Position numbers and translations under genes: made by a program
Shown here: positions 1-30,495 of the stretch, piece by piece
How positions within the stretch are numbered: the stretch's first letter is position 1
Layout: every line of letters starts with the position of its first letter
Virus record (IMG/VR): IMGVR_UViG_3300013297_000014
Location: 1 to 30,495 of that record
Source of the DNA: a virus
Reading direction: 5' to 3' (one strand)
DNA length: 30,495 nt
Notes under the pieces: generated by a model
Databases searched by the model: none
What the model was told of the DNA's origin: nothing
The model's input: the letters and a program-made list of their open reading frames with translations, nothing else

Positions 1-2
1 AC

Positions 3-311
3 GAAGCGCATCATGCCAAGGCGATTGCGGTCAGCCGCGCCTACGCCAAAGCACATCGTGAGGAGCTGATCGCCGCCAATCGTGTCTACTACCAGGCCAA
101 TCGCCAGCAGCTGCTTGAGCAAAAGCGTGTGTACTACCAGGAACGGCGTGAGCTGCTAAAGGCGAAAGCGAAAGCGCACCGGCCACATATTCCCACCTGG
201 TCCCGCGAGAAAGCGAAGCGGCGCAATCGGGCGAAGCACCAGATCTACTACCAGAATCACAAGCTGGCGCAGCGCCGGCGCTGGCTGGCCAGCCTGCGAG
301 GTGCGCCGTGA
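3..311 (+). CDS. Partial repeat-rich basic protein (5' end outside window)
   Basis: The frame is open to the left edge of the window, so the true start lies upstream; a GTG at 129 is only an internal codon. The visible 102 residues are rich in Arg, Lys and Gln and contain an imperfect repeat of about 13-14 residues built on a Tyr pair followed by Q-x-x-x-R and a Leu pair (VYYQANR, VYYQERR, IYYQNHK). Similar YYxxNRExL-type repeats occur, from memory, in many small phage proteins of unknown role, some next to HNH or endonuclease VII-like genes. A helical, nucleic-acid-binding function is possible but not shown. The stop overlaps the next gene's GTG start (GTGA), so it heads or continues the coupled small-gene chain. 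Confidence 0.6.
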   Translation, partial: EAHHAKAIAVSRAYAKAHREELIAANRVYYQANRQQLLEQKRVYYQERRELLKAKAKAHRPHIPTWSREKAKRRNRAKHQIYYQNHKLAQRRRWLASLRGAP

Positions 312-610
312 GCTTATCAAGTATTTATACCGAATTGCACCGCAACGCCGCGCGCACCGGGCAGGATCGGGCGATGGAGCTGAAGGGCGGCGCGCGCTTG
401 GCGGTGCGAGTCCAGGCCGGCGTCGTGACGTTGACTCTGTCACGTAAGGCGAAGAAATTAGGCGCGACCGAGATCGAGGTATTCAAGCGCGACTGCGGCG
501 TGCCCGAAACCGCGATCCGCTTTCCAGTGGAAGGCCAGCGCCTGAGTGATCACGAAGGTGAGCCGTGGCATTCAATCACCTACCGCTGGCGAGAGGATGG
601 AAGCGAATGA
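308..610 (+). CDS. Hypothetical protein, 100 aa
   Basis: The GTG start overlaps the stop of the preceding gene by four bases (GTGA), and its own stop overlaps the next ATG (ATGA), so it is embedded in a translationally coupled chain. The protein is soluble, with no signal peptide or membrane helix. The middle alternates basic and hydrophobic residues (VTLTLSRKAKK), suggesting beta strands, and the end is acidic. I do not recognise the family. Its position among small early phage genes suggests an accessory role, but nothing in the sequence identifies one. Confidence 0.65.
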   Translation: MSLSSIYTELHRNAARTGQDRAMELKGGARLAVRVQAGVVTLTLSRKAKKLGATEIEVFKRDCGVPETAIRFPVEGQRLSDHEGEPWHSITYRWREDGSE

Positions 611-846
611 GTGCGCTGTCACCATGTCCGCATTGCGGCAAGGTCGATGAAGTGTTCATCAATATCCGCGCCTACGGATGGGCAACCGAGTACTTCAGCA
701 CCGACGGCGCATACGAGTCCCTGGACATCGACAATGTGCTCTATACGAACGCAACGACGATCCGCTGCGCCTCGTGCCAGCGCGTGCGTCGTGACCTGGA
801 GCTCGTCTCCGACAATGAGCACCGATGTGTAAGGAAGAAACCATGA
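607..846 (+). CDS. Small zinc-ribbon-like protein, 79 aa
   Basis: I chose the ATG at 607 over an in-frame upstream ATG at 565 because it overlaps the preceding stop by four bases (ATGA), like every neighbouring junction. Near the N-terminus is a CPHC knuckle (residues 7-10) and further on a CASC knuckle in mid-protein, the usual spacing of a zinc ribbon. The region between is aromatic and acidic. Phage zinc-ribbon miniproteins often bind nucleic acid or RNA polymerase, but the target here is unknown. It is the first of several Cys-knuckle miniproteins in this operon. Confidence 0.7.
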   Translation: MSALSPCPHCGKVDEVFINIRAYGWATEYFSTDGAYESLDIDNVLYTNATTIRCASCQRVRRDLELVSDNEHRCVRKKP

Positions 847-1070
847 CCGAAGCCAAGAGTCACCTGGTCCGCGCCGGCGGTGGTCGCATCCGCGTGCTGC
901 GCCTCTTCGCCGGAGCGACGACCTACGCGCTGCGGTACGAGGTGCAGAGAGATGAAGATATGTGTCGCGAGTGCGGATGCACCGATATTTTCGGCTGCGC
1001 AGGCGGCTGCTCCTGGGTGAATGCCAGCCATACGCTGTGTACACGGTGCGCGAATAGGATAAGCCAGTGA
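843..1070 (+). CDS. Cys-rich phage miniprotein, 75 aa
   Basis: The ATG at 843 overlaps the previous stop (ATGA); an in-frame ATG at 825 would overlap more and is less likely. The C-terminal half has the arrangement CRECGC, then GCAGGCSW, then CTRC. This cysteine and tryptophan spacing is one I recall from many short uncharacterised phage and prophage proteins and it probably binds zinc. The N-terminal half has a short basic beta-like stretch (IRVLRLF). No enzymatic motif is visible. It is coupled on both sides, with GTGA at its stop. Confidence 0.7.
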   Translation: MTEAKSHLVRAGGGRIRVLRLFAGATTYALRYEVQRDEDMCRECGCTDIFGCAGGCSWVNASHTLCTRCANRISQ

Positions 1071-1282
1071 CCGTCAAGCTCATTGCCAGCCGCGCCTACC
1101 ACTGCGGCAATTGCGCCCTCTGGCGTCGCTCGGTCGGTTGCACGATGCCAGCGACGCCGGCCACCGTGAATTGCGGTCGCACGGCATTCGACGACCTGTG
1201 TGAGCAGTGGTATCCGTCGCACCTATCCGCGCGGATGGGTACGCGGCAGTGGCGCAAGAGAAGGAAAAAGGAGTCGACGTGA
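1067..1282 (+). CDS. Cys-rich hypothetical miniprotein, 71 aa
   Basis: The GTG start overlaps the previous stop (GTGA) and the stop overlaps the next GTG (GTGA). Cysteines occur as CGNC, then single Cys in VGC, NCG and LCE contexts, enough for one zinc site. The tail is very basic (RKRRKK), which suggests nucleic-acid contact. It does not belong to a family I can name. Just before its stop the DNA carries a strong purine-rich ribosome site (AAGGAG near 1268-1273) that serves the next gene, so the junction combines coupling with an independent ribosome site. Confidence 0.65.
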   Translation: MTVKLIASRAYHCGNCALWRRSVGCTMPATPATVNCGRTAFDDLCEQWYPSHLSARMGTRQWRKRRKKEST

Positions 1283-1755
1283 GCAAAGGACGCACGCCAC
1301 CGCCGGCGACGATCGACCACGCCGCGCAGTTGCGCGATCGGCTGGGCAAGGCGGCATACGAGGCCGCATTTGACCACGAGCCGGTGCCGTGGGCAGAGAC
1401 TGACGAACGACGGCGCGAGCGGTACCGCGTTATCGGCCAGGCGGTCATGGACGTGATCGTCACCAAGGACGACCGGCGCGGCGACTTCAGTGTCAGCTCG
1501 ATCTATGGCTACAAAAACCAGAAGCCGTATGTGAATGTCGAAGTGTCCGTGTCGCCGATGCAAATGAGTCCAGCCAAGGCACGCGAGATCGCGCTGATGC
1601 TGCTGGAAAGCGCGGATGCCGCAGAGTCAGACGCCGTGCTGATCGGGTACGCGCGCGACGTGCTCGACCTGGACGATCGCGGCGCCGCGCAGCTGCTCGA
1701 CCAGTTCAGGAAGTATCGCGACAAGCAGCGCGGCGCGGAGGTAGACAGCGCATGA
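1279..1755 (+). CDS. Hypothetical protein, 158 aa
   Basis: I place the start at GTG 1279, where it overlaps the preceding stop and follows an AAGGAG ribosome site by about five bases; an upstream in-frame GTG at 1207 would overlap the previous gene by 76 bases. The protein is soluble and charged. Its centre is beta-rich (DFSVSSIYGY, VNVEVSVS) and its C-terminus helical (LLDQFRKYRDKQ). No catalytic motif is recognisable. It ends in an ATGA overlap with the next gene. The function is unknown. Confidence 0.7.
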   Translation: MSKGRTPPPATIDHAAQLRDRLGKAAYEAAFDHEPVPWAETDERRRERYRVIGQAVMDVIVTKDDRRGDFSVSSIYGYKNQKPYVNVEVSVSPMQMSPAKAREIALMLLESADAAESDAVLIGYARDVLDLDDRGAAQLLDQFRKYRDKQRGAEVDSA

Positions 1756-1994
1756 GCGCCGACAATCCATTAAAGTTTCTTCTTTACGAATTACCGGCCT
1801 ACATCGAACCCGTGCCACTGGCCGCGCTGATGGAGCGCTATCGCGCGAACAAAGTCGCCTACGAGCGCGAGATCAAGATCCGCCATGCCGAGCGCGTGGT
1901 CAAGGTCATCGAGCGGCGGAACGATTCGAGCGAGGCGGCGCGGCTGGAGAGATGGCAGGCCAAGCTGGCCAGGCTGAAGGAGAATCAGCTATGA
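1752..1994 (+). CDS. Hypothetical helical protein, 80 aa
   Basis: The ATG start overlaps the previous stop by four bases. From about residue 25 the protein is almost entirely charged helix rich in Arg, Glu and Lys, with heptad-like spacing, so a coiled coil or a dimeric helix is likely. No Cys pairs or catalytic motif are present. It lies in the coupled chain between a 158-aa unknown and a zinc-binding-type miniprotein. Confidence 0.65.
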   Translation: MSADNPLKFLLYELPAYIEPVPLAALMERYRANKVAYEREIKIRHAERVVKVIERRNDSSEAARLERWQAKLARLKENQL

Positions 1995-2224
1995 AGGCAA
2001 TCACCTGGTTCAAATACAGCCCGAGCGCCGGCGACCCGTCGTGTCTCTGCTCGTGGTGCGAGGCACCGATCGCCGACGACGAAGCGCCGATCCTGCGCCT
2101 GTGGAGTACGGCGAACAACACTGAGGCGCGCTTTCACCTGCGCTGCGCGGCCGCGGCGGGCGTCATTTCAGCGCCGCCGATCCGCGACACCTTTGCTGAC
2201 TTCGACGATGGGGATGTGCAATGA
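1991..2224 (+). CDS. Small Cys/His protein, possible zinc finger, 77 aa
   Basis: I chose the ATG at 1991 because it overlaps the upstream stop (ATGA); an earlier in-frame start at 1952 would lie inside the previous gene. The protein has CLCSWCE near residue 18 and then FHLRC in the middle, giving a C-x2-C and H-x2-C pair that could hold one zinc ion. The C-terminus is acidic. I know no named family. It overlaps the next gene by ATGA. Confidence 0.65.
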   Translation: MKAITWFKYSPSAGDPSCLCSWCEAPIADDEAPILRLWSTANNTEARFHLRCAAAAGVISAPPIRDTFADFDDGDVQ

Positions 2225-2520
2225 CCGACGACGACCCGATCGACCTCGGCCCGTGTTGTGCCTGTCGCACCGTCGGCCCAACCGTGCGCACCATCATGAT
2301 GCTCTCCGTTCGCGCGCCGGGTGGCCACGGCTGGGGCTGTCTCCAGTGCGGACTTCCGCAAGCGGGCGCGATCGCGGTGCTGTGCGACCGCTGTTTGGAG
2401 ACGAATGCGCCGATCCTCGACGTGTGCTACGGCTACCCGAGCAGCGGCGGGCGCGTGGCGCGCGAGTCGTGTGTCGAGCCGTTCGATCACGATATGCGCA
2501 TGCATCCGGGTGAACGATGA
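2221..2520 (+). CDS. Cys-rich protein, probable double zinc knuckle, 99 aa
   Basis: Starts in an ATGA overlap. Cysteine pairs appear as CCAC near residue 12, CLQC near residue 40 and CDRC near residue 55, with further single Cys after that. Two zinc-binding knuckles of the rubredoxin or ribbon type are therefore plausible. The stretch between the first two pairs is beta-like and contains several glycines. It has no hydrolase or nuclease motif that I can see. It directly precedes, and is coupled to, the sigma-like gene. Confidence 0.68.
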   Translation: MTDDDPIDLGPCCACRTVGPTVRTIMMLSVRAPGGHGWGCLQCGLPQAGAIAVLCDRCLETNAPILDVCYGYPSSGGRVARESCVEPFDHDMRMHPGER

Positions 2521-3023
2521 CGGACATCCTTGACCTATCCGACCGGGCGGCGCGCTGCGTCCTTGGTCGTGGCCACTGGACACGGCAGGACTGGGAGGAC
2601 GCGAAACAGGAGGCCGCCGCCGCGATCTGGGCCGAGGGCGATCGCCATGAAGGCATCCTGTTCATCGCAGCCAAACACGCGATCATCGACTGGCTGCGCC
2701 GCTGGCTGCGCTCGCCGCGCGGCTGCGAATACCTGGATTATATCGACCACGCCCGCCCGCCCGATGCTGCGCCGGATATATCGCACCTTGCTTCGCTCGC
2801 GCCGTGGCTTGAACAGCAGCGGGCCATGAAAGTCAACGAGGACATCCGCTATCTGGAGCTGATTGTGCAGGGCTATTCGACCGACGGGATCGCGCTCGAA
2901 ATGGGGTTGACACGGCGGCGTGTCTATGCCATTCGTGAGCGGCTACTGCCGCGCCTGGAGCGCATCGCGCGCGGCGAGACACCAGCACATCCCTACGGCG
3001 CGCGGCGACAGGTGGCAGCATGA
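2517..3023 (+). CDS. Sigma-70-like transcription factor, 168 aa
   Basis: The N-terminal half resembles sigma region 2: an acidic helix (WEDAKQEAAAAIW, about residues 26-38) is followed by an aromatic, basic helix (KHAIIDWLRRWLRS, about residues 53-67), the usual core-binding and -10-recognising arrangement. The C-terminal part (about residues 110-150) has a region 4-type helix-turn-helix (YSTDGIALEMGLTRRRVYAI). Length fits an ECF-size factor. It probably redirects host RNA polymerase to phage promoters. It is coupled by ATGA on both sides. A non-sigma, sigma-derived HTH regulator is the alternative. A second, ECF-like gene lies at 30309. Confidence 0.7.
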   Translation: MTDILDLSDRAARCVLGRGHWTRQDWEDAKQEAAAAIWAEGDRHEGILFIAAKHAIIDWLRRWLRSPRGCEYLDYIDHARPPDAAPDISHLASLAPWLEQQRAMKVNEDIRYLELIVQGYSTDGIALEMGLTRRRVYAIRERLLPRLERIARGETPAHPYGARRQVAA

Positions 3024-3346
3024 CCGAGCGCGCAACCATCACCGCCGACGCCATCCTGCCCGATATGCTGCTCGTGACCGCGCGGATGTGGATCTGGCGA
3101 TTGCGCGAGCTGGACGATGCCACGTTCGACGCGACGTTTCGTGAATGGACGGATGAAGCGTGGGCAGAGGCGAACGGCGTATTCAGTGAGGACGTGCTGC
3201 TGCTCAGTCGAAAGAAGGGCGACACCGCGCGGGCATTCAACGCGCTCGCAAAGATGATTGCCGCCTTATCCTTTGTCCCTGGCGGCGTGACGGTGTTCAA
3301 TACGCACTACGAAGCAACAAGGGAAAAGGACGCGCCCGATGCCTGA
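3020..3346 (+). CDS. Hypothetical protein, 108 aa
   Basis: ATGA overlap with the sigma-like gene. The protein is acidic and helical, with a run of Trp and acidic residues (MWIWRLRELDD, REWTDEAW) and no Cys pairs. It has no signal sequence. Immediate coupling to the sigma-like gene raises the possibility of a regulatory partner such as an anti-sigma protein, but that is only position-based. It ends eight bases into the next ATG. Confidence 0.6.
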   Translation: MTERATITADAILPDMLLVTARMWIWRLRELDDATFDATFREWTDEAWAEANGVFSEDVLLLSRKKGDTARAFNALAKMIAALSFVPGGVTVFNTHYEATREKDAPDA

Positions 3347-3529
3347 CATCCGACTGGCCTACAAGACGCCGCGCGGCATGGCGCACTACGAATCCGGCAG
3401 CGGCCTGCGCGGTGCCCCGACGTACCGCCTGGGCACCCAGCGGCTGAGTCACGCGGCGGTGCTGGCGCTGTGCGGTCGGCGGCGATCGAAGGGGAGAAGG
3501 GTGCCGGCGCGAAGGGAGGTGACGAGTGA
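3339..3529 (+). CDS. Small hypothetical gene, probably frame-disrupted
   Basis: An ATG at 3339 overlaps the previous stop by eight bases and begins a plausible protein up to about residue 46 (ending near LALCG). From there the same frame reads an unlikely Arg-rich sequence for another 500 bases over the next genes. In the -1 frame the sequence becomes natural again (AAIEGEKGAGAKGGDE) and stops at 3527-3529, exactly overlapping the GTG start of the next gene. The simplest reading is one gene of about 63 codons with a missing base, or a frameshift, near 3470-3485. Function unknown. Confidence 0.4.
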
Positions 3530-3783
3530 GCGAGAGTGCAACGGTACAAATGCTTGTGCAGATCAAAACGTGGATCGCGCACTATCAGGAGGACGGGGTA
3601 TCGTTGTGCCGTCAAGCCCCGCGACAGAAGCCAGAGAATTACGAGCTCCTGATGGTACAGATTCCTGTTGCCGAGCCATATCTCGGCTATGTCATCACAA
3701 CCAACCGACTCGTCCATGTGTGCGACACATGCCGCGCGATCGTAGAAGTCGCTGCATACGAAGCGGCGGAGAAAGCGAGGTGA
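3526..3783 (+). CDS. Hypothetical protein, 85 aa
   Basis: The GTG start overlaps a TGA (GTGA) at the end of the preceding frame-disrupted gene. The protein has one C-x2-C pair (CDTC) near the C-terminus and an upstream single Cys, so a zinc site is possible but incomplete. The body mixes helix and strand with no recognisable motif. An 18-bp sequence spanning the junction (3516-3533) recurs exactly at its own 3' end (3777-3794), so this gene is bracketed by short direct repeats, as if it had been inserted or duplicated as a cassette. Confidence 0.6.
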   Translation: MSESATVQMLVQIKTWIAHYQEDGVSLCRQAPRQKPENYELLMVQIPVAEPYLGYVITTNRLVHVCDTCRAIVEVAAYEAAEKAR

Positions 3784-3786
3784 CGA

Positions 3787-4376
3787 GTGAGCGAACCGAC
3801 CTACACGATCAGCGCCGACGGGAAGGCGATCACCTGTCACCGCTGCGGCATGACGAGCTATCACAAGATGGACGTGTCCACGCGCTACTGCGGCGCATGC
3901 CGGATGTTCCACGAAAGCGAGCTGCCAATGAACAAGGATGCCGATTACTGGCGTATTCAGGCACAAGACACGCTGGCCAGCCTCCATGAAGCCGAGCGCG
4001 AGAATGCCGAGCTGCGGCGGCGGCTCGACACCGTGATGCACACTGGCGATATGGAGCACGCCCGGATGGCCGCGCTGATCGAGGCCTGCGAGGCGACCCC
4101 GCGTTCATCGAAAGCTACGCGCCCGACTCGTATCTGGCGCGGATGCAGCCGACGTTCTACGCCAACTTCCGTGTCTATGGCAAGAATGCGCGGGCGGCGG
4201 TGCAGGCGTGCCGTGTGCAGGCGGATGCGATGCTCTCAGAGCTGGCAGCCGCGCGGGCGGTGGTCGAAGCGGCGCGCACCACGCACAACGGCGCGAGTGT
4301 TGAGACACGACTGAAGGGCATGCGTGCGCTCGGCATGGCGCTGGATGCCTACGACGCAGGGAAAGCGAATGACTGA
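3787..4376 (+). pseudogene. Zinc-knuckle plus coiled-coil protein, split by a -1 frame break
   Basis: The start is GTG 3787. The first part has CHRCG, CGAC and flanking His (a zinc ribbon, residues 16-37), then an acidic coiled coil (EAERENAELRRRL). The natural reading runs in frame to the Glu codon at 4090-4092. The sequence then makes sense only in the -1 frame (GDPAFIESYAPDSYLARM and on), ending at the TGA at 4374-4376, where the next ATG begins. Adding one G to the GG at 4092-4093 would restore one protein of about 196 aa. No classic slippery heptamer is visible there, so a deletion or sequencing error is more likely than programmed frameshifting. Confidence 0.6.
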
Positions 4377-4830
4377 CCGCTACGCCGCGAAAACAGAAGT
4401 CCCGATCGAGCGCTCGCGGGCCGAGATCGAGCGCGCCCTGGTACGCTATGGCGCGACGGGCTTCATGTACGCCTGGGAAGATGATAACCAAGCGATCGCC
4501 TTCAAGATCCACGATCGCCATATTCGCATCATCTTGCCAACGCCGGCGCTCTCTGACTATGAGATCACGGACGGCGGGCAGCGGCGCGGCAGTGAGGCGC
4601 AGCGCCGTGCGTATGACCAGGCCAAGCGCCAGCGCTGGCGCGCGCTCGTGCTGATTGTCAAGGCCAAATTGGAGGCGATCGCGGCTGGGATCTCAACGAT
4701 TGAACGCGAGTTCATGGCCGATGTGGTACTTCCAAACAATGCGACAGTCGGCCAGTGGCTCGCGCCGCAGATCGAAGCAGCCTACGAGTCGGGCAGGATG
4801 CCACCGCTGCTACCAGGAGGGAACGAGTGA
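4369..4830 (+). CDS. Conserved phage hypothetical protein, 153 aa
   Basis: I chose ATG 4369, which overlaps the previous stop by eight bases, over an upstream in-frame ATG at 4324. The protein matches, from memory, a widespread uncharacterised phage family. Its landmarks are an N-terminal helix with R-S-R-A-E-I-E, a YGATGFMYAW motif, a RIILPTP strand, a QRWRAL then VIVKAKLEAI-like helix, and a late VLPNNATVGQWLAPQIE motif. The family is common in phages of GC-rich bacteria and its role is unknown. Length is normal for it. It overlaps the following GTG. Confidence 0.75.
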   Translation: MTDRYAAKTEVPIERSRAEIERALVRYGATGFMYAWEDDNQAIAFKIHDRHIRIILPTPALSDYEITDGGQRRGSEAQRRAYDQAKRQRWRALVLIVKAKLEAIAAGISTIEREFMADVVLPNNATVGQWLAPQIEAAYESGRMPPLLPGGNE

Positions 4831-5105
4831 AAACCTTGACCTACGACGACTACCTGCGGCTCACGGGCCTGCTGGTCTTAGCGGCCGATCATCGCCGCAT
4901 GCTGGAGTCGATCGAGCAGAGCGCGCTCAGCATCACCGGCGAAGAAAAGGATGGCCATACCTCAGATTGCATCTGGGGCCAGGATTACAGCCCAGAGCAC
5001 CTGCTGGAGCTGCTATCCATCCCACTTCCCACGCCGTCGACCCCGCACCAGGCCGCCGGCGCGATGTCGATCGTGAAGCAGTTCGACGACTTCAAGGAAG
5101 AGTAG
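4827..5105 (+). CDS. Hypothetical protein, 92 aa
   Basis: The GTG at 4827 lies in a GTGA overlap and follows an AGGAGG ribosome site at 4815-4820. An upstream in-frame ATG at 4755 would cover the end of the previous gene and is rejected. The protein is acidic and mostly helical, with a leucine-rich N-terminal helix (LTGLLVLAADHRRML) and no recognisable domain. It is the last member of the tightly coupled small-gene chain; the next gene starts seven bases after its stop. Confidence 0.65.
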   Translation: MKTLTYDDYLRLTGLLVLAADHRRMLESIEQSALSITGEEKDGHTSDCIWGQDYSPEHLLELLSIPLPTPSTPHQAAGAMSIVKQFDDFKEE

Positions 5106-5112
5106 CACCGTT

Positions 5113-6105
5113 ATGCGAATCTATGACATCCTGCGCACCGTTGACCCGAGCTTTCCGAGCGCAACCGCGTTCATCGCCGACCAGATCGCCATCAAGATCG
5201 ACGGTGAGGAGGCCCAGGACTTCACCAACTGGCCACCCTCGGCGTACGGCAATATCGCGCCGCCATATCCGGCCTTCTTTGTCGAGGCCCGCACGGTGTT
5301 GAAGACGGCCGGCATCGTGGAGCTGCTCGTACCGCCGTCTGTCCGGCTTCTTCCGGGCTATCAGGGCGCGCGGCTCGAAGGCGCCGGCGAGGAGATGACG
5401 GTTGATCGCGCGCTATATTTCGAGGATGTGACCGAGCAGCCGCGCATCAAGGCCCAGGAATACCTGTTCGGCGATCCACAGCCCGCTGCTACATGCTGGG
5501 TGCTGGCGCTGTTCGGCTTTATGCGCGTGGACAACGGCGATATCAGTCTGTTCCCTGGCCACGCGTATCTGCACATCGGCGCAGACGGCCGGTTGCTCGA
5601 CGACACGGCTGGCATTCATATGGTGGAGTATCCAGACGACCAGCTGATACCTGGCGCTGACTATAACCCGATGACGCAGCTGGCCAGCTTCGTCCCGTTC
5701 GGCCTGTTCGCGATCAAGGCATTGCACGATCGCTGCGAGGTCGAGCTGGTCACACCGAGCCGCCAGGTGCGGAGGCGCATGGAGCGGAAAGAGGGGATCA
5801 CACCGCAGCGCTATTACATTCTGAAGGTCAATACTCCCACGCCGCAGCGGCGCTATGCCAAGCCGCCCGAGATGAAGCCAGAGGCCGAGAAGCCAGGCGT
5901 GAGAAGGCATGATGTGCGTGGTCACTTCCACTTTTACACCAAGCAAAAGCCACTGTTTGGCCGCATCGCGGGTGCGGTCTGGATCCCGCCACATCAGCGC
6001 GGGAAGGAGGAAGTCGGGGCCATCAAGAAAGACTACCTGATCAGAGAGGCCGCACTGCCAGAGAGCAACCCTGAGTACGCGCCGACCGAGGACTCGCCGT
6101 TTTAA
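5113..6105 (+). CDS. Conserved phage-type hypothetical protein, 330 aa
   Basis: ATG 5113 begins a soluble 330-residue protein. The first two thirds are alpha/beta without a motif I can name. The C-terminal part (about residues 260-300) has VRRHDVRGHFHFY, then FGRIAGAVWIPPHQRG. This H-x-V-R-G-H ... W-x-x-x-H-x-R-G pattern is, from memory, shared by a broad set of uncharacterised actinophage and plasmid proteins, and the paired His could bind metal or nucleic acid. The gene sits 28 bases upstream of parA and may belong to the same operon. No enzymatic claim is justified. Confidence 0.65.
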   Translation: MRIYDILRTVDPSFPSATAFIADQIAIKIDGEEAQDFTNWPPSAYGNIAPPYPAFFVEARTVLKTAGIVELLVPPSVRLLPGYQGARLEGAGEEMTVDRALYFEDVTEQPRIKAQEYLFGDPQPAATCWVLALFGFMRVDNGDISLFPGHAYLHIGADGRLLDDTAGIHMVEYPDDQLIPGADYNPMTQLASFVPFGLFAIKALHDRCEVELVTPSRQVRRRMERKEGITPQRYYILKVNTPTPQRRYAKPPEMKPEAEKPGVRRHDVRGHFHFYTKQKPLFGRIAGAVWIPPHQRGKEEVGAIKKDYLIREAALPESNPEYAPTEDSPF

Positions 6106-6133
6106 TCGACGACTACCGAAAGGAGATCCCCGT

Positions 6134-6889
6134 ATGATCATCGCCATCACCATGCAGAAGGGCGGCGTCGGCAAGACCACGACCACGCTGGCGCTCGGGT
6201 CGGAGCTGGCCAGAAGCGGCGCGCGGGTGCTCCTGATCGACCTCGACCCGCAGGCCAGCTTGACCGAGGGCATCGGCGTCACGCCCGAGCAGCTCGACGG
6301 CACGATCTACGAAGCGATGCTCGACCCATCATGCGCCGAAGCGGTCACGATCACCTCCGAGTACGGCGTCGACCTGATTGGGGCCACGCTCAATCTCGCC
6401 GGCGCGGAGCTGTCATTCGCCGGGCGCTTCGGTCGCGAGCTGCTGCTACGGCAGGCGCTGGCCCCGCTGCGCAGCCACTACGACTACATTCTGATTGATT
6501 CCCCACCGGGACTGGGCATCTTCACCGTGAACGCGCTCGTGGCCGCGGACGCGCTGATCATTCCGCTCCAGGCGCACGTGTTCGCAATGGATCAGATGGC
6601 ACAGATGGAGTCGACCATCACGATGATCCGCCAGATGAACCCTAGTCTCAGCATCGGCGGGATTGTGGTCACGATGGTTGGTCGCACGAATATCAACGCC
6701 GCGATCGAGGCGGCCGCGCGCGCTCGGTATGGAGACCTGGTGTTCGACATCACCATCCCGCATTCGGTCAAGATTATCGAGGCGCCCGCGGCCGGGCAGC
6801 CGATCACCGTGTACGCGCCAGAGAGCAGCGGAGCCGCGGCGTACCGGGCCTTAGCTGAGGAAGTGAGGGAGCGATGGCCGATAAGCTAG
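6134..6889 (+). CDS. parA: ParA-family partition ATPase
   Basis: A deviant Walker A motif KGGVGKTTT lies at residues 9-17, with the signature first lysine of ParA/MinD proteins. It is followed by an A' motif (LLIDLDPQ, about 33-40) and a Walker B-like IDSPPG segment near residue 120. The length of 251 aa is typical of chromosomal-type or type Ib ParA without an N-terminal HTH. Such ATPases dimerise on ATP, bind DNA non-specifically and move a ParB-bound centromere. A good AGGAG ribosome site lies ten bases before the ATG. It overlaps the downstream ParB-domain gene by 16 bases. On a phage genome this argues for maintenance as a low-copy plasmid prophage. Confidence 0.92.
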   Translation: MIIAITMQKGGVGKTTTTLALGSELARSGARVLLIDLDPQASLTEGIGVTPEQLDGTIYEAMLDPSCAEAVTITSEYGVDLIGATLNLAGAELSFAGRFGRELLLRQALAPLRSHYDYILIDSPPGLGIFTVNALVAADALIIPLQAHVFAMDQMAQMESTITMIRQMNPSLSIGGIVVTMVGRTNINAAIEAAARARYGDLVFDITIPHSVKIIEAPAAGQPITVYAPESSGAAAYRALAEEVRERWPIS

Positions 6890-8343
6890 GCATGAAAACG
6901 CGGTATGCGACCGCCCCGGCGTATGAGGTTGGGCAGTATCTCCCGCTCGAAGCCATCCGCACGGACGGTGGCACGCAGGCGCGCGCGGGTCTGAATGAGG
7001 CGACTATCCAGGAATATGCTGAGGCCTGGCTTCAGCTGTCGCACGAGCAGAACGGCTTTTTGAAGATGCCGCTGATCGTCGTCTTCCACGATGGCGAGGC
7101 CTACTGGCTGGCTGATGGCTTCCATCGCGTCGAGGCCTACACGCGCTTTGTGAACGGCCCGTCGGCGAGTGCTAGCCCACGCGCGATCCGGGCCGAGATC
7201 CGAAGTGGCACGCGCCGTGATGCGGTGCTGTATGCCTGTGGTGCGAATAGCACGCACGGCCTCAAGCGCACAGACGCCGATAAGCGCCGGGCGTGCGCGC
7301 GGGTACTGAAAGACGATGAGTGGACACAATGGAGCGATAGTGAGATCGCCCGGCGGGTGAATGTTGATCATAAGACGGTCGCGAGCGTGCGGGCAGAGTT
7401 GGTGGCAACTGGGGAAATCCCCGGTTCGCCGATTCGCCAGAGCGCCGACGGCAAGGCGCGCGATGTGACCGGGATCCGCGAGTCGAATGCGCGGCGCAAG
7501 GTCGCGCCCGCCGATCAAGCGCCACTACCCGATATGCCCGCGCCGGCGCAGCCCACCGATCTGCCGCTCGAATACGCGATTATCCAGCGCCGCTACGTTG
7601 CGCAAGGGTATCAGCTGCTCTCAAATATGCAGGGTCAGCATCGGGCCTTCGTGACCCGGAAAGAGGGCATGACCGGGGTTGTCACGTTCGAATGGCAGGA
7701 TGTGCTGAGCAAGCTCGAACGACTGGAGGGGCAGGCCGCAGCCGCACCAATCCTCACAGTTCACAGTTCGGCATTGTGGGCAGTCGCCGATGCGTCGTAC
7801 TCGGCAGACCGACTATCAAACGGCAAGATGAAAAAGCCATTCGCCTATGATGGTCGACTCTGGATCGGCGTTGGCGGCCACTACGCAGGCGGACTGAGTG
7901 GAGCACGCGTCGAGGATTGTGTTTGTGTCGTCGCTGTCGGCACGGCCTATACGCCTGGCGAGCCAAACAAGCACTATCGCACGGGCAGCTACTGCGGTAA
8001 CAAGGCTCACTATCACGGCGTGGAGTATGAGCTGACTGGCCAGTGGCTGATCGTGCATAACGACGATGCCAGCCAGGCGCCGGATCCCGCGCACGTCGAG
8101 CGATTGGAAGAGCAGATCGAGTCGGGCGATCGGATCCCCGATGCGGGCATGCAGACGGCGGGCGAGATCAAGCCGGCGTATTGGTACGGCTCGACGTGCG
8201 AGCGATTCACCAACACCGCTGCGCTGGCAAAGTGGTGCGCGGTGCGGGCCGATCAGTTGACCGCAGATGCACGCATCACGATGGCAGAGGAAGCCAATCA
8301 GCTGATTGTCGAACTGGAGACCCTGATCGAAGCCCTGACCTAA
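6874..8343 (+). CDS. ParB-domain DNA-binding protein with unusual C-terminal half
   Basis: Residues about 20-125 form a ParB/Srx-type domain: GGTQAR (32-37), then a strand and the hallmark LADGFHRVEA (79-88), where classical ParB has a GERR-like motif. An HTH follows (WSDSEIARRVNVDHKTVASV, about 150-170). The N-terminal part resembles the 'ParB-like' regulators found next to ParA on plasmids and phages. The remaining 270 residues are unlike ParB: a Gly- and Tyr-rich segment with Cys residues (WIGVGGHYAGGLSG, then DCVC, then SYCGNKAHYHG), ending in an acidic helix. It probably binds a centromere site. A nuclease or other activity in the C-terminal half cannot be excluded. Confidence 0.8.
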   Translation: MADKLGMKTRYATAPAYEVGQYLPLEAIRTDGGTQARAGLNEATIQEYAEAWLQLSHEQNGFLKMPLIVVFHDGEAYWLADGFHRVEAYTRFVNGPSASASPRAIRAEIRSGTRRDAVLYACGANSTHGLKRTDADKRRACARVLKDDEWTQWSDSEIARRVNVDHKTVASVRAELVATGEIPGSPIRQSADGKARDVTGIRESNARRKVAPADQAPLPDMPAPAQPTDLPLEYAIIQRRYVAQGYQLLSNMQGQHRAFVTRKEGMTGVVTFEWQDVLSKLERLEGQAAAAPILTVHSSALWAVADASYSADRLSNGKMKKPFAYDGRLWIGVGGHYAGGLSGARVEDCVCVVAVGTAYTPGEPNKHYRTGSYCGNKAHYHGVEYELTGQWLIVHNDDASQAPDPAHVERLEEQIESGDRIPDAGMQTAGEIKPAYWYGSTCERFTNTAALAKWCAVRADQLTADARITMAEEANQLIVELETLIEALT

Positions 8344-8354
8344 CACACAAGAAT

Positions 8355-8384
8355 GCCGGGCAGCTGCTGTGAACAGCCCCCGGC
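8355..8384 (+). other. Interrupted stem-loop after the parB-like gene
   Basis: GCCGGG at 8355-8360 pairs with CCCGGC at 8379-8384, and an inner GCTG at 8363-8366 pairs with CAGC at 8374-8377. There is no T-run after it, so it is not a standard intrinsic terminator. It could be an RNA processing element, a partial transcription brake, or a DNA site. It lies in the only gap of note in the left arm. Confidence 0.4.
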
Positions 8385-8407
8385 GCGTCCCTGGCAGTAA
8401 CTCCAGA

Positions 8408-8423
8408 GCGAAAGCATTTTCGC
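8408..8423. promoter_or_regulatory. 16-bp inverted repeat, candidate operator or parS
   Basis: The sequence GCGAAA, four bases, TTTCGC is a perfect 6-bp inverted repeat placed just upstream of the ribosome site of the LuxR-type HTH gene and 65 bases after the parB-like stop. This position suits an operator for the HTH protein or a centromere for the ParB-like protein. No match to the Spo0J parS consensus is seen. Confidence 0.4.
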
Positions 8424-8435
8424 AGGAAGGGAAAA

Positions 8436-8645
8436 ATGATGCAACTCACCCCCGCTGACCTCGAATTGATCAGGCTTCTGCAGGACGACTACACCAACCG
8501 CATGATCGCGCACCGACTCGGCGTCAGCCCGATTGCCGTCGCCGATGCGCTTGCCCGGCTCTACCGCACGCTCGACGCGACCGATCGACCGAGCGCTATC
8601 GCGGCCGCGCGGATGATCGCGGCCGAAAGCAAGGCGCGGCAATGA
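8436..8645 (+). CDS. Stand-alone LuxR/GerE-type HTH protein, 69 aa
   Basis: The whole protein is one LuxR C-terminal-type HTH: LTPADLELIRLL (residues 4-15), NRMIAHRLGVSP (about 22-33), then AVADALARLYRTLDA as recognition helix and dimer helix, with a final helix after the R-P-S-A motif. It lacks any sensor or receiver domain, as in Bacillus GerE. A GGAAGGG-type ribosome site lies a few bases upstream. It overlaps the translocase gene by ATGA, so it likely regulates the translocase module, and perhaps binds the inverted repeat at 8408. The small size argues for a dimeric DNA-binding repressor or activator. Confidence 0.78.
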   Translation: MMQLTPADLELIRLLQDDYTNRMIAHRLGVSPIAVADALARLYRTLDATDRPSAIAAARMIAAESKARQ

Positions 8646-10165
8646 CGCACGAATCCTCGCCGGCGCGCGCTCCATCGCCACTGTGGCGGGTTACGCTCGT
8701 AGTCGGCCTGATTGCCACGATCGGGCTACTCGCCGCGCTGTGGCCGTTCCTGCGTGCGCTGGGGGTTGCGCTGCAAGCCTACACCGGCGCAATTGCGCTG
8801 ATGCTGCTGCTGTTCGTCGCTGCGCTGCTGCTTGGCATCGTGCGAATCGTGTATGCGATCGGCTGGAAGATGGACGCCAGCGCACGTCAGGCGCGCGTCG
8901 TCAGGCTCCAGAACGATCTGCCGATCAGCGTCGACGATGTGCATGCCGCGTTTGAGCGCCACGCGACAAGCAGCCTCGATCAGCACTATAGAGCGCAGCT
9001 GGCCGAGGCCGAGCGGCCGTTCCCACTCGTGACGAACTTCCACCAGGCGACCACGCACGCGCCGGCGCTAACAGCTGCGCCGGCTGAAACGGTCGCAACG
9101 ATCGCGGCGATCCCGACGTTCGCGCAGCTGCTCGACAGCGGCCAGATCGGGCCGGGCCGGCCGCTCATCCTCGGCTACGACGCTGCGACCGGGCACGCCA
9201 TTACCGGCGCGTGGAAGGATCTGTACTCGTGCGGCGTCGGCGCGCTCCAGGGCGCGGGCAAGTCCTGGCTGCTGGCGTTTCTGCTGGGCCAGAGCGCGGC
9301 CGGCGGCGGGCGGCTGATCATCTGCGACCTGCATGCCGGCGACGACGAGAGCTTAGCCAACCGGATCGGCGCACTCGCGCCGGCCTTTATGTGCGATATC
9401 GCCTCGACTCCCAAAGAGATCGAAAGTGCGTTCGCCTTCGCCGATGACAAGCTGGAGAAGCGCAAGACCAATAGCGCGCGCTGGCCGATCGTGCTGGTGG
9501 CCGATGAGTGGACGAGTCTGCTGCGCACGTCGGCCGGCACGGCGCTGCCCGCGCACATTCAGAACATTGCCGAGCAGGGCCGCAAGTTCAACGTCAACGG
9601 GATCCTCGCGGCGCAGGCCTGGACGAAGGCGGCCAGCAGCGACGTGCGCAACCAGCTGACGAGTCATTACGTGATGCGCCAGCGACCCGACGAGGCGCGC
9701 TACCAGCTGGGCCTCAGAGCCGAGCAGCTGCCCACCGACATCCGCAGCCTGCCCGATGCGACCGGCTACCTGCTGAACGTGCAAGGTGAGCTGATCAAGA
9801 TCGTCGTGCCGCACATGACCGCTGTCGACATTGCGCGCTGCGGCGAGATGATCGACAGAGAGGCCGGCTCGCCGCAGAAGTTCGGGTTTATGGCACCAAC
9901 CCAGCGACTTCCAGGAAGTCCACCGGCGGAACTCAAAAGGAACTCAGACGGAACTCAAAAGGAACTCACAGCGAATGTGACGGCCACGGCAGCACCATCA
10001 GGTACGAGGGCGTCACCCGAAGCGGCGCGCGCAGCTGCGCTGTTCGAGGCGGGTGCGGACATCGCGGACATCATTCGCGCGTTGCGCGGCGAGTTGAGCG
10101 GCCGGGCACGCCAGCAGGCGAGTGTGGAAATACAGCAGCTTATCAGAGAAGGGCGACAACCATGA
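8642..10165 (+). CDS. Membrane-anchored FtsK/TraB-like DNA translocase, 507 aa
   Basis: Two transmembrane helices lie near residues 16-36 and 48-72, followed by a cytoplasmic ATPase. The P-loop is GALQGAGKSW with the catalytic Lys at residue 207. Walker B is IVLVADEW with Asp288 and Glu289, and a sensor-like stretch (GILAAQAW) follows. About 60 C-terminal residues (EAARAAALFEAGADIADII and on) look like a small helix-turn-helix. This is the architecture of FtsK/SpoIIIE and of Streptomyces TraB: a membrane anchor, a RecA-type motor and a DNA-reading tail. FtsK itself is far longer. Four 11-bp DNA repeats lie within this gene's 3' part. It is coupled to both neighbours by ATGA. Likely role: moving the element's DNA at segregation or between cells. 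Confidence 0.82.
   Translation: MTHESSPARAPSPLWRVTLVVGLIATIGLLAALWPFLRALGVALQAYTGAIALMLLLFVAALLLGIVRIVYAIGWKMDASARQARVVRLQNDLPISVDDVHAAFERHATSSLDQHYRAQLAEAERPFPLVTNFHQATTHAPALTAAPAETVATIAAIPTFAQLLDSGQIGPGRPLILGYDAATGHAITGAWKDLYSCGVGALQGAGKSWLLAFLLGQSAAGGGRLIICDLHAGDDESLANRIGALAPAFMCDIASTPKEIESAFAFADDKLEKRKTNSARWPIVLVADEWTSLLRTSAGTALPAHIQNIAEQGRKFNVNGILAAQAWTKAASSDVRNQLTSHYVMRQRPDEARYQLGLRAEQLPTDIRSLPDATGYLLNVQGELIKIVVPHMTAVDIARCGEMIDREAGSPQKFGFMAPTQRLPGSPPAELKRNSDGTQKELTANVTATAAPSGTRASPEAARAAALFEAGADIADIIRALRGELSGRARQQASVEIQQLIREGRQP
9928..9971 (+). repeat. Four 11-bp direct repeats inside the translocase gene
   Basis: The octamer GGAACTCA starts at 9928, 9939, 9950 and 9961, exactly 11 bases apart, with the three-base spacers aaa, gac, aaa and cag. 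Because 11 is not a multiple of three, the copies are read in three different frames and encode different residues (E-L-K, R-N-S, G-T-Q, E-L-T). The repeat is therefore a DNA-level feature rather than a protein repeat. One copy per helical turn suits binding by a multimer on one DNA face. Confidence 0.75.
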
Positions 10166-10854
10166 CCACGCACACCACGACCAGCTTGTACCTGACGTGG
10201 CGCGACCACGCGCGCACCTGGCTTGCCCAGCGTGACCCGATCGCACTTCTGAGCATACTGCTGATTGTGTCGATCGTCGGCCTGGCAGTCATTCGCCAGC
10301 TGGCGATCGTCATGGCGCCGATCGCCGCTGTGCCGACACCGAGCCCCCCGATCATCATGATCGCGACCCAGCCGGCGATGGTGCCGCCAACGGCCGCGCC
10401 ACGCCAGGTGGCTGCTCAGCTCCTTGAGGCACCTCCGCGCTATGTGGTGGCCTTCGCAGCCCCGGATGGCGCGGTGCTTGGGGCCATCCCCGAGCCGGCC
10501 GCGAGCGCCATTCTGGCGCGCTATGGCGACTCGTGGCTGATGACCAACTGGCAAGGTTCGAACGTGTGGATTCGAGCGGCCGACATCGGGCTGAACCTTG
10601 CCGACGTTGCGCCCGCCCTGGCCCCTGCCGTCTCTGCGAGCGCCCGCGCGCCGGTCTCCGCCGCGCCGGTAGCGCCTGAGCAGCCCTATCAGACCGACAA
10701 TGCGCCGCCGACGCCTGAGCCGCCCGCACAGCCGGGCGCAGCGACCGTCGTGGCACCCGCAGCGCAGCCGGCCTACCCGACGCTTGCGCCGATGGAAATG
10801 AACGAAGTGAATGCCGAGTGGGCCAGGCAACAGTATGCAGCCGAGCATCCCTAA
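10162..10854 (+). CDS. Membrane protein with SH3b-like domain and Pro-rich tail, 230 aa
   Basis: A basic N-terminus is followed by one transmembrane helix (about residues 27-53). A Pro-rich linker follows, then an SH3b-like domain at about 90-150 (VVAFAAPDGAVLGAIPEP ... SWLMTNW ... VWIRAADIGL). The last 70 residues are low-complexity Pro, Ala and Glu. Topology suggests an external domain that could contact peptidoglycan. It is coupled by ATGA to the translocase, so the two probably act together at the envelope. A lysis or receptor role is a less likely alternative because the gene is in the early + strand operon. Confidence 0.65.
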   Translation: MTTHTTTSLYLTWRDHARTWLAQRDPIALLSILLIVSIVGLAVIRQLAIVMAPIAAVPTPSPPIIMIATQPAMVPPTAAPRQVAAQLLEAPPRYVVAFAAPDGAVLGAIPEPAASAILARYGDSWLMTNWQGSNVWIRAADIGLNLADVAPALAPAVSASARAPVSAAPVAPEQPYQTDNAPPTPEPPAQPGAATVVAPAAQPAYPTLAPMEMNEVNAEWARQQYAAEHP

Positions 10855-11171
10855 CGCCTGACGAGAGCCAGCCGCGCCACGCTCGCTAGACGAGCTTGCC
10901 ACTCGGCATCGTCGAGCGTGAGGATGTAGACATCGCCGGCGTGCGGCCGGAGATTGCCGTTGAAGCTCGCCACATCGCCGATCGTGGTGAACGTAGGGCC
11001 GGCCGGGAGATCACGCCAGCAGCGGATGAGGGTAGTGGCACGGTACAGGCATGTGAGCGCCACGCCTGATGGCTGCTGCCAGGAGAGGCGGGCCGAGGTC
11101 GGCGTGAGATAGCGCGCGCTGAAGGGCGGCGCAGGCTGAAGGAACAGCAGCAGTGCTATAATCGCGCTCAC
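10851..11171 (-). CDS. Exported fibronectin III-like small protein, 106 aa
   Basis: A GTG start at 11171 gives a short hydrophobic N-terminal segment (AIIALLLFLQPAPPFSA) that looks like a signal peptide or anchor. It is followed by a beta domain with PTSARLSWQQPSG, the typical FN3 or carbohydrate-module strand pattern, and two Cys. The last four bases overlap the end of the convergent + strand gene. There is no ribosome site worth the name upstream, and a + strand promoter overlaps its first codons, so expression is uncertain. It may be the last gene of the tail operon or an envelope accessory protein. Confidence 0.55.
   Translation of the reverse strand: MSAIIALLLFLQPAPPFSARYLTPTSARLSWQQPSGVALTCLYRATTLIRCWRDLPAGPTFTTIGDVASFNGNLRPHAGDVYILTLDDAEWQARLASVARLALVRR
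11154..11162 (+). promoter_or_regulatory. Extended -10 promoter, perfect match
   Basis: The sequence TGCTATAAT matches the extended -10 consensus (TGnTATAAT) at every position. There is no good -35 hexamer, as is usual for extended -10 promoters. Transcription would begin near 11169, followed six bases later by an AGGAGG ribosome site and the ATG of the 58-aa gene at 11187. Confidence 0.6.
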
Positions 11172-11186
11172 ACGCAGGAGGTTGTT

Positions 11187-11363
11187 ATGCGTCGTTTTCG
11201 CCCCCTACTCGCCGGCTTCGCCGCCGGCCTCCTGATCGCCGTTGCGAGAATGTGCGCCTATTTCTTCGCCTGGGGCTGGCACGCCAGCAACGAGTGGCGC
11301 GATCTGCATGCCCCGGCCAAGCGCTACGTTCCCCCCAGCATCATCCGCTATCGCAAGAACTAG
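11187..11363 (+). CDS. Small single-span membrane protein, 58 aa
   Basis: ATG 11187 lies six bases after an AGGAGG ribosome site and 25 bases after a perfect extended -10 promoter. The protein begins MRRFRPLLAGFAAGLL, a basic N-terminus leading into one transmembrane helix (about residues 7-30). It ends in a short soluble tail with Tyr, Arg and Lys. It stops two bases before the end of the oppositely transcribed tail gene. A lone promoter-driven gene facing against the late operon is the classic layout of a prophage-expressed moron, such as a superinfection-exclusion membrane protein. Function is not shown. A holin or its inhibitor is another possibility. Confidence 0.62.
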   Translation: MRRFRPLLAGFAAGLLIAVARMCAYFFAWGWHASNEWRDLHAPAKRYVPPSIIRYRKN

Positions 11364-11364
11364 A

Positions 11365-13143
11365 TCACCCGCGCGCCGGCCGCGCCACGCCGGCAGCCAG
11401 CTGGGCCAGGAGCACGTCAAGCCGCGCGATCGGCGTCTCCGGCTCTAAGGTCAGCGTGTCGTCGTCGAAGCGGTACTCCGCGCGGGTCAGGCGAAACACG
11501 CGCACGCGGTCGATAGCGACGCCCAGGCTCGGGCTCAGATTGCGGATGACCATCGTGTCGCCCGCCTGAACATACCACAGCGGCCAGCGCGACCCGCCCG
11601 CGTCGAACACCTGCCTCACCACGACGCCCGCGCGCGGCCGCGGCTCGCGTCCATCGGCGAGTGCGGTCGCTTGCTGATAGGCCGCCTGCGCCGCGCTGGT
11701 GGTCTGCACGGCCAGCGCTTTCCTGCGGGTCAGCCCATAGCGCGCGATACTGCCACTGTCGGCGGTCGCCGCCGACCTGACGGCACGGTTATTCGCATCG
11801 CTATAGACCGCGTACACGCTGTTGGTCAGCTGGTCGAGCGTGCGCTGGATGTCCAGGTCGCTCACATCGATGTACCACGTCCGCTGCGCGTTCTGGGCGC
11901 GCATGTACAGGCGCTGGGCATCCTTGACCCCCCACTCCCACTGATTGCCGCTCGCGTCGCCGAGGCGAATCAGATAGTCCATGATGTCGCACGGCAGCAT
12001 GTCGGCGTAGCTCTCGTTCAGCAGATCGAGCGCGGGGCTGTCGGTGAGACTGAGCGAGCTTGAGAGCTGGCCGCTATTCAGCGCGCTCGTAACCGTGATC
12101 AGATCGTCGGCGATCTCGTCGGCGTAGATGACAAAGCCCTGCACGGTGTTCCCGATCAGCCAGGTGCCCACGCTCGGATCCATGTCGGTCACGAAATGGG
12201 TTGCGTCGGTCACGCTCACCACCGTACAGCCGCGATTCGCAGTCGCGCTCTGGGTGAACACCAGCCGCAGGCCCGGATACATGCGCGCGGTCGAGACGAC
12301 GGCGACGGTCATCCCGATAGACGAGGCCACGTTCGCGGTGATGGTCGTATTGACGCGGTTAGCGGTCGCGGTCACGACGCGCAGGTTGGTGATCTGGAGA
12401 TAGGCGCTGCCGGTCTCGCCGGCGAACACCGCGTCGGCGACGTTATAGAACATGCCAAACACCAGCCGATCGCACGCGGTGATCACAACATGCACCGCGC
12501 CGTTGCGCAGGCCGCCGCTGCTGGCAAGCGACCAGACAACGGCAGAGAACGCATAGGGATTGGTGGTGTAGGCGATCAGGCGTGTCACCCAGTTCAGCGG
12601 CGCGCTGGTTTGGAAGTCGAACGACACGCCGATGATCTGCCGACTTGAGAGGCTGGCGCGATCGAACGCCAGCCCGCCCTCCTTCACGCTGCCGGTGCTG
12701 CCGAGCGTCTCGCCCTTGCGCGGCGAGATCGACAGCCGGTTATTGGTGTCGAACTCGTAGCGCCCCTCACTAAAGCCCACATCGTCGGAACTCAGATAGG
12801 TGCGCCACTCGCTCACGCGCGTACTACTCCACAGCGCCGTATAGGGCGCATCCGACAGGCTGCGCGCGTAGCCCATCGCGGTCAACGTGACCCCATCGCC
12901 CGAGATCGCCACGTCCTCGATCCGCCCGTCGTAGACCGCGCCGCTGCTGGTGTCGGCGATTTGCACCCTGAGCCCGCCGATCGCGCTATACAGGCTGAAC
13001 GCTTCGGTCAGGCCCATCGGGATAAATCCCTTGCACTCCGCAAAGCCGCGATTGTTCGAGGCGAACGTGAGGCCGCGCACGCGGCCCGAGTAGTCGGCGA
13101 GCAGCGCGCCAGAGACGCGGATATACAGCGCGTACTGAATCAT
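11365..13143 (-). CDS. Distal tail/baseplate-type protein, 592 aa
   Basis: I place the start at ATG 13143, in a four-base ATGA overlap with the upstream tail gene, rather than 27 codons further up. The N-terminal 120 residues resemble siphovirus tail hub proteins: a strand-rich beginning (YALYIRVSGALL), then VYDGRIEDVAISGDGVTLTAMGY, a stretch I associate with minor tail proteins. The middle is beta-rich and Thr/Ser/Ala-rich, and the C-terminal third is more helical. It is downstream of the tape measure and distal tail genes, where hub and receptor-binding proteins are encoded. No peptidase or depolymerase motif is clear. Confidence 0.72.
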   Translation of the reverse strand: MIQYALYIRVSGALLADYSGRVRGLTFASNNRGFAECKGFIPMGLTEAFSLYSAIGGLRVQIADTSSGAVYDGRIEDVAISGDGVTLTAMGYARSLSDAPYTALWSSTRVSEWRTYLSSDDVGFSEGRYEFDTNNRLSISPRKGETLGSTGSVKEGGLAFDRASLSSRQIIGVSFDFQTSAPLNWVTRLIAYTTNPYAFSAVVWSLASSGGLRNGAVHVVITACDRLVFGMFYNVADAVFAGETGSAYLQITNLRVVTATANRVNTTITANVASSIGMTVAVVSTARMYPGLRLVFTQSATANRGCTVVSVTDATHFVTDMDPSVGTWLIGNTVQGFVIYADEIADDLITVTSALNSGQLSSSLSLTDSPALDLLNESYADMLPCDIMDYLIRLGDASGNQWEWGVKDAQRLYMRAQNAQRTWYIDVSDLDIQRTLDQLTNSVYAVYSDANNRAVRSAATADSGSIARYGLTRRKALAVQTTSAAQAAYQQATALADGREPRPRAGVVVRQVFDAGGSRWPLWYVQAGDTMVIRNLSPSLGVAIDRVRVFRLTRAEYRFDDDTLTLEPETPIARLDVLLAQLAAGVARPARG

Positions 13144-14525
13144 TGTGGGCTCAAGAAGCTGCGATACCGCGTCGCGTTCAGTGACACACTCAGCACCGCC
13201 GGCGCGGTTGTCGTAAAGCGCCACGACGCGCCGTTGGGCGCTGTCCAGAGCGCGTACAAATTGATCCCGCTGGTCAGCAGCGGCATCGGCCCGCGATAGG
13301 TCAGCGGCACATTCCCGCTCGACCCGCTGACGAACACGCGCGGTCCCTGGTCAGACAATGGATTAAAATCAAAGGCTAACGACGCTGCGCCCGCCCCGAC
13401 CCCTGCGAGCGACACGGCATCGTGCGCCAGAATGGCGACCGTCTCATCGCGCAGATTGACCACGATGATATAGTCAATGTCGAGCGTGCCTGATGCCGCG
13501 CTGGCCGTTGCTTGAAGCGTCACCGCGTTCGCCGCGTTCGACCCGGCGACGCCCAGCAGCACGAGGCGCGGCGCAGTCGTCGAGGTGTCGATCAGATACG
13601 GCGGCGTGGATGTGACCAGGCCAAAGCCGCTCATGTTCGCCTGCAACAAAAACGAGGTGGTCGCGCTATTGTTCCTGACCGCCGCGATCACCGCGCACTG
13701 GCCGCCGATCAGGGTGAGACTCAGCGCCGCGCTCGTGACCGCAGCAACACCGGCCGGCGTGAAGCGCAGCACCGATCCGCCGCGCGCATTCCCGGCCGCG
13801 TCGGCGACACTGGTAAACACGCCCGACGCGCCGGCCTCGGCTTCGAGAATCTGAATATCGTTGACCTGGCTGCCGACGACCAGGTACCCGGCCTGGATCG
13901 TCGGCGTGGTCGTCCCATTGAAGCCGGCGATCGTGATGTCCACTGGGCTGACGATCGGGTGTGTGGCGCTGAATGCGCGCGTCATCACGGTTGGGTTCGC
14001 GGCGGTCGCGCTTGCGCCGGTGGTGTCGTTTTGGCCCGTCCACGCGCCGCGCCTGAGACACGCGATTTTCACGCCGTAGATCTCAAACAGCATGCCGGCG
14101 TCGTTTACATCCGACGGCAGATCCACGCCGTTCAGCTCGCTCGATCCGACGCGGCCGAGCACGATCGCCCGCATCGGCGTGGTCACATGATCGTGGATGG
14201 TCGAGCCCTGCGGCGCGTACTTCAGCAGCACCGGCGCGATATTTTCATTCCTGAGCCACCAGCGCTCAGCCTTATCCAGCAGCCGGGTCAGCGTGTCGAG
14301 ATTGGCGTAGACAAGACTGGCGGTGGTGTTGCGGATATTACAGCTCAGATCCTCGGCCACGTCGGCATACGGCCCGCGCCCGCCCAGCGGCGAGGTGCGG
14401 ATGCCGGCAATCGACGGCCCCCACTGGCCACGCACGGGCGGGAAGTTGGTCACACCGCCGACGCCATCGGCGAAGGTCACGGTATCCGTGCCGTCGGTCA
14501 TTACGAGGTAAGGAAAAGCTTGCAC
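13140..14525 (-). CDS. Distal tail (Dit-like) protein, 461 aa
   Basis: The GTG at 14525 is the first start; an ATG eight codons later is an alternative. The ribosome site is weak (AAGAGG at long spacing). Its position directly after the tape measure is that of the distal tail protein, which forms the tail-tip ring. The N-terminal domain (about residues 1-170) has the mixed strands and Trp-rich loop (ERWWLRNENIAP) seen in such proteins. The remainder is a long Thr, Ala and Val-rich beta region that may form a carbohydrate-binding or sandwich module. The assignment is mainly from gene order. Confidence 0.68.
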   Translation of the reverse strand: MQAFPYLVMTDGTDTVTFADGVGGVTNFPPVRGQWGPSIAGIRTSPLGGRGPYADVAEDLSCNIRNTTASLVYANLDTLTRLLDKAERWWLRNENIAPVLLKYAPQGSTIHDHVTTPMRAIVLGRVGSSELNGVDLPSDVNDAGMLFEIYGVKIACLRRGAWTGQNDTTGASATAANPTVMTRAFSATHPIVSPVDITIAGFNGTTTPTIQAGYLVVGSQVNDIQILEAEAGASGVFTSVADAAGNARGGSVLRFTPAGVAAVTSAALSLTLIGGQCAVIAAVRNNSATTSFLLQANMSGFGLVTSTPPYLIDTSTTAPRLVLLGVAGSNAANAVTLQATASAASGTLDIDYIIVVNLRDETVAILAHDAVSLAGVGAGAASLAFDFNPLSDQGPRVFVSGSSGNVPLTYRGPMPLLTSGINLYALWTAPNGASWRFTTTAPAVLSVSLNATRYRSFLSPQ

Positions 14526-14547
14526 AGCGATAGTGGGTGCCTCTTTC

Positions 14548-16302
14548 CTAGTTTCCTGTCCGCATACGACTGAGCGACTTATTGCCGCTACTCGTCAGCG
14601 CCTCTTCGATCGTGATTTTGAATAACTTCTTGAACTCGCCGGCGTCGAGCACGATATGCACGGTCTGCCCGCCACCGCCACTCGCACTGCTGGAAGGAGC
14701 CGCGACCGTACCGCGCGCGCCCCCGATCAGCGGCGCGCCGACGGCGAGCGGATCGGCGTCACGAATGCCGGCCTGAATCTGGGTCACGATGCCCGCGCCG
14801 GCGCGCGACAGGCCGGCCAGTGGGCTGCTCGCGTCCTTCGGCTCCGAAAAGGGCAGCTTGTCTTTCAGCTCCTGCAGTTTGTCATTGAACCAGCTGACCA
14901 GCTTATTCCACTCGCCTTCGATGCCGTCTTTGATTGATTGCACGATCGCCGCGCCGACGTTCGCGAGCTGGCCTGGTAGCGCCTGCCACGCATCGTTGAT
15001 CCACTGGATCGCGCCACCAAACACGGTCTTGAGGATCTCCAGATCGGCCGTGAGGATGGCGATCATACCCTCAACGATCGTGGCACACATCGTCTTAATC
15101 GCTTCCCACGCGCCGCTCCAGTCGCCCTTGATCACATCCATCACGACCGTGATCACGCCCTTGATCACCGCCAGCGCGACCGTGATGATCGTCTTGATAA
15201 TCGTCCAGGCCGCCGACAGCACCGCCCCAATCTCCGCACTATGCGCCTGCAAGAAGCCGGCGATCTCCTTGAAGGCCGGAATAACCACGTCGGTGACAAG
15301 TTGCACGTTCAGCGCGATAATATCCGCGACCAGCCCCCACATCGCGCCCAGGTCAGCCAGGATGCCGCTGAACTCGTTCGACTGCTCGCCAGCCCCGCTG
15401 AACAGTTGCGCGAGATAGTCGAACACGGGCGCGACAGATGCGATCGCCGCCTTGACCGCATCGATCGCGATCGGAATGCCCGTTTCCAGGGCGGGCGCGA
15501 CGTAATCGTTCAGCACGCCGGCCAGCATATTCAGCACTGGGAGGAGCGCCGCGCCAACCGACTCGCCGGCCTCACCGATCCGGGCCTTGAACTGCACCAT
15601 CCCGCCGGCCGACTCCGCGGCTGACTGCGCGCTCCCGGCGAACGTCCCGTTCAGCTGTTCCATCAAGTACGCCTGCGCGCCGGCGGTGTCACCCGCCGCC
15701 ACCATCGTCTTGATCATCTCCTTCTGCTGGTCCGTGAGGACGATCCCCATCTTGGCCAGCTTGGCCGCCGCGTCCTCGGGCTTCTGGAGCGCGCGGCCCA
15801 AGGTGTCGGCAGCCGCCGCCGGGTCAGCGCCCAGCGTTTGGGCCATATCGAGCGACAGCTTCGTGACATCCGTAATCGGGACTTTCAGCTCCTTAAATTT
15901 GAGGATGACATTCTCTGCGCCCTGGATCTGATCGTCGCCAAACAGCGACTTGCCGGCCGCGTCACTGAGACTCGACGCCAGATCGGCGACCTGCTGCGCG
16001 GAGATCTCGCCACTTCTGCCGGTGTTTTTGATGATATTTTCGGTCGCGGCGAGGAGCTCGCGCGACTTCTGCGCGTCGGCGATGCCGTCGGACACGAAAC
16101 TCTTCAGCTGGCCAGCGATGTTGCCGATGACATTCGCGGCGAGGAAGCCGCCGGCGACCTGGGCCATGCCAGAAAAGAAGCCGCTCCCCTTCGGTGCGGC
16201 TTCGTCGGCGGCAGTCCCCACGTCGCGCACATCGTCGGCGACCTGGTGGGCGGCGGCGGAGACCTGGTCGTCGCCCTTGAAGATGACAGCGAGTTGGGCC
16301 AA
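14548..16302 (-). CDS. Tail tape measure protein, 584 aa
   Basis: A TTG start at 16302 directly follows the stop of the frameshifted chaperone ORF (TAATTG), with a GAGG ribosome site about 10 bases upstream. The N-terminus (LAVIFKGDDQVSAAAHQVADDV) is the usual tape-measure beginning. Then come long helices, hydrophobic membrane-active segments near residues 340-420 (ALAVIKGVITVVMDVIKG) and a Gly/Ser tail. Using the known 1.5 angstrom per residue relation, 584 residues predict a tail of roughly 85-90 nm, short for a siphovirus. It follows the chaperone pair, as in lambda. Confidence 0.92.
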   Translation of the reverse strand: MAQLAVIFKGDDQVSAAAHQVADDVRDVGTAADEAAPKGSGFFSGMAQVAGGFLAANVIGNIAGQLKSFVSDGIADAQKSRELLAATENIIKNTGRSGEISAQQVADLASSLSDAAGKSLFGDDQIQGAENVILKFKELKVPITDVTKLSLDMAQTLGADPAAAADTLGRALQKPEDAAAKLAKMGIVLTDQQKEMIKTMVAAGDTAGAQAYLMEQLNGTFAGSAQSAAESAGGMVQFKARIGEAGESVGAALLPVLNMLAGVLNDYVAPALETGIPIAIDAVKAAIASVAPVFDYLAQLFSGAGEQSNEFSGILADLGAMWGLVADIIALNVQLVTDVVIPAFKEIAGFLQAHSAEIGAVLSAAWTIIKTIITVALAVIKGVITVVMDVIKGDWSGAWEAIKTMCATIVEGMIAILTADLEILKTVFGGAIQWINDAWQALPGQLANVGAAIVQSIKDGIEGEWNKLVSWFNDKLQELKDKLPFSEPKDASSPLAGLSRAGAGIVTQIQAGIRDADPLAVGAPLIGGARGTVAAPSSSASGGGGQTVHIVLDAGEFKKLFKITIEEALTSSGNKSLSRMRTGN

Positions 16303-16805
16303 TTAAAAATCCTCATCGGTGATCGGCAGCGGCGCGTTATACGTCGTGCGATACGAATCGAGCAGGCCCTGGCGCAGCGCCCACACGGCCGGCTCGTTAT
16401 CGGCCACACTTGGTCGGCAGCGCCACTTCTCGGCATACAGCAAGGTGATCAACCAGTCCGGGCCAACCTCCGCTTGCTTTGAGGCGAGGGCCGCCGCGAG
16501 CTGGTGTCTTTCCCGTTTGGGATTGCGCCGCGCTGCTGCTGTTCGATCGCGGCCATGATCGGCGTCATCTCGGCCAGCGTCAGCTCGGCTACCTCATCCT
16601 CTGACCAGCCGATCAGAAAGCCGGCCAATGCCACGATCATGTCGTCGATGTTCGCATCCCGGCCGGCGCTGAACACCCGCTGCGCCGCGCGGATGTGCTT
16701 CAGCTTGGCCGTGCTCAGCGGCCGCACGGTGATCTTCTTGTGCGCCAGAATACTGTCGTCAGGAACCTCGATCGCAATTTCGAGATCCTCGGTTACGTTC
16801 GCCAT
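16303..16805 (-). CDS. Tail assembly chaperone GT, made by -1 frameshift
   Basis: The first 97 codons are shared with the shorter product. At CCCAAAC (16521 down to 16515) ribosomes can slip back one base and continue through another 70 codons to a TAA at 16303-16305, giving 167 aa. The extension reads like real protein: REHQLAAAL-like helix, EVGPDWLITLLYAEKW, VWALRQGLLDSY. It is open exactly up to the tape measure start. This matches the conserved arrangement in long-tailed phages, where GT brings the tail tube subunit to the tape measure. The slippage itself is predicted, not observed. Confidence 0.8.
16449..16805 (-). CDS. Tail assembly chaperone G, 118 aa
   Basis: Zero-frame product of the chaperone gene, starting at ATG 16805 eleven bases after the tail tube gene. 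It is acidic at first (TEDLEIAIEVPDD), then basic (KKITVRPLSTAKLKHI), with a helix carrying VALAGFLIGWSEDEVAELT that is typical of lambda G/Mycobacteriophage chaperones. The last 21 residues (after the slippery site) are low-complexity Ser, Arg and Pro, as expected of a tail read only when no frameshift occurs. It is placed between tail tube and tape measure, the standard location. Confidence 0.82.
   Translation of the reverse strand: MANVTEDLEIAIEVPDDSILAHKKITVRPLSTAKLKHIRAAQRVFSAGRDANIDDMIVALAGFLIGWSEDEVAELTLAEMTPIMAAIEQQQRGAIPNGKDTSSRRPSPQSKRRLARTG
16515..16521 (-). promoter_or_regulatory. Slippery heptamer CCCAAAC for -1 frameshift
   Basis: On the - strand the zero-frame codons CCA and AAC are preceded by C, giving the X-XXY-YYZ pattern C-CCA-AAC in the correct phase. 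Slipping one base back lets the tRNAs pair with CCC and AAA. A short GC-rich hairpin (GGCG...CGCC) follows about 25 bases downstream and may stimulate the slip. Confidence 0.78.
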
Positions 16806-16815
16806 GCGCGTCTCC

Positions 16816-17838
16816 TTATGGCAGTGTCGCGTTCTCGGTCACGACCGTGATTTTCCCGGCGTTACCGGCGGTCGCGTTATAGCGGCTGCGGAACTTGAAG
16901 GCGTACATATTGTTGCCGCTGTCGTTGCCGACCGGGCCAGGGTTCAGCAGCTTGATCGGCAGATCGATCAGCACCTTGTCGGTGCTGTACAGCGTGCCAG
17001 GCGTGGCCACCGCGTCGCCCGAGAGATCGATCCGCATCAGTTTGGGGGTCTGGTTGCGAAAGTCGAGCAGCGCGCCCGACGCGCCACCGGACGGCGTGTC
17101 GTGCAAATAGGTCAGGCCGCCCGTGATCTTGTGGCCGGTGTAGCTGGGGTAGGAAAAGGCGAGACTGCCGTCCATCGTAAAGGTCGGCCGCCACAGGATC
17201 TCAAAATCGACATTCCAGGCGATCAGGGTACTCGACACTTGGGTTGCGCCATACGCGCCGCCGATCACGTCCATGTACAGCTTGCCCATCTGATTCGGGA
17301 ACTCGCCGACCGAGGGGATCGCCGCCGCCGTGAAGCCGCCGGCTAACCTGGCGACTTGCCGGCCCATGAGCGTGCCGCCCATTTTGGCGGTTTGCCCCAT
17401 CGCGCCCTTCAAACTGATCTTGGTGCAGACGGTGTATTCCATCTGCTCGACCTCGAAGTCATCGCCCCCCTGGATCGTGTAGGGCGTGGTCGTCGGCTTC
17501 GCCGTGGTGGGAATGTTGGTCACATAGATCTTATCTGTACCCACGCCGTCGGCCGCGCCACTTGTTGGGCCGCCCATCCCCATCGCAAAGAGATACTGAA
17601 GCTGATCGGAGGTCAGCGGCGTATCGGCCAGGGCCAGCATGCCGAGCAGCTGCACGACACTCGTACGATCGGCGCCGTCGATAATGCCGATCATTTCCTC
17701 GATCTCTTCGACCTTGCGCTGGTCGTCGAGCATTGCGCCCGCACCGCGCCAGCGGGTTGTGGCCGTGGCTACGGGGGTTCCGGGAGTCACTTCCTTGACC
17801 CACTGGATTCGGTTGAGCCTGCTAATGCCGGTCGCCAT
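16816..17838 (-). CDS. Major tail tube protein, 340 aa
   Basis: ATG 17838 follows an AGAGG ribosome site. The protein begins with RLNRIQWVKEVTPGTPVAT, the N-terminal motif of the Ig-like phage tail tube subunits, and contains a long beta-rich core with paired Gly and Thr. Later segments (VDFEILWRPTFTMDG, KLMRIDLSGDA) are beta strands typical of the tube fold. It lies between the completion proteins and the chaperones, where tube genes always lie. At 340 aa it is longer than lambda V (246) and may carry an extra domain. No cleavage site is obvious. Confidence 0.85.
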   Translation of the reverse strand: MATGISRLNRIQWVKEVTPGTPVATATTRWRGAGAMLDDQRKVEEIEEMIGIIDGADRTSVVQLLGMLALADTPLTSDQLQYLFAMGMGGPTSGAADGVGTDKIYVTNIPTTAKPTTTPYTIQGGDDFEVEQMEYTVCTKISLKGAMGQTAKMGGTLMGRQVARLAGGFTAAAIPSVGEFPNQMGKLYMDVIGGAYGATQVSSTLIAWNVDFEILWRPTFTMDGSLAFSYPSYTGHKITGGLTYLHDTPSGGASGALLDFRNQTPKLMRIDLSGDAVATPGTLYSTDKVLIDLPIKLLNPGPVGNDSGNNMYAFKFRSRYNATAGNAGKITVVTENATLP

Positions 17839-17841
17839 GTG

Positions 17842-18063
17842 CTATGCCTCTTTGTACAGCCCGCTCTTGATCAGCCAGGCACGCAGCGCGGCCGGCGTTT
17901 CAATCTTCTGCTGATAGACGGTCTTGAACATCTCCGACTGCGCCGGCGCAAGCTGCTCCAGATCCTCCGCGCTCAAATCGCGCGCGGGGATATCGACGAT
18001 CGCCGCCCCGCCGCCGATGTAGGTCAATCCCTTGGATGCCGCAGGCTTCTTTTCGTCGCTCAT
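17842..18063 (-). CDS. Small conserved structural-region protein, 73 aa
   Basis: ATG 18063 follows a GAGG ribosome site. The protein has a flexible lysine-rich start, then YIGGGAAIVDIPARDLSAED, a short phage motif I have seen in small genes next to tail tube genes, and a helical C-terminus (TPAALRAWLIKSGLYK). It is probably a minor structural or assembly component. Specific function unknown. Confidence 0.65.
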   Translation of the reverse strand: MSDEKKPAASKGLTYIGGGAAIVDIPARDLSAEDLEQLAPAQSEMFKTVYQQKIETPAALRAWLIKSGLYKEA

Positions 18064-18072
18064 TGTCTAACC

Positions 18073-18546
18073 TCAATTCATTGCCACAATCGGCTTTTCA
18101 ACCACTGGCAGTAGCACCTTTAGCCCAAAGTATTCTTGGTCACCCCATTGCAACGGCCCGATCTGATAGGTAAAGAACGCTGGGCTGTCCCCCGCGCCCA
18201 TCTGAATCACCGCGCCGCTCAGGCGAATGTCGGCCACCAGCGCGCGGAAGACCGCCTCCGACCACGGGATCGTGCGGCTGTGCAATTCGCCGATCGGTGT
18301 CGCGCGCGCGCCAATAAACAGCCAGATCGCCACCGTGTAATCGTGCTTGGCCAGCCCCGAGCCGCCGCCGGCCGCTTCGGTCGACCAGGTGTGCGCGACG
18401 CCTGGCGCGAGTGACAGTACCGCACATGGAAACTCGCCTAAGCTGGTCGCTTCCTTCGGATCGGCGTAGACCTTTTTGAGCGTCTGCGGGCTATTTATGG
18501 TCAGCAGCCGCACGCGGATCGCGGCCAGCGCGGTCGATACGGTCAT
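18073..18546 (-). CDS. Tail terminator/completion-like protein, 157 aa
   Basis: Starts at ATG 18546 and overlaps the upstream gene by ATGA. The protein begins with a helix (TALAAIRVRLLTI), then mixed strands (FPCAVLSLAPG, DYTVAIWLFIG), an arrangement like the lambda U/gp17-type tail terminator that caps the tail tube. It is located between connector genes and the tail tube, as expected. Identification rests on order and fold-like pattern rather than on a signature motif. Confidence 0.6.
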   Translation of the reverse strand: MTVSTALAAIRVRLLTINSPQTLKKVYADPKEATSLGEFPCAVLSLAPGVAHTWSTEAAGGGSGLAKHDYTVAIWLFIGARATPIGELHSRTIPWSEAVFRALVADIRLSGAVIQMGAGDSPAFFTYQIGPLQWGDQEYFGLKVLLPVVEKPIVAMN

Positions 18547-18752
18547 TCTTTTGGCCCGCCCCGCCGATACGTTTCGAGTACCATGGCCAGTCGTGCAATG
18601 ACCTGAAAGGCGAGATGGCCCGATGTGCCATGGTTAAACTTGTGGATATAGGCGACGGCGAGATGAATCTCCGATCGCATGCGCGGATCGAAGTTATCGA
18701 GCCACTCTTCAAGTGGCTGGTCGATCGTCGTGTCCTCTTTGAAGTCGATCAC
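18543..18752 (-). CDS. Small helical structural-region protein, 69 aa
   Basis: Overlaps both neighbours by ATGA. It is helical, with an HLAVAYIHKFNHGTSGHLAFQV segment that resembles, from memory, short proteins found between connector genes in related phages. No signal peptide or Cys pairs. Its close coupling to connector and terminator genes suggests a head-tail joining or assembly role. Confidence 0.55.
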   Translation of the reverse strand: MIDFKEDTTIDQPLEEWLDNFDPRMRSEIHLAVAYIHKFNHGTSGHLAFQVIARLAMVLETYRRGGPKE

Positions 18753-19354
18753 ATCGGCACCCAGCGCACATAATTCTTGAACATATCGCGGACGTAGTTG
18801 GGCCAGTTGCCCGGCACAATCAGCACGCCCAGTTCGGGGATCGCGGTGGTGTCACCCGGCGCGCTGCGCTTCTGATAGGCCCACCAGCACAACGCCCGCA
18901 TGGCCCACTCGAAGTCCTGTGGCACCGCCGCGAGATCTGCCCATCCGCCGCTGTAGGAAAGCCGCATGCTCACGCGCTTGCCACGCAGGCCGCCATACGA
19001 CCCGCCAAACGTCCGCACCACACAGCCAAACGAGTGTTCTTCAATATCCAGGGCACTCGTGACGAGTGGCGTAAAGAGCGCCCCGCTAGAGTAGTCGGCG
19101 GCCGTGATGCTCACAATCGTCGGCACGGGCGTGTAGCAGCTTAGCACGCCGTCCTGATCCACCAGCGCGCGCAGCGACTGCGCCGCATAGGTCGCGCGTG
19201 AGAACGCCTGGTTGCAGTAGGTGTCCACCGCGCGCGACATGCCCGTGACGAGACTGGCCATCACGTTCGCCTCGTTCACCGGGTCGGTCGCCGTGCCGAC
19301 GCTTGCGCCGAATGCGAACACGGATGTCGGCGTGGTATAGTCGAACGCGGCCAC
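18749..19354 (-). CDS. Head-tail connector (adaptor) protein, 201 aa
   Basis: GTG 19354 starts in a TAGTG overlap with the upstream stop. The N-terminal helical region (ANVMASLVTGMSRAVDTYCNQAF) and the following strands, with LRLSYSGG-like KRVSMRLSYSGGWADLAAVPQD, match the HK97 gp6/SPP1 gp15 adaptor family: an Arg-rich strand, then P-x-D-hydrophobic helices that pack against the portal. The C-terminal helix is long. It follows the capsid genes as adaptors do. Confidence 0.7.
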   Translation of the reverse strand: MAAFDYTTPTSVFAFGASVGTATDPVNEANVMASLVTGMSRAVDTYCNQAFSRATYAAQSLRALVDQDGVLSCYTPVPTIVSITAADYSSGALFTPLVTSALDIEEHSFGCVVRTFGGSYGGLRGKRVSMRLSYSGGWADLAAVPQDFEWAMRALCWWAYQKRSAPGDTTAIPELGVLIVPGNWPNYVRDMFKNYVRWVPM

Positions 19355-19962
19355 TAGCCCTGATACCCGGCCGCCCGTGCGGCGTCGGCGTCCCAGGGTG
19401 CGACCTCGACCACGCCGCCGGTTACCTGATAGGTACTGTGGCCAACCACCAGCTCGCCGTTGAAGGGCGGGCTGATCGTCAGACGCACCATAGCAACGGA
19501 TACCTTTGGCACGGTCGTACCCTCGCGCTCATCGTGCGGCGCGCGTGACTTTGCCTTGGCCTCCTCCGCCGCATCGATCCGCTCCCAGCCATTGCCCTGG
19601 CCGCCCACGCGACGCTTGACGCCGATCAGCTCGATCGGCTTGCCGGTGTGCCAGATATCGGCGGAGAGATCGAAGGTGTCGTCGTCGTTGTTGCGAATAA
19701 TCGCCGCCTCAGCACTATGATCGCCTTCCCACACGCGGAGCCGCACGGGTGCGTCGCGCACATCCTCGGCTTTCACCGTCTTCACGCCGGCGACATCTTG
19801 CGGGCCCTTGCCCTCGGGTGCCTCGGTCGTTGTGTCCTTGCCAATGCTCAGCTTCTCAGAGAGCGTCTGCGCCGGCGCAGCGGGCGCGGGCGGCTGCTCG
19901 GAGGGCGCAGCGCTCGATGTCTCGACGGTGTGCGCGGGCGGCGTTTTTGGTTTATCAGTCAT
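19354..19962 (-). CDS. Hypothetical capsid-region protein, disordered N-terminus, 202 aa
   Basis: ATG 19962 follows an AAGGA site. The first 60 residues are Pro, Ala, Ser and Thr-rich and probably disordered. The rest contains strands (VRLRVWEGDHSAEAAIIRNND, DLSADIWHTGKPIELIGV) and a C-terminal segment with SVAMVRLTISPPFNG. It sits between the major capsid gene and the adaptor, where decoration or head-fibre proteins occur, so a capsid-surface role is possible. Not recognised as a family. Confidence 0.6.
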   Translation of the reverse strand: MTDKPKTPPAHTVETSSAAPSEQPPAPAAPAQTLSEKLSIGKDTTTEAPEGKGPQDVAGVKTVKAEDVRDAPVRLRVWEGDHSAEAAIIRNNDDDTFDLSADIWHTGKPIELIGVKRRVGGQGNGWERIDAAEEAKAKSRAPHDEREGTTVPKVSVAMVRLTISPPFNGELVVGHSTYQVTGGVVEVAPWDADAARAAGYQG

Positions 19963-20025
19963 TCCATTTTCCTTCTGCTATGTATTCCCCGCTCGAATGC
20001 CTGTTACCGCACGAGGATGCCAGAT

Positions 20026-21579
20026 TTATCCTGGCGCGATGTTTGTGATCGTGCCCAGCGCGAATGGGGCGTAGACCTTCAGCACCTCTTCTGCGTACAC
20101 GCCGGTGGCGTTCGCGCGGGTGACAATCGGCCAGGGGATCTGGTAGTAGTCCCTGCGGCACTGGACTTGTGCCACCTGCGGGACATTCGCCGACTGGTAG
20201 AACGCCGGCAGATTGTTACACCAGAACAGGATTGTGCCGGCCGGCAGCGTCGGGTGCAGCTTGATCGGGATCACGTTGCCGCCGTCGAGCGTATAGGGGT
20301 TCATATAGAAGCCGACCACCGCGCCGGCGGTGAATGACACGGCGTTCGATCCCGCATCGATATTGAACCTGACCATCGGGTTCGCGCCGCTGATGAAGCA
20401 CCGATTAAAGATGTCGGTCAGCTGCTGCGCGTTCACATAGATCACTTCAGGGCTGACACGGTAGCTATCCCAGAACGACTTGAGCGCGGTGTCGATCTCA
20501 CTCACCGTGCCGCGCCCGGATGCGGTCAGCACCGTGCCGGTGCCGGCGACGCCGGTGGCCAGCGCCTTGTAGTACGCCGTCGAGCTATTCCAGGCGGCAT
20601 AGAGCAGCCCGTCAAAGCCGGTGGTGTTGAGTGAGTAGTCGGTGCCGGGAACGGTGACCGCGCTGTAGAGCTGCCCCGTGCCCAGTAGTGGCGCAGTGAT
20701 CGCCAGAGAGTTGATCGTCGTAATCGCTTCGAGCCGCTCCGCGCCGGCCGCGCCGACGTACCAGGCGTAGGCGACCGCGCCCTTGATCGCCGTGGTGTTC
20801 AGCAGCAGCGCCTGGCCGAGCGTGATCGCCTGGGTCTTGTTCGCGCTACTGATGGATGACCCACCGTTGATGGTGTAGGTCAAGCCGTCCATGCCGGTGA
20901 CGGTGAGCAGCCGCCCGACGCCGTTCGCGATCGTGGCCAGCTGGTAGCCCATATAGGTCAGCGCGAACACGTAGACACTGTAGGTCAGCGCCGGCAACGT
21001 CGCGGCCGCGCCGCTCGCGCTGCTGGTGGGTGTGACCGGCGTGCCGAGCGCGACACTGAGGTTGCCGCCGAGTATCGCGTGCTCTTCCATGATCATGGTC
21101 TGCTGGAGCAAGCGCGCGCCGCTGGTCGACATCACATCCTCAAAGCCCATGCCGGCCGACTGGGCTTCAAAGGTCACATCCGACTCGAGCCCGATCGTCT
21201 TATACGGCGCCGACTTCTGGCTGGTGGTGATCGACATCCGCCCGGCGCGCTGGCCTTCGGGCACCCACGGCAAGACGCCCGCGATGCTGTTGCCGGCGAT
21301 CGCATCGACCTGCACCCAGTTCGCGGCCGTGCCTGCGCCGCTGCCACGGGTGACGCGCGGAATCGAGTTGCGGATCGGGGTCAGTACAGGATAGAGGTTC
21401 TTAGCCGGTGCCTCCAGATCGTAGGCCACCAGGTTCTGCGCGATCGTGATCGTGCCGGTCGCTTTGGCGAGATCGTCGGCGCTGCCTTTCGCGCCCACGC
21501 CGGTGCCGGTCACGATCTTGTTGATGCCGAGGATGGTTTCAGCGGTCACATCACGGCCGCTCTGGTCGATAATGGACAT
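20026..21579 (-). CDS. Major capsid protein, HK97 fold, 517 aa
   Basis: ATG 21579 follows an AGGAG ribosome site. The N-terminal arm and E-loop region (LYPVLTPIRNSIPRV, about 63-76), a long spine-type helix (DVMSTSGARLLQQTMIMEEHAIL cut into about 148-170) and a C-terminal P-domain are typical. A Gly/Ala/Thr-rich beta insertion at about 175-300, with AYAWYVGAAGAERL, is like the inserted Ig-like domains of some actinophage capsids. It lies directly downstream of the protease-scaffold gene. The large size is explained by the insertion. No accessory decoration gene is certain. Confidence 0.85.
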   Translation of the reverse strand: MSIIDQSGRDVTAETILGINKIVTGTGVGAKGSADDLAKATGTITIAQNLVAYDLEAPAKNLYPVLTPIRNSIPRVTRGSGAGTAANWVQVDAIAGNSIAGVLPWVPEGQRAGRMSITTSQKSAPYKTIGLESDVTFEAQSAGMGFEDVMSTSGARLLQQTMIMEEHAILGGNLSVALGTPVTPTSSASGAAATLPALTYSVYVFALTYMGYQLATIANGVGRLLTVTGMDGLTYTINGGSSISSANKTQAITLGQALLLNTTAIKGAVAYAWYVGAAGAERLEAITTINSLAITAPLLGTGQLYSAVTVPGTDYSLNTTGFDGLLYAAWNSSTAYYKALATGVAGTGTVLTASGRGTVSEIDTALKSFWDSYRVSPEVIYVNAQQLTDIFNRCFISGANPMVRFNIDAGSNAVSFTAGAVVGFYMNPYTLDGGNVIPIKLHPTLPAGTILFWCNNLPAFYQSANVPQVAQVQCRRDYYQIPWPIVTRANATGVYAEEVLKVYAPFALGTITNIAPG

Positions 21580-21607
21580 GGCTCACTCCTGTTACGCCGC
21601 GGCGGCG

Positions 21608-22402
21608 CTATTCGCTATACTGCATTTTGATCAGCTGATACTGATCGTCATATTGTTTCGCCAGCGCGGGGTTTGCGGCCGTGCGCGCCATACGCTGCAA
21701 ATTGTCGAGCTGCTCGTGGACTAAGACCGACATGGCCGGCTTGCTCGTTTCGAGCGCCGCCGGCGTCTGGCCGGCGATCACCTTCTGCACCGAGCGGATG
21801 ACCGGGCCGCCTGCGGCTGGCTGGCGCTTCAGCACCTCGACATCGCCATGAATTGCCAGCACGCCCTTGGCTAAGGTCTCAAAGTAGGGCAGAATCGCCG
21901 CCGATACTTTCTCGGCCATCGCGATATCGTCGCTTCCGTCGTCTTTGGCGACGCCCAGCACCTTCGTCGCCCACTCGCTGCCGGCATCCGCGGCGAGCTG
22001 GAGCATGGATTTCGCCATCGCCTCGATCCCGGCCAGCCGCTTGCTCATGCGGAGCCGCCCAGCCTTGCGGAGCGCGCCCGCCTTGGCCGCCATTGTGAGC
22101 GCTGGGTCGGTCGTCTCGCTCTCGGCAGCGGCGTCGGCGGCCGGCGCGGTCAGTTCATCGGCCGGTGCCTCCTCAGCTTCGCCCGAGGCCTGCTGCACGA
22201 GCGCGATCGCCTGGGTCAGCAGCGCCGCGCCCTCCATGTCGCCAGCCAATTCCAGCTCGTTTCGCGACGCCTGGATCATGGCGACGATCTTGGCCGGATC
22301 GGCAGCGGCTTTCTTGATCGGCTTGCCGGCGAGCTTGCGCACATCCGCGATCGGGTCGTCGCCGGTCTCAGTGTCCTGATTGTCGGTTTCCTGGCCTGCC
22401 AT
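21608..22402 (-). CDS. Nested scaffold protein from an internal in-frame start, 264 aa
   Basis: ATG 22402 is in frame with the protease gene at residue 157, exactly where the protease domain ends. A perfect AAAGGAG ribosome site (22408-22414) stands five bases before it, much better than the site of the full-length gene. The product would be only the helical, Ala/Glu/Lys-rich tail. Lambda makes its scaffold Nu3 this way inside gene C. This arrangement would give excess scaffold over protease. Confidence 0.68.
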   Translation of the reverse strand: MAGQETDNQDTETGDDPIADVRKLAGKPIKKAAADPAKIVAMIQASRNELELAGDMEGAALLTQAIALVQQASGEAEEAPADELTAPAADAAAESETTDPALTMAAKAGALRKAGRLRMSKRLAGIEAMAKSMLQLAADAGSEWATKVLGVAKDDGSDDIAMAEKVSAAILPYFETLAKGVLAIHGDVEVLKRQPAAGGPVIRSVQKVIAGQTPAALETSKPAMSVLVHEQLDNLQRMARTAANPALAKQYDDQYQLIKMQYSE

Positions 22403-22870
22403 GTCAGCTCCTTTGAACACGAGGATGCGCGCCTCGGGGTTAGCCGGGCGGTCAACGAGTGAAATTTCAGTGAGCACCATTTTGAGAATGCGGCGAATGA
22501 AGCGACCATCGGGCAGCTGCTCCAGGCGCGACTTGAGCGCGCGACCGCCGATCGAGAAACCTTTGTAGACGCCTTGCTTGACCTTTTCCCATGCACCGTC
22601 GTCTACGACCTTGACCGACAGGTGCAGCTTGCCGTCGATCACCTTGGCGGTGATCGCGGTGCCCACGGCGCTATTCGTGTGCATCTCGCGCACGTTCGAC
22701 CACTTGAGATAGTCGTCGAGCGCACCTTCGACCGCGCCGGTATCCACGACATCGCCGACGTAGGCCTGGCCATCAAGCACGCCCGGCTGATCGTCGATCG
22801 TGTCGGTCGAGGCGATGCCGCTGGCAATGCGTTGATCAGCTTTGGTAATGTCGGCGTAGAGCAGCTGCAT
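21608..22870 (-). CDS. Prohead protease fused to scaffold (XkdF-like), 420 aa
   Basis: I place the start at ATG 22870; a TTG at 22915 lies inside a terminator stem and is rejected. Residues 1-156 form an S78/XkdF-type prohead protease: His64 in EMHTNS, Ser106 in YKGFSIGG, and EISLVDRPANP at 135-145 as the third motif. The rest (157-420) is Ala, Glu and Lys-rich helix, a scaffold-like tail removed during head maturation. The initiation site is weak (GGGA). Ahead of it lie a strong promoter and a terminator. A nested scaffold start is described separately. Confidence 0.85.
   Translation of the reverse strand: MQLLYADITKADQRIASGIASTDTIDDQPGVLDGQAYVGDVVDTGAVEGALDDYLKWSNVREMHTNSAVGTAITAKVIDGKLHLSVKVVDDGAWEKVKQGVYKGFSIGGRALKSRLEQLPDGRFIRRILKMVLTEISLVDRPANPEARILVFKGADMAGQETDNQDTETGDDPIADVRKLAGKPIKKAAADPAKIVAMIQASRNELELAGDMEGAALLTQAIALVQQASGEAEEAPADELTAPAADAAAESETTDPALTMAAKAGALRKAGRLRMSKRLAGIEAMAKSMLQLAADAGSEWATKVLGVAKDDGSDDIAMAEKVSAAILPYFETLAKGVLAIHGDVEVLKRQPAAGGPVIRSVQKVIAGQTPAALETSKPAMSVLVHEQLDNLQRMARTAANPALAKQYDDQYQLIKMQYSE
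22408..22414 (-). promoter_or_regulatory. Internal Shine-Dalgarno for the scaffold start
   Basis: AAAGGAG on the - strand, five bases upstream of the in-frame ATG at 22402. The codons it spans (F-K-G-A) sit in the linker after the protease domain. Spacing and strength are close to ideal, which is uncommon by chance inside a coding sequence at an in-frame Met. Confidence 0.65.
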
Positions 22871-22883
22871 GAGAAATCCCAAC

Positions 22884-22919
22884 AAAAAAGCGCCTGGCCT
22901 CGTGTGTGAGACCAAGCGC
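22884..22919 (-). terminator. Intrinsic terminator in the late leader
   Basis: On the - strand, GCGCTTGGTCTC (22919-22908) and GAGGCCAGGCGC (22901-22890) form a 12-bp stem with two G-U pairs around an ACACAC loop, followed by six Ts (22889-22884). The wobble pairs occur only in the - strand RNA, so direction is clear. It lies between the promoter at 22948-22977 and the ATG at 22870, so it must be read through, partly or under control, for the capsid genes to be expressed. Confidence 0.8.
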
Positions 22920-22947
22920 CGTGCATCGAAACAATGCGCAACGATAT

Positions 22948-22977
22948 GTTATACGTCTAGTGTAGCACTACTGTCAA
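22948..22977 (-). promoter_or_regulatory. Strong sigma70-type late promoter
   Basis: On the - strand, TTGACA (22977-22972) is a perfect -35, then an 18-base spacer, then TATAAC (22953-22948), five of six matches to the -10 consensus. Transcription would start near 22941 and run into a terminator after about 50 bases. Local AT-richness is unlike the surrounding coding DNA. The promoter serves protease, capsid and tail genes. Confidence 0.75.
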
Positions 22978-23098
22978 TTTTATGCCGCCGCCCGCGCGGA
23001 GTCCAGCCGTAACCTTCGAGCGCGGCCTGTTCGATCGCGGCGATAAATGCCAGCGCGGCCCCGCGCAGCAGCAGCAGGGTTGTCAGGGAGAGACGCAT
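22949..23098 (-). CDS. Possible small hydrophobic protein, 49 aa
   Basis: ATG 23098 starts seven bases after the stop of the upstream head gene, with an AAAGGG stretch before it. The product begins MRLSLTTLLLLRGAALAFIAAI, a possible membrane helix, then a polar basic tail. The last codons overlap the late promoter. It may be a real small membrane or assembly protein, or only an open frame. Below the usual size cut-off for gene finders. Confidence 0.42.
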   Translation of the reverse strand: MRLSLTTLLLLRGAALAFIAAIEQAALEGYGWTPRGRRHKIDSSATLDV

Positions 23099-23104
23099 CG
23101 GCAG

Positions 23105-23524
23105 CTACCCTTTGTCGATCTTATCAGCGACCTGCTGTAATGCCCGCTCGAAATAGCGGTTAATCTCAACACTATGATCGCGCACCGCATCGGCGTCGGT
23201 CGTCCAGCGGCCGCGGTGGATGCTCGATTGAAATTCCTCCGACTGGATAAACGGGCCGGGTGGATTCGCGTTGCCGATACTCGCCTCAAAGCCGCTCGGG
23301 AGCGCCTGCCATTCGGGCCGCGCGGCCGTCCACAGCCGGCCTTCATTTCCCGTGCGGCGATAGCGGGATCCGGGAAGAGCGGGCGGGTAGCTGGCCAGCT
23401 GCGGAATCAGGCTGAGCAGCCCCGCCTCAGCCGCGTCCTGCAATGCTGGCATGATCAGCTCAGGCACGTCGCTGAGCAGATCAAGCAGCGGCTGAAGATC
23501 CGGGATGTCGATTGAGAATGCCAC
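23105..23524 (-). CDS. Head-tail completion protein, HK97 gp10-like, 139 aa
   Basis: The true start is most likely GTG 23524, in a one-base TAGTG overlap with the upstream stop; the longer open frame upstream is Arg-rich and overlaps another gene. Residues about 10-45 are helical (LQPLLDLLSDVPELIMPAL). Then comes PPALPGSRYRRTGNEGRLW, the motif I associate with HK97 gp10-family minor head or tail-completion proteins (Y-P-P ... Y-x-R-T-G-x-L). The C-terminus is helical. Its place upstream of the protease is unusual for this family. Confidence 0.62.
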   Translation of the reverse strand: MAFSIDIPDLQPLLDLLSDVPELIMPALQDAAEAGLLSLIPQLASYPPALPGSRYRRTGNEGRLWTAARPEWQALPSGFEASIGNANPPGPFIQSEEFQSSIHRGRWTTDADAVRDHSVEINRYFERALQQVADKIDKG

Positions 23525-23886
23525 TACAGCGGCCTGCGTGTCGGCTGAACGAGCGCGCGGAACAGATCGCCGTCGCGCCGGATGGTCTGCACATACGCCC
23601 AATATTTGCCTTCGAAGCGCACGATCTGGTGACTGCGGCAAGCGCAGCGCAGGAGCACATACGCTTCGCCGTCCCACGGCCCGCTGACGATCTGCTGCGG
23701 CAGTGGCGGCCGCACGATCTTCGGCGTGATAGGCGGCGGTGTGACTCGCCATGCCGCGCGCAGCGCCGCCCGTCGCTGGGCACCGCTGGGTCGCGTGGGT
23801 TGGTCACAGCGCAGCGGCGGATCCGCCTCGATCGGGTCGTTCGCCCAGGGCGGCGGGGTATCTTTGGCGTAGCGGGTCAGACGCAT
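23524..23886 (-). CDS. Hypothetical head-region protein, 120 aa
   Basis: ATG 23886 lies three bases after the portal-MuF stop. The protein starts with a Pro- and Arg-rich segment and ends with strands (EAYVLLRCACRSHQIVRFEGKYWAYVQ) and a CAC motif. Not recognised as a family. Its position between portal-MuF and the gp10-like gene suggests a minor head or connector component. Confidence 0.58.
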   Translation of the reverse strand: MRLTRYAKDTPPPWANDPIEADPPLRCDQPTRPSGAQRRAALRAAWRVTPPPITPKIVRPPLPQQIVSGPWDGEAYVLLRCACRSHQIVRFEGKYWAYVQTIRRDGDLFRALVQPTRRPL

Positions 23887-23889
23887 GGC

Positions 23890-25971
23890 TTACAGCTCCT
23901 CACTCTCCCGTACTACGGGAGTAACCCAGCATCTACAGGATGGGTGAAACGGCGGCAGATCGCCGTCGAAGTCCACCTCGGTATTCGCCAGCGGGCCGCA
24001 CACATCGCACACCGCCTCGTCTTCCGTCGTGCGAATGGTCATGCCGCTGACGACGTTCGACTCGTGCCACGCGGCGCGGTTGCCCTCCGCGTACAAACCT
24101 GTGACCTCAGTCACCGCCGCGACATCCGCGCGCGGCCCGCTCCAAACCTCTGCGACGCTCGCGATCAGATCGTCCATCGTGCCGCCGGCTTCCACCCAAT
24201 CGGCGATGCGGGCCGCTGTGCGCTCCTGAGCAGTGGCGGTGGTCTGATCGCCAAACGCCGCCGCCGCCGTCCGCGCGCGCGCCAGCACGGGCTGATTCAC
24301 CAGTCCCCAGTCGACGGTCACCGGCAGCTGCGTGATCGCCTGCTTTGCCGCTAGGGTCGCCGTCTGCTCGAACAGCGGGGTAACCGCTTCGGCCAGCAAC
24401 TTTGGTTCTCGTGACCAATCGAGCGACTGCGGATCGGCCTGGATCTGCGCCGCGATCCTCGATTGCTGCGCCGCGTAGGCCGCCGCGATCACCTTGCGGG
24501 CGGCGCGCTCGCGCTTCAAGCGATCCAGCGCATCGGGCGCTTTCTTGGCCAGCCGCTCAAAAGGGGTCGCATCCGGCGCACCTCCGAGCGCGGGTGCTTG
24601 CGGTGGACCAGGTGCCTCACCGTCGAGATCGGGGTAGCGCAACCGGCGCGATTCGGTGGCAGAGATCACGCCCGCCGCCACATCGCCCTGCTGCACCTTG
24701 GCCGCGCGCTCGATATCCTCCGACTCGCCATAGTCGAAATAGCCTTCGAGCTGCGGCTGGTTCAGATACTGCGGCGACTGAATGATCGGGTTGAAGATCA
24801 TGCAGAGGAGCCAGGCGGTCAGCGGCCCCAGCCCGCGCCGGTAGGTCACATTCTGCTGGCCTTCGCTGGTGGCCTTGTTCACATCGTCGGTGAAGCCGAT
24901 TTCACTGGGCGGCACACCAAAGGCCGCGCAGGTGATCTTCAGCATCCACTCGTCCAGGCTACTTTCGTAGCGCCCGCCCTCGGAGAGCGCGTTTAGCGGG
25001 ATGAGCTTGCCGGCCCACGGCAGAAACACGATCCGCTGCTGGGCTAAGGTGTCGCCCTGCAATTTCGCATTCCACCACTCTTCGAACACCGCCACCTGCT
25101 CGGGCTGCATCAACCCATCGGGCGGAGAGAGGATGCCGGCCGGGATGTTGCTGTCGGTGAAGTGACCCAGATCGAAGGTCTGCTTCCTGAGCGCCGTATT
25201 CACCCGCAAAATGATCCACTCGGTCGGCGGGAAGCCGTAGGGCGTGAAGGAGCGTGCCCAGCGCGGCGCGTAGAGCAGTTCGCTATTCGAGAACTCCGCG
25301 AAGTCGTCGTCATTGGCATCGGGCTTCGCGCGCTCGTAGTTCGACCAGGGCGTGCCGTACAGGATCTGCTGGTAGGCAGCGGTTTGTCCGCGCGCGTCCA
25401 GCAGCGGCTTGATCGTACTGCCGTCGATGTACTCGACCCCCCACAGCCCACCGCCGCGATCGGGATGCGGGTAGAGCGTCAGCGCATCCAGGCTGAACAG
25501 ATCGTAGAGCAGCGCGCCGATCCACGATGGGTAGGGGGTCACCCGATCGGGCTTCTGCCACCAGGCCTCGAGCACATCACACGTCCCTTGCTCTTGAGCC
25601 TGCGCCTTCTTGTTTTTGGCGCGAATGTGAAACGGGAGTCCCTGTAATTCCTCGATCCGGGTCGCGATGCACAGCGCGGCCACGTCGTACATACTCGCGA
25701 GCGAGCGCAGCTGCTCGAACGGAGTCAGCTGCGGATACTCGCGGCGCGGCATGAGGCTCGTATTCGTCGCCACCGGGTACTGAAACTGGCGCGGCCCGGC
25801 GACTTGCTCGAGCTGCGGCACGGTCGGACTAAGCGGCACGCCGGGGCCGAAGGTGCGCGTCTGGAGCGCGCTGCCGAAGTTGCTGCCGACGAAGCGATCG
25901 GCCAGGCGCACGAGCGCGTAGGCGCGTGGGCTGAGATCGAGGATGGGCGTGCCGGGCGGCGGAGTAGGCAT
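23890..25971 (-). CDS. Portal protein fused to MuF-type minor head protein, 693 aa
   Basis: Start at ATG 25971, in a TAATG overlap with the tiny gene upstream and after an AAAGGTGG site; a GTG nine bases earlier is rejected. Residues about 85-430 are an SPP1/HK97-type portal: an N-terminal clip region, stem helices, and VPPSEIGF followed by a long Gln-rich tunnel helix (QQNVTYRRGLGPLTAWL). From about 470 come long Ala-rich helices, and the last 50 residues hold CDVCGPLANTE ... FHPSCRCWV, the MuF zinc-binding signature. In most phages these are two genes. The motor component at the portal vertex and the injected minor head protein are here one chain. Confidence 0.86.
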   Translation of the reverse strand: MPTPPPGTPILDLSPRAYALVRLADRFVGSNFGSALQTRTFGPGVPLSPTVPQLEQVAGPRQFQYPVATNTSLMPRREYPQLTPFEQLRSLASMYDVAALCIATRIEELQGLPFHIRAKNKKAQAQEQGTCDVLEAWWQKPDRVTPYPSWIGALLYDLFSLDALTLYPHPDRGGGLWGVEYIDGSTIKPLLDARGQTAAYQQILYGTPWSNYERAKPDANDDDFAEFSNSELLYAPRWARSFTPYGFPPTEWIILRVNTALRKQTFDLGHFTDSNIPAGILSPPDGLMQPEQVAVFEEWWNAKLQGDTLAQQRIVFLPWAGKLIPLNALSEGGRYESSLDEWMLKITCAAFGVPPSEIGFTDDVNKATSEGQQNVTYRRGLGPLTAWLLCMIFNPIIQSPQYLNQPQLEGYFDYGESEDIERAAKVQQGDVAAGVISATESRRLRYPDLDGEAPGPPQAPALGGAPDATPFERLAKKAPDALDRLKRERAARKVIAAAYAAQQSRIAAQIQADPQSLDWSREPKLLAEAVTPLFEQTATLAAKQAITQLPVTVDWGLVNQPVLARARTAAAAFGDQTTATAQERTAARIADWVEAGGTMDDLIASVAEVWSGPRADVAAVTEVTGLYAEGNRAAWHESNVVSGMTIRTTEDEAVCDVCGPLANTEVDFDGDLPPFHPSCRCWVTPVVRESEEL

Positions 25972-26087
25972 TAGAACCACCTTTCATGGAGACGGCATCC
26001 GGCGTGAACGACCCAGCCGTACACCGGATGGTGATGGCATTCGCAGCGCGTCACGGCATACCAGCAGCGCCAAAAGAGCCGGCGCAT
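25971..26087 (-). CDS. Tiny Cys/His-rich protein, 38 aa
   Basis: ATG 26087 overlaps the previous stop by one base (TAATG), and its own TAA overlaps the portal ATG (TAATG). The product is basic, with Trp and CECHHH in the middle and further Cys and His, enough for one zinc site. Too short for gene finders. The chained overlaps argue that it is translated. No family known. Confidence 0.58.
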   Translation of the reverse strand: MRRLFWRCWYAVTRCECHHHPVYGWVVHAGCRLHERWF

Positions 26088-26218
26088 TATGGATTCCTCC
26101 GCTTGAATCGGCCGACGATCAGCGACCATAGCCAGCCGCCGATCGCGAAACCGAGACCCAGCACAAACGACCAGAACAAAAACACGAGAAACGTGATCAC
26201 GGTAATACTGTCAGGCAT
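26087..26218 (-). CDS. Tiny single-span membrane protein, 43 aa
   Basis: ATG 26218 overlaps the TerL stop by eight bases (ATGCCTGA). The product has one transmembrane helix (about residues 8-32, VITFLVFLFWSFVLGLGFAI) followed by a basic FKRRN tail, implying the C-terminus is inside. Its neighbours are packaging and portal genes, so a small holin or membrane-anchored assembly protein are candidates. Below the usual size cut-off. Confidence 0.62.
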   Translation of the reverse strand: MPDSITVITFLVFLFWSFVLGLGFAIGGWLWSLIVGRFKRRNP

Positions 26219-27650
26219 TGAGTGCATCCTTTGCCTTTGCCTCGTTGTAGCGCCGCACCCATTCGTCGCCGCTGACCGCGCCGATCATCAGCTCGGTCAA
26301 CGCCCAGACCAGCGCGTCCAGCCGGTTCGGCGATGCCATGCCGACCAGCCAGGAGCATAGTTCATCTTCCAGCTTTGTGAAGGTGCCGACGTGATGCACC
26401 TTGCCCAGTTCGTAGAGCGTGGAGACCGGCTCGGCGCGCGTGAACTTGCCCCGGCTGGCGTGAATGCGCTTGACCGTCGGCGCATTCGGGATCGTGCTGA
26501 TGGTCACCTCGACCATTTCGCCGCCGTTGTTATCCTCCGCGACCAGCAGATCAGCGTCAAACTTGTGATAGGACGTGACGCCGGCCGATGCCCAGACCCG
26601 CGGGCTGCCCTGCACACTCGCATCGTCGAGGATAAAGCCGTGCAGCTCAGGTGCGCCGCCCGTCGCCACCTTACAGTCGCACATCCCGACGCCTCCTGTG
26701 ATCACGCCGGCCTCATCGCCGCCCGAGGTAGCCGATGGATCGAGCGCCACCACGACGCGCGAGAGCGCCGGCGCTTTGGTCACGCGCTTCGCTTCGATCC
26801 ACACGCGCCGCCACAGCGCGCCCGGCACGTCCTCGATATCCTCGGCTAAGATCTCCTGCCGGTACGCGAGCGCGCCCATGTCGCCAGTAATCTCGGCTAA
26901 TGCCGCCGCCGAAATATGCGGATTGTCGTGACTGCTGAAGTGAAATGTTTCCCAGCGCCCGGTGGTATCGCTTTGCGCGCGCGTGTACATTTTGGCCGCG
27001 TGGTACGGGTCGGTCGCGCGGCTATGCTGAATCGTCTTCATACTGGGCGGCGTATAGACAAACACCGCATCCCCATCGTGGTCGAGCAGCATCGGCGCAC
27101 CCACCACTCCCCATGTCCCCTCCTGCATCATTTGGAACTCATCTAGGATCAGGATGTCGGCATAGTCGCCGCGCAGCGTATCGGCGTCCCATGCCGTTTT
27201 GGCGCGGATGCGCTGCTCGGTGCCCGGCAGCTCGATGATATGCCGCGTCTCGTTTTTGTACAGGATTCCCGCGTCGATCGGGGTGCGCAGCGCGCGCTTG
27301 CACTCCTCCCAGAAGCGATCGATCTGGTCGTTGGTCGGCGTGCCGTACAGCACGCGCCGCCCGGCCAGGAACGCCCGCACCGCCAAAATCGCCACGCCGA
27401 CCGTTTTGCCGCCGCGCCGGCCGGCGCGGATGATCTTGCGCTTGGCGGTCGACTCGATGAACGCCTGCTGCTGCGGATGATCGTCTGGGTTGCGCAGTTC
27501 AACCGTCGCATGCCAGTCACTCGCCGGCGTCGACGCTGCTGGCGCGGGCCAGTCGATCGAGGATACCGATGGCAGATCGATCGATGACTTCAAATAGTTC
27601 TGCCATGTCGGCGGCGCTCTGTTTGTCGAACCAGGTCGGCGTTGTAGCAT
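26211..27650 (-). CDS. terL: Terminase large subunit (TerL)
   Basis: Walker A is RAGRRGGKT, Walker B LILDEF with the catalytic Glu next to Asp, and the nuclease motifs are ALDPSATSGGDEAG, VAEDNNGG and NRLDALVWALTEL (counted from the TTG at 27659: 78-86, 168-175, 305-318, 373-380, 445-456). ATG 27650 is the first ATG, but this stretch overlaps terS by about 130 bases and is not TerL-like. The real start may be a TTG at 27593. The enzyme drives ATP-dependent DNA packaging and cuts the concatemer. Confidence 0.9.
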   Translation of the reverse strand: MLQRRPGSTNRAPPTWQNYLKSSIDLPSVSSIDWPAPAASTPASDWHATVELRNPDDHPQQQAFIESTAKRKIIRAGRRGGKTVGVAILAVRAFLAGRRVLYGTPTNDQIDRFWEECKRALRTPIDAGILYKNETRHIIELPGTEQRIRAKTAWDADTLRGDYADILILDEFQMMQEGTWGVVGAPMLLDHDGDAVFVYTPPSMKTIQHSRATDPYHAAKMYTRAQSDTTGRWETFHFSSHDNPHISAAALAEITGDMGALAYRQEILAEDIEDVPGALWRRVWIEAKRVTKAPALSRVVVALDPSATSGGDEAGVITGGVGMCDCKVATGGAPELHGFILDDASVQGSPRVWASAGVTSYHKFDADLLVAEDNNGGEMVEVTISTIPNAPTVKRIHASRGKFTRAEPVSTLYELGKVHHVGTFTKLEDELCSWLVGMASPNRLDALVWALTELMIGAVSGDEWVRRYNEAKAKDALNA

Positions 27651-27939
27651 ATTCCGCAATTCGCTGCGTGGCGATCAGCTTCGCGCGCAGGTTTTCCATA
27701 ATCAGCTCACCCAGCGCGAGCTGCTGCGCTTCGAGTGCCGGCCGCTTCAGCACCGTTACACCAGCTGTAACACCAGCTGTAACACCAGTCGTGACATCTG
27801 GCGTTACAAGCCGGGCCTTCCACTGGCGCACCGTGCCGCTCGGGAGACCATAGCGCGCCGCGACGATCGCCGGCTGATCACCGTCCAGCAGGTCGGCCAG
27901 CGCGGCCGCTTTGCGCTCATGATCGATCGGACTGGGCAT
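27517..27939 (-). CDS. terS: Terminase small subunit (TerS), 140 aa
   Basis: ATG 27939 starts a protein whose N-terminal 40 residues form a helix-turn-helix (ALADLLDGDQPAIVAARYG, then LPSGTVRQWKARL), the DNA-reading part of TerS. It is immediately upstream of terL. In mid-protein a four-residue A-G-V-T repeat follows from 12-bp DNA repeats (27758-27805). The C-terminal helices would oligomerise and contact TerL. Confidence 0.8.
   Translation of the reverse strand: MPSPIDHERKAAALADLLDGDQPAIVAARYGLPSGTVRQWKARLVTPDVTTGVTAGVTAGVTVLKRPALEAQQLALGELIMENLRAKLIATQRIAEYATTPTWFDKQSAADMAELFEVIDRSAIGILDRLARASSVDAGE
27758..27805 (-). repeat. Four 12-bp repeats inside terS, possible pac region
   Basis: On the + strand, ACACCAGCTGTA occurs twice in perfect form, followed by two degenerate copies (ACACCAGTCGTG, ACATCTGGCGTT). 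The flanking GTTACA...TGTAAC also makes a short inverted repeat. The unit is in frame and encodes A-G-V-T, so protein-level explanation is possible. In P22 and SPP1 the pac site lies inside the terS gene, which gives a second explanation. Confidence 0.6.
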
Positions 27940-27940
27940 G

Positions 27941-27985
27941 CTATCGCTTCTTCTTCGCTCTGCGCTTCTGTCGTCTGCTGCTCAT
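27941..27985 (-). CDS. 14-codon strongly basic micro-ORF before terS
   Basis: ATG 27985 overlaps the previous stop (ATGA) and the TAG at 27941-27943 is followed one base later by the terS ATG. The peptide MSSRRQKRRAKKKR is nearly all Arg and Lys. It might bind nucleic acid, or act as a translational coupler for terS. It may also be chance, since the frame is so short. Confidence 0.35.
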   Translation of the reverse strand: MSSRRQKRRAKKKR

Positions 27986-28128
27986 CGTCTGCCCTGACAC
28001 TCCGCGACGCGCCTGGCTAGGCTGCTGTCGCCGCCATCGGCGGGCCGGCTCACATCGGCGGGCGGCCGACTAGCGCAGCGACAGTACTGCGCATGCGTCG
28101 GCGGCAGTCGCGGCACGCGTGTTCCCAT
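27982..28128 (-). CDS. Small hypothetical protein, 48 aa
   Basis: ATG 28128 overlaps the endolysin stop by one base (TGATG); a longer upstream in-frame start would lie within the endolysin gene. The product is rich in Arg, Pro and Asp with a CRC motif. Its ends are tied to the neighbours by overlaps, like other small genes here. Function unknown. Confidence 0.48.
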   Translation of the reverse strand: MGTRVPRLPPTHAQYCRCASRPPADVSRPADGGDSSLARRVAECQGRR

Positions 28129-29138
28129 CACGACTCCCTTACCTTTTCGAGCAGCCCAGACCATACGTAACGCATGTCGCTCGACTGAATCCACACACGA
28201 CTCGACCCGAAGCTGGTCACGAACGTCGCCGACTGCGCGGCCACTTCGACGCCCTCCCATTCGTCGCCCGCGTGCAATCGCCCGAGCACCGCGCCGGTCT
28301 GCCGTGGCGCGGCTCTGATGGTCGCGCCACCCGTGCAGGCGGCGGCGACGCGGTAGTGGGCGATAGGCGGAACTGCTGACTTCTGACTGCTGACGCTCGA
28401 CTCCCCCGCAGTCAGCACGCCCATATAATACGCCTCGGTAATCGCCGCGCCGGGACAGGCGATCTTGTTGAAGTCCCGGTGACTGGCAATGCCACCGTAG
28501 CGCAGTCGCTCGGGATGCGCGCAGGCCTGCTTGTCGCCACTGCCGATCAGGCCGGGCTTGCTGGCCGGGTCACTGTACAGGTAGTGCAGATTGAATGTTC
28601 CCAACCGAGCCTGCAATGCAATCACCGCGCCATGTACGTTCCGCGCGACGGCTGTGGGCCACACCTGATTCGAATAATCTCCAATTATTTCGATCCCGAT
28701 CGAGTAGTGCAGCCGGCCCATCGCGCGAAAACTGTTGCCCCATTTGGCGTGGATCCCGACCTGGTTCATCGGCGTGAAGAGGTAGATATAGCGATCGCAC
28801 ACGAAGAGATGTGGCCCGGCGCTCCAGCCTTTCGCTGCGTAGAAGTCGCGCAGGCCGGCCAGCTTGGCGAGGCGCTTCGCTCTGATGCGCGGCTCGCTCA
28901 ATCCGGCTTCGTTCGCTGTCCACTGCGCTAGGGTCGGCACCGCCGTGTGATGCAAGACGATCGTATCCGGCGGGATGCTGCCGAAATTGTAGTTTTGCAG
29001 ATAGGTCACGAAGTCAGACACTAGCAGCGCCTGGCCGATGTAGGCGAAGTCGAGCCCGAGCACGGCCTGGCCAGGCTTCTGCGGCGCAGCCGGGTCGAAG
29101 CTGTCATCGTCGAACGGTAGGATGGGAAGATCGCTCAT
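28128..29138 (-). CDS. Endolysin: N-acetylmuramoyl-L-alanine amidase with SH3b domain, 336 aa
   Basis: An amidase_2/PGRP-type domain spans about residues 55-235, with LHHT (62-65) as the first zinc ligand, IGIEI (147-151), and SHRDFNKIACPG (219-230) supplying the second His and the Cys. It hydrolyses the bond between muramic acid and L-alanine. An SH3b wall-binding domain follows at about 258-330. No signal peptide or SAR helix is visible, so release probably needs a holin, perhaps the TM protein encoded upstream, with which it overlaps (ATGA). Its position before terS is less common than after the tail genes. Confidence 0.85.
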   Translation of the reverse strand: MSDLPILPFDDDSFDPAAPQKPGQAVLGLDFAYIGQALLVSDFVTYLQNYNFGSIPPDTIVLHHTAVPTLAQWTANEAGLSEPRIRAKRLAKLAGLRDFYAAKGWSAGPHLFVCDRYIYLFTPMNQVGIHAKWGNSFRAMGRLHYSIGIEIIGDYSNQVWPTAVARNVHGAVIALQARLGTFNLHYLYSDPASKPGLIGSGDKQACAHPERLRYGGIASHRDFNKIACPGAAITEAYYMGVLTAGESSVSSQKSAVPPIAHYRVAAACTGGATIRAAPRQTGAVLGRLHAGDEWEGVEVAAQSATFVTSFGSSRVWIQSSDMRYVWSGLLEKVRES

Positions 29139-29584
29139 AGTCCACCTTTGGCCAGGATGTACGCCGTCAGCGCCACAGCAATAATCAGCGCGGCCAGCGC
29201 CATGCGGCCGGCTGCGCTGACGGTGCGCTGCATCGCTTGGAGTGCGACGGTCAGCCGCACCTCGGCGATCAGTTCCGCGTCGCTCGCGCGGGCAACCATC
29301 GCGCGCCGCTCGCGCTCCAGGGCGCGTTCAACGGCCCGCCCAACGTTATCGCCGCGCTCGTTGCCGGGGATGTCGGCGCGCACCGTGCCCACATAGGTGA
29401 GCTTGAAGATCGCGGCGTCAATCGGCACCAGCCGCGTCTTGATCTCCTTGATCTCAGTGACGACCTCGGGTGGCGTGCTATTGCCCTGACGCGCGGCCTG
29501 TACCTCCAGCACCTGCAACCGGCCCATGTGCGCCGTGCGCTGCGCGTCGAGATCGCCGATCTGATTCCTGGTCTCATCATCCAC
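29135..29584 (-). CDS. Coiled-coil protein with C-terminal membrane helix, holin-like candidate, 149 aa
   Basis: I choose GTG 29584, four bases after AGGAG, because an earlier GTG at 29623 would run through the hairpin and T-run at 29601-29621. The N-terminal part has a coiled coil, RLQVLEVQAARQGNSTPPEV, resembling a motif I recall in many cyanobacterial and Chloroflexota multidomain proteins (often L-x-x-Q-A-A-x-x-G-x-x-T-P-P). A long acidic and basic helix follows, then one TM helix at the end (MALAALIIAVALTAYIL). Directly upstream of, and coupled to, the endolysin, it is a candidate holin or spanin-like partner. This is by position. Confidence 0.65.
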   Translation of the reverse strand: MDDETRNQIGDLDAQRTAHMGRLQVLEVQAARQGNSTPPEVVTEIKEIKTRLVPIDAAIFKLTYVGTVRADIPGNERGDNVGRAVERALERERRAMVARASDAELIAEVRLTVALQAMQRTVSAAGRMALAALIIAVALTAYILAKGGL

Positions 29585-29600
29585 GCCGCTCCTGGCACGC

Positions 29601-29621
29601 AAAAAAAGAGCATCGCCGCTC
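29601..29621 (-). terminator. Weak hairpin plus T7 in the lysis/packaging leader
   Basis: On the - strand GAGCG-GCGA-TGCTC (29621-29608) is a five-pair stem with one G-U pair and a GNRA-type GCGA loop, followed by seven Ts (29607-29601). It ends 16 bases before the first start codon (29584), matching the geometry of the terminator at 22884. The short stem makes it a weaker terminator. Confidence 0.5.
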
Positions 29622-29681
29622 ACGCGGCCATACTCCGTAGGTGTATCTTATCACAAGGGCGCAAGCAAGGCGCGTATCGGG

Positions 29682-29687
29682 TATAGT
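29682..29687 (+). promoter_or_regulatory. Candidate -10 box for the rightward operon
   Basis: TATAGT matches the -10 consensus at five of six positions and lies about 70 bases upstream of the ATG at 29760. No convincing -35 is present, so it may need an activator or a phage sigma factor. The divergent - strand operon has only weak candidates (TAAGAT near 29645-29650). Confidence 0.35.
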
Positions 29688-29693
29688 AGTGCC

Positions 29694-29742
29694 GATCAGC
29701 CGAACGCGCGTGCGTCATACTCCGTCGCGCTGCCGGCTGATC
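29694..29742 (+). promoter_or_regulatory. Long stem-loop in the leader of the rightward operon
   Basis: GATCAGCCG (29694-29702) pairs with CGGCTGATC (29734-29742). After a 3x3 internal loop, GCGCG (29706-29710) pairs with CGCGC (29726-29730). The hairpin begins seven bases after a TATAGT box and ends before the ribosome site AAAGGA (29748-29753). The 10-bp sequence in its loop (29716-29725) recurs at 29629-29638. It may be an operator, an RNA regulator, or a DNA structure at a replication or control locus. Confidence 0.6.
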
Positions 29743-29759
29743 ATCGCAAAGGAATCCCC

Positions 29760-30305
29760 ATGCAGAACGCCGCATTGACCCAGCACCTGATTCTGCTCGA
29801 AGAGCGCCAGGCGGAGATGGAAGCGCACCTCTCCGCGATCGAGCCGTGTCTGCGCCGCATCGAGTCGAGTCTCCCGATCCCCAGCGCGCTGTCGCTCGTG
29901 GCGCAGCGGCTCGGCGCGATCGATGCCAAGCTCGCGCGGCTCGTGCCACCGGCCGACGTGCGGGCGTCGATGCTTGAGGCGACCGAACACCAGGCGGCGG
30001 TGGCCGACGCCGCGCCCCTGCAGGCCCAGCAGCTGGCCGATATTTCGGCCTGGATCGACAACCGCATGACCGGCGATCAGATGGCGATCGAGTTTGACGA
30101 TCTGGCGTTTGTGTCGAAGCAGCTGATCGGCATCCTGCAAGGCTCACGCGACGATCTGGTGCTGATGCGCAACGACATTCGGCGGCTCGCGGCACTGTGT
30201 GAGCAGGTGCTGCGGGCGCGGGTGGATGATGACGAGCGGGGCATGTGGCGGCCGGGCGACCAGGAGAGGCGGGCGACGGATCGGCGGCGGGCCAGTGGGT
30301 TCTGA
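29760..30305 (+). CDS. Coiled-coil hypothetical protein, 181 aa
   Basis: ATG 29760 follows an AAAGGA ribosome site by six bases. The protein is largely helical with heptad-like Leu and Ile (LILLEERQAEMEAHLSAIE), then long Ala- and Leu-rich helices and a basic, disordered C-terminus (RRATDRRRA). No Cys pairs, TM helix or catalytic motif. It is first in a rightward operon whose next gene, three bases on, is an ECF-like sigma factor, so an anti-sigma or regulator is possible but unsupported. Confidence 0.7.
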   Translation: MQNAALTQHLILLEERQAEMEAHLSAIEPCLRRIESSLPIPSALSLVAQRLGAIDAKLARLVPPADVRASMLEATEHQAAVADAAPLQAQQLADISAWIDNRMTGDQMAIEFDDLAFVSKQLIGILQGSRDDLVLMRNDIRRLAALCEQVLRARVDDDERGMWRPGDQERRATDRRRASGF

Positions 30306-30308
30306 GCG

Positions 30309-30495
30309 ATGATCGATCTGGGCGCCGCCTACGACGCGCACGCGACCGACATCAGAATGTACATCCTGCGGCGTGTCGGCGATGCGGCGGTCGCCGATGA
30401 TCTGCTCAGCCAGGTCTTTGAAGATGCCTGTCGCGGCGCGAGTAGCTATCAGGATCGCGGCCTCCCTGTCAGCGCGTGGCTCTACGTCATTGCGC
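30309..30495 (+). CDS. ECF-type RNA polymerase sigma factor (cut by window end)
   Basis: ATG 30309, three bases after the previous stop. The 62 visible residues match ECF sigma region 2: an initial helix (AYDAHATDIRMYILRRVGD), then VADDLLSQVFEDACR (region 2.1-2.2 with the D-D-L-x-x-x-x-F core) and SYQDRGLPVSAWLYVIA, the region 2.3-2.4 end. The -35-binding region 4 lies beyond the window. It may be a phage gene or the edge of host DNA. With the 2517 gene it gives two sigma-like proteins on one element. Confidence 0.8.
   Translation, partial: MIDLGAAYDAHATDIRMYILRRVGDAAVADDLLSQVFEDACRGASSYQDRGLPVSAWLYVIA

Follow-up and report, generated by a model that had tools for sequence, protein, structure and literature searches.

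A phased octamer array within a translocase gene

The locus described here raises two linked questions: why does a viral gene for an FtsK-type DNA translocase carry a tandem array of one octamer inside its own coding sequence, and which protein reads it? The window, by which we mean the whole stretch of DNA analysed, is the entire IMG/VR record of 30,495 bp. On its plus strand, the octamer GGAACTCA is present at 9928-9935, 9939-9946, 9950-9957 and 9961-9968 (9928..9968 overall), with a step of exactly 11 bp and the spacers AAA, GAC and AAA between copies. Counted from the start of the ORF at 8642, the successive copies are in frames 2, 1, 0 and 2, so that all three frames are used. Positions and frame count thus bear out the first-pass annotation, which had described four copies at exact 11-base intervals, read in all three frames. 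Counted over the complete record, the octamer occurs six times, with the two copies outside the array at 12787 and 27134, and none of 100 dinucleotide shuffles reaches six (shuffle mean 0.49). We propose that the array is a recognition or loading site of the translocase, a proposal for which there are no binding data.

A clear inverted copy, such as is present in the related contig L005 and in others, is absent from the window array. No Rfam match was found. An octamer-pair pattern occurs in 24 stretches of viral contigs, including two known relatives (L013, L025); the remaining stretches were set aside because a 16-base pattern is expected many times by chance in that collection. Other repeats lie elsewhere in the window. 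A perfect 12-bp repeat, ACACCAGCTGTA, is present in 2.6 copies at 27758-27788, within an ORF (27517-27939) beside the terminase gene, and gives the protein repeat GVTA. A 33-bp tandem repeat of 1.9 copies lies at 15123-15186, within a long ORF (14548-16302).

Predicted structure of the translocase

The array lies in a plus-strand gene (8642..10165) whose 507-aa product we class as an FtsK-type, putatively membrane-bound DNA translocase from its Foldseek matches and from Walker-type motifs that are conserved among homologues. Its best Foldseek matches are dsDNA-bound FtsK motors (6t8o, 6t8b and 2iut, E about 1e-12), followed by EccC, TcpA and HerA. Sequence profiles barely detect this protein. 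No Pfam family, PF01580 (FtsK_SpoIIIE) included, matches the window protein at E<=0.001. In the five members of set A2, PF01580 gives no match even at E<=1, a threshold at which only marginal HerA/AAA matches are found. Matches in NCBIfam, to EccC and HerA, are weak. It is the predicted structure that settles the class of the translocase as an FtsK-type motor. The annotation's FtsK/TraB-like gene is thus upheld as an FtsK motor by fold, but it stands outside the Pfam FtsK_SpoIIIE family.

In the AlphaFold2 model, the motor domain spans residues about 160-405 (9119..9856, plus strand), with high pLDDT and with support from the fold search. Hydrophobic N-terminal helices at 14-46 and 50-91 are long in the model, and membrane anchoring is an inference. 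A linker at residues 415-455 (9884..10006, plus strand) is predicted to be disordered (pLDDT < 50), and the array encodes residues 429-443 within it. The C-terminal tail is modelled as a three-helix HTH (helices 459-469, 474-482 and 488-505; 10016..10156, plus strand), and its residues 478-503 covary with the repeat sequence, as described below. When the C-terminal domain is modelled alone, the same three helices are predicted with a mean pLDDT of 85 and no wing strands. A PDB fold search with this domain gave no significant match; its weak matches include several to HTH proteins, among them the NarL/RcsB/TraR and Tc3 kinds. The HTH-like tail noted in the annotation is retained as a modelled three-helix HTH, with the correction that no wing is predicted.

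PADLOC matches were weak and fell on motor domains (mad8, HerA). The array and the element context speak against a defence role, which was rejected.

The array in related viral contigs

Four viral contigs (L004, L005, L006 and L007) carry the translocase gene. Capsid, portal and terminase relatives identify the viral contigs as phages. In L005 and L006 the four octamers recur, accompanied by TGAGTTCC, an inverted copy. Between the window and L005, a single base differs in the repeat region, and nucleotide identity in the flanking codons is 69% before and 55% after it; this comparison shows that the repeat block was kept at the DNA level although its flanks diverged. At the same place, L004 has a different 11-bp repeat, CGGCAACGGGA, in three copies and a part, and L007 has GTAGCCGAGCA/GAAGCCGGAAA/GTAGCCGAAAA/GTAGCCGAGCA. 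The 11-bp phasing that the annotation had raised as a possible feature of homologous translocases is found, then, with differing sequences: the period and place of the array are retained among relatives, and its sequence is not. One of the viral contigs, the related phage G002 (L035 and L036), has a tyrosine integrase and 127-bp identical ends, which indicate a closed assembly of about 36.9 kb. It also has a predicted tRNA-Asp (L036:12376-12455), whose anticodon, atc, is unusual.

The gene downstream of the translocase (10162..10854, plus strand) encodes a protein with a hydrophobic N-terminal segment and, possibly, an SH3-like region; among its homologues, SH3_3 matches are sub-threshold only. 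In each of the four related viral loci, a homologue adjoins the translocase, at 37-43% identity. Genes of this type, with the SH3-like part in the middle, were observed 3' of the translocase at L004:8398-9180, L005:9488-10225, L007:2016-2741, L108:4211-4906, L112:4500-4886 and L085:330-1199, that is, in viral and several genomic loci, with L085 beside a homologue that has another C-terminal domain. The product is possibly a conserved partner of the translocase.

Since a bound array in the 3' end of one gene could affect the next, the array may be imagined as an autoregulatory operator through which the tail controls the translocase or the gene at 10162. We consider this very unlikely, given that the array lies well within the coding sequence, some 200 bp short of the stop codon, and not at a promoter, but there is no direct test of it.

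Phased repeats across a wider family

Phage and plasmid collections contained no relatives of the translocase, and a first scan of genome contigs with set A2 returned none either. A 69% identical major capsid in an Anaerolinea MAG (L042) pointed to Chloroflexota. Homologues were drawn from viral contigs and from a search of 400 Chloroflexota genomes and then of one class of 158 genomes; a further search by class brought back genomes already covered. The C-terminal domain is present in 18 loci, the window included; the 17 further genes are in viral contigs and Chloroflexota genomes.

To quantify phasing, we counted 5-mer self-matches in 17 non-redundant linkers of 264 bp and compared them with synonymous shuffles that preserve the protein. 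Summed over the 17 linkers, self-matches at lag 11 number 121, against a shuffle mean of 15.9 and a maximum of 35 (z 19). Lags 12 (95 versus a mean of 31 and a maximum of 57) and 22 (82 versus 14 and 32) are also in excess. Neither the motor parts of the same 17 genes (4 versus a mean of 6.6) nor 13 homologues with other C-terminal domains (7 versus 4.8) have an excess at lag 11. These counts show that the phased array recurs across the family, while single-locus significance is lacking in several members (L062, L071, L046 and L049).

In most loci the array is roughly 190-260 bp upstream of the stop codon, and many have an inverted copy 16-20 bp past the start of the last direct repeat. In an exact-6-mer test, an inverted copy within 30 bp was found in 5 of 17 loci (null mean 0.97, maximum 4). 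As this result is only moderately significant, we treat the inverted copies as a supporting detail. L046 has a 12-bp repeat that is repeated in the protein too.

Covariation of motif and recognition helix

Most motifs can be aligned as xGxAxxxx. They are GGAACTCA in the window and L005; GGAAGTCA in L048; GGAATGAC in L068; GGAAGGGG in L046, L047 and L066; GGAAGTGG in L067 and L071; CGAAGCGG in L062; xGTAGCCG in L007 and L049; GG[AT]AGCC in L061 and L063; GGGACGGC in L004; TGAAAACA in L053; and GTCAGCCA in L050, which departs from xGxAxxxx at the second position. Across 17 loci, motif distance correlates with distance in the recognition part of the tail (residues 478-503; Mantel r=0.45, p=1e-4) and correlates neither with the motor (r=-0.08) nor with helices 1-2 (residues 457-477; r=0.08). 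The motifs in this test were aligned by eye. In a blind check, in which words were chosen by a program and the protein was not seen, the recognition part gave r=0.354 (p=0.0003), the motor r=-0.09 and helices 1-2 r=0.11. The sample for these comparisons is 16-17 loci.

The pairing is visible in individual cases. Similar recognition helices on distant motors share a motif: GTAGCCG in L007 and L049, GG[AT]AGCC in L061 and L063, and GGAAGTGG in L067 and L071. The same comparison pairs GGAACTCA in the window and L005 with GGAAGTCA in L048. Hitch-hiking of adjacent DNA does not explain the correlation, because the DNA that codes for helices 1-2 is closer to the array than that for the recognition helix. 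Computationally, the covariation shows a correspondence between the array sequence and the recognition helix of the translocase that the same gene encodes.

These data bear on whether the array has any function. The linker is disordered and variable, and the L046 repeat is seen in its protein as well as its DNA, as would be expected of a tandem repeat generated by slippage in a freely evolving linker. That such a repeat is functionless is scarcely credible in view of the 11-bp period kept with differing sequences, the inverted copies, the conservation in L005, the helix covariation and the absence of phasing in 13 controls.

Neighbouring proteins as candidate readers

In the window, genes for ParA (6134-6889) and a ParB-like protein (6874-8343) lie upstream of the translocase, and a LuxR-type HTH (8436-8645) is encoded just upstream of it. 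With such neighbours, the array could be a partition site (parS-like) or an operator of the ParB-like or LuxR-type protein that has come to lie in the translocase gene by chance. In L005 and L006, we detected no homologue of the window ParA, ParB-like or LuxR-type proteins, despite the same octamer array; the small HTH gene that precedes the translocase there is of resolvase type, another family. L004 keeps ParA (89%) and the LuxR-type protein (75%) yet has a different repeat, GGCAACGGGAC. The repeat does not follow these three proteins, because array and proteins dissociate in L004 and in L005/L006. Binding by the ParB-like or LuxR-type protein was rejected on this ground. A ParABS centromere is expected to travel with its ParB gene, and in L004 and L005/L006 this is not the case. 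We regard a partition site or neighbour's operator as extremely unlikely. The ParA and ParB-like genes (6134-8343) are present in L004, where the ParB-like gene is found in part only, and undetected in L005/L006, which suggests an exchangeable partition module beside the translocase.

The first-pass annotation had inferred that the translocase reads the repeats in its own gene through its HTH-like tail. The phased repeats in homologues, the recognition-helix covariation and the dissociation from the ParB-like and LuxR-type proteins support this inference, without binding data. Recognition of the array by the translocase's own tail is well supported computationally and, in our judgement, very probable; physical binding is inferred.

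Elements that carry the translocase

Several genomic homologues are found in small integrated elements. In L102 (G293), a tRNA-Pro gene is at 6733-6807 and 81-bp direct repeats are at 6760 and 16206; the element contains a tyrosine integrase, the translocase, a D5_N primase-helicase and a methylase/Mrr-like gene. We read L102:6760-16286 as a 9.4-kb element integrated at tRNA-Pro, with the methylase/Mrr-like gene as possible cargo. In L103 (G358), at a tRNA-Gly gene, 47-bp repeats at 5227 and 14650 flank an integrase, the translocase and a D5_N protein, again a 9.4-kb element. In L104 (G300), 57-bp repeats at 2972 and 9338 surround a DUF3987 protein, the translocase and an integrase; no tRNA was found. 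A serine recombinase adjoins the translocase in L109, and L110 has a D5_N protein. Relaxase, T4SS and capsid families are absent among the neighbour proteins that were scanned, which do not comprise all ORFs.

Exact motif copies are restricted to the array or concentrated in it in most elements examined. All copies are in the array in G003, the L102 element and the L107 contig, and a smaller share of them in other elements; the L007 record (G004) has more scattered copies. This distribution bears on the main rival use of the array, in which the translocase reads it for segregation or resolution at cell division, in the manner of KOPS or SRS, and not for transfer. Such a use would fit a motor that is closest to FtsK and carriers some of which are phages with ParA/ParB. 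However, FtsK-type guidance motifs are spread along the replicon, whereas in most elements checked these form a single cluster, and it is hardly evident why a small integrated element with an integrase should need a motor for segregation. Segregation is for these reasons unlikely, though it deserves more weight than the other rivals.

Comparison with known systems

In Streptomyces TraB, helix alpha3 of a C-terminal winged HTH reads 8-bp repeats, and the clt of pWTY27 takes in the final 16 bp of traA (PMC3583192). The system described here resembles TraB/TRS/clt of pSVH1 and TraA/clt of pWTY27 in having a single FtsK-type translocase, inferred to be membrane-anchored, with a predicted C-terminal HTH, which in TraB and TraA reads repeated 7-8-bp motifs by helix 3 (PMC3583192, PMC4170104). 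A clt-like site should consist of several short direct repeats close to the translocase gene's 3' end, if not at it, and this is the arrangement found. Inverted copies occur in both systems, here in many loci, and clt itself lies at the 3' end of the tra gene or overlaps it. Unlike TraB and TraA, the Chloroflexota system belongs to another phylum, has no PF01580 match and has an HTH modelled without a wing; unlike clt, its array, of 11-12-bp period, does not extend beyond the coding sequence and precedes the part that encodes the HTH, and phages also carry it.

Actinomycete integrative and conjugative elements (AICEs) combine an integrase, Rep and an FtsK-type Tra, and have been reported as confined to Actinomycetales (PMC3218068). 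L102 and L103 are like them: small elements at tRNA genes with an integrase, a replication protein and one FtsK-type translocase. The AICE layout, with att repeats around an integrase, a replication gene and a translocase, is found in the genomic homologues; the window phage is outside the scope of this comparison. Unlike in AICEs, the replication proteins are of D5_N/DUF5906 or DUF3987 type, not RepSA, RepAM or Prim-Pol, and the host is Chloroflexota. Despite the similar mode of working, we do not place the system within TraB or the AICEs, because PF01580 fails, the Rep types differ and no wing is predicted.

FtsK-gamma/KOPS and SpoIIIE/SRS also share features with it, namely an FtsK motor fold, a small C-terminal DNA-reading domain and short oriented motifs. 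They differ in that the motifs here are clustered in one array and not replicon-wide, and in the HTH. TcpA of pCW3, which is among the fold matches, and Thermus TdtA (PMC5365140) are likewise FtsK/HerA-class motors used in DNA transfer; TcpA differs in acting with a T4SS, and TdtA in having no recognised DNA-binding domain.

A proposed mechanism and its implications

Our preferred reading, to which we assign a probability of roughly 0.7, is that the array is a loading site of the clt/TRS kind, which the tail of the translocase itself reads, most likely for TraB/clt-like transfer. The disordered linker would tolerate the array in its coding DNA, and the C-terminal three-helix HTH would bind the repeats. 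With one repeat per 11-bp helical turn, successive subunits could share the same face of the DNA and a common orientation. A membrane-anchored hexamer may thereby assemble on the element's own dsDNA with its pumping direction set; this loading is inferred, not measured. The most likely use would be TraB/clt-like transfer of the integrated element or prophage from cell to cell, with segregation as the alternative. We think cell-to-cell transfer of the element probable, with less assurance than we attach to recognition by the tail, and it too is an inference. The annotation had envisaged a phage-borne TraB-type system for transfer or segregation. The company of integrases or recombinases and of D5 or DUF3987 proteins in integrated elements, an AICE-like neighbourhood that is directly observed, favours this view, with transfer not shown; the restriction to phages does not hold.

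A full-text literature search, which did not cover subscription literature, turned up no account of elements of this kind from Chloroflexota. We lean, with some reserve, towards an undescribed class of minimal DNA-transfer cassettes in integrated elements and temperate phages of Chloroflexota. In such a cassette, an FtsK-type pump, its reader and its address would lie in one gene, specificity would change as a linked block, and phages would carry a conjugation-like module. To our knowledge, little is known of conjugation in Chloroflexota. The family offers a natural table of 17 pairs of recognition helix and DNA motif with which the reading code of translocases can be tested. If our reading is correct, actinomycetes are not alone in having single-protein dsDNA transfer of the Streptomyces type, and a related solution exists in Chloroflexota and their phages. 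The physical linkage of reader and address would then help to explain how specificity can change without loss of the partner.
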